This document shows positions 1-55,787 of a DNA stretch of 55,787 bases, one piece after another. Positions within the stretch are counted from its first letter, which is position 1; each line of letters opens with the position of its first letter. Position numbers and translations under genes: made by a program. The notes below the pieces were generated by a model, which was given only the letters and a program-made list of their open reading frames with translations, searched no databases and was not told the origin of the DNA. The stretch is from Candidatus Omnitrophota bacterium (GTDB lineage Bacteria > Omnitrophota > Gorgyraeia > Zapsychrales > JANLHA01): NCBI GenBank assembly GCA_029560465.1, contig JAKQKX010000087.1, positions 1 through 55,787 of the forward strand, given 5' to 3'.

Positions 1-1
1 T

Positions 2-469
2 GATGTCTATCTTGATTCTGCGGAGAATTTTGATCCGACTGCTGGCCCTAGCGCCAGAGTAGGCAACACTTATCCCACAGTAACCGACGGCAGTTTATTT
101 TTAAGACTCGCTTTGGTTCCCGGGATCAAATATGGTAATGGTACAACCATTGATGACCATATTACTTATGATAACAACCTGGATAGCACCACAACACCGT
201 TTACTGGTGATGGTGCTTTTTATCTGGTTGTGATCGGTGGGTCTGCCGCATCCATGTTTGACAGCAATGATTATCAATTAGTTTCTGACAGTGGTGTTAT
301 TTCATATGCCGATTTCTTTGGCCAATTTGATACTTCCGCACCTGGAACATTCGGCTGGTTAGCCGTGAGCGAAGACCCGATTAAGGGTAAAGCTGTTCCG
401 GAACCGATGTCCATGTTATTGCTTGGATCCGGTTTAGTTGGGTTAGTTGGTTTAAGAAGAAAGCAATAA
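2..469 (+). CDS. PEP-CTERM sorting domain protein, 5' partial
   Basis: The frame is open from the left edge of the window, so the true start lies outside it and only the last 155 codons are seen. The C-terminus has the three-part PEP-CTERM signal: a VPEP motif, a hydrophobic stretch rich in Leu and Gly, and a basic end (RRKQ). In known systems an exosortase recognises this tail at the inner membrane and releases the protein to the cell surface or matrix. The body is rich in Gly, Ser, Thr, Asp and Asn, as is usual for such proteins, and has no enzyme motif that I recognise. A strong hairpin terminator follows 40 bases after the stop. The tail is certain; the function of the body is unknown. 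Confidence 0.9.
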   Translation, partial: DVYLDSAENFDPTAGPSARVGNTYPTVTDGSLFLRLALVPGIKYGNGTTIDDHITYDNNLDSTTTPFTGDGAFYLVVIGGSAASMFDSNDYQLVSDSGVISYADFFGQFDTSAPGTFGWLAVSEDPIKGKAVPEPMSMLLLGSGLVGLVGLRRKQ

Positions 470-508
470 GTTCCTCAAGGGGTGGTCGAGAAGGCCATTC
501 ATTGATAA

Positions 509-543
509 AAAAGCAGGAGGCGCATTCGCCTCCTGCTTTTTTA
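509..543 (+). terminator. Rho-independent terminator after the PEP-CTERM gene
   Basis: A perfect 10-bp stem (513-522 with 527-536, core GCAGGAGGCG) closes a 4-base loop and is followed by a run of T. A tracts before the stem pair with the T run and could let it act in both directions. It separates the PEP-CTERM gene from the amidohydrolase gene. Confidence 0.9.
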
Positions 544-721
544 TTGTATAAACGCATCCACACAAAAAAGGTTTAATCATGGGCGAGCAGGGGCTCTAAT
601 AAGCATCAAGCATCAGCATTTCCTTGTTGTAATATAATATCTTTATAATATAATAAGAAAACTGGTGGCCCGCGTGTCATGAGGCGTGCGGGTGTTCTTG
701 TCGAAGATAAAGGAATATATT

Positions 722-1648
722 ATGAAAATCATTAATGCCCACGTGCACCTTATTGAGTTGCAGAAGATGTTGCAGCAGAACCCGGATATGGAAATTTCTT
801 TGGAATTGGAAGTATTTAAGAACCTGGACCAGACTTTATCGCTTTTAGAGCCGCGAAAACTTTTTGAGCAGATGGACGAAGCAGGGGTCGGGCAGGCCGT
901 CCTGTTCGCCTGTGAAGCGCCCATTGTGTATTCTTCCAATGAATATGTGGCCGCGCTTTGCCGGCAGTTCCCGGATCGGTTGATCGGCTTTGCCTCGGTC
1001 AACCCTCTGCGGGATGACGCGGCAGACGTGATTGAACACGCTGTCACTCACCTAGGGCTTAAGGGGATTAAGTTTCATCCTCCGTTGCAGGACTTTTATC
1101 CCGATGATGAACGGGTTTTCCCTGTTTATGAAAGGGCCGTGGAATTAAATGTGCCGGCCGTGTTCCATGTGGGCACAACGCCGTTTGGCGCAATGGCAAA
1201 ATTGGATCAGGCAAACCCGTTGTTGCTCGACACGGTCGCCTGCGCGTTCCCTGATTTACGGATCATGCTGACCCATTTAGGCACGTTGTGGCATAATGAG
1301 GCATTTATGGTGACGGAGAAAAACCGCAACGTGTTTATTGATACCGCCGCGTATCTGTATGAGATCAGGGCCCTGTTGAATAACAACTTGATTGAAAGGT
1401 TGGGGGCGGATAAATTTATTTTCGGGACTGATTATCCGATGCCGTTCGGGAACCAATCTCACCGGATGAAAGACTTTGTGGATTGCGTTGCAAGCCTGGA
1501 TCTTGCGGAAGATATTAAAGAAAAAATCTTTTTTCGTAATTTCGCCGTGCTTATGAACGGGCGGGAACATAAGACTCTTACGGCCGGCCAGATGATGCAA
1601 GCGTTAGGGGGCGGCGCCATGGGGGCAGGGACAGGCCCCGGATCCTAA
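722..1648 (+). CDS. Amidohydrolase family 2 (TIM-barrel metal-dependent hydrolase)
   Basis: A 308-residue protein with the amidohydrolase-2 metal-site pattern: HVH at residues 7-9 near the N-terminus, KFHPP with His119, VFHVG with His149, THLG with His185, and GTDYP with Asp237. Such enzymes hydrolyse or decarboxylate small substrates in the cytoplasm, often with one divalent metal; the substrate cannot be read from sequence. I chose ATG 722 rather than the frame opening at 686, because an AAAGGA site lies 7 bases upstream and the protein then starts MKIINAHVH, as the family does. The last 15 residues are a Gly/Ala-rich tail outside the barrel. It converges with the ThiF-like gene, with only 18 bases between the two stop codons. 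Confidence 0.88.
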   Translation: MKIINAHVHLIELQKMLQQNPDMEISLELEVFKNLDQTLSLLEPRKLFEQMDEAGVGQAVLFACEAPIVYSSNEYVAALCRQFPDRLIGFASVNPLRDDAADVIEHAVTHLGLKGIKFHPPLQDFYPDDERVFPVYERAVELNVPAVFHVGTTPFGAMAKLDQANPLLLDTVACAFPDLRIMLTHLGTLWHNEAFMVTEKNRNVFIDTAAYLYEIRALLNNNLIERLGADKFIFGTDYPMPFGNQSHRMKDFVDCVASLDLAEDIKEKIFFRNFAVLMNGREHKTLTAGQMMQALGGGAMGAGTGPGS

Positions 1649-1666
1649 GGCCAAGCCATTTGTTAG

Positions 1667-2482
1667 TTAAAGGCTGTTTTGTGGCGGGATGCGATGATGA
1701 ACACAATCATAAACCGCGAAATGCGGTGCTAGCGCCAGATTTCCCCAATTCAATAAAATTTTAATAATTTCACAAGCGACCATAACACAAGACAGCCATA
1801 CCATGGGCGCGAGGGTGGTGCCTTCTCCTTTTTCCATCATCCGGTGTATGGCGGAGTCCGGATAAAACTTTTTGAGCCCTTCCAGAGACATCATGCTGGC
1901 AATGGATTGCAGGATAAGACCTTGTTCTTCTTCCGGGGTTATGGATGACACTTCACGGCCGATAGTCGGGAATCCGTAGACTTCTTCTAAGGAAGGGGTG
2001 TTTTCATTAAAGACCCGGACATTGCCATAGGCCACGGCCCAGCTTTCCACCAGAGGGATTCTTTTTTGCCTGGAAACCCGGCTTAAGAGCAGGATTGGAA
2101 TCAGCGCATCCACGCACAGGGCGACAACGTCCACGCCGGAGAGAAGGGTTTGGACATTATTCTCAGTGACTTCTTGGTGTTTTTCTATCCGGATGTCCGG
2201 ATTGATTTTATGTAAATATTCTTCCGTGACATCGGTTTTAAGGCGATCGTTCGTGTCGGTAAAACAATAGATCTGTCGGTTCAGGTTGGTCGGTTCAAAC
2301 GTGCCGCGATCCATGAGTTTAAAAGCGCCGATCCCGGTTCGGGCGAGAATTTCTGCGACCGCGCCCCCAAGCCCTCCTAATCCGCAGACTGCGACGCAGG
2401 AATCCTTTAAACGCAGCTGCTGCTCTTCAGAGAGAAGTCCAATATTCCTGTTTGAAAGCATCCTGTAAAGTTCCGAAGGCAT
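1667..2482 (-). CDS. E1-like ThiF/MoeB/HesA family adenylyltransferase
   Basis: A 271-residue Rossmann-fold protein. It has the ATP-binding GLGGLGG motif near residues 34-40, the MDRGTFEPTNLNRQ segment with the Asp and Arg that bind ATP and Mg in E1 enzymes, and a following KTDV with the conserved Lys. Family members adenylate the C-terminus of a ubiquitin-like or peptide partner, or in TcdA a tRNA base. I see no paired CxxC zinc motifs, so it is not a standard MoeB or ThiF. ATG 2482 is chosen because an AAAGG site lies 6 bases before it and would touch an ATG two codons upstream. It is the last gene of the operon that begins with the LolA-like gene. No ubiquitin-like partner is visible nearby. 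Confidence 0.85.
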   Translation of the reverse strand: MPSELYRMLSNRNIGLLSEEQQLRLKDSCVAVCGLGGLGGAVAEILARTGIGAFKLMDRGTFEPTNLNRQIYCFTDTNDRLKTDVTEEYLHKINPDIRIEKHQEVTENNVQTLLSGVDVVALCVDALIPILLLSRVSRQKRIPLVESWAVAYGNVRVFNENTPSLEEVYGFPTIGREVSSITPEEEQGLILQSIASMMSLEGLKKFYPDSAIHRMMEKGEGTTLAPMVWLSCVMVACEIIKILLNWGNLALAPHFAVYDCVHHRIPPQNSL

Positions 2483-2514
2483 GATCATCCTTTCTCGCTG
2501 GTGTTCCGTGAAAT

Positions 2515-3933
2515 TTAAGAATAAATAAATTTCCGCTCGTAATTTAGTTCCACCCCGTAAGGGAAATCGTGGTAATGATAAACGACGATTTCCATGTCTG
2601 CCCCCGCGAATTTCAGGAGGGCCTTTCGGAATTTTTGTCTTAAATCCGGAGTCAGGGGGATGTGTTTTTTCAGTTGGATTTCGATCTGCCCGATATTTTG
2701 CTGGCCGCTCATCCGGAAACAGCCGGTCGTTAATCCTGCCACTTCGGTGTCGCTATAGAGCCCTTCCTTAATGTCTTCCGGGTAGACGGATTTCCCTTGC
2801 AGGTCAAGGTTTTTGTTCGTTCGTCCCTGCAGGGCCAGAAGAGGGAGTTTAAGTTTTGGGAGCAGGTCGCCTCGTTGTTCTTCGGCCAGGATATTTTTGA
2901 GAGTGTTATGAGAGAGCAGAAAGCCGTTGTCGTTGGTATTGTAACGGATCAGCGGAGTCAGGGCTTTCGGATTCAACATTGTAAAAATTAATTCATGTTG
3001 AGAAGAGGTTTCCAGGAAGAAGCGGTTAGGGTAATAAACTAGCAGTTCCGGGCATACCTGTCTCCCCTGGTTTCCGAGGACTTTTCGCCGGAATTCCGGA
3101 TTCTTCTGCATTTCTGCACGGAGGCGGATCGTTTCAATCGTTTCGTGAGCCAGGGACAGATCAAGTTCCGTGACGCCGAAATTGGCGCCAATATATCCCT
3201 GTTCGGGCCGGTTAAAATCCACGCCGAGCAGTTGTGCCATGTAGTGGCGATAACTGTCGGAGAACCATTCGGATCCCAGGATGAGGCTCACGTTGATTTT
3301 CGGCCAGTCCAGCCCGGCTGTGCAGCCATCTTCGACGAGTTTTTTAAGAAAACAGGGGTCTCCGACAATTAAAAATTGTTCAAAAGCCGTTTGGAGCTTC
3401 TGCAGAATCGAAAGGGCCAGGTCGCTGCGGACACTGGTTTCCGCCATCGGCAGGGCGGACGGTATTTTGACCCCCATCGGCAGGCAGTTGAGGAGAAATG
3501 TTTTTTTCCTGGAAATCTGAAACAAGTATTCCAGGATCGTGTCGATCATGAATGCCGTCTCCTGCCTGTCGGAGAAAGTCCCGAAGCCGTACGAATTTTT
3601 CTCGGAGAAACCGGAGCTGACCATCACGTTGGCCAGGGAGTTGACCTGGCCCTGCATGAGGAGTTCTTCGATTGCAGACGACGGGAAAATATCTTCTTTG
3701 GCAATAACAGGGACTTTTTGCTTGAAATCGGTTAAGGTGTTAATGTCGTCGGATGACAGACCGTAATCAGAGAGGATCTTCCTGTAGGCGGGCAACTGCC
3801 GGGCCGCGCGCCGGAACGCGGGGAGGATGAGTTTGCGGCCGTGGGCTTCAATCGCTTCCGGGGCCGACTGGGTTAATAAATTTAAGATTTGGGTTCTTTT
3901 ATATCGATCAAAAAATTTTTTAAAAGGATTCAT
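2515..3933 (-). CDS. PaaK-like adenylate-forming enzyme (phenylacetate-CoA ligase family)
   Basis: A 472-residue protein resembling the phenylacetate-CoA ligase/CoF synthetase branch of ANL enzymes, which activate a carboxylic acid as an acyl-AMP. Visible landmarks are a VMVSSGFSEK segment at the position of the phosphate-binding loop, RYNTNDNG at the position of the usual RYxTGD, and a YPEDIKEGL segment near the C-terminal domain, in line with the family's hinge region. The P-loop is degenerate (SSGFSEK for SSGTTGK), so the acid or even the activity may be unusual. The start at 3933 follows the upstream stop by 7 bases, which suggests translational coupling; an earlier in-frame ATG at 3987 would overlap the porin-like gene. 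Acid, acceptor and partner are not known. Confidence 0.7.
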   Translation of the reverse strand: MNPFKKFFDRYKRTQILNLLTQSAPEAIEAHGRKLILPAFRRAARQLPAYRKILSDYGLSSDDINTLTDFKQKVPVIAKEDIFPSSAIEELLMQGQVNSLANVMVSSGFSEKNSYGFGTFSDRQETAFMIDTILEYLFQISRKKTFLLNCLPMGVKIPSALPMAETSVRSDLALSILQKLQTAFEQFLIVGDPCFLKKLVEDGCTAGLDWPKINVSLILGSEWFSDSYRHYMAQLLGVDFNRPEQGYIGANFGVTELDLSLAHETIETIRLRAEMQKNPEFRRKVLGNQGRQVCPELLVYYPNRFFLETSSQHELIFTMLNPKALTPLIRYNTNDNGFLLSHNTLKNILAEEQRGDLLPKLKLPLLALQGRTNKNLDLQGKSVYPEDIKEGLYSDTEVAGLTTGCFRMSGQQNIGQIEIQLKKHIPLTPDLRQKFRKALLKFAGADMEIVVYHYHDFPYGVELNYERKFIYS

Positions 3934-3940
3934 GGCTTTT

Positions 3941-5083
3941 TTAGAAAAACAATACGCATTCTCCGTAATAAAGATGTTCATTATCACCGAATTCGGAATT
4001 GCCCTTCCCGAAATACAGCTGGGTCCCGAAACGCAGATCAGTGTGTTTGTTTAAGTCATACTGGATTTCCGGGTTGAGGACGACGCTGGGGCCGTCCCAG
4101 TCGTAAATGGCGTACTGGTTGATTTCGATGAGGGGGGAGAGCGTATATTGAACCAAGAAACTGCTGAGCTGGCTGTTAAAGGAAACGATCTGCCGTGACA
4201 ATTTGTAAGATGTCGTTAAGGCCGCGGGGTCGTTGTCTTCGTGCCCGCCATTATAAAAATGTTCAGCTAACGCGTACCATTTTTTATTGAAGCGGTAATC
4301 AAGCCCCAAGGCCGCGCGGGTGAACTCCCTGTTGTCATCTTGCCGGGTATGCGTGATTTCTCCCCGGAAGCCCGCGTCTTTAACATAGCCGTCAAAGGCG
4401 AACCCGTGGATTTGATTTTTGTAGACCGAGGCGGCGATCAAAGACAGGTCGTATGTTGAGATTGTTTTGTGAAGGCGGATCCCGCCGCTTGCGTCCTTTT
4501 CGGAATTGGCGGGTGCCGCGACAATGTTGATGCCGACAAAGTCCTTGGGTGAAAAGTTGAGGTTAATCGCGTCTATCCCGATGCGTTCGTCCGGCTCCAG
4601 GTTTAACGCGGCGACGGAATTGAAGATGTCAACCGGGGAATAAAACCGCATGCGGCCCCAGTCGATAAGCTGTTTGCCGATCGCCGCCTGGAATTCCGCC
4701 GTGTAGTACTTCGCGAAGGCCCGGTAGACGGAATGTTTTAAATACAAATGGTCATCATCGACGGAAACAACATCCATGTCCAGGGCCGCGTTTTTATTCT
4801 GGGCGCGGGAGCGGATGAAAGCGAAGTCGGCCGTATTGGCAAAATCATTGATGATCGCTTCGTTGTCAACCGTCAAGTAAAACTGCCATGGGTCCATTTG
4901 CGTTTTAAATTCCAGCCGCAGGCGATTGGTGGCGGCGAAAATGCCCTCTTTCGTGGCGACCGACTGCCCGGAGGTCAACAGGCTTTTGTAATACCCGCTG
5001 ATCTGAAACGTGTCCGCGGACATCGCCGGGACCGAAAGCACAGATAGCAGCAGGAAAATTGAAAGGACAATGTTTTTTTTCAT
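3941..5083 (-). CDS. Outer-membrane beta-barrel protein (porin-like)
   Basis: A 380-residue secreted protein. An N-terminal signal peptide (MKKN, then a Leu/Ile/Val-rich core, cut after AMSA) is followed by repeated amphipathic strands with alternating aromatic and charged residues. The protein ends in Phe-Phe, as BAM substrates usually end in an aromatic residue. The conserved-looking stretch IDWGRMRFYSPVDIFN resembles a motif in DUF1302/alginate-export-like barrels. Its start overlaps the stop of the LolD-like gene by 4 bases (ATGA), so it is translationally coupled to the transporter. I infer that it forms the outer-membrane part of that export route. Its cargo is unknown. Confidence 0.78.
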   Translation of the reverse strand: MKKNIVLSIFLLLSVLSVPAMSADTFQISGYYKSLLTSGQSVATKEGIFAATNRLRLEFKTQMDPWQFYLTVDNEAIINDFANTADFAFIRSRAQNKNAALDMDVVSVDDDHLYLKHSVYRAFAKYYTAEFQAAIGKQLIDWGRMRFYSPVDIFNSVAALNLEPDERIGIDAINLNFSPKDFVGINIVAAPANSEKDASGGIRLHKTISTYDLSLIAASVYKNQIHGFAFDGYVKDAGFRGEITHTRQDDNREFTRAALGLDYRFNKKWYALAEHFYNGGHEDNDPAALTTSYKLSRQIVSFNSQLSSFLVQYTLSPLIEINQYAIYDWDGPSVVLNPEIQYDLNKHTDLRFGTQLYFGKGNSEFGDNEHLYYGECVLFF

Positions 5084-5754
5084 GAGGTGATCACTCCGTC
5101 TTTTAAGGTTATCAGGCGATGGGCCCGCTCCATGATGAGCTGGTCGTGCGTAGAGAAAACAAACGTGACGCCTTTTTCCCGGTTGAGTTCCGCCATCAGA
5201 TCAAGCAGATCCTGGGCTGTTTTGGAGTCGAGGTTGGCGGTGGGTTCGTCGGCCAGGATGACTCGCGGTTCGGCGGCCATGGCCCGGGCGACTGCGATCC
5301 GTTGCTGCTGTCCTCCGCTCATTTCTTGAGGAAAACGGTTGATATAATCGGCCAGCCCGACCCGCTCCAGGATCGCCTCCGATTTCGATTCCCGGGTGCG
5401 CCGGTTGACGCCTTGCAGGAGCATGATATATTCAACATTTTCAACGGCAGTCAACGTGTTGATCAGGTTATACGCCTGAAAGATAAAGCCAATGTGGTGC
5501 AACCGGAAGGCGGCTAGTTCTTGGCTGTTGATTTCGGAAATATTCTGGTTATCCAGCAAAACAGTTCCTGCTGTTGGCGTGTCCAGGGCGCCGATCAGGT
5601 TTAAAAGGGAGGATTTCCCTGATCCTGAAGGCCCGGCGATCGCGAGGAATTCGCCTTCGGCGATTTGTAAAGACACGCCGCGTAAAGCGTCGGTTTGGAT
5701 GTTTTTCCCGATCGTGTAAGTTTTTTTAAGATGGATTGTTTCCAGAAGAGCCAT
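5080..5754 (-). CDS. LolD/MacB-type ABC transporter ATP-binding protein
   Basis: A 224-residue ATPase with a full set of motifs: Walker A GPSGSGKS at 41-48, Q-loop Gln93, signature SGGQQ at 146-150, Walker B VILADE at 165-170, and switch His203. Length and spacing match LolD, which powers release of lipoproteins from the inner membrane, and the related MacB/FtsE ATPases. It starts 3 bases after the permease stop and overlaps the barrel gene by 4 bases. There is only one permease gene, so the transporter may be a homodimer. I do not assign a lolD symbol because this gene cluster differs from the housekeeping lolCDE operon. Confidence 0.93.
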   Translation of the reverse strand: MALLETIHLKKTYTIGKNIQTDALRGVSLQIAEGEFLAIAGPSGSGKSSLLNLIGALDTPTAGTVLLDNQNISEINSQELAAFRLHHIGFIFQAYNLINTLTAVENVEYIMLLQGVNRRTRESKSEAILERVGLADYINRFPQEMSGGQQQRIAVARAMAAEPRVILADEPTANLDSKTAQDLLDLMAELNREKGVTFVFSTHDQLIMERAHRLITLKDGVITS

Positions 5755-5757
5755 TGT

Positions 5758-6984
5758 TTAAATACTCCGGATCGCGTCCACGGGTTTAAGATGGGCGGCA
5801 TGCCACGCCGGGTAAATGGAAACGATCATGCTTGTGCCTAAAACCAGGATCACGGAAACCGCCACATAACCGGGGTGCAGGACCGGATAGATAAAAGCGT
5901 CCATGTAAAAGGAATTCATGGCGCTGGTAAAAAGGGACAGGTCGATGCCCGCCGTTGAGAAATACAGACTTGAGGAAGATCCGATTATTAATCCGGCTAG
6001 GCTGCCAACGAGCCCCAGGAATAAGGATTCCCACGCGACCATGGCGATGATTTGTTTGTGGTTAGTCCCTAAAGCGAGGAGGATCCCGAATTCCCTGGTC
6101 CGTTCCAGGACCCCCATGAGAACCGTGTTTAGGATCCCGATGGCGACAACGATCATGACCACGATCACGATGATCCATATAAAGGCGTTATCAAATTCGA
6201 TCCATTGTTCCATCATCGGCGATACATCCTGCCAGGGCAGGATCTCCAGTTTAGCTGACGGAAGATTTCTAGCGAGGTCATGGGCAATAGGTTTCGCCTG
6301 GCTCGCCGTCTTTAACCGGACGGCAATTTCGGATATGCCGTCATCCATAACAAAGAGGGATTGGGTCGCCTTAAGGGGCAGGAGGACCACGCCTTTGTCA
6401 ATTTCTTCGACCCCGGTATCGAGCAGGCCGAGGATATGAAACGCTCCGGCAGCGATGCTCCCGTCCAACGCCTGGGACATGATAACCACTTTATCCCCGA
6501 GGCCAACGTTGAGGTTCTTAGCCAAAGAAGCTCCGATGACAATGTCTTTGTCGCTATCCGGCTTCAGGAAAGCCCCGGGTTTTACGCGCTGACTGAGGCG
6601 GCTGACATTTTTTTCTTGATCTGGGTCAACGCCGTAGATCAGGACGCCGGCTGAGGACTCGGAAGAACTCAGCAATCCGTCGGCCCTGACCCTCGGAGAT
6701 GTTGCGGCGATGCGCGGGTCTTGTTTAAGGGTGGAGAGCAGGGGCCCCGGGGATTGCAGATATGTTTCCAAGGTGCTTTTTTCGTGGTAGCCCTTTTGGT
6801 GGATCAAAACGTGACTTGTCAGGTAGGATGTGTAGTTCTGGATCATTTGTTTGTGGGCTCCTTCTACAAAGGACCAGATAAAAATGAGAGCGCCGAGCCC
6901 AAATCCGATGGCCGAAATGGTGATCAGGGACCGTTTGGTGTTTCGGAAGATATTGCGTAAAGCGATTTTAATAAAGGTAAGCAT
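5758..6984 (-). CDS. FtsX/LolE-type ABC transporter permease
   Basis: A 408-residue membrane protein with the MacB/LolC/LolE layout: one N-terminal membrane helix (about 20-40), a large periplasmic core (about 45-270), then three C-terminal helices of the FtsX domain. The conserved cytoplasmic segment LERTREFGILLALG lies between the first two C-terminal helices, and the protein ends SIYPAWHAAHLKPVDAIRSI, as is typical of the family. This class transmits force from the ATPase to the periplasm to pull lipids or lipoproteins from the inner membrane. It precedes the ATPase gene by 3 bases and follows the LolA-like gene by about 60. Confidence 0.92.
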   Translation of the reverse strand: MLTFIKIALRNIFRNTKRSLITISAIGFGLGALIFIWSFVEGAHKQMIQNYTSYLTSHVLIHQKGYHEKSTLETYLQSPGPLLSTLKQDPRIAATSPRVRADGLLSSSESSAGVLIYGVDPDQEKNVSRLSQRVKPGAFLKPDSDKDIVIGASLAKNLNVGLGDKVVIMSQALDGSIAAGAFHILGLLDTGVEEIDKGVVLLPLKATQSLFVMDDGISEIAVRLKTASQAKPIAHDLARNLPSAKLEILPWQDVSPMMEQWIEFDNAFIWIIVIVVMIVVAIGILNTVLMGVLERTREFGILLALGTNHKQIIAMVAWESLFLGLVGSLAGLIIGSSSSLYFSTAGIDLSLFTSAMNSFYMDAFIYPVLHPGYVAVSVILVLGTSMIVSIYPAWHAAHLKPVDAIRSI

Positions 6985-7045
6985 GCCGTTTTGTTAAATT
7001 GCGTGGTTTTTCGGCTGTCCTGTCCGCAGGATGCCGGACACAGGG

Positions 7046-7813
7046 TTATTGAATTTTCTTTAAATGTGTCAGCGAGTAGATGTCATCGGGTATGGGTTTA
7101 TTATATTCCACGGCTTCCAGCCGGATTGTGGTCGTGTGGCCTTGTTTGATTTCAGATTTCATCGTCCATGTCCGTGGAATCACCCGGTCAGACACCCGTC
7201 CCTCGTTGAGATAATAGAGAGTCTTGATCAGCTCGCCCTTTTCGTTATAATAAGCTTCCTTCAGAGGAACGTAATCCTCTTTCCGGATCCAGCGGTAAAT
7301 TTTACCCCAGATGACGGGGGCGTCAGGCACAGGAGTGAGCTCGATTTTAAGAATGGTTTTGTCTTGAAGATCTTTTTCCCCAACGATCCGGTGTTTGTAA
7401 TCCTCAACGATGCTGCTTTCCTTCACGAGGTCATCATTGGCGAAGTCACTGCCCATCCAGGGTTGGAGCATCATGGAGGGGGGGATTTTAACCGTTTTTT
7501 CGACATTGGGAAGGTAATTCCACATTTCGCTATCGACCCGCAGCGTTCCGATCCCGGATTCCTTGGCCGGGGAAAGGATCCGGATAAACGTGCGGGTCCG
7601 GCCGGAATTGTAGACCTGCAGCTGGAGAGCCCTTTCCCAGTTGGGAGTTTTAATATGCATGGTATATATCCCCTGGTTGGTGTCTCCCCTCATCAGGTCG
7701 TCTGACCGTTTGATATACTCTTTGGCGGACAGTTCTGCTCCCTGGGCGTTATATAAAGGGAAGGCATAGAAAAGAAGGGCTAAGCAGGACAGCCTGATGA
7801 TATTGAATTTCAT
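7046..7813 (-). CDS. LolA-like outer-membrane lipoprotein-sorting protein
   Basis: A 255-residue secreted protein with a signal peptide (MKFNIIRL core, cut near AQGA). The mature part resembles the LolA-like family: the stretches TFIRILSPAKESGIGTLR, MWNYLPNVEKTVKIPPSMM and LQPWMGSDFANDDLVKES are characteristic of proteins annotated as outer membrane lipoprotein-sorting protein. These fold as an open beta-barrel that carries an acyl chain across the periplasm. ATG 7813 is chosen over an opening at 7888 because GAGG lies 6 bases upstream and the signal peptide then begins at residue 1. It is the first gene of the transporter operon, behind a good promoter at 7854-7882. It probably hands an acylated cargo from the FtsX/LolD pump to the barrel protein. 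Confidence 0.87.
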   Translation of the reverse strand: MKFNIIRLSCLALLFYAFPLYNAQGAELSAKEYIKRSDDLMRGDTNQGIYTMHIKTPNWERALQLQVYNSGRTRTFIRILSPAKESGIGTLRVDSEMWNYLPNVEKTVKIPPSMMLQPWMGSDFANDDLVKESSIVEDYKHRIVGEKDLQDKTILKIELTPVPDAPVIWGKIYRWIRKEDYVPLKEAYYNEKGELIKTLYYLNEGRVSDRVIPRTWTMKSEIKQGHTTTIRLEAVEYNKPIPDDIYSLTHLKKIQ

Positions 7814-7853
7814 GACGGACCTCGTGAAATATACAGGAAAATTATTTGCAATT

Positions 7854-7882
7854 ATGCTAACATATGGTACTTTAAGATGCAA
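7854..7882 (-). promoter_or_regulatory. Extended -10 promoter of the LolA-like operon
   Basis: On the minus strand TTGCAT is separated by 17 bases from TAGCAT, with TGT directly before the -10 box. A start about 7 bases further on gives a leader of about 34 bases that contains the GAGG ribosome site. The same -10 box, spacer and TGN occur at two promoters on the other strand nearby. Confidence 0.7.
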
Positions 7883-8140
7883 ATGCAATTAGAAATATTC
7901 GCGGATGCTTTATCTTAAAGAGCTCGGTGGAAAGAGAAAATTTATTGTCCGTTTTGATCCTGCCAGGTCCGTATTCTTCTTTCCCATGATTCTGCCTTTA
8001 TCTGGAACCCTGTTTGAAGTGAAACGTAGAAAATAAGCTTTAGGGAAGGACGAGGCGTCTTCCCGGGCCATGAAAGGTTCTCCCCTGTGTCTTAGTTTGT
8101 CTAGGTTTGTATGCGGGTGGGGGTGTAAGGAGAAATCGCC
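7883..8140. other. Spacer between divergent promoters
   Basis: About 260 bases between the LolA-operon promoter and the promoter of the first acyltransferase. It holds a 43-codon frame (7905-8036) without a good ribosome site and no recognisable protein motif. I see no terminator or RNA gene in it. Operators for the divergent pair would be expected here, but no clear palindrome stands out. Confidence 0.4.
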
Positions 8141-8169
8141 TTGACAGGGCGAGGGGCGGATGCTAGCAT
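8141..8169 (+). promoter_or_regulatory. Consensus extended -10 promoter of the first acyltransferase
   Basis: TTGACA (8141-8146), a 17-base spacer ending TGC, then TAGCAT (8164-8169). The coding ATG is only 15 bases after the -10 box, so the RNA leader would be about 9 bases and has no Shine-Dalgarno sequence. Confidence 0.82.
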
Positions 8170-8184
8170 GACGCTATTATTCTT

Positions 8185-8925
8185 ATGAAAGATCTCATTT
8201 ATAAAAAGGTATATAAGGATGAACCTCGGCTGATGGACCAGATTTACCGGTTGCGTTACGAGGTTTATGTGAGCGAATTCGGGTATGTTGATTCGAAACA
8301 TTATCCCGATGGCCTGGAATATGACCGGTATGACCAGCAGGCTCAGCATTTTGCGGCGATAGACCCTGATGGGGACGTGGTGGGGGCTGTGAGGTTGATC
8401 CTTCCGGGTGAATTGGCGCTCCCTCTGGAGGAGCAATGTCCATCGGCCTATAATCCAAAGCAGGTTTGCGCTCATGTTCGTTTTGCAGAGATGTCCCGTC
8501 TTATTATCAGCAAGAAACTCCGCAACCGGGGGCCGTTTATCCGCCCCTGTCAAGAGAATCGCAAGGCATGTGAGGGGAACAATTCGGATGTCGTGTGCCG
8601 TTGTTTCGCGAAGTGTATCATCATAGGGCTTTGCAGCTATGTGTTTGAGGAGAGCCAGCGTTTAAATATCACACATTGGTATGCTCTTATGGAAAAAAAG
8701 CTGTATTTGCTTTTAGCCTTGTACGGATTCAAATTTAATAGCATAGGCCCGGAAATTAATTATTACGGGTCGGTGTTCCCGTATGTTGTTTCTTTATTGG
8801 AAATAGAGCGTTCTATCCATAATTTTATCTCCCGATATGGTTGTCCGATCCTTGAACCCCATGTGTTCGCCAAGCCGCAAAGAGCCGGATGGTTTTCCTT
8901 CCGGCAAAGCCTGTCCCGTGCGTGA
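8185..8925 (+). CDS. PEP-CTERM/exosortase-associated N-acyltransferase (FeeM-like), copy 1
   Basis: A 246-residue cytoplasmic protein of the GNAT-like family that includes acyl-homoserine-lactone synthases and FeeM N-acyl amino acid synthases. Matching landmarks are YRLRYEVYVSEFGY near the N-terminus, the DGDVVGAVRLILPG strand, the AEMSRLIISKKLR motif, and HWYALMEKKLYLLL with a following GFKF. Such enzymes move a fatty acyl group from acyl carrier protein to an amine, and are known to occur beside exosortase genes. A Cys-rich stretch at about 125-153 (RPCQENRKAC onward) is not present in copy 2. Copy 2 and a fused acyl-ligase/carrier gene follow. The start is set by the promoter; there is no ribosome site. 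Confidence 0.88.
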   Translation: MKDLIYKKVYKDEPRLMDQIYRLRYEVYVSEFGYVDSKHYPDGLEYDRYDQQAQHFAAIDPDGDVVGAVRLILPGELALPLEEQCPSAYNPKQVCAHVRFAEMSRLIISKKLRNRGPFIRPCQENRKACEGNNSDVVCRCFAKCIIIGLCSYVFEESQRLNITHWYALMEKKLYLLLALYGFKFNSIGPEINYYGSVFPYVVSLLEIERSIHNFISRYGCPILEPHVFAKPQRAGWFSFRQSLSRA

Positions 8926-8988
8926 ACGGAAACCTAAGCCCTTCCCGCGGGATCATGGCGGAGTTTTTGATAATAGCCGCGCTTCATG

Positions 8989-9017
8989 TTGACACGCCGG
9001 ACAGGATGTGTTAGCAT
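8989..9017 (+). promoter_or_regulatory. Consensus extended -10 promoter of the second acyltransferase
   Basis: TTGACA (8989-8994), a 17-base spacer ending TGT, then TAGCAT (9012-9017): the same boxes and spacing as the promoter of copy 1. The ATG at 9028 is only 10 bases after the -10 box, so the message should be nearly leaderless. Confidence 0.82.
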
Positions 9018-9027
9018 AACACCATCT

Positions 9028-9732
9028 ATGGAATATTTTACATTTAAGAAAGTAGATACCGACGAGAAAGACTTGATGCAGCAGATTTTTAAGCTGCGTT
9101 TTCAGGTTTATTGCCGGGAGTGCGGGTTTATCCGCGAGGAAGATTATCCGGAGTGTTCCGAGCGGGACGAGTACGACGCGCAATCTATCCATTTTGTAGC
9201 GGTTAACGCCACTGGGGACGTGGTGGGCACAATGCGGATTATCCTTCCGGGAGCCCTGCTCCTGCCGATTGAGCGGCATTGCCCGAGTATTCAGATCAAG
9301 CCTGATCCGATGCCCGGGATGGGGTATGCGGAAATCTCACGCCTTGTTATCAGTAAGCAGTTGCGCCGCAGACGTGATGACCGGATGTATTATGAACCGC
9401 AAGTCGAGGATAAGAAAATCGAAGGGAACAACGCGGAGTATCTGCGGCGGGCCAAACCGATGGCCTTCGGGCTTTATCGGGAGATGTACCAGGAAAGTAA
9501 AAGGCGGGGGATCAATTATTGGTACGCGCTTATGGAAAAAAGCCTTTGGCTTTTATTGAGGATCCATGGATTCCGGTTTGATTGTATTGGGGAGGAAATC
9601 GATGTTTATGGCCCGGTTCGGCCGTATTTAGGCAAAATCCCGATCATGGAGCAGGAAGTCCGGCGGAAGTTCCCGAAATTTTTTGAATATTTTACCGACA
9701 GTTTGGATCAAAGCACTTTGACGAAGGAATAA
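9028..9732 (+). CDS. PEP-CTERM/exosortase-associated N-acyltransferase (FeeM-like), copy 2
   Basis: A 234-residue paralogue of the preceding acyltransferase, with the same ordered motifs: FKLRFQVYCRECGF, TGDVVGTMRIILPG, AEISRLVISKQLR and NYWYALMEKSLWLLL, then HGFRFDCIGEEI. ATG 9028 (MEYFTFKK) aligns with the start of copy 1. A longer frame from 8986 would run through the promoter and is rejected. There is no Shine-Dalgarno site, in line with leaderless translation. The acyl-ligase gene starts 11 bases downstream, so the two are probably co-transcribed and the ligase/carrier may supply the acyl donor. Amine substrate unknown; two copies may mean two substrates. Confidence 0.88.
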   Translation: MEYFTFKKVDTDEKDLMQQIFKLRFQVYCRECGFIREEDYPECSERDEYDAQSIHFVAVNATGDVVGTMRIILPGALLLPIERHCPSIQIKPDPMPGMGYAEISRLVISKQLRRRRDDRMYYEPQVEDKKIEGNNAEYLRRAKPMAFGLYREMYQESKRRGINYWYALMEKSLWLLLRIHGFRFDCIGEEIDVYGPVRPYLGKIPIMEQEVRRKFPKFFEYFTDSLDQSTLTKE

Positions 9733-9743
9733 ATTCGACATTT

Positions 9744-12443
9744 ATGACATCTGTCGAACAGCATATTTTTAGCGCCTTCCGGCAGGTTTCTCTCAAACAC
9801 CCTGATAAGCCCGCTTTGGTGTTTTTTAAAGCGCAAACGCAGGATACTTTTTCTTACCGGAGCCTTCTTGATGACGCTGTGCGGCTGGGGGAATACCTTA
9901 AAGCCCAGGGCGTCCTGCCTCAAGATAAAATTATTTTATTGATGGATAGCCGGCCTGCCTTTGTCCAGGCTTTCCTGGCCGTGATGTATGCCCGGGCCGT
10001 GGCCGTTCCTTTGGATGTCCAGTATTCTCTTGAGCAGGTTCGGGCGGTTATGGATCATTGCCAGGCCAGAGTGGTTCTTTTGACGGAGCGGGTTCAAAAG
10101 AGTTTTCCGGATTTGCATTCGCCTGTCCCGGCCTACACCGTTGACGCGAAAGCGTTTCAGTCGCAATGGAGCGGCCTGGACGTGAGGGATGTTTTCCAGA
10201 AGGATTCCGCCTCTGATGATGTGGCGATGTTGTTTTATACGTCCGGGACGACTGCTTGTCCCAAGGCCGTCATGCTGACGCACGCGAACTTGCTGTCGAA
10301 TGTGTATTCGATTTACGCGCTCAATATCGCGCGACCCCAGGATGTTTTCTTGTCGATTTTACCCTTACATCACGCTTACGCTTTTACGTCGACGTTGTTG
10401 ATCCCGTTGTTATGCGGGGCCAGCGTGGTGTATCCTGCCGGTATGAATTCTCTGGAACTGGCCAAAGCGATGAAAAGCGCCCGGGCCACCATTTTGGTCG
10501 GCGTCCCTCAGGTTTTTGCTTTGCTGGAAAGGGCTATTCAGCAGCGGCTTGACGGTCTGCCATGGGGGGCAAAACAGGTTTTACGGCTTTTGTCGCCTTT
10601 GGCAGCGGCCTTGAGGCGACTGACGGGCGTGAACTTTAGCCGGGTTTTGTTCCAAAAGGTCCATTCTGCTTTTGGCGGCCGGATCCGATATTGTGTTTCC
10701 GGCGGCGCCAAGCTTGATATCCGTACGGCACGGGTGTTCACCCATTGGGGATTCACTGTTTTGGAGGGGTATGGTTTAACAGAAACATCGCCGGTGGCCG
10801 CTTTGACCCCCCCGCGGCGCGTTAAATTGGGTTCTGTGGGCAAGGCCTTGCCGGGGGGTGAGATTAAGATCATTCATCCGGATGAAACGGGTATGGGGGA
10901 AGTGTTGATCAAAGGGCCCAATGTGATGAAAGGATATTTTAAGGCGGAATCTGAAACGGACACGGTGTTGAAGGAAGGATGGTTTTCCAGCGGGGATCTT
11001 GGCCGTCTGGATGGGGAGGGGTATCTTTATATCCTGGGACGCATTAAAGAGATGATTGTTTTAAGCAGTGGAAAGAACATCTATCCTGAGGACGTGGAAA
11101 AAGAATACAGCCAGATCTCTTTTATAAAAGAAATAGCGGTGCTTTCTTCGAAAGAGGGGGCGTTTATGTCGGGGACAGATCATCTGGTCGCCATTGTCGT
11201 TATTGATGAAGAGCAGTTTCGCCTTCAGCAGGTTTCCGGAATCCGGGATAAAATTAAATGGGAAATGGATAATATCTCGGCCCGGCTTCCCTCGTATAAA
11301 AGGGTTCAGAGTTTCATGATTTCTCAAGACCCTTTACCTCGAACCCGTTTGGGTAAAATTAAGCGGTATCAGTTGGAGGAAATATATAGCTGCTTATCCC
11401 GCGCCACATCACGGTCTGAACCCGGGCAACATCTCTCCGAGGAAACCTCGGGGCAATTTGAAAACATGACCCAGTTCGCTATGTCGTTTATTCAGCAAAC
11501 ACTGCAGAGAGACGTGCAGGAAAAAGACCATCTCGAACTTGATCTGGGGCTGGATTCTCTGGGTCGGATTGAACTGCTTCTTAATATTCAGGAGCGCTTG
11601 AACCTGGAGTTGGATGACGAGCAATCAATGGACTTTTTTATGTGTAACACTATTCATGACCTGATGGAACAGTTAAGACAGGTTGTCCCGAACGACGTCA
11701 GTCCGGTCAAAGAAGATGCGGCTATTCAATGGGGCCGGATTTTAACGGAAACGCCGCAGGAGAAAACCGTGCGTTGGATTAAATTGTCGTTTGGATTTCT
11801 TGCACGGGTGTTTAATATCATCGTGATCACGTTTTTTAAGCTTTTTTTCAAAGTTTTATTCCTCATGCGCACAGAAGGGGAGGGGCATTTGCCCCGCAAG
11901 GGCCCATATCTTATCTGCCCCAACCACACCAGTTATCTGGATGGGCTGTTTATTTTGTGTGCATTGCCCTATTCGATCGCCTTGCAAACTTATTTTGTGG
12001 GGTACAGAAATTTTTTTGAGAATGGGTTTTTGCGGCCCTTTATTAAGATAGCGAGGCTTATCCCGCTAGAGGTGAGCTATAATCTAATTGAGGCTTTGAA
12101 AGGATGCGCGTATGTCCTTCGCTATGATAAAGTTGTGTGTTATTTCCCGGAAGGGCAGCGATCCATAGACGGGGAAATGAATAAGTTTAAAAAAGGAGTC
12201 GGGATTTTGGTCAAGGAGCTCAATGTCCCCGTCGTCCCGGTTTATCTGGATGGCGCTTTTAAGACGTGGCCTAGGACACGCCGTTTTCCTCGTTTAGCTG
12301 CGGTTAAAGTCTGTTTTTCAGCACCGGTTTCCATGGAAGGTTTGGTAAGCGGGAAAGAGGACGGCCACGATATTTATGATGAAATTGCCGAAAACTTAAG
12401 GGCGAGAGTGGGTTCGATAAAGCAACATTGTATAAAAAAATAA
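9744..12443 (+). CDS. Fused acyl-AMP ligase / acyl carrier domain / PlsC acyltransferase
   Basis: An 899-residue protein with three domains in one chain. Residues 1 to about 540 are an AMP-binding ligase (YTSGTT at 165-170, GYGLTETSP, SGDLGRLD, and a PRTRLGKIKR end). About 570-645 is an acyl carrier domain with DLGLDSLGRIEL, where Ser605 should carry phosphopantetheine. About 660-899 is a PlsC-type acyltransferase with HX4D (His728 to Asp733) and FPEGQR from 801. A membrane-associated helix lies at about 685-705. The likely cycle is activation of a free fatty acid, loading on its own carrier, and transfer to a lyso-lipid or other acceptor. E. coli Aas has the ligase and PlsC parts in the reverse order and no carrier. 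It follows acyltransferase copy 2 by 11 bases. Confidence 0.93.
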   Translation: MTSVEQHIFSAFRQVSLKHPDKPALVFFKAQTQDTFSYRSLLDDAVRLGEYLKAQGVLPQDKIILLMDSRPAFVQAFLAVMYARAVAVPLDVQYSLEQVRAVMDHCQARVVLLTERVQKSFPDLHSPVPAYTVDAKAFQSQWSGLDVRDVFQKDSASDDVAMLFYTSGTTACPKAVMLTHANLLSNVYSIYALNIARPQDVFLSILPLHHAYAFTSTLLIPLLCGASVVYPAGMNSLELAKAMKSARATILVGVPQVFALLERAIQQRLDGLPWGAKQVLRLLSPLAAALRRLTGVNFSRVLFQKVHSAFGGRIRYCVSGGAKLDIRTARVFTHWGFTVLEGYGLTETSPVAALTPPRRVKLGSVGKALPGGEIKIIHPDETGMGEVLIKGPNVMKGYFKAESETDTVLKEGWFSSGDLGRLDGEGYLYILGRIKEMIVLSSGKNIYPEDVEKEYSQISFIKEIAVLSSKEGAFMSGTDHLVAIVVIDEEQFRLQQVSGIRDKIKWEMDNISARLPSYKRVQSFMISQDPLPRTRLGKIKRYQLEEIYSCLSRATSRSEPGQHLSEETSGQFENMTQFAMSFIQQTLQRDVQEKDHLELDLGLDSLGRIELLLNIQERLNLELDDEQSMDFFMCNTIHDLMEQLRQVVPNDVSPVKEDAAIQWGRILTETPQEKTVRWIKLSFGFLARVFNIIVITFFKLFFKVLFLMRTEGEGHLPRKGPYLICPNHTSYLDGLFILCALPYSIALQTYFVGYRNFFENGFLRPFIKIARLIPLEVSYNLIEALKGCAYVLRYDKVVCYFPEGQRSIDGEMNKFKKGVGILVKELNVPVVPVYLDGAFKTWPRTRRFPRLAAVKVCFSAPVSMEGLVSGKEDGHDIYDEIAENLRARVGSIKQHCIKK

Positions 12444-12573
12444 TCAAATTCAGGGGCTGGACAGTCCTAGACAACCCAGGACATATATAGATATTTAAAA
12501 AAATAATTTTATAAATCTTTTATCAACAATTAGTTATATTAATAGAAAGGTTGCCAGTCGTAATCATTTGAGT

Positions 12574-12589
12574 TGGCACAATCTTTGCT
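12574..12589 (+). promoter_or_regulatory. rpoN-dependent: Sigma-54 (-24/-12) promoter
   Basis: TTGGCAC (12573-12579), 5 bases, then TTGCT (12585-12589): this matches the sigma-54 consensus at all invariant positions, with the GG and GC doublets correctly spaced. Transcription should start near 12600, giving a leader of about 47 bases to the GTG of the PEP-CTERM lipoprotein gene. Imperfect GGACA/GTCC repeats at 12458-12483 could be the activator site about 90-115 bases upstream. Confidence 0.83.
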
Positions 12590-12646
12590 CTCTAAATGAT
12601 TAAAGATTTTAATATCATTATTCCTATGTTGAAGGGAGGGGTATTC

Positions 12647-12928
12647 GTGAAAGATTTAATGGCTAGGTTACACAATTTATTCCTTTTTAGTATGTTGCTT
12701 CCGTTTGTTTACGGATGTAATAGTGGCACGGGGGGGAGTTCGCCGGTTGGATCCATTGGTGGTTTATTTGAAAACGATCCGTCTATTATTAATGGCGGCG
12801 GCGCCATTATTCCTCCTGGTGGAGAAGATGTGGTTGCTCAATTGCATAATCCCGAGCCTGCGACAATGTTGCTTATTGGTGGTGGGATTGCTGCTATGGG
12901 TTACATCAAATCCTTAAGGAAGAAATAA
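12647..12928 (+). CDS. Small PEP-CTERM protein with a lipoprotein-like signal peptide
   Basis: A 93-residue protein. The N-terminus is a signal peptide ending FVYGC, close to a lipobox. The middle is a Gly/Ser/Pro/Ile-rich linker. The C-terminus is a clear PEP-CTERM tail: NPEP, a hydrophobic segment (TMLLIGGGIAAMGY) and a basic end (SLRKK). GTG 12647 is preferred because AGGGAGGGG ends 5 bases upstream; an open frame from 12596 would start before the expected RNA. Both a lipid anchor and an exosortase tail on one small protein is unusual. The sigma-54 promoter upstream and a hairpin terminator downstream make it a single-gene transcript. Function unknown; probably a surface or matrix component. 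Confidence 0.8.
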   Translation: MKDLMARLHNLFLFSMLLPFVYGCNSGTGGSSPVGSIGGLFENDPSIINGGGAIIPPGGEDVVAQLHNPEPATMLLIGGGIAAMGYIKSLRKK

Positions 12929-12993
12929 TTCTTTTGGATTTATTTCAGTCATCAAACGAGTGTGCGGATATTTTTTATGACTCGTTAAAAAAT

Positions 12994-13028
12994 AAAAAAG
13001 ACAGGTTGTTTCAAGCCTGTCTTTTTTT
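12994..13028 (+). terminator. Rho-independent terminator after the small PEP-CTERM gene
   Basis: GACAGGTT pairs with AAGCCTGTC (one G-T pair) across a loop of about 6 bases, with flanking A and T runs that extend the stem and supply the T tract. Confidence 0.88.
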
Positions 13029-13068
13029 ATGATTTTTTAAATCATTCAGGATTCTGCGGTGAATCTGT

Positions 13069-13097
13069 TTGACATGAAAGATGGGGTATGGTAGTAT
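13069..13097 (+). promoter_or_regulatory. Extended -10 promoter of the membrane protein/two-component operon
   Basis: TTGACA (13069-13074), 17 bases ending TGG, then TAGTAT (13092-13097). The leader to ATG 13153 would be about 50 bases and carries a strong GGGGGAGG ribosome site. Confidence 0.8.
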
Positions 13098-13152
13098 CTC
13101 GTTAAGTATTTGAAATTAGTTGATTTAAATACATTAAGGGGGAGGATACGGT

Positions 13153-14031
13153 ATGTCTTCAGAAAGTAAGAGTAAGCAGCCGATTGCACTGATCAAAACA
13201 GCTATCAGCACATTATTTACTCATCCTCAGATCCTTTCCCCTTATGCCATTATTGCGTTTTATGAGTTTCTGATTTTTGAGCTGCTTTTTTTTGCCCCCA
13301 GGTATCCGTTGGTGACCTTCTTCGGCCCGATTATCCGGAAACTTGAGGGGGAAGTTTTTCTTCATTATCCGTTTTCATATTATGTCCTTGCCAAGTGGTT
13401 CCAAAGCACATTGTTACAAAGTGTTATATTTGTAGTGCTTAACAGCTTTTTTATCGGAGTATCGATCGCAATTATAAATGCGATTAATAATGGTCAACCC
13501 GTTATTTTAAAAGCGGCTTTTAAGCGCGCGGCAGCATCTTATGTGCATCTGTTCATTGGCGCTGCCTTGCCCGTGGCGACCATGATCGGATTAAGTCAGT
13601 TGCACGAACTTGTGATTAACCGGGCGCTTGTTATCCGCTCGACCAGCGGAATTTATTATATTCTTAAGCAGATGGTTTTATTAAGTGTTCCTTACTTTAA
13701 TCTTTTCCTTGCCGTGTTTTCAACAGCACTATTTATTTATGTTATCCCGGGTATTATCATTGATAAGAAAAAAATTTTTGGGGCTTTGGCGTCAAATTTT
13801 AAAATTTTGTGGAAATCTTTTGGGTTTACCCTTCTTGTCCTGATTTTGCCGGCGTTGATTTATTTGCCGGTTATTTTATTGCAATCCACGACCAGTATTT
13901 ATAAAGATGCGGCGCCTCCGGAGCTTCTGGGAATTCTGGCGATTGTTGGGGTTATTCTTTCTATTGTCATTGACATTATTCATTATACAACCATGACAAC
14001 CTATTATTTATTAAAGAAAGAAGAAAAATGA
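13153..14031 (+). CDS. Polytopic membrane protein of unknown function
   Basis: A 292-residue protein with about six hydrophobic segments (near 30-50, 90-112, 132-150, 178-200, 220-242 and 255-275) and a short cytoplasmic N-terminus rich in Ser and Lys. I do not recognise a family motif; the general look is that of a transporter-like or DUF integral membrane protein. The ribosome site is strong. Its stop overlaps the start of the next gene (ATGA), so it heads an operon of membrane protein, TPR protein, histidine kinase, sigma-54 activator and PocR-GAF sensor. Confidence 0.8.
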   Translation: MSSESKSKQPIALIKTAISTLFTHPQILSPYAIIAFYEFLIFELLFFAPRYPLVTFFGPIIRKLEGEVFLHYPFSYYVLAKWFQSTLLQSVIFVVLNSFFIGVSIAIINAINNGQPVILKAAFKRAAASYVHLFIGAALPVATMIGLSQLHELVINRALVIRSTSGIYYILKQMVLLSVPYFNLFLAVFSTALFIYVIPGIIIDKKKIFGALASNFKILWKSFGFTLLVLILPALIYLPVILLQSTTSIYKDAAPPELLGILAIVGVILSIVIDIIHYTTMTTYYLLKKEEK

Positions 14032-14951
14032 AAAAGACAATCATTATATTCCTCTTTATTCTCCTCGCCGTTTTTGCCGTATTAACCTTTTTGGATAAAG
14101 GGGAATACGGGATGGAGAAGCAACTTTGGCGGGCTCAAAAGCAGTTTGAGCAGATCGCGCGTGATCCCAAGGCGGTTCCAGATCAGAATTATGAAGGGTT
14201 GGTTAACCAATACCGGAAAATTATCCAGCGGTTTCCAGCTAACGGGCTAACCCGGAAGATTTATATAAAAATAGGCAAAATTTATTTGTTAAAAAAAGAT
14301 TATGTGAAAGCCCGGGCCGGTTTTCAGGAAGCACTTACGCGCTATCCTGATGATCCCGCGTTGTGTGCGGAGGCCTTGATGCACATCGGCAACAGTTTTG
14401 AGTTGGAAGCAAAATATGATGAGGCCAAGACAGCCTATCGTCAAATCATAGGACAATATGCGGCAACGGATATTGGTATGAGCATGCCGATGTACCTTAT
14501 TACGTTAAATTCGAAAATCGGGAGGCCTGCGGACGCTGAAAAAGCAAGCGCAGAGGCGCTTGTGTTTTATGATGCCATCGCGAAAAAGAACCCTGAAACA
14601 AAATATGCCTTTGCCTCGCAGCGGATGTCGGCCGCGGTTCACTTTGCCAGAGGGGATACACAAAAAGGGATTCATCTTTTGGGCCAGATGCTGAACAGAT
14701 ATGCGGACAGCGAGATGATGACACCTCAGCAAATTGTGCTGATTGTTAAAACGATCAACACGATGTCTGTCGCTAATCTGAAGGATTATGACACGCCGAT
14801 TGCCATTTATCAGGATTTCCTGAATCAGCACCCCCGACATCAATACAGCGTGTATTTGCAGAAAACGATTAACGGGTTAAAGGAGTTAAAGGAAAAAAAT
14901 ATCGGCATCCGTTTCCAGGCGGTGCCTCAATCTCAAAATGCTCAAGAATAA
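14028..14951 (+). CDS. Membrane-anchored TPR-repeat protein
   Basis: A 307-residue protein. Residues 5-23 form a single membrane anchor or uncleaved signal. After it come helical repeats of the TPR/Tol-Pal-YbgF type: YRKIIQRFPANG, KIYLLKKDYVKARAGFQEALTRYPDDP and SFELEAKYDEAKTAYRQIIGQY are repeat-like blocks. The bulk is likely periplasmic. It overlaps the membrane protein before it by 4 bases and the histidine kinase after it by 14, so the three are tightly coupled. TPR proteins usually serve as scaffolds; the partner is unknown. Confidence 0.85.
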   Translation: MKKTIIIFLFILLAVFAVLTFLDKGEYGMEKQLWRAQKQFEQIARDPKAVPDQNYEGLVNQYRKIIQRFPANGLTRKIYIKIGKIYLLKKDYVKARAGFQEALTRYPDDPALCAEALMHIGNSFELEAKYDEAKTAYRQIIGQYAATDIGMSMPMYLITLNSKIGRPADAEKASAEALVFYDAIAKKNPETKYAFASQRMSAAVHFARGDTQKGIHLLGQMLNRYADSEMMTPQQIVLIVKTINTMSVANLKDYDTPIAIYQDFLNQHPRHQYSVYLQKTINGLKELKEKNIGIRFQAVPQSQNAQE

Positions 14952-16245
14952 TCAGGCGACAAGTTTTGAACAATTCACCCAGTCTGAAGTTTTTCAGCAG
15001 ATCGGGGATATCTGTGCCGCAGTTAATGCGGTTTCCAGCGCTCGGGAGTTGTTGGAGACGTCTCTGAAGAAGACTTTGGACCTTTTTGGCGCCAGCCGGG
15101 GTTCTATCTTTATCTTGGATGAGAACGAACGAGATCTGATCCTAAAAATAGCCCAGGGCATGGAGGTCAAAGAGCAGGAGCGGATGGTGAAGCGTTTGGG
15201 GGAAGGGGTTGTTGGACAGGTGGCTGCCACTAAGAAGCCGATCTTTGTGGCGGATATTTCCCAGGACCAGCGGTTTAAGAATTATAAGGCCCGCTCGAGT
15301 TATAAAACGCCGTCATTTATCTGCGCTCCGTTGCTGATCAAAGATAAATTGATCGGAGTCATTAGTTTATCAGATAAAGAGTGCGGGAGCCATTTTAGCG
15401 CCAATGAACTGCAGCTTCTCGATTTCCTTTCCAGCCAAATTGCCTTGAATTATCGCCGTATTCAGCTTTATCAGAGATTCAAGACGATTGAGGAGGAATC
15501 CCAGACGTTAAAGCATAAGCTGGGTAAGAGCAGTGAGGAGGCCAGCCATTTAAAAAAGCAGGTCGTCCGTCATGAGAAGTTGGCGACGATTGGAAAACTT
15601 ACGGGGGGAATCGCCCATGAATTTAATAATCCTTTGGACGGGGTCATGCGTTATACCAATTTATGCCTAGATCATGTCAAAGATGATGAAGTCGTCAGAG
15701 GATACCTGTTGGAAATCAAGAACGGTCTTCACCGGATGGCGAATATTGTAAGAAGCCTTTTAGCCTGCTCCCGTGCGCCAAATCCGTCTTTACAGAAGAT
15801 TAATGTTAATACGTCCCTGGAGCAGGCTTTGCAGGTGTTGAAAACAGATATCGTCGGTAAAGGGCTAATATTGACAAAAGATTTGGCTCCTGTGTTGCCG
15901 GACGTGGTGGACCTGGGTTTGGAGAGGGTCTTTACGAACCTTTTACGAAATGCGATTGATGCGTCGGACAATGGCGGAGAAATTAAAATATCCTCTGGAC
16001 TGATGAACGGGCAAATCGTGTTTTCCGTCTCGGACACTGGATCTGGGATTAGCGAGGAGAAAATTGATGATATTTTTGAGCCGTTTTTTACAACAAAAGA
16101 TATAGAAAAAGGCTGCGGCCTCGGGCTCACGATCGTGATGGAGATCATTAAAAGTTATGATGGACAAATTAATGTCGAAAGCGCACTTGATAAGGGGACG
16201 ACTTTTACGGTGACGCTCCCAATTAAGACGAAATATGAATTATAA
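14938..16245 (+). CDS. GAF-domain histidine kinase
   Basis: A 435-residue cytoplasmic sensor kinase. A GAF domain covers about residues 30-175, followed by a coiled linker (180-212), the dimerisation/phosphoacceptor helix with His227 in GGIAHEFNNPL, and an ATPase domain with the N box FTNLLRNAIDAS, G1 DTGSGI and G2 GCGLGL. There is no membrane helix, so the signal is probably a cytoplasmic small molecule. It overlaps the response-regulator gene by 11 bases, making them a cognate pair. PEP-CTERM systems often have a GAF-containing kinase (PrsK) with a sigma-54 regulator (PrsR). This pair has a similar layout but lacks PrsK's membrane part. Confidence 0.92.
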   Translation: MLKNNQATSFEQFTQSEVFQQIGDICAAVNAVSSARELLETSLKKTLDLFGASRGSIFILDENERDLILKIAQGMEVKEQERMVKRLGEGVVGQVAATKKPIFVADISQDQRFKNYKARSSYKTPSFICAPLLIKDKLIGVISLSDKECGSHFSANELQLLDFLSSQIALNYRRIQLYQRFKTIEEESQTLKHKLGKSSEEASHLKKQVVRHEKLATIGKLTGGIAHEFNNPLDGVMRYTNLCLDHVKDDEVVRGYLLEIKNGLHRMANIVRSLLACSRAPNPSLQKINVNTSLEQALQVLKTDIVGKGLILTKDLAPVLPDVVDLGLERVFTNLLRNAIDASDNGGEIKISSGLMNGQIVFSVSDTGSGISEEKIDDIFEPFFTTKDIEKGCGLGLTIVMEIIKSYDGQINVESALDKGTTFTVTLPIKTKYEL

Positions 16246-17629
16246 AGATTATAATAATAAATATAGTATTTTGATTGTTGATGACGAACCTCTGATCCGC
16301 GAATCACTTTATGAAATCCTTCGGATTGATGGGTTCCTGGCGTTGATGGCGTCTACGGCCGAAGAGGCGCTAGAAGAGATCTCGAGCAAGGGTGTTGATA
16401 TTGTGTTAACAGACATGAAGCTCCCGAGCATGAGTGGATTGGATCTTATCGTCAAGATTAAAGAAATTTCTCCTGATACGGAAGTGATTATGATCACCGG
16501 CTATGGATCTATCGAAACTGCTGTTGAGGCCATGAAGAAGGGGGCGTACGATTATGTGACGAAGCCGATCAATGATCATGAAATTAAATTAATGATTAAT
16601 AAAATCGTTGAGCGTAAGGAAGTTCTTCAGGAGAATCGGGATTTAAGGGAAATCATCGCTGAAGTGAGCCCGGCAAAATTTTGCAATATGATTGGTGGCA
16701 GCGACAAGATGCAGCGGGTGTATCATGTCGTTGAGTCCGTAGCCAGTTCTAACGCGACGATCCTCATTACGGGAGAAAGCGGGACAGGAAAAGGATTGGT
16801 GGCCAGGGCCGTGCATGAAAAGGACCGGTATCGACATGAAAAACCATTTATTGAAGTGAGTTGCGGGGCGCTTTCGGAAACGCTTTTGGAAAGTGAGCTT
16901 TTTGGGCATATGAAAGGGGCTTTCACCGGGGCTATTAAAGATAAAGAGGGGCGTTTTGAATTCGCGCGTGGAGGGACGGTCTTCTTGGACGAAATTGACG
17001 CTTTCTCTCCAAGCCTGCAGGTGAAATTGCTCCGGGTTCTCCAGGATGGGGTTTTTGAACGGGTTGGGGATAATGTCACCAGAAAGACAGACGCCCGTAT
17101 TATTGTGGCCACGAACCAGGAGCTTAGGGAATTAGTTATTCAGGGGGATTTCAGGGAAGACCTTTTTTACCGGATTAATGTTATTAATATTACGATGCCG
17201 CCTTTGCGTGAACGGAAGGATGATATTGATCTGCTGGTAGACCATTTTATAGCGCGTTATAATAAAGTTAATAATAAAAATGTGAAAAGTCTGTCGGACG
17301 AAGTCCGGAAGTTATTCGCGTTGTATAATTGGCCTGGAAATATCCGGGAGCTGGAGAATGCGATTGAAGGTGCGGTTGTGATGTCCCGGACGGATATTAT
17401 CAACAAATGGGATATCCCTAACGTTGAGAAATTTTCTGCGGCTTCCACGAAACCTGTGAATGGGCAGTCTTTGAAAAAAGTGTTAGAGCAGCCTGAGAAA
17501 GACACGATTATTTCTGTATTGGAAGAGTGCAATTGGAATCGGAATCGCGCGGCCGCGGTCCTGGGAATCAACCGGACAACCCTTTACAATAAAATGAAGA
17601 AGTTTGATATTTCCTTTAATAAGCCGTGA
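16235..17629 (+). CDS. NtrC-family sigma-54-dependent response regulator
   Basis: A 464-residue activator with three domains. The receiver has Asp16/Asp17 and phosphoacceptor Asp60. The AAA+ domain has Walker A GESGTGKG at 180-187, the sigma-54 contact loop GAFTGA at 228-233 and Walker B FLDEID at 250-255. A C-terminal Fis-type helix-turn-helix (RNRAAAVLGINRTTLYNKMKK) binds DNA. It remodels sigma-54 polymerase at -24/-12 promoters. One such promoter lies 3.6 kb upstream, before the small PEP-CTERM lipoprotein gene, so that gene is a likely target. It overlaps its kinase by 11 bases. Confidence 0.95.
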   Translation: MNYKDYNNKYSILIVDDEPLIRESLYEILRIDGFLALMASTAEEALEEISSKGVDIVLTDMKLPSMSGLDLIVKIKEISPDTEVIMITGYGSIETAVEAMKKGAYDYVTKPINDHEIKLMINKIVERKEVLQENRDLREIIAEVSPAKFCNMIGGSDKMQRVYHVVESVASSNATILITGESGTGKGLVARAVHEKDRYRHEKPFIEVSCGALSETLLESELFGHMKGAFTGAIKDKEGRFEFARGGTVFLDEIDAFSPSLQVKLLRVLQDGVFERVGDNVTRKTDARIIVATNQELRELVIQGDFREDLFYRINVINITMPPLRERKDDIDLLVDHFIARYNKVNNKNVKSLSDEVRKLFALYNWPGNIRELENAIEGAVVMSRTDIINKWDIPNVEKFSAASTKPVNGQSLKKVLEQPEKDTIISVLEECNWNRNRAAAVLGINRTTLYNKMKKFDISFNKP

Positions 17630-17639
17630 AAGGGAAAAG

Positions 17640-18683
17640 ATGAAGAATCAAGAATACCTCCAGCAGTTTCTGGATCAGCTTGTCAACAAAGACAAATGGA
17701 CTGATTTCCTGCGGAGATTTATTGATGTTTTGCGTATCAATATTTTTGTTGTTGATTATAACGGCAAGTTGTTAATTCCGCCATACCGGGACAGCCTGGA
17801 CCGGGGGTACGGTGTTGAGTTCTTAACGGCATCGTTCAGCTTTGACTTCTCCGGGCAGGAGTACAATATGTTGGAGGAGTTTATCCAGCATGGTCAATAT
17901 CTTGAGGCCAAAGATTCGTTTGATTTTCATATGTTCGCTATTCCCGTGAAGGCTGATGTTGAAAAGACAGTGGCGTATCTTATTGTCGGGCCGGTGATCC
18001 TTAACAAGCGTTGGGATAACGAGGATTATATGAATATGGCTAATCGCTTGCACATTGAATTTGACGATTTGATCGACAGGATTTTGGAGATAAAAGTGGT
18101 TTCATTTGTTTCTATGAAGGCCATATTGGATTTATTGGCGAAGGTCGTGAAAGATATCGTCGATTTAAATGTTGAAATGAAACGCCTTCATCGAAAGAAC
18201 TATAATAAAGAGGTCCTTTCAAAAGAGATTGCCGAAACGGCGAAGGATCTTTATGCGACGATACACCTTGATGAGCTACTTATCACCATCCTGGATGTCG
18301 CCCTGAATTTGACTCAAGCAGAAAGTGGTTCTATTATGTTGTTGGATGAAAGAGCCGGTGAGTTGGTCGTAAAAGTTTCGCGCGGCATGCCTGAGGAAGT
18401 GTCGCAGGGTGCCCGGAATAAAATCGGGGAAGGGATATCTGGAATTGCGGCTCGAGATAATACGTCGTTTGTTATTTCCGGCCGCGAAGGGGATCCCCGC
18501 ATTAAATATCTTTTGAAAAGACCCTCCATTAAACAATCTATGGTTGTGCCTTTGTCAGCTCAAAATAGAGTTTTTGGCGTGTTAAATCTTCACACGGAAA
18601 AGGCCGGCGGGCAAATCTCTGCCAATGTCGGGAATTTAGAGCACCTTTCGAAATTAATTTCCACGGCGATACATAGTATTTAA
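17640..18683 (+). CDS. PocR-GAF sensory protein without an output domain
   Basis: A 347-residue cytoplasmic protein. The N-terminal half (about 1-150) resembles the PocR ligand-binding domain: WTDFLRRFIDVLRINIFVVDYNGK opens it and a hydrophobic GPVIL strand follows. A helical linker (150-200) leads to a GAF domain at about 205-345 (SGSIMLLDERAGELVVKVSRGM, then GVLNLHTEK). There is no kinase, cyclase or DNA-binding domain. ATG 17640 is chosen because AAAGGG lies 6 bases before it; the frame opens at 17604 inside the regulator gene. It is the last gene of the two-component operon and may tune the kinase, whose sensor is also a GAF domain. Confidence 0.84.
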   Translation: MKNQEYLQQFLDQLVNKDKWTDFLRRFIDVLRINIFVVDYNGKLLIPPYRDSLDRGYGVEFLTASFSFDFSGQEYNMLEEFIQHGQYLEAKDSFDFHMFAIPVKADVEKTVAYLIVGPVILNKRWDNEDYMNMANRLHIEFDDLIDRILEIKVVSFVSMKAILDLLAKVVKDIVDLNVEMKRLHRKNYNKEVLSKEIAETAKDLYATIHLDELLITILDVALNLTQAESGSIMLLDERAGELVVKVSRGMPEEVSQGARNKIGEGISGIAARDNTSFVISGREGDPRIKYLLKRPSIKQSMVVPLSAQNRVFGVLNLHTEKAGGQISANVGNLEHLSKLISTAIHSI

Positions 18684-18786
18684 ATTTCGATTTTTGGTTA
18701 AGGATAAAATATATGTTATTTTTGAGCAACTGCTAGAAAATAAGCAGTGGTTATTTTAAGCAAACACACAAAGAGGTATGTTTGTC

Positions 18787-19272
18787 ATGGCAGAGGTGGG
18801 GCGTCCCCAAAAAGTCCGGTATATTCAAAATATGCCTAAAACTGTGTTATTTAGCCCCCGTGGCAAGCCAGGCCGGCCTGAAGAGGTGGAATTAACGCTG
18901 GATCAGTTTGAGGCGATAAAATTGGCTGATTTTCAGGGTTTTTCGCAGAGAGACGGTGCTTTGGCTATGCGGATTTCAAGGCCTAGTTTTGGGAGGATAC
19001 TGAGGGAGGCGCGTGCTAAGATTGCCGATGCTCTGGTGAATGGGAAAATCATTAAGATAACCTTAGGGAAAGCACAGGTTGGTGTCAGGAAAGCTGAGTT
19101 TACTCAGGCGACACTAAAGGAGGAAATAGATCGTTTTAGTTTAAGGCAAAGCAAATTTGTTAATAATCCTGAAGGCTGCGTGGATGAGGGGGCAGGCTGT
19201 TTGTTTAAAGGCGGTTTGACGGGGCGTTGTGTTGAGGGTGTCAAGGATGCTGGGGGCGGAATTGTTTTTTAA
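18787..19272 (+). CDS. UPF0251 (DUF134) family protein
   Basis: A 161-residue protein whose N-terminal 95 residues match the DUF134 family: GRPQKVR, LFSPRGKPG, VELTLDQFEAIKLAD, and a helix-turn-helix-like block (SQRDGALAMRISRPSFGRILREARAKIADALVNGK). The family is predicted to bind DNA, as sigma-70 region-4-like helices do; targets are unknown. The C-terminal 65 residues contain three Cys (EGCVDEGAGCLF, then TGRCVEG) and could bind a metal or cofactor. ATG 18787 is used since an earlier ATG at 18778 sits almost against the AGAGG site. Confidence 0.88.
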   Translation: MAEVGRPQKVRYIQNMPKTVLFSPRGKPGRPEEVELTLDQFEAIKLADFQGFSQRDGALAMRISRPSFGRILREARAKIADALVNGKIIKITLGKAQVGVRKAEFTQATLKEEIDRFSLRQSKFVNNPEGCVDEGAGCLFKGGLTGRCVEGVKDAGGGIVF

Positions 19273-19415
19273 AAATGTTTTTTAAAAAATACATAACTTC
19301 TCATAATATATGTTATGTTAACTTGCTGGTTATTTTTGAAGGGAGACATCCTATACGGTAAAACAGTTTTTTGTGATTTAATATAATCGGCAACGCAGCT
19401 TGCTGCGGAATCCGG

Positions 19416-19982
19416 TTATTCTTTGACCAGGGCTTTTAATATCTTCTGGTCCTTGATTGGCCGGTCAGCGGTTCCGGTCTCGGTATTGACGATTTTTTCA
19501 ACGACCTCGTATCCGGAAATAACTTCACCGAAAATAGTATGCTTCATGTTTAACCATGGTGTCGGTGTTACGGTAATAAAAAATTGGCTGCCATTTGTGT
19601 CCGGACCGGCATTCGCCATGGCGAGGAGGCCTTTTTTATTAAAAGTAACGTTGGGATCCAATTCATCTTTAAATTTTCCGCCCCAGAGGCTTTCTCCCCC
19701 CCGACCTGTGCCCGTGGGATCCCCCCCTTGGATCATAAAATTCTTTATACAGCGGTGAAAAATAAGGCCATCGTAATATTTTTTATTAATTAAACCTGTA
19801 AAGTTTTCACAAGTTTTTGGCGCGATATCGCTGTATAATTCTATTTCGATGACACCTTGATTGGTTTCTAAAACGACCACGGGTCTATTCCTTTCTGTTA
19901 AGAATTGGGCTGTAACGGTTCCACAGAGCATGAAACTGATGCAACTCATTAAGAGGACGAGTTTAATCGTTTTTTCAGGCAT
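19416..19982 (-). CDS. Secreted cyclophilin-type peptidyl-prolyl isomerase
   Basis: A 188-residue protein with a signal peptide (MPEKTIKL core, cut near TVTA) and a complete small cyclophilin domain: YYDGLIFHRCIKNFMIQGGD with the catalytic FHR, GLLAMANAGPDTNGSQFFIT, and WLNMKHTIFGEV. It should catalyse proline isomerisation of proteins in the periplasm. A Shine-Dalgarno AAGGAGG stands 7 bases before the start. It follows the coiled-coil protein gene by about 30 bases on the same strand, so the two may be co-transcribed. Confidence 0.95.
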   Translation of the reverse strand: MPEKTIKLVLLMSCISFMLCGTVTAQFLTERNRPVVVLETNQGVIEIELYSDIAPKTCENFTGLINKKYYDGLIFHRCIKNFMIQGGDPTGTGRGGESLWGGKFKDELDPNVTFNKKGLLAMANAGPDTNGSQFFITVTPTPWLNMKHTIFGEVISGYEVVEKIVNTETGTADRPIKDQKILKALVKE

Positions 19983-20014
19983 ATTTTTATTCCTCCTTTA
20001 AAATAAAATTAATC

Positions 20015-21541
20015 TTAAGGTTTATCTTGTTGTGAGCTTTTGTCCGGGGTGGGTTTTTCCTCTTGGCCTTCTGTCGCCGACTTTTTCTCAGGATTTTGAG
20101 CGATAATGTCTGGCCCAAGGTGTGGGTGCCCATCGGTTGCTTTTTTTTCTAAGGAAAGATTTAAGAGGTTCAATAGTCCCTTCTTAGCCGGTGAATTTGT
20201 TTCAGAGTCAATGCTTGGAGTGGGTTGCTTTTCTGTTTCTGAATCTTGGGTTTTTCCATTAGACATACCAGATTCAATGGTTTTTAACAAATCTTTGGGA
20301 GTGCGGTCCGTAGATTCTTTAAAATCTTTGGAAGGCCGCTGCTGGGTGTCTGAGGATGGTGGTGACAAAGAAATGTCTGACTGTGACTCTGTAGCCGCCG
20401 ATGTCTGTCCTGAAGTTGTGTTTTGATCTGGCAATGGTTTTTCAGTATCAGGAGAGCTCGGGATTGGGGTTTCCTGGGTTCTTTTGGGATCGGGAGGATT
20501 TTCATTATCGGCTGATGCTAGAAGACGGATTCGGTCAACGTCATCAATTTTCGAAGGGTTAAGCGATTTCGTGGGGGGAACGGCCTGGCCTCCTCCTTCC
20601 TGATTTTGGGTGGAGGATGATGCGATGTTGACTGGGGCAGCAATCGGGGCTGGATTCGGGAGCTGATCTTTAGGGGGCCCTTCCGGTAAATCTTTAAGTA
20701 AAGGAACAAGAGAATTAATTTTTCTGTCTTTTTCTGCGATAACGGGATCTAAATTTTTAATTTTTTTGTCAAGAGTTTCCAACTCCTTTTGGTGTTGCTT
20801 CGCCTCTTGTTGTTGTCCTTTCATCTGGTCAGTTTTTTCCTGAACTTCAACATCAAATTTCTTAATCTTTTCTTCTAACTGTTTGACTCTCTTTAAATAC
20901 GAGTCTGCCTCGGTCTGCGCCTGGGCCAAGTCAATTTGAAGGCTTCGATTCTTTTCTTTGGAATCTTTGAGTTCTTTTTCCAGAATATCCTTTATTTTAT
21001 TAAATTCTTTGCGGCTTTTAAGTTCGATTTCCAAATCTTTCGTTACTTGTTCAATTTCTTTGTTTTTTTCCTCTAGGAGAGCTTCGTGTTTTTCATTTTT
21101 GGATTGCATTTCGGCGATGTCACGTTTGAGCTGTTCATTTTGAGCGAGGAGACGCTTTTCGGATTCGTCGGCAGTCTTTTCTGCCTCTAACCGAAGCGAG
21201 GCTGTCCCCTGTGTTTTCGTGGAGTTTTGTGGGGCAAGAGTGAAGCCTCGAGCGGAATGAGCGTGATCCGTTTGATGCTTGGATGATTCTCCCTCCTCTT
21301 CCGGTGTGGTTCCGATGGGGTGGTCAGGATCTTCATTCAGACCGAGCTGTTTTAGTATTTGAGATGTGGTTAGGGTGCTGCCATTCGTTGTTTTCTTGGG
21401 GGGGGGAATTTTCGGGGGAGCTGTTTTATCAGCAAGAAAGAGCCAGATAACAGCCCCTATCCCAAGAACCAGTATGCTTGCGCCAATATAAATAATGAGG
21501 TACACCGAATAAGTCCCTTTTGCTATTTTTCGCCTTGTCAC
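20015..21541 (-). CDS. Membrane-anchored coiled-coil protein with disordered C-terminus
   Basis: A 508-residue protein starting at GTG. It has one membrane helix at about 11-32, a Pro/Lys-rich linker (PPKIPPPKK), a long coiled coil at about 118-280 made of Glu/Lys/Leu heptads, and a tail of about 210 residues rich in Pro, Ser, Thr, Asp and Glu with no predicted fold. No enzyme motif is visible. It precedes the cyclophilin gene by about 30 bases. The architecture suggests a periplasm-facing structural or tethering protein. I do not recognise a named family. Confidence 0.8.
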   Translation of the reverse strand: MTRRKIAKGTYSVYLIIYIGASILVLGIGAVIWLFLADKTAPPKIPPPKKTTNGSTLTTSQILKQLGLNEDPDHPIGTTPEEEGESSKHQTDHAHSARGFTLAPQNSTKTQGTASLRLEAEKTADESEKRLLAQNEQLKRDIAEMQSKNEKHEALLEEKNKEIEQVTKDLEIELKSRKEFNKIKDILEKELKDSKEKNRSLQIDLAQAQTEADSYLKRVKQLEEKIKKFDVEVQEKTDQMKGQQQEAKQHQKELETLDKKIKNLDPVIAEKDRKINSLVPLLKDLPEGPPKDQLPNPAPIAAPVNIASSSTQNQEGGGQAVPPTKSLNPSKIDDVDRIRLLASADNENPPDPKRTQETPIPSSPDTEKPLPDQNTTSGQTSAATESQSDISLSPPSSDTQQRPSKDFKESTDRTPKDLLKTIESGMSNGKTQDSETEKQPTPSIDSETNSPAKKGLLNLLNLSLEKKATDGHPHLGPDIIAQNPEKKSATEGQEEKPTPDKSSQQDKP

Positions 21542-21587
21542 GGTATCCCGTTGACAAAGAGCGGGCCAAAACTATTATAATATTTTT

Positions 21588-22203
21588 ATGATTTATTATA
21601 TTTTGTTATCAGCCGGTTTTAGCCAGCGTTTCGGGGCCCCTAAAGCTTTGACGCCGTTCAAAAATGAAAAAGTCATAGCACACGCTCTTGGCTTCAAATG
21701 TCGACGTCATCAGAGTTGTTCTCGAAGCTGACGCGGATAAAATAAAACCGTTTCTATTTAACCACAAAAAGGTTTATATTGTCTATATAAAGATTATAAA
21801 TTTTGGACAAACATCTTCTTCCCAGCGAGGATCACGCAATTGCCAGTCTGCGTGTCGGGGCGTGTTCCTATGCCACGGCGAAATATCCCCTTGTTAAGAC
21901 AGAAACGTTTAATCAGCTGATCTCCTGTTTCAATACACACCGGCCTGATTGCTTCTTCCCGTTTAGGATGGAAAACGAGGGCATCCACCGCTTTTGGGTT
22001 CGGAATTGATTCCTGAAATCTTGGTTTTTAAAGACAGGACAGGATGTCCTGAGGTCATTCGGGACCACAGTGAAAACGTGTCTTTGCTGCTGGTTGATGA
22101 TTCGGGGGGCCTGCCAATATCCAACACCCTGAAGAATTTGAGAGCTTTTAAAAATGTTTTTGAGTTTTCGTCCGCATTTCTGCCCAAAATTCACCATTTT
22201 TAA
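21588..22203 (+). pseudogene. Decayed MobA/MocA-like molybdopterin nucleotidyltransferase
   Basis: The pieces of one nucleotidyltransferase lie in order but in different frames. Frame 3 from 21588 has ILLSAGFSQRFGAPKAL, the nucleotide-binding loop. Frame 1 near 21690 has VIRVVLEADADKIKPFL. Frame 2 near 21800-21950 has KYPLVKTETFNQLISCF. Frame 1 again from 21967 has DGKRGHPPLLGSELIPEIL, the family's GxRGHP block, and ends SLLLVDDSGGLPISNTLKNL. That is at least three frameshifts plus an in-frame TAG at 21964-21966. The intact family adds CMP or GMP to molybdopterin. A second relic of a molybdenum enzyme lies at 22812-23051. Confidence 0.82.
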
Positions 22204-22229
22204 CGATGATTAAAGGGCTTGCAGATTTT

Positions 22230-22604
22230 TTATTCTGGGAAAGCGATGACCGTTGCGGAATAATTGGCCCGGACATAAGCGTTCCCAATAAATTTTTGTG
22301 CAGGAAATTTCTTCCAGGATCCTGTCGCGTTACTTTGGATGTTCGTGATAGCATCTCCTCCGAGCCTGGCGGCCTCGGTTTTCATCCGGTAGAGGATGTC
22401 TTCCATTTCTTGGTTCCGTTCCGTATTTACCGTGATATATCCGATGATTTCATGTGGTTGAGTTAACTGCTCCACGACTTGGACATTTTCTGGGGACTTG
22501 GGGACGTAATAGTTGTCGGTCACTTCCTCGAAGTTCACGCGATAAAGGCTGCAGGAGGAAGTCAACAAGACGGTACATAACACAATCACTAAGGTTTTTA
22601 TCAT
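22230..22604 (-). CDS. Small lipoprotein of unknown function
   Basis: A 124-residue protein with a lipoprotein signal peptide: MIKTLVIVLCTVLLTSSC, where LTSSC is the lipobox and the Cys is residue 18. The mature part has the stretch TEAARLGGDAITNIQ, which resembles the LGANAIVNV-type motif of small heavy-metal-binding-like or YbjQ-like folds; this is only a weak likeness. ATG 22604 is preferred over ATG 22613, because an AGGAGGG site would touch the latter and lies 9 bases before the former. It stands alone between two decayed genes. Confidence 0.75.
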   Translation of the reverse strand: MIKTLVIVLCTVLLTSSCSLYRVNFEEVTDNYYVPKSPENVQVVEQLTQPHEIIGYITVNTERNQEMEDILYRMKTEAARLGGDAITNIQSNATGSWKKFPAQKFIGNAYVRANYSATVIAFPE

Positions 22605-22811
22605 AACAATCATCCCTCCTTCTCACAATTTTGTTCTTGTGGTGCTTTTATGATTTTTTCGGGCATTATGGGCAATTCTTTAATGTGGGAAGCTGAGTGA
22701 GGATTTTCATAAAACATGTACCCCACCCAGTTCCATCACTTAACTTTATAACATTTTTCGCAATAATATCAAGATCATTTATATTACATTTAAATTTTTA
22801 AGCGGTAATTT

Positions 22812-23051
22812 TCAAGATTTAAAGTGATCATGGATTTTGTAATGAGCGTTCCTCTGTCCCTGTTCAACCTGGAGCCCTTTAAGCTTTGAGATGCCTTTCA
22901 AGGGGGCAAATCTGATTTTTGGGCGGCTTTCAGCTGGTTGATCAGCATCGTTCCGTTTGCTAACTAACTTGGCATTCGGAAAATCCTGACACAGATCAGC
23001 CGCTTTTGGGAGTGACGTTGGCCGATGATATGTCAAAGGGTTCAGAAGCAT
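22812..23051 (-). pseudogene. Fragment of a CoxM/CutM-like FAD-binding subunit of a molybdenum hydroxylase
   Basis: The frame from 23051 starts LLNPLTYHRPTSLPKAADLC then FPNAKLV, the typical opening of the FAD-binding medium subunit of the xanthine dehydrogenase/CO dehydrogenase family. The next block should be AGGTDLL plus a Leu/Lys helix. It is found in another frame as MLINQLKAAQKS near 22925-22962, and then the first frame resumes with APLKGISKLKGLQ. So there are two compensating frameshifts, loss of the FAD-loop sequence, and an early stop after 79 codons (the subunit is normally about 280). No downstream part of the gene is visible. Confidence 0.72.
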
Positions 23052-23057
23052 GTTTTT

Positions 23058-24914
23058 TTATTTGTTTTGGGTTGTTGGCCCGGTTTTTGTGTTGTCCTGA
23101 AGTTCTTTTAATGCTAATTCAACGACTGAAATATCCCAGCCATGATTTTTGATTTCGTGTTTTACATCTTCTATCTTTTTTGATGAATCAATAGGGTGCC
23201 CTTGGAGATAATATTTGAGCACCTCTAGGTTGAAACGCTGGTGTTTTGACAGGCGCCAGTGCATTGGCCGCTCATCCTCAGGGCAGTTGGTAAAATAGGC
23301 GTACAGCGCATAGATCAGCGGAAACAGGAGGATGGTGACCGCGCTGTAGAAATGATACGGGGTCGACTTCCCGAGCAAATACGCCGAACTCCCCCAAAAG
23401 ACGTCAAACAGGAAATGCGCCACAAGAACCGGGATAATGCCGAAGCGCAGGTAAACGATGGCAAGAAAGATCCCCATCGCGGTGACTTCGAGGCCGCGGA
23501 ACCACATCGGGAAAACCAAGTATGTGCTGTGGCCGTACCCCCAGATGATCGAAGCCAGGAAAACGGCGACGGCGGTATTCTTAAAGAATTTTTTCCCCAG
23601 GCTGATGGAAAATAAGCGGAAGGCAATTTCTTCCGTTGCGCTGGCGATGAATCCCAGTGTGAAAGCGGTTAAGAAAGGGAAAAAGCTGGCGGACAACTGC
23701 GCCATCCAGGTGTATTCCACCCAGACGTTGAGAAAGCGCTGTCCGAATTCAAAGGCGAACGACTGAATACCGATCATGATGACGGCCACGGCATATCCAA
23801 GAGCGATCCGCTTAGCGACGTTTCGTGTCCGGAACGAAGACAGCAGGTAGTGTAAGAAAGCCCCTTCTTTTTTTTCACGGAATTGTTCATAATGAAGGGA
23901 TTCCCCGGTCAGGCACGGCATGAGGATCCCGATGGTCACGATAAAAGAATCCATGAAGAATTGAGTGATGGCCCTCCAGATATAAGAAGCCAAGGAAGAT
24001 GTGGTGCTGTAATTATAAATTACGGATTCAAATTCGTTGAAGTAGGTCATGATGTGCAGGGCAAAAATAGCCCCGGTCAATCCCACGCAGAAATTTTTTG
24101 TGGTGTGCATTACAAGATCGTTGCGGCGCACCACGACATAAAAAATTGAAGAGGCCAGGAGCGCGAAAAAGACCATCCGGAAAATAAGCGCGAGGTTCCG
24201 GCCGGTTGTTTTTAGGCGCGCGATATGAAGATTAAACTTCTCCGGGATTTCAAGGGAGTTTTTATTAAAAGTGAGTATTTCATCGCCGGAAACTTGTGTG
24301 CCGACGAGTATTTTAGCTCCCCCGTCATCCGGCTCTGCGCTCCAGGGGACATAAACCCCTTTCTTCTCCCAGACGAATGTGTAATCAACCCTGTGGTCAA
24401 ATTTTTTGGAATGATTGCTCTGCAGGATGTATTCATCCGGGTTAAATTTAAACTGCTTTCTTAAAAATTGAATAGCGCGTTCTTGGGCTTCCGGCTCTGA
24501 GATTTCGGGCCGGGTGTCGCTGTCCAGGATGGTGTGTTTGAAATTTGTTATTTCCCCCGTGGCGGCGCTGATGGTAAAACGGTATTCTTCCTGCTCATTT
24601 TCTTTGTAAAAACGGACTTTCCAAAAGAAATATTCCAGGTCGTGTTCTTTTATGAATTCGATTGAGGGATCAAATCCAAGAGCTTTTTGTAAATACCGGT
24701 CTGCGTTTGATGCCCCGACAAAAACGACCGCGTTATGGTATGACGGTACATCGACTTGAAGTTTATTGGATAAATATGTTTTCGCAATATCGACCGCGTT
24801 TTGTTTGTTGATCGATAGATCGATAAATGCAAATTGAGGATACGTGAAACGGCCCCAAATAACGATGCTCAAGAAAACAGCAGTAATAAAGAAATATAAA
24901 TATTTTTTTGACAC
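23058..24914 (-). CDS. CPBP-family intramembrane metalloprotease with an extracytoplasmic domain
   Basis: A 618-residue protein. A membrane helix at about 6-22 is followed by about 210 extracytoplasmic residues that look like two PepSY-type repeats (NAVDIAKTYL and AQERAIQFL helices, each before beta strands). Then come about eight or more membrane helices (245-545) with the CPBP/CAAX-protease motifs: EEIAFR at about 427-432, GYGHS, and AHFLFD. A cytoplasmic tail of about 60 residues follows. CPBP proteins are glutamic-type intramembrane peptidases. PepSY-like domains often inhibit or bind proteases, so self-regulation is possible. Last gene of the long minus-strand operon, 37 bases after the HEAT-like gene. 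Confidence 0.88.
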   Translation of the reverse strand: MSKKYLYFFITAVFLSIVIWGRFTYPQFAFIDLSINKQNAVDIAKTYLSNKLQVDVPSYHNAVVFVGASNADRYLQKALGFDPSIEFIKEHDLEYFFWKVRFYKENEQEEYRFTISAATGEITNFKHTILDSDTRPEISEPEAQERAIQFLRKQFKFNPDEYILQSNHSKKFDHRVDYTFVWEKKGVYVPWSAEPDDGGAKILVGTQVSGDEILTFNKNSLEIPEKFNLHIARLKTTGRNLALIFRMVFFALLASSIFYVVVRRNDLVMHTTKNFCVGLTGAIFALHIMTYFNEFESVIYNYSTTSSLASYIWRAITQFFMDSFIVTIGILMPCLTGESLHYEQFREKKEGAFLHYLLSSFRTRNVAKRIALGYAVAVIMIGIQSFAFEFGQRFLNVWVEYTWMAQLSASFFPFLTAFTLGFIASATEEIAFRLFSISLGKKFFKNTAVAVFLASIIWGYGHSTYLVFPMWFRGLEVTAMGIFLAIVYLRFGIIPVLVAHFLFDVFWGSSAYLLGKSTPYHFYSAVTILLFPLIYALYAYFTNCPEDERPMHWRLSKHQRFNLEVLKYYLQGHPIDSSKKIEDVKHEIKNHGWDISVVELALKELQDNTKTGPTTQNK

Positions 24915-24951
24915 AAGCTGATCCTTAATACGAGAGACAGCCCCTCTCCGT

Positions 24952-25638
24952 TTATAACAAATTGATCACTTCTTTAGGCAGGCGTCTGATTTCCTGCGTA
25001 CCCAGGACTTTAAGCGTCCAGCGGAGGATTTGAAACTTTTGGATGAGGCGGGGATCGGGTTCCGCCAAATTCGCTAGCCGCCCTCGGGATAGAAAGAATT
25101 GCCGCCGTAAAATGTTAAAGATGATCCGGGCCTCCCGGGGACGATTATTACCCTCTTCAATGATATTGTTTATCCCGGCAAAGGCCATTTCATTGACTGT
25201 ATCATTATAATGATCCATCTTGGTGATGAGCAACGGGACCATGGAATCAAAGTACTTATAGCGATCCATGAGACAAAGGGTGTGCATGATTTCAACCTGA
25301 ACGAATGGGGAGTCTGTCCGGTTTAAGCGGCGGATCAGAATCCTTTCGGCAGCCTTTTTTTCTTTGGTGAAAATCTCCTCGCAGAATTTTTCTTTGAAAA
25401 CCCGGACCGCTGCGGCGGTTTTAAACGGGGTGACGGTTTCGTCCTGAATAATCGCCAGGAGCAGCTCTTTATCCTCAAGGGCGTATTTATCGGAGTAGCC
25501 GTTGAGCATCTGTTTATCATCGAAAATACTGCTGGCTAAGAAATCATCTTCTTCAGCGGAAGAATATGAAGAATATACAGAAGCGGTGATGAAATATAAA
25601 AAAAGAAATCCGGGAATGAAAAGTTTAAGTTTCAGCAT
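24952..25638 (-). CDS. Secreted helical (HEAT-like) protein of unknown function
   Basis: A 228-residue protein with a signal peptide (MLKLKLFIPGFLFLYF, cut near YSSYSSA). The mature part is all-helical, with repeated pairs such as TPFKTAAAVRVFKEKF, SPFVQVEIMHTLCLMDRY and VNEMAFAGINNIIEEG that resemble HEAT repeats. No catalytic motif. Its start overlaps the nadC stop by 7 bases and the CPBP protease gene follows by 37, so it is co-transcribed with both. It may be a periplasmic partner of that protease. Family not recognised. Confidence 0.75.
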   Translation of the reverse strand: MLKLKLFIPGFLFLYFITASVYSSYSSAEEDDFLASSIFDDKQMLNGYSDKYALEDKELLLAIIQDETVTPFKTAAAVRVFKEKFCEEIFTKEKKAAERILIRRLNRTDSPFVQVEIMHTLCLMDRYKYFDSMVPLLITKMDHYNDTVNEMAFAGINNIIEEGNNRPREARIIFNILRRQFFLSRGRLANLAEPDPRLIQKFQILRWTLKVLGTQEIRRLPKEVINLL

Positions 25639-26483
25639 AACGCCTCTCCAAACTCCATGGAGAAATCAATGGCTCGGGGCGAATGTGTCAGTGCCCCAAT
25701 GGATATTCTGTCCACTCCGGTGAGGGCAATGTGCCGGACATTATGGAGATTAATCCCTCCGGACGCTTCGAGGAGACACGTTTTTTTTTGCCGTTTGCAA
25801 TACTGTACGGCTTTTTTTAGCTGCGGGATGCTCATGTTATCTAAAAGGACGATGTCAGGATCCGCCTCGAGGGCTTGTTTGAACTGAGCGAACGTATCGA
25901 CTTCAACAACAATAAGTTTTTTGGTTTGTCGCCGGACGTGCCGGATGGCATCTCTCACGGTGGCGTCCTTTTCATAAGCCAACAGATGATTGTCTTTAAT
26001 AATAACCATTTCATTCAGGTTAAACCTGTGATTGACTCCGCCGCCGCACCGGACCGCCATTTTTACCAGAGCCCTCAGTCCGGGGATTGTTTTGCGGGTG
26101 TCCATAATTTTGACCGGCAAATCAGACACTTTATCGACAAAACGGTTTGTCAATGTGGCGATCCCGGAAAGATAAGAAAAAAAATTGAGAGCCACCCTTT
26201 CTCCGGAGAGCAATGCTCGTGTTTTTCCTTCAAAACTGATAACTTTCTGGTTTTTTAACACTTCCTCCCCGTCCTGGGCATGACAGGTGATTTTCATTTT
26301 TTTATCCAACCTGCGGAAAATAGCGGTGATGATCTCTAGGCCGCAGACCATACAGGTTTCCCTAGAGATAATTGTCGCCTTGGAGATTTGGTCTTCACTG
26401 ACCAAGCAATGGGTGGTTACGTCTCTGTCGCTGTGGTCTTCCTGGAGCGCTTGCTGTATAGCTTTGTTGATAACGGCACGCAT
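25632..26483 (-). CDS. nadC: Nicotinate-nucleotide pyrophosphorylase (carboxylating)
   Basis: A 283-residue quinolinate phosphoribosyltransferase of normal length. Landmarks are LALNFFSYLSGIAT-like RVALNFFSYLSGIATLTNR, the substrate-binding DTRKTIPGLR, GGGVNHRFNL, IKDNHL, VEVDTF, and the C-terminal EASGGINLHNV. It converts quinolinate and PRPP to nicotinate mononucleotide, CO2 and PPi in NAD synthesis. nadA and nadB are not in the window. It follows valS by 14 bases and overlaps the next gene by 7 bases. Confidence 0.97.
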   Translation of the reverse strand: MRAVINKAIQQALQEDHSDRDVTTHCLVSEDQISKATIISRETCMVCGLEIITAIFRRLDKKMKITCHAQDGEEVLKNQKVISFEGKTRALLSGERVALNFFSYLSGIATLTNRFVDKVSDLPVKIMDTRKTIPGLRALVKMAVRCGGGVNHRFNLNEMVIIKDNHLLAYEKDATVRDAIRHVRRQTKKLIVVEVDTFAQFKQALEADPDIVLLDNMSIPQLKKAVQYCKRQKKTCLLEASGGINLHNVRHIALTGVDRISIGALTHSPRAIDFSMEFGEALC

Positions 26484-26497
26484 GATTTTCCCCTGGT

Positions 26498-29164
26498 TTA
26501 GTCCAAAGAATTTAATAATTTTTCGAGTTCTTGCTTTTTGTTTTGAAAATCTATGAGGCGCTCTCGTTCTTTCTGAACCACGTCAGCCGGGGCCTTTTGT
26601 ATGAAAGCGCCGCTGCCTAGCCGTTGGCTTAAGTTTGTTATGAATTTTTGAATATCTTGCAGTTGCTGGACGATCTGTTTTTTCTCTTCCTGAACGTCAA
26701 TGATTCCGGAAAGGGGCACGGAGAAAGTCGTTTTGTCGACTAGGCCCGTGGCCTGCCCTTTCACATTTGGAAATTCCTGGCTAAAGGTGAGGGTGTTAAT
26801 TTTAATGGCTGCCTGGATAACAGCGGCGTTGGTTTTTAGCAGGGTGAGTTGCTTCGGATCTTCAGAAGCCAGGATGCAATCAATCGCCTGCCCGGGTTTT
26901 ATTTGCCACTGCGCCTTGATGTTGCGCAGTTGGGTGATGATGTCAATCAGGATCTGCATATCTTTTTCCGCATCCTGGGATATCCATTCTCGCCGGGATT
27001 CCGGCCAGGACTGAACGGCGAGCGGCCCGGCTTCTTTTTTGATCTGGCTGTGGATCTCTTCTGTCACGAAAGGCATAAACGGATGAGTCAGGTGGATGGA
27101 CTGTTCCATTAAAAAGAAAACAATCGAGCTGATCACGGGGTCGCTAAAATTCGTTTTGTTGATTTCCAGATACCAGTCGCAGAAATTTCTCCAGAAGAAT
27201 TCGTATAATAGGGATTCGGCTTCGGAGAAACGGAAGGTTTCGATGGCTTTGGAAATTTCATCCAGCGTCGAGTAAAATCGCGATATAATCCAGCGCGACG
27301 GTAGGTCGAGCTGGCCCGGCGTCATGGTCATCCAGCATTCCGGCTGGCGCTGGTGTTCAGGGATATGGGTGAGGATGAGCCTGGAGGCATTCCAGATTTT
27401 ATTGGCGAAGTTCCTCCCGATCTCAAATTTTTCTTTCGATATATAAAGATCCTGCCCGGAGTTGATGATCAGGCTGAAACGCAAAGCGTCCGCGCCATAT
27501 TCTTTAATAATTTCAAGCGGGTCAATGGCATTTCCCAAGGATTTGGACATTTTGCGGCCTTGGGCATCGCGGACAGTTCCGTGAATATAAACATCACTGA
27601 ATGGGATTTCCCCCATGAATTCCAGCCCGGCCATGATCATGCGGGCGACCCAGAAGAAGATGATTTCCGAAGCAGTGAAAAGAGCGTTTGTAGGATAAAA
27701 ATATCGTAATGTTTCCTCGTTGTCTTTCCCTTCCCTGTCGTTCCCCTTTTGGGGCGGCCAGCCGAATGTGGCAAAAGGCCACAGCCATGACGAAAACCAG
27801 GTGTCCAGGACGTCTTCCTCCTGAACCAATTGGGAGGATTGACACCGCGGGCATATCTTCGGCTCGGTTTTCGCCACGATGATATTTTCTCCTTCTTTAC
27901 AGTTTTGGCAGTACCAGACCGGGATGCGGTGTCCCCACCAGATTTGCCGCGAGATGCACCAGTCCCGGATGTTCTCCATCCAGTTTAGGTATACTTTCGT
28001 CCATCGATCCGGTGTGAAGGTGATTTTCCCATCGAGGACGGCCTGAAGGGCCGGTTGCGCCAGGGGGGCCATCTTCACAAACCACTGTTGGGATAAATAC
28101 GGCTCCACGACTGTGTGGCACCGGTAGCAGTGCCCGACCGCGTGGGTATGGGACTCCACTTTTTCCAGTAATTTTAATTCTTTCAGGGTCTCTATGATGG
28201 CTTCGCGGGCCTCAAACCGGTCCAGCCCGGCGAAGTCCCCGGCGTTTTCGTTAAGGACGCCGTTGGGGTGCAGAATATTGATGGGATCCAGATGATGGCG
28301 CGTTCCCATGGCAAAGTCATTGGGGTCGTGGGCCGGCGTGACCTTAACGGCCCCGGTCCCGAATGCCGGATTGACGAAAGCGTCAGCGACAACGGGGATT
28401 TCCCGCTGAAGGATCGGCAGCACAACCTTCTGCCCGATAAAATTTTTATACCGCTCATCATCGGGGTGCACCGCAACCCCGGTGTCCCCCAGCATGGTTT
28501 CCGGGCGCGTTGTGGCCACGGTGAGGTGGGTGCCCGGACGCCCTTTTAAAGGGTAACGGATGTAATAGAGAGCCCCCTGCTGTTCACGGTGTTCGGCTTC
28601 TTCGTCAGACAGGGCTGTTTGGCAGCGGGGGCACCAGTTGATGATGTGTTTCCCCCGGTAAATGAGTCCCTTGTCGTAGAGCCGGACAAAAACTTCTTTA
28701 ACGGCCTCACTGTAATCGGCATCCATGGTGAAACGCGTCCGGTCCCAGTCGCAGGAAGATCCCAATTTTTTAAGCTGGTTGATAATCGTGCCTCCGTATT
28801 GATCTTTCCAGGCCCATAACCGTTGAAGCATTTGCTCCCGGCCGATATCATAACGTGTCTTCCCTTCCTTGGCGAGTTGCCGTTCAACGACGTTTTGGGT
28901 GGCAATCCCGGCATGGTCTGTGCCCGGCATCCAGCAGGTTTCGAACCCGCGCATCCGTTTATAGCGGATTAGGATGTCTTGAAGCGTGTTATTGAGGGCG
29001 TGTCCCATATGCAGGATCCCGGTCACGTTAGGCGGAGGGATAACGATCGAATATGGTTTCTTCTCCGGGGCAGCGTGCCCATGAAAGACCTTATGGTCCT
29101 CCCAATATTGGCACCACTGGGGTTCTATGACATTAAAATTAAAACGGGTTGGTATCTCGTTCAT
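26498..29164 (-). CDS. valS: Valyl-tRNA synthetase
   Basis: An 888-residue class I synthetase of normal length. It has the HMGH (HIGH) signature at 52-55, the editing-domain motif VATTRPETMLGDT, KMSKS at about 537-541, and a C-terminal coiled coil (about 815-885). It charges tRNA-Val in the cytoplasm. It follows cimA by 74 bases. That gap contains a G/C-rich hairpin-like run but no T-box elements that I can see. It sits naturally beside branched-chain amino acid genes. Confidence 0.98.
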   Translation of the reverse strand: MNEIPTRFNFNVIEPQWCQYWEDHKVFHGHAAPEKKPYSIVIPPPNVTGILHMGHALNNTLQDILIRYKRMRGFETCWMPGTDHAGIATQNVVERQLAKEGKTRYDIGREQMLQRLWAWKDQYGGTIINQLKKLGSSCDWDRTRFTMDADYSEAVKEVFVRLYDKGLIYRGKHIINWCPRCQTALSDEEAEHREQQGALYYIRYPLKGRPGTHLTVATTRPETMLGDTGVAVHPDDERYKNFIGQKVVLPILQREIPVVADAFVNPAFGTGAVKVTPAHDPNDFAMGTRHHLDPINILHPNGVLNENAGDFAGLDRFEAREAIIETLKELKLLEKVESHTHAVGHCYRCHTVVEPYLSQQWFVKMAPLAQPALQAVLDGKITFTPDRWTKVYLNWMENIRDWCISRQIWWGHRIPVWYCQNCKEGENIIVAKTEPKICPRCQSSQLVQEEDVLDTWFSSWLWPFATFGWPPQKGNDREGKDNEETLRYFYPTNALFTASEIIFFWVARMIMAGLEFMGEIPFSDVYIHGTVRDAQGRKMSKSLGNAIDPLEIIKEYGADALRFSLIINSGQDLYISKEKFEIGRNFANKIWNASRLILTHIPEHQRQPECWMTMTPGQLDLPSRWIISRFYSTLDEISKAIETFRFSEAESLLYEFFWRNFCDWYLEINKTNFSDPVISSIVFFLMEQSIHLTHPFMPFVTEEIHSQIKKEAGPLAVQSWPESRREWISQDAEKDMQILIDIITQLRNIKAQWQIKPGQAIDCILASEDPKQLTLLKTNAAVIQAAIKINTLTFSQEFPNVKGQATGLVDKTTFSVPLSGIIDVQEEKKQIVQQLQDIQKFITNLSQRLGSGAFIQKAPADVVQKERERLIDFQNKKQELEKLLNSLD

Positions 29165-29238
29165 GTTTTCTTAAGCGCTGAACATCGGGGGCATGCTCTT
29201 TCCCCCCCGGGGAGGCGGTTTTGTTTTTTCGCCCCTTG

Positions 29239-30813
29239 TCAGCTTTTTTTCTTGTCCTTCATGAGTTTATATTCAATACTATCGGTTAACGCTTCCCAGC
29301 TGGCCTGAATGATGTTCTCATGCACCCCCACGGTGGTCCACGCGTCTTTTTTATCCTGGGATTCAATTAAGACCCTCACTTTAGCCGCTGTCCCGGCCTG
29401 GGAGTCAATAACACGGACTTTATAGTCCCTGAGGTGCATGTCCTGAAGGCTGGGGTAAAATTTATTAAGCGCCTGGCGCATGGCCCGGTCCAAGGCGTCA
29501 ACCGGTCCGTCCCCGTCGGCTGCGGAGTATTCTTCCTTGCCGTTGATGTTCAGCCGGACAGAAGCTTCCGCGAAGATTTTTCCGTCAAAACGCTTTTCGA
29601 CAAACGCTTTGAACCCTTCCAGTTTGAAGAACGGGGTGTATTTTTTTAACTCTTTTTTCATGAAGAGTTCAAAAGACGCGTCTGCCGCTTCAAATTGGTA
29701 GCCGTCCAGTTCCTTGGCCTGTAAGTTTTTAAGGAGTTTTTTGGCCTGCGGTGATTTTTTATCGATCAGGGTATCCATTTGCTGGGCTTTCATGATGATC
29801 GGCATTTTACCGGCCAGTTCAGAGGTGATGAAACGGCGATGATTCCCGATGATCGTGGGGTCTGCGTGCTCATAGGCGAAAGGATTCTTAATCATGGCGT
29901 CGATGTGCACCCCGGCTTTATGGGCAAAAGCGGAGCGGCCGACAAAAGGATGATTGTCCGCGAGTTTAATATTGCTGATTTCACTTAGAAAATAGGCGGT
30001 TTCGGTCAGCATTTTAATTTTAGCGGTCGGGATAGATTCCCTTTTCATCTTGGTGTGGAGGATGGCGATAATCGTGCATAGATCGGCGTTCCCACACCGT
30101 TCCCCTAATCCGTTAAATGTCCCCTGAACCTGAATACAACCGCTTTCAATCGCCATCAGGCTGTTGGCGACCGCCAGGTCCATGTCATTATGGGTGTGGA
30201 TTCCCAACGGCACACGGATCTGTTTCTGGACCTCATGGATGATGGACTGTATCTTTGTCAAAAGAGTGCCGCCGTTGGTATCACAGAGGATAATGCAGTC
30301 TGCCTTCCCGTCCTGAGCGGCTTGCAGGGTTTTGAGCGCGTAATCGGGATTGGCCTGGTAGCCGTCAAAAAAATGTTCGGCGTCGTAAAACACCTCCCGG
30401 TTTTTGGACTTTAAAAATTGAACCGAATCCCGGATGATATCCAGGTTTTCCGCCAGAGAGGTCCGTAAGACGTCGGTGACGTGGAGGTCCCATGTTTTGC
30501 CAAATATGGTGACGGTCGGGGCTTGAGAGCGGATGAGCTCTTTGAGGTTCGCATCTTCGGAGGCTTTGATCCCGGCCCGCCGGGTGGAGCCAAACGCGGC
30601 GATTTTTGCGTTCTTGAATTTCTTCCCGCGCGCGAGGGTAAAAAATTCTTTATCTTTGGGGTTTGATCCCGGCCATCCGCCTTCAATGTAATGGACTCCG
30701 ATCTGATCCAGTTTCTCTGCGATTTTCAGTTTATCGTTGACTGAAAAGGAGATGCCTTCGGTTTGCGAGCCATCGCGCAAGGTTGTGTCGTATATGATGA
30801 CCGGTTGGGACAT
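29239..30813 (-). CDS. cimA: (R)-citramalate synthase
   Basis: A 524-residue member of the isopropylmalate/citramalate synthase family. DTTLRDGSQ at 9-17, the catalytic HTHNDMDLAVANS, and a C-terminal LeuA-type allosteric domain (about 385-515) are present. The sequence GSQTEGISFSV and the length fit the CimA/LeuA2 subgroup better than LeuA. The reaction, acetyl-CoA plus pyruvate to citramalate, opens the threonine-independent route to isoleucine. It lies 16 bases after lysC with an AAAGGA site. Confidence 0.93.
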   Translation of the reverse strand: MSQPVIIYDTTLRDGSQTEGISFSVNDKLKIAEKLDQIGVHYIEGGWPGSNPKDKEFFTLARGKKFKNAKIAAFGSTRRAGIKASEDANLKELIRSQAPTVTIFGKTWDLHVTDVLRTSLAENLDIIRDSVQFLKSKNREVFYDAEHFFDGYQANPDYALKTLQAAQDGKADCIILCDTNGGTLLTKIQSIIHEVQKQIRVPLGIHTHNDMDLAVANSLMAIESGCIQVQGTFNGLGERCGNADLCTIIAILHTKMKRESIPTAKIKMLTETAYFLSEISNIKLADNHPFVGRSAFAHKAGVHIDAMIKNPFAYEHADPTIIGNHRRFITSELAGKMPIIMKAQQMDTLIDKKSPQAKKLLKNLQAKELDGYQFEAADASFELFMKKELKKYTPFFKLEGFKAFVEKRFDGKIFAEASVRLNINGKEEYSAADGDGPVDALDRAMRQALNKFYPSLQDMHLRDYKVRVIDSQAGTAAKVRVLIESQDKKDAWTTVGVHENIIQASWEALTDSIEYKLMKDKKKS

Positions 30814-30829
30814 CAGAGGATCCTTTCTT

Positions 30830-32050
30830 TTAATCCTTCAGGCTAAAAATTTTATGGAGCGCTTTGACCGCTTTATCTGTGTTTTTTTCATGAATGATGC
30901 AGGAAATGCTGATTTCGGATGTGGTGATCATTTCAATGTTAATTTTATTTTCTGCCAGCGTCTGGAACATCTGCGCCGCGATCCCGTGACGGGAGCGCAT
31001 CTCAGACCCGACAATAGAAACTCTGGCGATTTTATTGTCTTGCAACACCTCCCTGGCGTGCAGTTTTTGAGCGATCTGTTCCGCCGCTTTCAGGGTTTTG
31101 TTGAGGTCAGACCGGGGCACGGTGAAGGAGATATCCGTGTGCCGGGTATGCGAGACGTTCTGCACGATCGTGTCGACGCTCACCCCGACTTTGGAGATCT
31201 CGGTGAAAATATGCGCGGCCACCCCGGGTTTGTCGGGAACCGCGCAGATCGTAACTTTAGCCTCTTTTTTATTAGACGTGATGCCGCTCACGGAAATTTG
31301 TTCGAGTTTGGAACTGTTTTGGGTGATCATGGTGCCTTCCTCCTTGGCAAAGCTTGAACGGACGTGAATAGGGATATTAAATCTTTTGGCGACTTCGATG
31401 GAGCGTGCCTGCATGACCTGCGCGCCCAGCGAAGCCATCTCCAGCATTTCATCATAAGAAATGTTTTGGATCTTTTGTGCGTCTTCAACAATTCTGGGGT
31501 CCGCCGTATAAATCCCTTTGACGTCTGTAAATATTTCGCATACTTTCGCCCCCAGGGTGATCGCCAGGGCAACGGCGGTTAAGTCGGAGCCGCCCCGTCC
31601 TAAGGTGGTAATGTCGTTGTCGCTGTTGATGCCTTGGAACCCGGCAACGATGACGATTTTATTTTCCGACAGAGCTTGGCGGATGCGCTGCGCGTCAATC
31701 GTTTCGATTTGGGCTTTTGTGTGGGATTTGTCTGTCCGTATCCCGACCTGCCCGCCGGTAAATGAAATGGCCTCATGCCCCAAGGCTTTGATAGCGATCG
31801 CCAAAAGCGCGCAGGAAATCTGTTCCCCGGTTGACATCAGCATGTCCATCTCGCGTTCCGGAGGCTGGGGCGTGAGCTTCATGGCCAGTTCTTCCAGTTC
31901 ATCGGTGGTATCCCCCAACGCCGACACAACAACCACGATGTTATTTTTTTTCGTTTTCGTTTCGAGGACCCGTTGAGCCACGGCTTTAATGCGGTCAATG
32001 TTGGCAACGGACGAGCCCCCGAATTTCTGAACAATAATCGGTTTTGTCAT
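30830..32050 (-). CDS. lysC: Aspartate kinase
   Basis: A 406-residue aspartokinase of the monofunctional type. The KFGGSSV signature is at 9-15, the FTDVKGIYTADPR motif near residues 170-182, and two C-terminal ACT domains (about 265-400) provide feedback control by lysine and/or threonine. It makes aspartyl phosphate, the first step to lysine, threonine and methionine. Its start overlaps the cstA stop by 4 bases (ATGA), so the two are coupled. Confidence 0.97.
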   Translation of the reverse strand: MTKPIIVQKFGGSSVANIDRIKAVAQRVLETKTKKNNIVVVVSALGDTTDELEELAMKLTPQPPEREMDMLMSTGEQISCALLAIAIKALGHEAISFTGGQVGIRTDKSHTKAQIETIDAQRIRQALSENKIVIVAGFQGINSDNDITTLGRGGSDLTAVALAITLGAKVCEIFTDVKGIYTADPRIVEDAQKIQNISYDEMLEMASLGAQVMQARSIEVAKRFNIPIHVRSSFAKEEGTMITQNSSKLEQISVSGITSNKKEAKVTICAVPDKPGVAAHIFTEISKVGVSVDTIVQNVSHTRHTDISFTVPRSDLNKTLKAAEQIAQKLHAREVLQDNKIARVSIVGSEMRSRHGIAAQMFQTLAENKINIEMITTSEISISCIIHEKNTDKAVKALHKIFSLKD

Positions 32051-33690
32051 CGGACTCCTCTTTTAAAGTTAAAAAAAGATTTAGAATGGTGTGTTTTCCT
32101 GAACACGAAAAAGACCTCACTGCTGAGAAATACGGCCGCCACGATCAGGGTGAGAGAAATTAAAGTTAAAACATAATCGCGGACGGCGAGGTAATGAATA
32201 ATTTGAAAAATGAGCGCTGTGATGGACGTTGTCAGCATAAAAAGCGCGGGGATCAGCGAGTAGGCTGTCGGGCGGTTTTTGCTTAATAGCCATGACGAGA
32301 TAACCAGCAGGGCCAGGGCGGCGACCAGTTGATTGGAGGCCCCGAAAGCTGGCCAGATTTTCTGCCAAAGGGGATTTTGGGCGCTGTCTTTACTTAACGC
32401 GAGGATCCCGGCCGGGATCACAACGATCAGTGTCGCCAGGTAACGGTTTTTAATCCCAAAGAGTTCTGCCGTGATGTAGCGGGTGATGCGGGCGGCGGAA
32501 TCGAGCGTCGTTAAAATAAAAGCGTTCAAGACGGTTAGGGCGAAAAACGTCCCCCATTCTCCCGTGAGGGGGGCCGTCATGTTTCCAAAGGCCAGGCCGA
32601 AAAGGTTGACCGGGTCGATTTTAGCGGTCACGTGGTTTTGGAATTCGCTGGGAGAAAACCCGCTGGTCACAAGGATGACCACGATAACGGCCAGAAAGCC
32701 TTCCATCAACATGCCTCCGAACCCGATCCTTCGTGCGTGCCGCTCGTTGGGAAGTTGTTTCGAGGTGGTCCCGGAGGCGATCAGGGAATGAAATCCGGAA
32801 TTAGCGCCGCATGCGACAGTGATAAACATCATCGGCCAGAGCAGGCCGACCGGACTTGTTGTGGAAATAAATGCCGGAGACGACATAACAGGGTGACTTA
32901 TCAGGATCCCCGCGACAGCCAGTAAGAGTCCTCCGAAGAGAAGATAACTGGACAGGTAATCCCGCGGTTGTAATAGGATGTGAACCGGTAAAACGGACGC
33001 GATGAAGCAATACACTAAAAGCAGTAAAATCCATTGGGGCAACCCGTGAGCGCCGAGCGTGACGGGGCATCGTTCTCCTAAGAATAGAAGCCAGGTTAAA
33101 ACAGACAATCCGCATACGGTGACGATGCCGGAAGGCCATTTAAGTTTGTAAAGGCCAAGTCCGACGATAACGGCCACCGGAATGAGCCCTAAAGACGGGA
33201 TGACAATTTTAGGTTGCTCCATAAATGTTTTCCCTGCCAGATAGGCGAACACCGCGATCACCAAAAGCAGAGCCAGCCACACGAAAATGCTGAAGATCAG
33301 CTTGGCGCGTTTTGAGATGACACTGCTGGCAATGTCGCCGATGGATGTCCCATCTTCCCGGATAGACAGCATCAGGGCGCCAAAATCATGGATACCGCCG
33401 ATAAAAATGGAGCCCAGGACGATCCATAATAAAGCAGGCAGCCAGCCCCAGAGCATGACCGCCATGACCGGGCCGATGATCGGGCCGGCGCCGGCGATGG
33501 ACGAGAAGTGATGACCAAAAAGGACAAACCAATCTTTGGCCGGCACAAAGTCTACTCCGTCAAAATGGCTGACTGCGGGCGTGGGGCGGTTGACGTCAAT
33601 CTGCCAGATGCTCGCGATTTTGGGGGCATAAAACCGATACCCTAAAAGAAAGAAAATAGTTGAAATCAATAATAATATGACAGAATTCAT
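32047..33690 (-). CDS. cstA: CstA-family carbon starvation/peptide or pyruvate transporter
   Basis: A 547-residue polytopic protein with about 14-15 membrane helices. The CstA signatures are visible: VDFVPAKDWFVLFGHHFSSIAGAGPIIGP near the N-terminus, and CGANSGFHSLIASGTTSKQL in the middle. It is shorter than E. coli CstA (701) and resembles the compact bacterial form. Family members take up peptides or pyruvate; the substrate here is not determined. It lies 4 bases after apgM and overlaps lysC by 4 bases, an odd but tight place among amino acid genes. Confidence 0.92.
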   Translation of the reverse strand: MNSVILLLISTIFFLLGYRFYAPKIASIWQIDVNRPTPAVSHFDGVDFVPAKDWFVLFGHHFSSIAGAGPIIGPVMAVMLWGWLPALLWIVLGSIFIGGIHDFGALMLSIREDGTSIGDIASSVISKRAKLIFSIFVWLALLLVIAVFAYLAGKTFMEQPKIVIPSLGLIPVAVIVGLGLYKLKWPSGIVTVCGLSVLTWLLFLGERCPVTLGAHGLPQWILLLLVYCFIASVLPVHILLQPRDYLSSYLLFGGLLLAVAGILISHPVMSSPAFISTTSPVGLLWPMMFITVACGANSGFHSLIASGTTSKQLPNERHARRIGFGGMLMEGFLAVIVVILVTSGFSPSEFQNHVTAKIDPVNLFGLAFGNMTAPLTGEWGTFFALTVLNAFILTTLDSAARITRYITAELFGIKNRYLATLIVVIPAGILALSKDSAQNPLWQKIWPAFGASNQLVAALALLVISSWLLSKNRPTAYSLIPALFMLTTSITALIFQIIHYLAVRDYVLTLISLTLIVAAVFLSSEVFFVFRKTHHSKSFFNFKRGVR

Positions 33691-33694
33691 AATT

Positions 33695-34897
33695 TTATAA
33701 AAATTTGTTCATAAAAAATTCCATGAGCGCTTCTCCGCCCTGGTATTTTAACCCTTTTAATTTCGCGGTCGTTTCATTGAACGTCTCCACGGGATCCAAG
33801 GGGATCCCTTTTCCGTACATGACGAAGCCCACGGGTTCCCGGGTATGGGTCCTGAGGGATACCGGGGTGGGATGATCCGGAAGCACCAGAATACGCACAT
33901 CCGCATGGGCGTCAAAATGGGTCAGAATCGTCCCGATAATTTCACGGTCGATTTTTTCAATGCACTCCATCTTGGCCTTGGCATCGCCGTTATGCCCGGC
34001 TTCATCCGGGGCCTCAATGTGGATGTAGACAAAATCTTTCGTTTTTAACGCGTTTAAGGCGTATTCCGCTTTCCCCAAGTAATTTGTATCGTAATAACCT
34101 GTTATCCCCGGGACCTTGATGATATCCAGCCCGGCGAGCCGTCCCATGCCGTTCACCAAATCGACCGCGGAGATGATCCCCCCTTTTACGCCGTATTTTT
34201 CCTCAAAAGAAGGCAGATCCGGTTTTATCCCCTGTCCCCAGAGCCAGATCAGGTTCGCGGGGTTTTCCTTGAGATCCACACGCACATTGTTCACGGGGTG
34301 ATCGGCCAGGATGATCCTGGCTTTTTCCATGAGTTTTAACAGGGTTTTTGATCCCGGCCCCTGCGGGAGATAGCGGTCGAAGTCCTTGCCCATGATGTCA
34401 TGCGGGGGCGTGCATTTGATCCGCAGGAATTCTGGGATGTCCCTCACCTTGATCACCATGATGTGGCGGTAGCTTTTCCCGGCATAAAACCGCACGCCTT
34501 CCGCCGCCAGGTGCTCGTTGAGCGTGTTGATGATGAGGGCCGCTTCCGTGTCTTTGATATGCCCGGCGCTGTAATCGACCATTTTTTTGTCCAGGGCGGT
34601 TACCAGATTGCAACGGAACGCGATTTCATCTTCGGCCAGGTTAATGCCGAGGTTCGCCGCTTCCAGCGGCGCTCGCCCGGAAAAGACTTTTTTGGGATCG
34701 TATCCTAAAAGCGACAAGTTCCCGATCTCTGACCCCGGCTTTAATCCGTCCGGGATCGTTTTGACCATCCCGACATTCCCGTTCCTGGCGAGGAAATCCA
34801 TGTTTTGAGTATGGGCCGCTTCCAAGGGTGTTTTCCCGGACAATTCTTCCAGCGGCAGATCTGCCATGCCATCCGGCACAATGACGATATATTTCAT
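33695..34897 (-). CDS. apgM: ApgM-type phosphoglycerate mutase family protein, probable homoserine kinase
   Basis: A 400-residue protein of the archaeal-type cofactor-independent phosphoglycerate mutase family (alkaline phosphatase fold). Metal-site landmarks are VPDGMADLP near the N-terminus, IHIEAPDEAGHNGD, and LVLPDHPTPVSLRTHT. A subgroup of this family has been proposed to be the homoserine kinase in genomes without thrB, based on its place beside threonine genes. Here it sits between coaB-thrC-hom and cstA-lysC and no thrB is present in the run. ATG 34897 gives a 4-base overlap with coaB; an opening at 35035 would overlap it far more. Confidence 0.88.
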   Translation of the reverse strand: MKYIVIVPDGMADLPLEELSGKTPLEAAHTQNMDFLARNGNVGMVKTIPDGLKPGSEIGNLSLLGYDPKKVFSGRAPLEAANLGINLAEDEIAFRCNLVTALDKKMVDYSAGHIKDTEAALIINTLNEHLAAEGVRFYAGKSYRHIMVIKVRDIPEFLRIKCTPPHDIMGKDFDRYLPQGPGSKTLLKLMEKARIILADHPVNNVRVDLKENPANLIWLWGQGIKPDLPSFEEKYGVKGGIISAVDLVNGMGRLAGLDIIKVPGITGYYDTNYLGKAEYALNALKTKDFVYIHIEAPDEAGHNGDAKAKMECIEKIDREIIGTILTHFDAHADVRILVLPDHPTPVSLRTHTREPVGFVMYGKGIPLDPVETFNETTAKLKGLKYQGGEALMEFFMNKFL

Positions 34898-35529
34898 AAG
34901 CGTGTTTCTACCCCTTGTATTAAGTGTTGCACCAGCTTCAATCGGGATTTTACCGGGGCCGTCGCTTCCCCCTCTTTGTATAGGATGAAAGCTTGATACC
35001 CCGGATTCAAGGCGTTGGCCACAACGGCGTCGCATTGGGATCCCTGGAGAAGTTCTCGTGCTTTTTTCATCAAACGCTCCTGGTGATAACGGGGTTCCAT
35101 CTTAAATCCGACAAGAAAACATTTGGGTGAAATTTTTTTTATTAAATTTATTAATTTTCTTGCCGGGACCAAAGTTAAGGTCAGCTCCTTCGGTTTTGAG
35201 CTGAGTTTCCCTGAGAACGGGCGTTTGAGCTTGAAATCGGAAACCGCGGCCGCATGGATAACCACGTCATATTTTTTAAGGAGTTCTTTTTTTAACAAAT
35301 CTTCCAGTTCATTCAGGAAGTGAAATTTTACGCGCCGGATTCCCGTCTCTGCCAATGCCCCTGTCCCCGGCCCTTCCAAGAGCGTCACCCGGGCCCCTTT
35401 CTCCAGGCATATTTTCGCACAGGTGTGTCCCAGGGTTCCGCTGGACGTATTGCTGATCACCCTGACGTCGTCAATCGGCACCCATGTCGGCCCGCAAGTG
35501 ATCAAAACTTTTTTGTTTTTAAGTCCCAT
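34894..35529 (-). CDS. coaB: Stand-alone phosphopantothenate-cysteine ligase (CoaB domain)
   Basis: A 211-residue protein matching only the CoaB half of the usual CoaBC fusion: LITCGPTWVPIDDVRVISNTSSG is the N-terminal signature, HAAAVSDF and LVGFKMEP follow. It joins cysteine to phosphopantothenate in CoA synthesis. The CoaC decarboxylase half is missing and is not elsewhere in the window. ATG 35529 is preferred; a GTG at 35541 is also possible. It lies 17 bases after thrC and overlaps apgM by 4 bases. Confidence 0.88.
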   Translation of the reverse strand: MGLKNKKVLITCGPTWVPIDDVRVISNTSSGTLGHTCAKICLEKGARVTLLEGPGTGALAETGIRRVKFHFLNELEDLLKKELLKKYDVVIHAAAVSDFKLKRPFSGKLSSKPKELTLTLVPARKLINLIKKISPKCFLVGFKMEPRYHQERLMKKARELLQGSQCDAVVANALNPGYQAFILYKEGEATAPVKSRLKLVQHLIQGVETRL

Positions 35530-35546
35530 CCCAGTCCCCACGCTGT

Positions 35547-36602
35547 TTATAAGCCGATTTCTTTTAAGATGGCTTTTAATTCCGGTTCCAGCGTGACTGG
35601 TTGAGAGACATTTTTGATGGCGATGTTAGGGTCTTTGAGCCCGTGCCCGGTGAGTGTGCAGACGATCCGCGCGCCTTTATGGGTGTTGAAGAATCCACGT
35701 TCATGCAGTTTAAGTATGCCGGCCACCGAAGCCGCGGAAGCCGGTTCCGCGAACACACCGGTTCCCTGGGCCAAAAGTTTGTAAGCCTCTAAAATTTCCT
35801 CATCCGTCACCAGATCGATCACACCGCCTGATTCATCCCTAGCGGCCTCCGCGGTTTTCCAACTGGCCGGGTTCCCGATCCGGATCGCCGTGGCGATGGT
35901 TTCCGGGTTGGGGATAATTTCCCCATGCACAATTGGGGCTGCGCCCGCGGCCTGAAAGCCTAACATCACCGGCAGCTGGCTTGTTTTTCCGCACGCTTTA
36001 TATTCCTTGTACCCTTTCCAGTAAGCGGTGATGTTCCCGGCGTTCCCTACGGGGATGGCATGAAATTCCGGCGCGTCTTTAAGCGCGTCGCATATTTCAA
36101 AAGCGGCTGATTTTTGACCTTCAATCCGGAACGGATTGATGGAATTCACGAGTTCCACCGGGTAATGGCTGGTTATGTCTTTGACCAGACTTAGCGCCTG
36201 GTCAAAATTTCCTTTTATGGCAATGATTTTGGCATTATGAATCATGGCTTGAGCAAGTTTTCCCAAGGCGATGTTCCCGTCCGGGATCAGGACAACGCAG
36301 CGCATGGTCTGGCTGCGGGCGGCATAAGCCGCGGCTGAGGCGGACGTGTTCCCGGTGGAGGCGCACATCACGATCCTGGCGCCCTTTTCTTTCGCTTTCG
36401 AGATCGCCATGGTCATGCCCCGGTCCTTGAAAGACCCGGTCGGATTGCAGCCGTCAAATTTCAGATAAATTTTCAGCCCGAGCCGGCTTGACAGGTTGTC
36501 TGCCAGAATGAGCGGTGTGTTCCCTTCCTGAAGGCTTACGATAGGGGTGGAGCCTGTGACGGGCATAAAATCACGGTAATGTTGTATAATTCCTTCCCAC
36601 AT
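35547..36602 (-). CDS. thrC: Threonine synthase
   Basis: A 351-residue fold-type II PLP enzyme. Lys59 in [10 protein letters not shown] is the PLP lysine, and [17 protein letters not shown] is the phosphate-binding region. Length and the motif LEGNTPLI-like QEGNTPLIL fit the short bacterial threonine synthase. It converts O-phosphohomoserine to threonine. It follows hom by 31 bases. Confidence 0.97.
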
Positions 36603-36633
36603 GAATTTCTAGACTCCGAAAATAACTGATCTG

Positions 36634-37935
36634 TTAAGATAAATTTTCCATCCTTATGACAACCGGTTTGCTTTTCACAATGGCGGCATTGTGAATCTGT
36701 TGTAACGCCTCCCGGACCTGCCGTTCCGGGGCATAATCGGTAATCATGATCACCGGAATGGCGGCAACCTTGCTGTTATGGGCTTTTTGTGTGACTGAAT
36801 TGATCCCGATCCCGTGCTCGGCCAGGATACCGGCAATTTGCGATAGAACCCCGGGTTTATCCACGGCCATAAAGCGGATATAAAATTTGGTCGAAACCTC
36901 GTCAATCGTTTTGATGGTTATGGTTTCTGACTCCAAAAAAGAATTTCCGATCATTTGAGAGGCGGGGCTGCCTTTTCGGGTGCACAGATTGATCAAATCA
37001 CTCACCACGCCCGACGCAGCGGCCATTTGCCCTGCGCCCTGCCCGGACAGCATGACTTCTCCTAGCGGATCGATAGTGGTAAAGAGTGCGTTCATGACGC
37101 CGTTGATAGACGCTAAGGGATGGGTTTTGGCAATCAGGGTCGGGTGAACCCTGGCTTCAATTTGTTCTTTTTGCTTCTTTGCGATCGCCAGTAATTTTAT
37201 TGTCAATCCTAGATTCTCCGCATATTCAATGTCATCATGAGCGATATGGGTGATTCCCTCCGTGTGAATGTCTTTGAGGCTGATGAAGCGGCCCATGGTC
37301 AGGGACACGAGTATGGCCAGCTTGTGGGCCGAATCCATACCGTTAATGTCTAAGGTCGGGTCGGCTTCGGCATAACCGCATTTCTGCGCGTTGGCCACGG
37401 CTTCGGCGAAAGAACAGTTTTTTTGGCTCATTTCCGTGAGGATGTAATTGCAGGTGCCGTTGATGATCCCGTAAATGCTGTCAAATTGGTTGCCGGCCAC
37501 GCCTTCCGAGATCATTTTAATGACCGGGACGCCGGCCATGACGGAGGATTCAAAAAAGATGTTCCTATCCTGACGGTGCGCTTCGAGGAAAAGTTCTTTG
37601 CCATATTGCGCGATCAGGCTTTTGTTCGCGGTGACGACATATTTTTTGTTCCGCAGGGCTTTAAAGACAAAATCTTTAGCCGGGTCAACCCCCCCCATCA
37701 GCTCCACGACCACTTCGATTTCAGGGTCGTTTAAAATATCATCCGCGCGGGTCGTGAGGTAATATTTTTGCAGCTCTTTGGGCTGTTCCTGCCCAAAACG
37801 CAGGTCGCAGATGCTTTTGACGGACAGGTTCACCGCGTACTTTTTGTTGATGTAATTTTTTTTTAGCTGGAGGAACTTGATCAACCCAGAGCCGACATTC
37901 CCACAGCCGATCAATCCGATGGTCAGGCGTTCCAT
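36634..37935 (-). CDS. hom: Homoserine dehydrogenase
   Basis: A 433-residue enzyme: the NAD(P) loop GLIGCGNVGSGL is at 7-18, the catalytic domain contains GIINGTCNYILTEM and EADPTLDINGMDSAHKLAIL, and an ACT domain (about 350-430) allows feedback by threonine. It reduces aspartate semialdehyde to homoserine. Its ATG overlaps the PilZ stop by one base (TAATG). The next gene is thrC. Confidence 0.97.
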   Translation of the reverse strand: MERLTIGLIGCGNVGSGLIKFLQLKKNYINKKYAVNLSVKSICDLRFGQEQPKELQKYYLTTRADDILNDPEIEVVVELMGGVDPAKDFVFKALRNKKYVVTANKSLIAQYGKELFLEAHRQDRNIFFESSVMAGVPVIKMISEGVAGNQFDSIYGIINGTCNYILTEMSQKNCSFAEAVANAQKCGYAEADPTLDINGMDSAHKLAILVSLTMGRFISLKDIHTEGITHIAHDDIEYAENLGLTIKLLAIAKKQKEQIEARVHPTLIAKTHPLASINGVMNALFTTIDPLGEVMLSGQGAGQMAAASGVVSDLINLCTRKGSPASQMIGNSFLESETITIKTIDEVSTKFYIRFMAVDKPGVLSQIAGILAEHGIGINSVTQKAHNSKVAAIPVIMITDYAPERQVREALQQIHNAAIVKSKPVVIRMENLS

Positions 37936-38315
37936 TATCCCCGCTCTTTCTTTTCAAAATGTTCGACGAGTTTGGTGAGCAAATATTCTGCCTCGGGAGA
38001 CAGGTTCTTGAATTCCAGCCGGGTTTCATAAATAATGTCTTTTATCTTTTCATGAGATTCTAGAACCAGCCCTTCCAAATGAGTGAGTTCCAGGAGGAAT
38101 GGCGTTTTCATCTCGATGGCCAAGACGGTATGAGGCGGGAATCCTTTTGAGGTGATAAGGCACATCCCTCCCATACTGATATTTTTCAGCTGGGAGGCTT
38201 CAAAACGGTGTTGAGGATATGCCATATCATAGTAGGTCAAAATGAAATTTTTCTGAATTCTATGATATTTCCTGCGTTCAGGGCGATCCTGTTTGTCCAT
38301 AGCCCCCCTCCCCAT
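37935..38315 (-). CDS. PilZ-domain protein
   Basis: A 126-residue PilZ protein. The c-di-GMP-binding arginine motif is ERRKYHR near residues 13-19, followed by the second motif as NISMGG near residue 47, where Asn replaces the usual Asp of DxSxxG. It probably still binds c-di-GMP, but this should not be taken as certain. AAGGAG lies 6-7 bases before ATG 38315; a second ATG at 38300 also has a purine run before it. It is the first gene of the long amino acid operon, an unusual position. Confidence 0.87.
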   Translation of the reverse strand: MGRGAMDKQDRPERRKYHRIQKNFILTYYDMAYPQHRFEASQLKNISMGGMCLITSKGFPPHTVLAIEMKTPFLLELTHLEGLVLESHEKIKDIIYETRLEFKNLSPEAEYLLTKLVEHFEKKERG

Positions 38316-38359
38316 AATTGACTCCTTTTGAAATTATATTGGATGATAATGATAAAAAG

Positions 38360-38433
38360 TCGGAGCGGACGGGTTCGAACCGTCGACCTCTTGAACCCCA
38401 TTCAAGTGCGCTCGCCAGCTGCGCTACGCTCCG
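38360..38433 (-). tRNA. tRNA-Pro (anticodon GGG)
   Basis: A 74-base cloverleaf. The 7-bp acceptor stem is CGGAGCG with CGCTCCG, discriminator A73; the anticodon loop ATGGGGT gives GGG, and the A32-U38 pair is typical for this tRNA. The CCA end is not encoded. Confidence 0.97.
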
Positions 38434-38480
38434 GTATTATTAAATTTGTTAATAATTATATCTATCAATATAGAACGCTT

Positions 38481-38508
38481 ATTATACCTTAATCCTATTT
38501 ATATGCAA
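38481..38508 (-). promoter_or_regulatory. Promoter of tRNA-Pro
   Basis: On the minus strand TTGCAT, 16 bases, TATAAT, ending about 48 bases before the tRNA. Read-through could also reach the PilZ-hom operon, which has its own TATAAT near 38333-38338 but no clear -35 box. Confidence 0.65.
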
Positions 38509-38639
38509 AGAAAAACTTAGAATTTAGATGCTGTTAGAAAATCAACGGATTCTCGGTTTTTCCGTGTTTTCAGTATCCGAAAGACAGAAGGTGTCATCTC
38601 CGGGGAAGTAACCCGGGGCCTAGTTAACTGTTGTAACTC

Positions 38640-39632
38640 TCACTCAGACTTGAGTTTGCGAGTCATGAGGTCGTTGACCGCTTTCCGGGGCGGCTTTCCT
38701 TCGTAAATAATTTTATATACTTCTTCAGAAATGGGCATGGACACGTCAAATTTCTGCCGGAGTTTGTGCACCGCTTTAACGGTTTCCACGCCTTCCGCGA
38801 CCATATTCATCGAAGCGAGAATTTCCTGAATAGACTTCCCTTTCCCAAGTTCCCTGCCGACAAAGCGGTTACGGCTTTGAGGGCTAACACAGGTTGTGAC
38901 CAGGTCTCCCAACCCGGCTAACCCACTAAAAGTTTTCTGCTTGGCTCCCATGGCTTTTCCCAAACGGGCCATTTCCACCAGGCCACGGGTTAAAATCGCC
39001 GCCAACGTATTAGTGCCGAACCCCAAACCATCGCACACCCCGCAGGCGATCGCGATGATGTTTTTTAAACTTCCGCCGATTTCCAGTCCAATGATATCAT
39101 TATTGGTATAAATTCGAAAATTTTCCGAATGAAAGACCGTCTGAAGATTCTTAGCGGTGCGGGCCTGTTTGGAGGCGATGACGGCTGTTGTCGGCAGTCC
39201 TTCGGCGACTTCCCTGGCGATCGTTGGCCCGGACAGTACCGCTAAATCCACGTGCCCCAGTTGCTGTGTGATAATTTGGGACATCCTTAAAAGGTTTTGG
39301 GTGTCAATCCCTTTTATAACGCTCAAATACGTCTTATTGGCGTCTGGGGGAAAGCGTTTGAGGACACCGTTGAGGTACTGGGACGGCACGGCTAAAACGA
39401 TCAGCGAGCCGAAATCCAGGGCCTGCTGAAGATTGGCTGTCACTATGACCGATGACGGGATAGGAATTCCGGGCAAAAATTTTGCGTTAACCCTGGCCTG
39501 GGTGATTCCCCGGGCGTTTTCTTCAAAAGCGCTCCATAAAGTCACCGCGTATCCTTTTTTGGCAAGATAGACCGCCAGTGTGGTGCCCCAGCTGCCGTCA
39601 CCCATAATAGTAATGTGTTGAAATTTTTTCAC
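38640..39632 (-). CDS. gpsA: Glycerol-3-phosphate dehydrogenase (NAD(P)+)
   Basis: A 330-residue enzyme: NAD-binding GDGSWGTTLAVYLA at 11-24, SGPTIAREVAEGLPTTAV, then the catalytic-domain GGSLKNIIAIACGVCDGLGFGTNTLAAILTRGL and GLAGLGDLVTTC. It makes sn-glycerol 3-phosphate for phospholipid synthesis. The GTG start at 39632 is supported by AGGAGG 5 bases upstream. It appears to be transcribed alone. Confidence 0.97.
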   Translation of the reverse strand: MKKFQHITIMGDGSWGTTLAVYLAKKGYAVTLWSAFEENARGITQARVNAKFLPGIPIPSSVIVTANLQQALDFGSLIVLAVPSQYLNGVLKRFPPDANKTYLSVIKGIDTQNLLRMSQIITQQLGHVDLAVLSGPTIAREVAEGLPTTAVIASKQARTAKNLQTVFHSENFRIYTNNDIIGLEIGGSLKNIIAIACGVCDGLGFGTNTLAAILTRGLVEMARLGKAMGAKQKTFSGLAGLGDLVTTCVSPQSRNRFVGRELGKGKSIQEILASMNMVAEGVETVKAVHKLRQKFDVSMPISEEVYKIIYEGKPPRKAVNDLMTRKLKSE

Positions 39633-39735
39633 ACAACCCTCCTCTGCCGAATGTCAAATATATGAGTATTTATTTTCTTTGCGGACCGTCAATTTTTGAC
39701 GCATGGTTCGCCTGAACACCTTTGCCTGCTTTATA

Positions 39736-41637
39736 CTATAGAGGATTGATCAAAACTTTGTAAAGAGAAAAGACGTCGTTCTGGTAGACCGGTTGTAGGA
39801 TAAAATTCGCCGGCGGGGCGTTGTAATTCATGAAGACGATGTAATTCGCCCGGTACCGCAGGAGCGCGTTTTGAATCGCCGGAGTGATATCGTTGGTGGC
39901 CATGACTTTAAAAGGTTCAATATGGCTGACCCGTTTCTGCCATTCACGGGCGGCCTGATAATCAAACCCCACGATCCCGCAGTCCCGGTAGGAACAGATG
40001 ATTTTTCGCTCGGAGAGTATCCGGAAGCCGCCCATGGTCATGTTATACGGGACGAGAAGCAGCGCGTTTTTGGGGGTATGGACGCGCACGTATTTTTGCA
40101 TGTCCTCCCAGTTGCGCTGCAGTTGCCAGAACCCGATGCCTGACCGCTCTGTTTGCCGTCGTTGATGATGATAAACCGTGAAATGCCATGTGAGGAGGAT
40201 GAACGGGATGATGACAGATAATGTTTTTAACCGGAGCACCCATTGCTGCTGGCGGATACGGACTAAAATCAGGAAATTTATTAATAAAAGGCCCCAGGTG
40301 GTGAGGACGTTCTTCAGCACCCCTAGGCTGTAATGGTGCCGGAGAAATAAAGAAAATAATCCGGCCATGCTAAGGGCGATGGCGCTGATGGGTAATGCTA
40401 CCTGTGCGCGGGATTTTATGCTGTCCTGGGTTTTGGGGAGGCTCAGGACCCCCATCATGAGGATCGTTGCCCATAATGTGACATATTCCCCAAACCGCAA
40501 TAATGGAAGGCAAACAGAACAAGCGAGAATTAGCAGTGGCGGCGCCGTTGGAGCCAGGTTTGCGAACAGGATAAGAGTGTAGCCCCACAGGAAGAACATC
40601 ATAAATTGTGTGTGCCTCACAAGGTTTAGGTCGAGGATGAATCTTCTTGGGAAAATATACGTGAAAGCAAAAGAAATCAACAACGAGAGGAACGCGGTTT
40701 GCAGGACAGCTTTGACTTTTTTGTCCCGGCGGAACACGGGGTTGAAATGGAGATTGAGACAATATAGGCCGAAAATAGTCCAGTAGGACGCCGTCGCTTC
40801 CAGGAACAAAGAGATATGTTTGCCCATTTCTGCCAAGTCCGCATTCTGGAATAGAAAGTTCTGCGGGCAGGCCAGGTGATAGAGCGCGAGCCATTCCTGT
40901 GGGGTTGGGGGCGGCCCCACGGACGGGCTGGTGTGCCCGGTCTTCATCCAGATTAACAGAGGACTGAGGGAGAGTAAAAATGAGAGTGATGCTTTTAAGA
41001 TGGTCCGGCCGCCGTAACGGGAGAAGTGTTGGGTCAGGAAAACCAGTAGATATAGGAAAGGAAAAAGGCTGTATAGGGAATGGATATTGGCGGATAATCC
41101 GAAAATGGCCGCGGCCCAGGTGAAACGATTTTTATAAAAGAAATATATCCCGGCCATAATAAGCGCCAGGGCGAATTCTTGGTGAGAAAAAGTGCGGTAG
41201 AGAAATTCTTCCACCCGGCCCAAGAGGATCAGCATGATCACGCAGAGAGCCCCGGTGAGACGGGATTTGCTGATATGCGTCCATAACTTGAAAATCCAGA
41301 AAAAGAAGAAATATCGACAGAGGAGATACAGTAACAGGTATGTTGATGGAATTTGTTCTACCGAGATGATTTTTGCCAGCAACGGGTATAGCAGGGAGGA
41401 AAAATGTCTTTTAAGACTCTCCACATAATAATCGCCGGCGTAAAGCGACGGGTCGATCAGGCTTTTGAGGAGCGGGATCTCCAGATGCTGGTCATCCCAG
41501 CCGTACGTGTATCCGTTTGTCAACAGAAAGATCCCTAATAAAAAGAATGCTATAACCCCGTTATTACGGCAGAGGGATCTAATGCTTGTTCGGATAACTT
41601 TTCCAAATGGGAATTTTATGTTTATGTTTGCCAACAC
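39736..41637 (-). CDS. Polytopic GT-C-like membrane protein (DUF6798-like)
   Basis: A 633-residue protein with about 12-14 membrane helices and a C-terminal soluble domain of about 120 residues. The first luminal loop has TYGWDDQHLEIPLLKSLIDP then YAGDYYVES, like the acidic loop of lipid-linked sugar transferases, and FSHQEFALALIMAG follows. The layout resembles the DUF6798 group. The C-terminal part has the GT-C-like alternation of strands (NALLLVPYNMTMGGFRILSERK). The GTG start has no good ribosome site. The GT2 glycosyltransferase gene lies 61 bases upstream on the same strand. Confidence 0.72.
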   Translation of the reverse strand: MLANINIKFPFGKVIRTSIRSLCRNNGVIAFFLLGIFLLTNGYTYGWDDQHLEIPLLKSLIDPSLYAGDYYVESLKRHFSSLLYPLLAKIISVEQIPSTYLLLYLLCRYFFFFWIFKLWTHISKSRLTGALCVIMLILLGRVEEFLYRTFSHQEFALALIMAGIYFFYKNRFTWAAAIFGLSANIHSLYSLFPFLYLLVFLTQHFSRYGGRTILKASLSFLLSLSPLLIWMKTGHTSPSVGPPPTPQEWLALYHLACPQNFLFQNADLAEMGKHISLFLEATASYWTIFGLYCLNLHFNPVFRRDKKVKAVLQTAFLSLLISFAFTYIFPRRFILDLNLVRHTQFMMFFLWGYTLILFANLAPTAPPLLILACSVCLPLLRFGEYVTLWATILMMGVLSLPKTQDSIKSRAQVALPISAIALSMAGLFSLFLRHHYSLGVLKNVLTTWGLLLINFLILVRIRQQQWVLRLKTLSVIIPFILLTWHFTVYHHQRRQTERSGIGFWQLQRNWEDMQKYVRVHTPKNALLLVPYNMTMGGFRILSERKIICSYRDCGIVGFDYQAAREWQKRVSHIEPFKVMATNDITPAIQNALLRYRANYIVFMNYNAPPANFILQPVYQNDVFSLYKVLINPL

Positions 41638-41698
41638 GGGAACGGATTGTTAATCTCTCTTATCGTCTGAGGTTTGTCCCGAAGGCCAGGGGAACGCG

Positions 41699-42403
41699 TT
41701 ATTTCCAGATAAAGACTTCACGGAAAACCTGGAACATGTAGGCGGCGCCCCAGCGTAGGACCTGAAGCTTGCGTTCTCCTCCCTCTCGGGGAGGTTCATC
41801 TCCGGGGATATCGGCGGTTTTGAGCTTGCGTTTGGCGCAACGAATGGATAATAGGGGCTCCCAGCTGATCGTTGTCCCGAAAAGCCGTTCTTCGAATTCG
41901 TAGCTGGAATCTTTGTCCAGGTCCAGTTCTTGTATCAAGTTGGTCCGGTAAGCGCGGAAAATCACCATGGCATCGGTGTATCGGGCACCGTGTAAAAGAT
42001 TAATGGTGGTCGTGAATAATTTATTCCCGAACGCGGTCACCCGGTCGTCATCATAGCTTTTAGCGCTTTCGGCGTAACGCGACACAATGACCATGTCATA
42101 CCCTTCCTTGAGTTTGGCGATACAATCGGGGATCAATTCCGGGATCGAATTCCCGTCCGGGCTGAAGGTCAGGATGACGTCCCCTGTGACATGCGGCAGG
42201 GCTTCCATATAAGCGTGCCGCATCCCTCTTTTTTTTTGAATAATAACCTGGTAGCCTTTTTCTTTCGCGTATTCGACGGTCCCGTCTTTCGACTGGCCGT
42301 CGATGATAAGAATCTGGTCATACCATTCCGGTTGGATGCGAGGCATGATCGCTTTCATCCCGTCAATTTCATTAAGCGTAGGAATAAGTAGGGTGACGTT
42401 CAT
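41699..42403 (-). CDS. Family 2 glycosyltransferase
   Basis: A 234-residue GT-A protein. It opens MNVTLLIPTLNEIDGMKAIM, has ILIIDGQSKDGTVEYA, and the metal-binding Asp is replaced by an SPDGN loop (TFSPDGNSIPELI), as in many dolichol-phosphate mannose synthase-like enzymes. No C-terminal membrane helices. It probably moves a sugar from a nucleotide donor to a lipid or glycan. The next gene is a GT-C-like membrane protein, and the tRNA cluster lies upstream. Confidence 0.9.
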   Translation of the reverse strand: MNVTLLIPTLNEIDGMKAIMPRIQPEWYDQILIIDGQSKDGTVEYAKEKGYQVIIQKKRGMRHAYMEALPHVTGDVILTFSPDGNSIPELIPDCIAKLKEGYDMVIVSRYAESAKSYDDDRVTAFGNKLFTTTINLLHGARYTDAMVIFRAYRTNLIQELDLDKDSSYEFEERLFGTTISWEPLLSIRCAKRKLKTADIPGDEPPREGGERKLQVLRWGAAYMFQVFREVFIWK

Positions 42404-42554
42404 ATTTTATAATTTCTTTTGCGTTTTTAAATGATATCCGCACGGCCCAGGGACTGGCCAGAAACAAGCGAAGATATCGAAAATATTATACAGAGAATTA
42501 TTTTAAAAACATAAATTATTTTGCTAATTATAGAGCAGGAATTTTAAATCCAAA

Positions 42555-42628
42555 TGGAGCGAGAGAAGGGAATCGAACCCTCGTGACCAGCTTGGAAGGC
42601 TAGCGTTCTACCACTGAACTACTCTCGC
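42555..42628 (-). tRNA. tRNA-Gly (anticodon TCC)
   Basis: The acceptor stem GCGAGAG pairs with CTCTCGC; discriminator U73 and an encoded CCA follow. The anticodon loop CTTCCAA gives TCC. It is the last of the Thr-Tyr-Gly set in the direction of transcription. Confidence 0.97.
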
Positions 42629-42681
42629 GAAACGGGGCGTTTATGAATATCCAATCAGGATTTTTTGTGTCCCGAGAATAC

Positions 42682-42767
42682 TGGTGGGCAGAGGAGGATT
42701 CGAACCTCCGAAGCGATTCCGCAACAGATTTACAGTCTGTCCCCTTTGGCCACTTGGGTATCTGCCC
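42682..42767 (-). tRNA. tRNA-Tyr (anticodon GTA)
   Basis: A class II tRNA with a long variable arm. The acceptor stem GGGCAGA pairs with TCTGCCC, discriminator A73, CCA encoded. Anticodon GTA lies in CTGTAAA. Confidence 0.97.
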
Positions 42768-42901
42768 AGTTTGAAATTTTGAATGACTTGAGCCCCTTGA
42801 ATTCCAGCCTTCCCGTTCGCCGCAGTCCATAGAAAACCCGGGATGCTTTTTTTGTTTGGGGCTGTTTTCAAAGAGCCGTCGCGGTTCTAAAAATAAATTT
42901 A

Positions 42902-42974
<73 letters not shown>

Positions 42975-43278
42975 GTTTTATTTTAATAAAAAATATGAGA
43001 AAATTACCAGCTCCCGGAGCACTCCAGCATTTTTATGTAAAACTTGGCAATTGAAGCCTGTCTGTGCGGGAGGCCAGGATAAATTCTAACCTATTTATTT
43101 CCAAAGATTTTTTGAAATGCTGAATTCCAACACTTTTTGGGACCAATAATCTATGCTATTTTCAGAAATTTAATTATACCTGAGATCGTTTAAAAGTAAA
43201 TCAATTTTTTCCAATTTGTCTTCCGGGGGACTTTATTAAATGCCGTGTTGCGCCTTGAGCTTTTCTATCTCGTTTATC
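42975..43278. other. Non-coding spacer upstream of the tRNA cluster
   Basis: About 300 bases of A+T-rich sequence with no open frame that I can support. The promoter for the Thr-Tyr-Gly tRNA cluster should be here, but no hexamer pair with good spacing stands out. Confidence 0.5.
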
Positions 43279-43521
43279 TTATCTGTTTGGTGTCTTACAA
43301 GGATGATCATCAGACACGAATTCCCCATGTAAGACACGGGCGTACAAGAGGAACCCGATTGTAAAGAATGAGGTTAGACAAAAGAAATTTCTGAAAAATT
43401 GTCCCTCGCTCTTCCCTGTTATTCCTATGGGCGCAAGAAATTTTGACCCCAGGGAATTCCAAGGATACGATTGGGGTTTTTTCTGTGGAAATGGTGCCCT
43501 CGGTGGCTTCGACGATAACAA
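43279..43521 (-). pseudogene. Possible 5' remnant of a membrane protein gene
   Basis: An 80-codon frame whose end, TIGFLLYARVLHGEFVSDDHP, resembles the start of TMTC/GT39-like membrane proteins (a helix followed by GxFVxDD). The frame stops straight after this, and no further part of such a protein is found. The first 45 codons look non-coding. A 10-bp inverted repeat spans the break. A remnant is more likely than a real gene. Confidence 0.25.
43290..43337. repeat. Inverted-repeat element with nested palindrome
   Basis: GTGTCTTACA (43290-43299) is the exact reverse complement of TGTAAGACAC (43328-43337). Between them is the perfect palindrome GATGATCATC (43302-43311) and a second AGACAC (43312-43317) that could also pair with the left arm. 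There is no T run, so it is not a standard terminator. Confidence 0.7.
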
Positions 43522-43523
43522 GA

Positions 43524-43784
43524 TTAATATTTTAACGGCGCCCAGTCCCGGTACCCCAGCGGCTCCAGAGAGGTGGCAATGAGTTCGTCGGACAGCCCTT
43601 TCTTTGTCTTTAACTGGTTCACAAGGGCCTGCGTGGTTGTATTATGAACACAAATCACTGCGCAGGGGTCATTCTTTTTATCCTCTTGAGGCAGGCTGCA
43701 GGCGCAAACCATCCCGCCCTTATCCTCGATTAAGAAGATGTTTTTGTTGAATCTAAGACAATACCGTTTTTCTTTCCCGGGCAT
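43524..43784 (-). CDS. Small hypothetical protein
   Basis: An 86-residue soluble protein. It contains four Cys, two as CAC near residue 27-29, and a C-terminal helix-turn region (TTTQALVNQLKTKKG). No family recognised. The ribosome site is weak (AAGAGA). It lies about 100 bases after the TrpB2 gene on the same strand and could be read from its transcript. Moderate support from protein-like composition only. Confidence 0.5.
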   Translation of the reverse strand: MPGKEKRYCLRFNKNIFLIEDKGGMVCACSLPQEDKKNDPCAVICVHNTTTQALVNQLKTKKGLSDELIATSLEPLGYRDWAPLKY

Positions 43785-43882
43785 AAAAATCTCTTGGGGT
43801 TCTTACTGGGTGGAGTTCACCTTATGGCCCCATCGTAGAATTCTTTGTCTTGTTTTTGACACGGCGGATCCTTTCCTGGGGG

Positions 43883-45253
43883 TTATCGGACCTTCGGGAA
43901 ATTCTTGATAGCTTCCAGCGATTGCTGTAATTCTGTTTCCGGAAGATGATAGTCACTCAATTGATGGGATAGGAATTTATCATATCCCAAGAGATCCATC
44001 AGACCGTGCCCGCTGTAGTTAAACAGGATGGTTTTTCTTTTTCCTTCTTCCCTGGCTTTTTCCGCTTCTTCAATGACACAGGCGATCGCGTGGCTCGTTT
44101 CCGGAGCGCAGACATATCCTTCTGTTTTAGCCCAGAGCAAAGCGGCTTCATAACATTTGATCTGGTCATAAGCCCGTGGCTCCAGTAGCCCTTCTTTGAC
44201 GGCATGGCTGACCAGAGGGGCCATCCCGTGGTAGCGTAGTCCGCCGGCATGGATGGGCGGGGGAACAAACCGGTGCCCCAATGTAAACATGGCCAGAAGC
44301 GGGGTTTGTTTCGCCATGTCACCGAAGTCATAACTAAAAGGCCCCCGGGTCAGCGTGGGGCAGGCCGTCGGTTCCGCCGGGATGATTGTGATGTGAGCCC
44401 CATTGATTTTATCGCACAGAAACGGGAAGGCGAGGCCGGCGAAATTGCTCCCTCCCCCCGCACAGCCGATGATAATATCGGGATTCTTTTCGTGGATAAG
44501 GGCCAACTGTTTTTGAGCTTCTAACCCAATAATCGTCTGATGAAGCATGACGTGGTTGAGAACGCTTCCCAGGGAATAACGGGTTTGTCCCGACGTGTCA
44601 TGAATCGCTTCTTCAATAGCTTCACTGATGGCGATCCCAAGGCTGCCCGGGGTGTCCGGCATTTCTTGGAGGATCTGTCGCCCGAACGCGGTTTCGGAGC
44701 TGGGGCTGGCGACGCATGTGCCTCCCCAGATGCGCATCATGATTTTCCTCAGGGGTTTCTGGTCAAAACTGATCCTGACCATATAAATCTTACATTCCAA
44801 TCCGATTAAACTACAGGCAAACGCTAAAGAACACCCCCATTGGCCCGCCCCTGTTTCTGTTGTTAGGCGTTTAATTCCGAACTGTTTGTTGTACCAGGCC
44901 TGCGCTACGGCCGTGTTGGGTTTGTGGCTTCCCGGCGGGCTGCAGCTCTCGTCTTTGTAGTAAATCCGGGCCGGGGTTTTGAGGTGCTTTTCCAGATAAA
45001 TGGCCCGTTTGAGCGGGGTCGGCCTCCACCGATAGAGAATTTCAAGAATTTCCTCGGGGATATCGATCCACCTCTGGGTACTCACTTCCTGCTCGATGAG
45101 GTTCATAGGGAAGATTGCCTTGAGCATGTCCGGGGATATCGGGGAGCCGTCCGGGCCTAAAGGCGGCAACGGTGGATTTTTTAAGTCCGCCAGCAAGTTG
45201 TACCATTGCCGCGGGATTTCAGATTCTTTCAGGGTGATTTTAAGTTCGTTCAT
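43883..45253 (-). CDS. TrpB2-type tryptophan synthase beta-like PLP enzyme
   Basis: A 456-residue fold-type II PLP enzyme of the TrpB2 class (longer than TrpB1, about 400). Lys111 in [11 protein letters not shown] is the PLP lysine; ETGAGQWG and [11 protein letters not shown], the phosphate-binding loop, are also present. TrpB2 enzymes can make tryptophan from indole and serine without TrpA; some act in indole salvage or on other substrates. No trpA or other trp gene is nearby. AAGGAG lies 5 bases before the ATG. It follows the glutathione peroxidase gene by 46 bases. Confidence 0.93.
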
Positions 45254-45299
45254 GGGGACTCCTTCATAGAAGTGGGTTCATGGACCATGGATAAAAGGT

Positions 45300-45950
45300 T
45301 TAAGGTGTCGGTAGATTCCGTTCAATTGTCTGGATTATGTCAGGGGACAACGGGTCTATCGGGGTTTCAAACCGGGCGATGACTTCCCCTTTCGGGTTGA
45401 CGAGGAATTTGTTGAAATTCCACGTTATGGGCCCTGGGAATTTTGTGCCGGATGTTAAAAACGCGTAAAGAGGATGGATGTCTTCCCCTTTCACGCTAAT
45501 TTTTGAAAATAACGGGAAGGATGTTTTATACTGCCGGAAACAAAAATTTTTAATTTCCGCGTTATTCCCCGGCTCCTGATTGAGAAAATTGTTGGCCGGG
45601 AAAGCCAGCACAGTAAAGCCCCGGGCCTTGAATCGTTGATAAAGTTCTTCTAAAGAACGGTATTGCGGGGTATACCCGCAGAGGGATGCGGTGTTAACAA
45701 TGAGCAAAGCTTGACCGCGGTAATCCTTTAACGCCTTCGGCTCCCCTTCAATTGTTTGGACTGTGAAGTCATAAATGCTGGGTATTAATTGGGATGATTT
45801 TTTTACAGACGCGGATAAAGCGTCCTGAGGTGTTTCCGGAAACGCGTTGTCTGTAGATTCGGAAGCGATGGCCGTCCGCACATAAAAAATCAACCCAAAC
45901 GCGGTTATTGAAAGGAGAAGTAATCCCAGGATATATTTAAAACTGTCCAT
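45300..45950 (-). CDS. Membrane-anchored glutathione peroxidase-like thiol peroxidase
   Basis: A 216-residue protein. Residues 6-24 form an uncleaved anchor or signal, then a linker of about 30 residues, then the GPx fold: NTASLCGYT with peroxidatic Cys91, FPANNFLNQEPG with the conserved Gln, and ITWNFNKFLV with the conserved Trp and Asn. Cys replaces selenocysteine, so the real reductant may be thioredoxin. It probably removes peroxides on the periplasmic side. No Shine-Dalgarno precedes the ATG, and TATAAT-like sequence lies directly upstream. Confidence 0.92.
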   Translation of the reverse strand: MDSFKYILGLLLLSITAFGLIFYVRTAIASESTDNAFPETPQDALSASVKKSSQLIPSIYDFTVQTIEGEPKALKDYRGQALLIVNTASLCGYTPQYRSLEELYQRFKARGFTVLAFPANNFLNQEPGNNAEIKNFCFRQYKTSFPLFSKISVKGEDIHPLYAFLTSGTKFPGPITWNFNKFLVNPKGEVIARFETPIDPLSPDIIQTIERNLPTP

Positions 45951-46020
45951 AATATTATAATTATATAATTATTCTGTGATTCGTGTTTGATTTATTTAAC
46001 ATTTTACTCCAATTTTTGGA

Positions 46021-46428
46021 TTAAGGCATGGGAAAGTTTTTATCTATATCCCGGTTTCGGACAAACATCCGCGAAGAAATCAGCAGGGTTAAAGAAGGTA
46101 GACTATGCAGCAAGAGCCTCATAAACGCGTCTTCCCCGGTGTGTTGTATTTCGCTAAAATTTTGTCCGGCATTGCCGATGAATCCGAACAGGGCTAATCC
46201 GCCCCAGGCCCATAGGTGCCATTTCTCGATCGTGTTCCATTTCCGCTCGTTGGGGTGGAGTTTTGAAAAGAAGTAAAGGATAACCAAAAGTGTGACGAGA
46301 GGGTTGATGAGGAAACGGTGGCCGTTTTCTTTAATCAAGAAAAGGATGTTTTGAAGCCATGTGTTTGTTTGAAAGTGAACAATCGTATTCATGTTCCCTG
46401 GGGGCTGCGTCCACCTGACCCACAGCAC
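46021..46428 (-). CDS. Small membrane protein, probably frameshifted at its 5' end
   Basis: A 135-residue frame with three hydrophobic segments (about 42-57, 70-87, 106-122). Family not recognised. The frame continues upstream of the ATG without a stop to 46509 (reading PVFAPTPSRPFLDRPIQ), while a signal-like start, MPPLQKKLLSIILLGCLAGF, lies in the next frame from 46552. One base added or lost between about 46510 and 46470 would join them into a protein of about 175 residues. It may be a recent pseudogene or a sequencing error. Confidence 0.5.
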   Translation of the reverse strand: MLWVRWTQPPGNMNTIVHFQTNTWLQNILFLIKENGHRFLINPLVTLLVILYFFSKLHPNERKWNTIEKWHLWAWGGLALFGFIGNAGQNFSEIQHTGEDAFMRLLLHSLPSLTLLISSRMFVRNRDIDKNFPMP

Positions 46429-46610
46429 GGGGAGCAGGCAAGCGGAAATTTGAATAGGCCTGTCTAAAAATGGTCTCGATGGGGTGGGCGCAAAAACCGG
46501 CCAGACAACCTAGGAGGATGATGGATAATAACTTTTTCTGAAGCGGCGGCATGGGCGGTTATTTCTTTAAAAGTAGCCTCACTGACAACGCGTCAATAGC
46601 CGAGGCATCC

Positions 46611-47111
46611 TTATTGGATCCAGAATTTTAGATTATCTGTCCCGAGAAGAATGACCGACAAAACGAGGACCGCTAGAATGATGATGACCAGAGCAATCAT
46701 TTCTTTGTTGATCCCGCGTTTTTTCCCTGGGATTCGGGAACGGCTGCCGTATTTTAACAGGATGGCGGATGTTTCATAGAGTTTGGGGATATCCAGGGGT
46801 TTGAGCTGAAATTCCTCTATTCCCAATCGTTGAAAAGGGGTTTCTTCAACCCAGTTTTCTTTCAATATAATAATTGGGATGTTTTTAAGCCTGGTCTCTG
46901 CCCGGACCTTTTTGCAGACTTCCAGCCCGTCCACGGCAGGCATGTCGGCATCAATAATGAGCAGGTGCGGAGCATTGTTGATATTGAGGAGGTCCAGGGC
47001 TTCTTTCCCGTTTATGGCGGACAGGACATCGCATTGTTTTGATTCAAAGAGTTGGACAAGTTGTTTCAGAATTTCCGGGTTATCATCGGCAATAAATATT
47101 CTTGAAGGCAT
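46611..47111 (-). CDS. Receiver-domain protein with a C-terminal membrane anchor
   Basis: A 166-residue protein. Residues 1-120 are a CheY-like receiver: acid pair Asp9/Asp10, phosphoacceptor Asp in LLIIDADMP (about 55), and the Lys in QLKPLD (about 103). The usual Thr/Ser after the fourth strand is replaced (IIILKEN). A basic linker (RSRIPGKKRGINK) leads to one membrane helix at 138-158. The protein lacks any output domain. Membrane-fixed single receivers are rare. No kinase is adjacent. Confidence 0.87.
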   Translation of the reverse strand: MPSRIFIADDNPEILKQLVQLFESKQCDVLSAINGKEALDLLNINNAPHLLIIDADMPAVDGLEVCKKVRAETRLKNIPIIILKENWVEETPFQRLGIEEFQLKPLDIPKLYETSAILLKYGSRSRIPGKKRGINKEMIALVIIILAVLVLSVILLGTDNLKFWIQ

Positions 47112-47324
47112 CTCTTTTGTTCCTTTCCATTACTTTAATTTGGTATTGAATAAATTATAGCTTATAGTTTTCTAAGCGCAAAGAATTAATCTGGGATATT
47201 GGTTCATATTGAAAAGTCAAAAATCTTTCAAAATTCGGAATATTTTGCTATGATAATTTCATAAAAATCAACGGTTCCTCTCTTCCTCCTTAATTTAATT
47301 AGGCATAAAAATTTTATTGAACAG

Positions 47325-49001
47325 ATGCTGGAACGTATTTCTATTTATAATTTTGGTTTGATTGACACGCTTGAGATTGAATTCTGCCGTGGATTGAATA
47401 TATTAACAGGGTCAACCGGTGCCGGGAAATCCATCATCATTGACGGCCTGCGGTTTGTCCTGGGCGAACGGCTTAATCAGGCCCAGGTTCGGGACGCCCA
47501 AAAGGCGTGCGCGGTGGAAGCGGTTTTTGCTGTCCCCCCGGCTTTGTTGAAGGCGTGTCCGGCTTTGGTCGATTTCCTTCAGGAGGATGAAGACGGGACC
47601 CTGATTATTTCCCGTCAAAGTTCTCCGGAAGGCCGCGCTAAGATCAAGGTTAATGGGGTGTCTGTGACGATCGGTCAGCTTAAAGAGATCGGCTGCGTTC
47701 TCATTGATCTGCACGGGCCGCATGACCACCAGATGCTTTTATCTGAAGAATCCCATCGGGTGATTTTAGATCAGTTGACGGACTTTGGCGGAATTAAGGA
47801 TCAATATGACCGGAGCTTCCGCGCCTATGCGTCGCTTAAGGCGCGCTTCAGCGAACTTCAGCAGATGGCGGTGTCCCGGGCCCGGGACTGTGAAACGCTG
47901 GGCTCTCAGATTGAGGAATTGAGAGCCGTTTCTCTTGACGCCAGTGCTTATGAAAAGGTTTGCCAGGATGTGGCCCGGTTTAATAATGCCGAGAAGCTTT
48001 ATGAAAACGCCTCAACGGTGCTTGACCTTTTTGAAAATGACGCCTCTGGCGTTGACATGGATTTAACCAGGGCTTTCGGCCCGTTAAGGACCTTAACCCA
48101 TTTGGATGAAACCACCAGGCGTTTTGAGCAGTTGATCGGCCAGATGCAGGAATTGAGTGGCCAGTTGCTTCTTGATTTGAAGGATTATGTGGATTCTCTT
48201 TCTTTCGAACCTTCCGAGGCAGAAACGGTCAAGAGCCTTTATGACACTTATGAATCCCTGAAACGGAAATACGGGCCGTCTCTCGATGATGTTCGGAATT
48301 ACTATCAGAAAATACAGGTTCAGCACCAGGCGTTGCTGGACTGGGAGCAGAATGACCGGGAGTTAAAACAACAGCTGTCAGGGGCTGAGAAAGAGCTGGC
48401 GGCTTTAGCTCGGCAATGCACGGGATGCCGCAAGAAGAGCGCGAAGCGGCTTAAAGAGGTGGTCGAACGGGAACTGAAGGACCTGGGGATATCCCATGTG
48501 ACATTTGAGGTCCGGTTTTCTGCCTGCGGCTTTCTCCCCCACGGCGCCGACCAGGTGGCTTTTTATATCAGTCCCAATGTCGGTGAATCTTGCAAGCCCC
48601 TAGCTCAAATTGTTTCGTCCGGGGAGGCGGCCCGGGTTATGCTGGCCCTTAAGCGGGCGCTTATGGAGGTCGATCCGGTGCCGGTTTTGATCTTTGACGA
48701 GATTGACGCCCAGATTGGCGGTCGCCTGGGCTCGGTTATCGGGCAAAAGCTGAAAGCCCTGTCCCGGCACCGGCAAATTATCCTGATCACGCATCTCCCC
48801 CAGATAGCCGCATTTGCCGATAGGCATTTCAGAGTGCTCAAGCGGGTTGAGGACGGCCGTGCCGTGACCCGCGTCGACGTGCTCGGTCCTGATACCCGTG
48901 TTGAGGAACTCGCCCACATGATGAGCGGGGATAAAAAAGGAGAAATCGCTGTCCAGCATGCCCAGGTTTTGCTCGCGGATGCCCGGGGGCCGGACATCTA
49001 G
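47325..49001 (+). CDS. recN: DNA repair protein RecN
   Basis: A 558-residue SMC-like ATPase: Walker A GSTGAGKS at 29-36, LIDLHGPHDHQMLL (the family's HGQHEHQ), a central coiled coil, a signature region VSSGEAARVMLALKRAL, and Walker B VLIFDEIDAQIGG. It acts in double-strand-break repair. A weak promoter (TTTCAA, 17 bases, TATGAT with TGC before it) stands at 47226-47254. There is no clear ribosome site before the ATG. Confidence 0.97.
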   Translation: MLERISIYNFGLIDTLEIEFCRGLNILTGSTGAGKSIIIDGLRFVLGERLNQAQVRDAQKACAVEAVFAVPPALLKACPALVDFLQEDEDGTLIISRQSSPEGRAKIKVNGVSVTIGQLKEIGCVLIDLHGPHDHQMLLSEESHRVILDQLTDFGGIKDQYDRSFRAYASLKARFSELQQMAVSRARDCETLGSQIEELRAVSLDASAYEKVCQDVARFNNAEKLYENASTVLDLFENDASGVDMDLTRAFGPLRTLTHLDETTRRFEQLIGQMQELSGQLLLDLKDYVDSLSFEPSEAETVKSLYDTYESLKRKYGPSLDDVRNYYQKIQVQHQALLDWEQNDRELKQQLSGAEKELAALARQCTGCRKKSAKRLKEVVERELKDLGISHVTFEVRFSACGFLPHGADQVAFYISPNVGESCKPLAQIVSSGEAARVMLALKRALMEVDPVPVLIFDEIDAQIGGRLGSVIGQKLKALSRHRQIILITHLPQIAAFADRHFRVLKRVEDGRAVTRVDVLGPDTRVEELAHMMSGDKKGEIAVQHAQVLLADARGPDI

Positions 49002-49031
49002 GGGGTCAAAGCGTGGTTTAAAGATTTGCCA

Positions 49032-49060
49032 TTGATTTGTAAATCGGGCTGTGTTAATTT
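49032..49060 (+). promoter_or_regulatory. Extended -10 promoter of the phosphofructokinase gene
   Basis: TTGATT, 17 bases ending TGT, then TAATTT. The leader of about 45 bases contains AAGGAG (49101-49106) before ATG 49112. Confidence 0.6.
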
Positions 49061-49111
49061 ATTAAACTAATATGATTCTGTTTAACATCAATATTTGAAA
49101 AAGGAGTTCCA

Positions 49112-50320
49112 ATGAAAAAGATCGGGATTATTACTAGTGGAGGAGATTGCGGAGGGTTAAACGCGGTTGTTAAGGGCGCGGCGCAGATGGCCCATAAAAG
49201 CGGGATGGGATGTTATGTGATCCCCAACGGCTATGCCGGGCTTTATAATTTGACTGATTTTGACAGCCTTGTTGAGTTGACCCCGGAGCGCGTGGATAAT
49301 GTCGATTCCAACCTGGCCGGGTCGGAAGCCGGACATTCCCGCGTGAAGATCAAGAAAATCGACGATGAAAAGAAATATGACAAAATCAAGCAGGGCTTGA
49401 AGAAGTTCAATATCGATGGCCTTGTGATCAGCGGCGGGGATGATTCCGGAAGCGTTATGGTGGATTTAAGCCAGCAGGGCATTCCCTGTGTGCACGCGCC
49501 TAAAACCATGGACCTGGATTTGCAGACCTATTCTGTCGGCGGGGATTCCACGATCAGCCGGATCGCGAATTTTGCCGAGGACATCAAGACAACCGGCCGC
49601 ACGCATAACAGGATCATTGTGATGGAAGTTTTTGGCCGGTACGCCGGGCACACGGCTTTTCGGGGGGGGATCGCCGCGGAGGCGGACGCGATATTAATTC
49701 CGGAAGTCCCGGTCGATTTTGACGTCCTGTACCGGCACATGAAGAAACGGTTTATGGCCCGCGTCTCGCAAACCGATGTCAAGGCCGGGACCTATTTGAT
49801 CATTGTGGCGGAAGGGTTGAGAAACGCCAATGGTGAAGAACTCGTGGATGAGTCTGCCGGTGTCGATGCTTTTGGCCATAAAAAGTTGGCCGGATCAGGG
49901 AAATATGTGTGCCAGGAGCTTATCAAAAGATTGAAGGCCGACCCTGAGATCGAGTCCTTCATGAAGAAGGAAAAGATGTATGTCAAAGGCCTTTATGAGA
50001 TTCCAGAGGTCCGTTCGGTGACTCCGGGGCACCTTGTGCGTTGCGGGCATTCTTCGGCGTATGACGTGAATTTCGGGAAAGAAGTTGGCGGGGCCGCGGT
50101 CCTTCTTTTAAAAAATAATATTACAGGCGTGACTGTCGCCGGCGTGCCCGGGAATAAGATTCAATACATGAAGACAGCGGACGCCATCAAACAGCGTCAT
50201 GTCGACCTTGCCCTTGTTTCTTTCCATGAGCGCATCGGGGTTTGTTTCGGCCGGGAAAAAACGGCGGATTTTCAGGTGGCATTTGAAGAGATCAAGGCGC
50301 CGGTCCAGAGACATTTGTAA
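49112..50320 (+). CDS. 6-phosphofructokinase, probably pyrophosphate-dependent
   Basis: A 402-residue PFK. The phosphate loop is SGGDCGGLN at 9-17. The donor-site block is GGDD at 108-111, and the next is PKTMDLD at 130-136. ATP-type enzymes have GGDGS and GTIDND; Asp in GGDD and Lys in PKT are the known markers of PPi-dependent enzymes. The catalytic Asp is kept (Asp134), but the following Asn is Leu, which is unusual. MEVFGRYAGH is the substrate-site block. It should phosphorylate fructose 6-phosphate reversibly. It has its own promoter and a strong terminator. Confidence 0.9.
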   Translation: MKKIGIITSGGDCGGLNAVVKGAAQMAHKSGMGCYVIPNGYAGLYNLTDFDSLVELTPERVDNVDSNLAGSEAGHSRVKIKKIDDEKKYDKIKQGLKKFNIDGLVISGGDDSGSVMVDLSQQGIPCVHAPKTMDLDLQTYSVGGDSTISRIANFAEDIKTTGRTHNRIIVMEVFGRYAGHTAFRGGIAAEADAILIPEVPVDFDVLYRHMKKRFMARVSQTDVKAGTYLIIVAEGLRNANGEELVDESAGVDAFGHKKLAGSGKYVCQELIKRLKADPEIESFMKKEKMYVKGLYEIPEVRSVTPGHLVRCGHSSAYDVNFGKEVGGAAVLLLKNNITGVTVAGVPGNKIQYMKTADAIKQRHVDLALVSFHERIGVCFGREKTADFQVAFEEIKAPVQRHL

Positions 50321-50326
50321 CGGCGT

Positions 50327-50363
50327 AAAACAGGCAGGAGGATAAAATCCTCCTGCCTGTTTT
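50327..50363 (+). terminator. Rho-independent terminator after the phosphofructokinase gene
   Basis: A perfect 17-bp stem (50327-50343 with 50347-50363) around a 3-base loop. The arms include GCAGGAGG, and the A and T ends make it work in both directions. Confidence 0.93.
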
Positions 50364-50403
50364 CATTTAACTCGGCAGCCGGTCTTCCCTCGCAAGGACA
50401 AGT

Positions 50404-51825
50404 ATGATGTTTGCCCGCATAAAACCGTTTGTTGTCTACGCTGTATTATCTTTTTTGGTCCTTTCCGGTTTTTATATCCGCATAAATAACTACCGAAAAA
50501 GCACAACCCGGACTATTGATGAGTTGGTTTTTTACCATCTCGGAGCCCAGCTTAAGAATCATTTCCCGGAATATCATGCCAGGGGTTTTTCCAGCCTTTT
50601 ATTGGAAATTCATCCCGAGTTTGCACCTTTGCCGGAGTACCTCACGCAGCCCCTATTTAAGCATCCGCCCCTCTTCTCCGGATTGATCAGCTTGGCGTTA
50701 AGACTTTTTGGAGAACATTACTATTCCGCGATGTATGTTTCTGCGTTTTTCGGGGTTATGATGATCTTCCTGGTGTATTGGATCGGAACGCTGTCTTTTG
50801 ATGAAACCACAGGGCTGGCGGCGGCTTTTCTGGTGTGGTTGGATCCGGTGAATATAATATCGGGGCAGAAAATTTGGATGGATACGACCGCTAGTTTTTT
50901 TATACTTCTCGCCGTCCTTTTCTTGATCCGTGGCGTGAAATACGGAGCCATTTTAGATTATGCGGGGTTCGGTTTCGCCTCGGGATGCGCTTTTTTAACA
51001 AAATATACCGGCCTTTTAACGCTATTAGGCGCGGGCTTATATTTTGTTTTTTTTCAAAGAAAGATCCTGCGGCGACGGGTCGCGCTTCTTTGCTTCGGGT
51101 TGCCGGCGCTGATGGCTGTCCCATGGTTGATCTGGAATTATCAGATATACGGGCACGCTTTTTTCCCCAGGATCCTTGCGTTGCACAATTTAGCAACGAT
51201 TACGACAAGGTCAATTTTAACCGGTTTTTTCGTGTTGGGGGGACTTCTCGTTCTTTTTTATGGAGGGCGAATGAAATTTGAGAAAATCCCGCAGATCAGG
51301 CTTGGGGCACGGCTGGAGGGTTATCAAACAATCCAATGGGGGCTGCTGGGGCTGCTCGCGGCGCTCTTTTTAAGTCGGTATATCGACATTGTTAGTCCCC
51401 TCCATCTCCCTGAGACTTATTGGCAGGCGGGGCGTTTCAGCGGGGAACCCTGGTTTTTTTATTTCAAAAGGTTGCCGGAATTTTCGTTGTTCTACCTTGT
51501 GTCCTATGCGGCATTCTTTTTTGACTTTGGGCAAAAGCATCGGCACGGCGCCATTATTCTCAAGATTTTTTCCGGCATCATCTTAATATTCTTTTCTTTG
51601 TGGAAGAATTATCAGGCCCGGTATATCCTGGCGGCCACGCCTCTTTTATTAACGTTAAGTGCCGCGCTTTGGATACACAGGCTTCAGCAATTGATGAATT
51701 TGCGTGATGAAACAAAGCGAACACAAAGGCTGATCCTGGCAGGTCTTGTGAGCGGGTATGTCCTTATTAAAACATTCTATGTTAATTTTATGGTGAGTTT
51801 CCCAAACGATATGTGTTATTTCTAG
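50404..51825 (+). CDS. GT39-like membrane glycosyltransferase
   Basis: A 473-residue protein with about 11 membrane helices. After the first helix comes the loop TRTIDELVFYHLG, whose Asp-Glu pair is placed as in ArnT/PMT-type GT-C enzymes. KHPPLFSGLISLALRLFGEHY is the second typical block. GT-C enzymes use lipid-linked sugars on the outer face of the inner membrane. The acceptor is unknown. AAGGA lies 5 bases before the ATG. It converges with the next membrane protein gene, only 43 bases apart, without a clear terminator between. Confidence 0.87.
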   Translation: MMFARIKPFVVYAVLSFLVLSGFYIRINNYRKSTTRTIDELVFYHLGAQLKNHFPEYHARGFSSLLLEIHPEFAPLPEYLTQPLFKHPPLFSGLISLALRLFGEHYYSAMYVSAFFGVMMIFLVYWIGTLSFDETTGLAAAFLVWLDPVNIISGQKIWMDTTASFFILLAVLFLIRGVKYGAILDYAGFGFASGCAFLTKYTGLLTLLGAGLYFVFFQRKILRRRVALLCFGLPALMAVPWLIWNYQIYGHAFFPRILALHNLATITTRSILTGFFVLGGLLVLFYGGRMKFEKIPQIRLGARLEGYQTIQWGLLGLLAALFLSRYIDIVSPLHLPETYWQAGRFSGEPWFFYFKRLPEFSLFYLVSYAAFFFDFGQKHRHGAIILKIFSGIILIFFSLWKNYQARYILAATPLLLTLSAALWIHRLQQLMNLRDETKRTQRLILAGLVSGYVLIKTFYVNFMVSFPNDMCYF

Positions 51826-51868
51826 CCAGCAGACAACGAAGCCCCCGCGGATCCCCTTATTATAATTT

Positions 51869-53731
51869 TTAGAGCACTTTAAAAATCCTGGTCCCCTTTC
51901 CTTGCGTGTAGACCGTTTTAAAGCGGGTGTCTTCTGTTAACTTCCGCAGGATGTCTTCTGTTGTTTGGGGGCCGTAAACGCGGGTTTCTTTTGGGCTGAT
52001 AATAATATACCGATATCCCAAGCGCGTAAGCCGTTTATGCAGTTCATCAACAGAGAGCTCCATAGCGTTGGAAAGATTCTCCTTGTATTCAGCCGTCCAG
52101 GGGGTGCAGAGCATATCATGCCCGATCACGAGGAAGTTATCCAGAGGTTTGAACACTTTTGTGTCCACCGGGAGATTTTTCCTCATCCAAATGAACGCCT
52201 TCACTTCGTCATCCGATGACCAGTAGACTCCGTAAGACCACCAGGACGTGTTGACTTTATATTTATAAATTCCTGTTGTGTTGATTAAAAGGCCCACCAT
52301 CGCGAGAAAAAATATTTTTCGTTTAAGCGGGGTATCAAATATCTGCGTCGCCCACAACAGCGCGTCGGCAGAAAGGATGGACAACGGGATCGCGAAAAGC
52401 ATCCAGAACCGGAAAGCAAACAGTCCGACGGGAAGGTTAAATGTTTTACTGTTCGTTCCCAAGAACGTGAAGATCAGCCAGGAGAGAATCGTAAAAGAGT
52501 AGAATTGAACCTCGGCCCCTACTTCCCGCGGTTTTTTTAACAAATAAAACACGTGAACGACCAGCCCCAATATGCCCAGGAAAAAGACCGGCACGCCTAT
52601 CCCTGTCGGGTTGTTAACATAATTGTATTCCGGGATGTGCAGGTAATCGTTGAGAGAATAGCTGCGTGTCGCGGATCCTGAAGATGGGCTGAACAGTTTG
52701 GGCACAACGGTTTTTGTTTCAAGGGAGTAGTTCGAATCCTCGTTGGCCCTCAGGGCAAGCCGGGATGTTCCCCGGAGCATATTGTGGGCGACAGGACCAT
52801 ACCAGACGAGGGATAGCACAGTTGCTAGAAACAGGATCAGGATCGGTCGCCCCGGGATTTTCCGGTAGGCGCAGGCGAACGCTAGGACAAGTAGGAGCGC
52901 CATAATAACAAATTTGATGCTTTGCGTCGGTTGGGTGAGGAATATCCCGGCCACGCAGACCGCCCCGGGCAAAATAAATTTTTCGTCTTCGAAACTTTTT
53001 TTGAGGCAAATGAATGCGGGGAAGAACAAAGTTATGACTAAAGAATGCGCCCAGATAAAATGGCTTAGATAACTGGGGAGGCATGTGAGGAGAAACATCG
53101 CCGTTAAGGCAAGGGGTTTGCTTTTGGATAATTCCAGTGTCCATAAATAGAAAAACAAAAAACTGAGGGCCACGATAAACGCGTTGAAAAATTTAATGGT
53201 CCAATACAGGGACGGGCTTATTTGATGACATAAAGCGAGCGTCAGATCATACCCCGGCGGATAGGGATTGATGTAATGAAATTCCCCCGGGGGGACGTTA
53301 ACGTTCTTCTCGAGAGCGATGTACTTGATCCCCGCCGCGTGGGTCCAGGAATCATCGTCTTCCAGCCATGGGTAGGCAAAGGCCCCGTGGCAATAGATCC
53401 ACACGTTCACGAGAAACAGGGCGATCACGCCGAGTTCAAAGAGATGCGCTTTCCAATTCGGGGACGTGCACTCTCTCCGGTAGCCCCCGCCTCTCTTTCT
53501 GTCCCGTACCAGGTCAATGAGAGGAACGAGTAAGGCCAAAGACAAGATTATTTTCCAGTCTAGGGGGATGTGAAGGCGGTTTAAGACGATCCCCAGGCCC
53601 GGGATAACGGCTAAGCCCAGGCCGATTCTCAAAACGATAGTTTCGAACGAATTTTTTTTCAGGTGCCGGGTTAAGGCGTACCCGAACCCGTATTGGCAGA
53701 CAAGAAAGAATAAGACCGATAAGATTTTCAT
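51869..53731 (-). CDS. Large GT-C/oligosaccharyltransferase-like membrane protein
   Basis: A 620-residue protein with about 12-13 membrane helices and a C-terminal soluble domain of about 130 residues. The first long loop has AYPWLEDDDSWTHAAGIKYI, an acidic-cluster motif as in the first loop of STT3/AglB-like GT-C proteins; HFIWAHSLVITLFF follows. The end (LTRLGYRYIIISPKETRVYG) is a soluble alpha/beta part. The precise reaction is unknown. It is one of three GT-C-like proteins in the window. Confidence 0.78.
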   Translation of the reverse strand: MKILSVLFFLVCQYGFGYALTRHLKKNSFETIVLRIGLGLAVIPGLGIVLNRLHIPLDWKIILSLALLVPLIDLVRDRKRGGGYRRECTSPNWKAHLFELGVIALFLVNVWIYCHGAFAYPWLEDDDSWTHAAGIKYIALEKNVNVPPGEFHYINPYPPGYDLTLALCHQISPSLYWTIKFFNAFIVALSFLFFYLWTLELSKSKPLALTAMFLLTCLPSYLSHFIWAHSLVITLFFPAFICLKKSFEDEKFILPGAVCVAGIFLTQPTQSIKFVIMALLLVLAFACAYRKIPGRPILILFLATVLSLVWYGPVAHNMLRGTSRLALRANEDSNYSLETKTVVPKLFSPSSGSATRSYSLNDYLHIPEYNYVNNPTGIGVPVFFLGILGLVVHVFYLLKKPREVGAEVQFYSFTILSWLIFTFLGTNSKTFNLPVGLFAFRFWMLFAIPLSILSADALLWATQIFDTPLKRKIFFLAMVGLLINTTGIYKYKVNTSWWSYGVYWSSDDEVKAFIWMRKNLPVDTKVFKPLDNFLVIGHDMLCTPWTAEYKENLSNAMELSVDELHKRLTRLGYRYIIISPKETRVYGPQTTEDILRKLTEDTRFKTVYTQGKGTRIFKVL

Positions 53732-53784
53732 GTTTGGAAGTTCCGGTATGTATAATTACTTTTTAATAAATGAGTATTTTTAAC

Positions 53785-55335
53785 TTATTCTATTGAGGTG
53801 ATTAAGCCTCTGCGCTTTTTGTAAAGGATTCTTAAAAAGATTAGATAGATGATAATAAACAAGGATGAGCCATAAAATAATGAACCAAAATAGTTCAAGT
53901 TTAGAAAATTGATAAAACTATAAATTCTGTAGAAAATAATTAATAGAATCAAAAGGTATAAAATACTTTTTATAATGGTCCAGAAATACTGTATGTTAAA
54001 AATTTGGATATTTTTGTTGTTTAAATAACAATAGATCCATACGCAGTATATAAAGTACATAGCTAAAGTTGATAAAGGTAACCCCAAAATATCAAAATAT
54101 CGAACAAGAATGGTGTTAAATAGCAATTTTATAACGAAGATTGATGGATAAAGAATAATAAAGAATTTATTCTTATGGATTGCTGAAACAATTCGGGTTG
54201 CGATCATGGTCGCAGCATGGAAGAAGATTGAGAAAATATAGAATTGTAGAATTGGACTCACTGAGGAAGTTTCTTCTATAGTAAATTTGCCTCTTTCAAA
54301 GAAAATCCCTATAATATCGCTGGAGAATAGAAAGACGTAATAACAGAAAGGAATTATGATTATAACTAAGAAATAAATTGCTTTGCGAACCGCGTGAACG
54401 AGTTTGTTCGTTTCGTTTTTTACGGTCCATTCGGAGAAATATGAAAAGACGGCAATCCCTAAACTGTACGCCAGAATCGAAGACAGAGCATTGGGAATGC
54501 TTTGTCCATAAGATAAAGCCGATAATTTCCCCGGCCCAAGGTAAGTGGCGGCTTGTTTGTCAATGAAAGACACGAAAGTGGGGAAAATTAAGGCAATAAA
54601 TAAATAAAAGAATTGGTGAAAATCCGTTCCTGTCTTTAAAATGTGGAAATTGAACCTTATCCGTTTGAAAGAAAAAAGTTTTTTTTGTGCCGTCTTAAAA
54701 TAGATTAAGAGAAAACTAATAATGGCCCCTAGAACGAATCCATAAATAATTGAGAAAATTCTTAAATACTGATGTAGGGTTAGGATAGAAATGACTCCTA
54801 TAAAAGGAATAAATATTTGGGGATAGAGAGAGTCTTTGTATTGGTGTTCTGCCTGCAAGATTGATACGAAAAAATTGCTGAGTGTGAAGAAAAAGAAATA
54901 TACCCCAATCCATCTGGAGAAACGAAAATAGGTTTGTATTAAGTCATCTGAATTAAATAATGCCGGATTGATTTGAGCTAATAAATAAGGTAGTGTTCCA
55001 CAAGACAATAAGGAAACCAAGAGCACTAATGCTGTGTAGCAGATAAGTATGACAAATAAATAGTCCTGTTTATATTCGGCTTGTTGTTGAGATTTGATTC
55101 TCAGGTAGTTTGGGATGAAATATTGGGTGAAACTGTTGGAGAGGACTGCGTTAACAAGGAGAGGAACCATTAAGGCGTAAAGGTAGATATCAACATATTG
55201 GTTAACACCGAAATATTGGGCAACCAATAAGTCAATAAAGAAATTAATAGTTTTAGTTATTAATAATATCAAAGAAACTATAAATGTTGTTTTCTTGATT
55301 GGGGTAATTTTAAAATTTTTAAATGGTAAATCCAT
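53785..55335 (-). CDS. MurJ/Wzx-like lipid flippase (MviN family)
   Basis: A 516-residue protein with about 14 membrane helices. The first helices (TKTINFFIDLLVAQYFGVNQYVDIYLYALMVP, then NSFTQYFIPNYL) match the MviN/MurJ opening with its VAxxFG-D-A layout. Such proteins move lipid-linked sugars across the inner membrane. The gene is much richer in A+T than its neighbours, with many Ile, Phe, Tyr and Asn codons, and lies between glycosyltransferase genes and an insertion sequence, so recent transfer is likely. It may serve a surface glycan rather than lipid II. Confidence 0.87.
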   Translation of the reverse strand: MDLPFKNFKITPIKKTTFIVSLILLITKTINFFIDLLVAQYFGVNQYVDIYLYALMVPLLVNAVLSNSFTQYFIPNYLRIKSQQQAEYKQDYLFVILICYTALVLLVSLLSCGTLPYLLAQINPALFNSDDLIQTYFRFSRWIGVYFFFFTLSNFFVSILQAEHQYKDSLYPQIFIPFIGVISILTLHQYLRIFSIIYGFVLGAIISFLLIYFKTAQKKLFSFKRIRFNFHILKTGTDFHQFFYLFIALIFPTFVSFIDKQAATYLGPGKLSALSYGQSIPNALSSILAYSLGIAVFSYFSEWTVKNETNKLVHAVRKAIYFLVIIIIPFCYYVFLFSSDIIGIFFERGKFTIEETSSVSPILQFYIFSIFFHAATMIATRIVSAIHKNKFFIILYPSIFVIKLLFNTILVRYFDILGLPLSTLAMYFIYCVWIYCYLNNKNIQIFNIQYFWTIIKSILYLLILLIIFYRIYSFINFLNLNYFGSLFYGSSLFIIIYLIFLRILYKKRRGLITSIE

Positions 55336-55420
55336 AAGGAAAGAAAGTAAATAATATATATCAAGGTTGGGAAACTAAAATTTTTATACCACTGGAACGC
55401 AATAATTTAGGGATTTTATA

Positions 55421-55663
55421 TTAACCAAATTTTTGCGCGTACCCATATATGTCTTCTCCCCATCCAAATAGTTTGAGTGGTAGATTTGTTAAACGGCGTA
55501 AGCGTAACAGTGTTGTCATTTTTTCTATATTGTTATGGGCCAATTTGGCGACGGCATTTGTTTCTTGTTGTTGCGGTATATCTCTAACTTTCGCGATAAT
55601 ATGTTTTAGTGTCGCCGGTTGTATCTCCAGCGTTTCGAGGCGACGCACTAGAAGCCATTTCAA
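55421..55663 (-). pseudogene. Possible 3' remnant of a gene cut by an insertion
   Basis: An open frame of 80 codons, read from a TTG (KWLLVRRLETLEIQ, then LRLRRLTNLPLKLFGWGED). The TTG has no good ribosome site, and a TAG lies two codons before it. The protein-like composition suggests the end of a longer gene whose front was replaced by the insertion sequence to the right. Family not recognised. Confidence 0.3.
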
Positions 55664-55741
55664 AACCTAAAAATTATGCTGTTTAACATATTCTGATGTA
55701 AATAGTTATGCGAGAATAGCCATGGGAAAGGAGAATTCCTT

Positions 55742-55787
55742 ATGGCTAAAACACGCTGGAAGTTGACGGACGAACACTGGGCAAGGC
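55742..55787 (+). CDS. IS5-type transposase, 3' partial
   Basis: The first 15 codons, MAKTRWKLTDEHWAR, match the usual opening of IS4/IS5-class transposases (W-x-LTDEQW). AAGGAG lies 8 bases before the ATG. The gene runs off the right edge. It marks the left end of an insertion sequence; its terminal inverted repeat should be within 55670-55741 but cannot be proven without the other end. Confidence 0.72.
   Translation, partial: MAKTRWKLTDEHWAR

Follow-up and report, generated by a model that had tools for sequence, protein, structure and literature searches.

Molybdenum hydroxylases and loss of molybdenum use

The closest described systems to the locus reported here are molybdenum hydroxylases with three subunits from the xanthine oxidase family: XdhABC, HcrABC (4-hydroxybenzoyl-CoA reductase) and CoxMSL. 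As in these systems, the operons found in intact relatives of our locus encode subunits with FAD_binding_5, 2Fe-2S and MoCoBD_1/MoCoBD_2 domains, accompanied by the accessory genes for MocA and XdhC. MocA is the molybdenum cofactor cytidylyltransferase, which adds cytosine to the cofactor. Unlike the described systems, no subunit of the relatives reaches a curated function-specific cut-off, while the window (the whole stretch of 55,787 nucleotides analysed here) contains fragments only.

That prokaryotes have lost the molybdenum utilisation trait in parallel is established, and a link with host association has been drawn (BMC Genomics 2018, PMC6147048). The event recorded in the window is therefore gene decay of an ordinary, known kind: as in that study, a molybdoenzyme and cofactor synthesis have been lost, and in several lineages, but here an intermediate stage is seen, with relics still in place. 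A search of open papers returned no description of molybdenum loss in Omnitrophota, or of its recurrence within one Omnitrophota order. The analysis leaves us almost certain that an ancestral molybdenum hydroxylase operon has decayed in the window's genome, and that the cofactor pathway was lost once its client had gone. The worth of the case lies in its half-eroded state and its recurrence, which make it a clear and checkable example: the decay has been caught half-way, and is apparently repeated across several related lineages.

Three relics at the operon site

The features on which the comparison is based are as follows.

19273-19415, no strand: gap of 143 bp separating the genes for cyclophilin and DUF134; XdhC (maturation factor) and a PNPOx-like gene occupy this place in relatives
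21588-22164, plus strand: MocA-type cytidylyltransferase pseudogene, with three to four frame changes, an in-frame TAG and loss of the catalytic Asp (PVD)
22230-22613, minus strand: small intact lipoprotein gene with an LTSSC lipobox; relatives conserve it whether or not they have the hydroxylase
22613-22684, minus strand: 3' relic of the gene for the large, molybdenum-binding subunit, consisting of 24 C-terminal residues (IKELPIMPEKIIKAPQEQNCEKEG) and a stop codon
22685-22819, minus strand: 135-bp remainder between the FAD and Mo relics; the rest of the FAD gene, the whole [2Fe-2S] gene and most of the Mo gene are gone
22820-23051, minus strand: 5' relic of the FAD subunit gene (CoxM/XdhB-like, FAD_binding_5), approximately the first 81 of 281 codons
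23058-24914, minus strand: intact CAAX-protease-family membrane protein with a YcdB/PepSY-like region; in relatives, immediately upstream of the FAD subunit

The MocA relic reads from 21588 as MIYYILLSAGFSQRFGAPKALTPF... and, after changes of frame, goes on to DGKRGHPPLLGSELIPEIL...VDDSGGLPISNT; it retains the N-terminal LLSAGFSQRFGAPKAL as well as DGKRGHPP. Frame-aware alignment with intact relatives spans residues 1 to approximately 193 and requires three to four frame changes and one or two stops, the in-frame TAG standing directly before DGKRGHPP; the scores of 245-286 compare with a mean of ~30 (SD 4.6) for shuffles. This bears out the first-pass annotation, which had described a MobA/MocA-like gene broken by at least three frameshifts and an in-frame TAG with GKRGHPP preserved, and the identity can now be narrowed to MocA. 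When the relic frames are stitched together (X at the breaks), they match NTP_transf_3 (PF12804) at 4.4e-14, and the best NCBI model is TIGR03310, MocA, at 68 bits, compared to 25 bits for MobA, both scores lying below the model cut-offs, as expected for a relic. With neither an open frame nor the catalytic Asp, this is a pseudogene and a non-functional member of its family. Among the columns invariant in nine intact MocA copies, the relic retains 18 of 25, the Asp of the PVD motif being among the residues replaced; of the 25-30 columns that do not vary among the other copies, each intact copy retains 25. The relic is on average 38% identical to the intact copies, which share 43-50% identity among themselves; the decay is therefore recent compared with the family's age.

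The FAD relic, read from 23051 on the minus strand as MLLNPLTYHRPTSLPKAADLCQDFPNAKL...LANGTMLINQLKAAQKSDLPP, corresponds to the N-terminal end of the FAD subunit of the relative G004, with 37 of 81 aligned residues identical and a score of 119 versus 29 ± 4 for shuffles. It represents the N-terminal part of FAD_binding_5 only, an assignment that is marginal by Pfam alone (E = 0.077) and that rests on the syntenic G004 match. The CoxM/CutM-like start had been correctly recognised in the first pass, with a start at 23051 implied by its end coordinate; the strand, which was left unstated, is minus. The two compensating shifts proposed for it are plausible and not unique, as one to three frame changes are counted according to the reference used.

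A third relic, absent from the earlier reading, lies directly upstream of the lipoprotein gene. Here IKELPIMPEKIIKAPQEQNCEKEG and its stop codon match the C-terminal 24 residues of the Mo subunit in G004, with a score of 60 versus 29 ± 3. In G004, the two points matched by the FAD and Mo relics are ~3.3 kb apart, compared to 135 bp in the window; ~3.2 kb has thus been deleted between them. No remnant of the FeS subunit scored above shuffles in the 135-bp remainder, nor did any XdhC or PNPOx-like relic at 19273-19415. The window consequently holds no whole operon: the FeS gene is absent, and the Mo gene is reduced to 24 residues. An RNA search of the window returned four tRNAs only, and no Moco riboswitch or other RNA.

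It could be argued that these pieces are chance matches, or belong to unrelated families such as IspD- or GlmU-type transferases, the weak Pfam score of the FAD piece being the point in favour. Shuffles never reached the observed scores, however, MocA is the best model, and the order and strand of the pieces agree exactly with those of intact operons, so that the synteny contradicts this explanation; its likelihood is vanishingly small.

Synteny with intact operons

Synteny was examined at loci L041-L050, and the domains of the intact relatives were checked by Pfam. The order in relatives is ValRS, quinolinate phosphoribosyltransferase, an unknown gene, CAAX, FAD, FeS, Mo and lipoprotein, followed by convergent MocA, the coiled-coil gene, cyclophilin, XdhC, PNPOx-like and DUF134. 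The window shares this order, except that FeS, XdhC, PNPOx-like and the greater part of Mo are missing and that MocA and FAD are broken. Intact operons collinear with the three relics occur in 10 relatives, and in G003 the collinearity extends across two contig ends. Intact sister copies, which the first-pass annotation had proposed as a check, are indeed present in the identical place and orientation. Variations do occur at the locus: CAAX is absent in G001 and G012, the lipoprotein gene is undetected in G016, and some of the contigs stop short.

The genes flanking the relics are full length, with open frames. The lipoprotein gene, which persists in most of the genomes examined that have lost the operon, is a gene in its own right, independent of the enzyme. 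The YcdB/PepSY-like part of the CAAX-protease-family protein is N-terminal; this protein lies beside the operon in many relatives and is missing in G012 and in several other genomes that lost the hydroxylase. The quinolinate phosphoribosyltransferase gene (NAD synthesis) is found at 25632-26483 in the window, and in relatives it lies a short way upstream of the hydroxylase operon; in G012 (L050, 5615-8151), four unidentified genes separate it from ValRS. The coiled-coil gene of the window (20015-21541) stands alone and has no Pfam match, while its G004 homologue (L042, 14390-17614) shares a single ORF with elongation factor G, in which it is N-terminal.

Type of the lost enzyme

Judged by the intact relatives, the lost enzyme was a three-subunit, XdhABC-like hydroxylase. 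Among the NCBI models, the intact Mo subunit is closest to the 4-hydroxybenzoyl-CoA reductase alpha subunit (HcrA), at 713 bits against a cut-off of 994.55, with XdhA following next; among solved structures, 4-hydroxybenzoyl-CoA reductase is again the best match (1rm6, E = 6e-144). All Mo-subunit scores fall under the function-specific model cut-offs. These model and structure matches settle the family of the enzyme and not its substrate; a nicotinate-type substrate, suggested by the quinolinate phosphoribosyltransferase neighbour, would be purely a guess. CO dehydrogenase (CoxMSL) was also considered as a reading of the FAD piece, and the model scores do not support it: the G004 Mo subunit scores 284 bits on TIGR02416 (CoxL) against a cut-off of 991, and since the Mo subunit is nearest to the 4-hydroxybenzoyl-CoA reductase and XdhA models, this enzyme is not indicated.

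Molybdenum markers in the rest of the genome

The source genome, from the uncultured phylum Omnitrophota, is a draft of 2,766,080 bases in 103 contigs, 95.7% complete with 0.8% contamination. By its valyl-tRNA synthetase, its closest named relatives are draft genomes of Candidatus Omnitrophota. Searches that were positive in control genomes detected no FAD_binding_5 (PF00941), MoCoBD_1 (PF02738) or Molydop_binding (PF01568, DMSO-reductase-type) domain in it, and no MoaA, MoaC, MoeA or ModA. MoaA, MoaC and MoeA, by which a molybdenum-using organism may be recognised, are thus all lacking; the absence of ModA adds little, as this protein is patchy even among molybdenum users. Since neither a further hydroxylase FAD or Mo subunit nor any of the tested cofactor, ModA or DMSO-reductase-type markers is present in the assembly, molybdenum use looks to have been lost altogether. 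The first-pass annotation had read the relics as decay of a whole pathway with the lipoprotein gene kept between them, and had suggested a search for further moa, moe or cox genes; both ideas fared well, as none of the cofactor or hydroxylase genes tested occurs elsewhere in the genome, the sister copies are intact, and so is the lipoprotein gene.

Two other explanations bear on these absences. The operon alone may have decayed, with molybdenum use continuing through other enzymes and with the cofactor genes unassembled: ~4% of the genome may be missing, and seven relatives possess at least one cofactor gene with no detected hydroxylase. A single missing gene might be an assembly gap; however, six further cofactor, enzyme or transport markers are jointly absent, and a gap is an unlikely cause because they lie on different contigs in relatives. 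We give this explanation only a slim chance. Alternatively, the genes may be intact in the organism, the frameshifts and gap being sequencing or assembly errors, which is formally possible in a multi-contig draft. Yet the breaks are limited to genes of one pathway, with the neighbours open, and such errors would neither remove ~3.2 kb and XdhC nor erase MoaA, MoaC, MoeA and ModA elsewhere; moreover, substitutions have removed conserved residues from the relic MocA as well. The chance of an artefact is very slim.

Decay of the operon together with loss of the cofactor pathway hence remains the preferred reading. From the relics, their exact synteny and the absence of the other genes from the assembly, all directly observed, we infer the order of events. 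The ancestor carried an operon for a three-subunit hydroxylase of the xanthine dehydrogenase family (FAD, [2Fe-2S] and Mo subunits), with convergent mocA and with xdhC nearby. In the lineage of the window, the enzyme then became dispensable; mocA and the FAD gene would have been broken by point mutations and frameshifts, ~3.2 kb would have been deleted from inside the FAD gene to just short of the end of the Mo gene, and xdhC would also have been lost. Once this client had disappeared, the pathway for the molybdenum cofactor (MoaA, MoaC, MoeA) would have been lost as well, and the neighbours, including the lipoprotein gene, would have remained intact. The hydroxylase was presumably the main reason for keeping the cofactor, since G004 combines a hydroxylase and cofactor genes with no DMSO-reductase-type domain. 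The locus illustrates how bacteria lose a trace metal, in that the enzyme, its maturation factors and synthesis of the cofactor have gone together, leaving fragments in place.

Probable repeated losses across the order

Four core markers (FAD subunit, MoaA, MoaC and MoeA) were compared in 81 genomes of the order, including that of the window. All four are missing from 22 genomes; 52 carry the hydroxylase, including G003, whose operon is divided between two contig ends and which was for that reason scored as a carrier, and all 52 keep at least one of MoaA, MoaC and MoeA. The remaining seven, several of them incomplete genomes, have cofactor genes and no detected hydroxylase. In 20 carriers, all three cofactor genes are present with no Molydop_binding domain. 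As roughly a quarter of the compared genomes are free of these markers, the cause of the repeated loss could be tested against habitat and lifestyle.

A tree built from up to five conserved neighbouring proteins yields six loss events, compared to a mean of 18 changes with shuffled labels: the window's genome (G000), G002, G011, G036, G018 with G057, and a clade of 15 genomes. G000 is paired with the carrier G004 (support 93/80), its likely sister genome. A loss shared by G000 and G002 was considered; the tree favours G000 with G004, and the alternative is not rejected (p-AU 0.35), for which reason the data suggest five to six separate losses in the order. Tentatively, and with slightly less than even confidence, we propose that one hydroxylase is often the only client of the cofactor, and that its loss repeatedly tips lineages out of molybdenum use, leaving the neighbours behind. 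If so, the window would display that step half-way.

In most of the other genomes examined that lost the operon, it was cleanly removed, and the lipoprotein gene stands beside the former upstream neighbours. Frame-aware scoring detected no relics in G018 (FAD, Mo), G036 or G002. In G057 (L140, 6064-6114) and G011 (L150, ~3826-3873), both molybdenum-free, a short MocA stretch corresponding to residues ~57-76 (for example, LLKHIKIKVVYNKYYYF) is seemingly kept at the former place of mocA, scoring 56-63 against 28 for shuffles in G057 and more weakly in G011.
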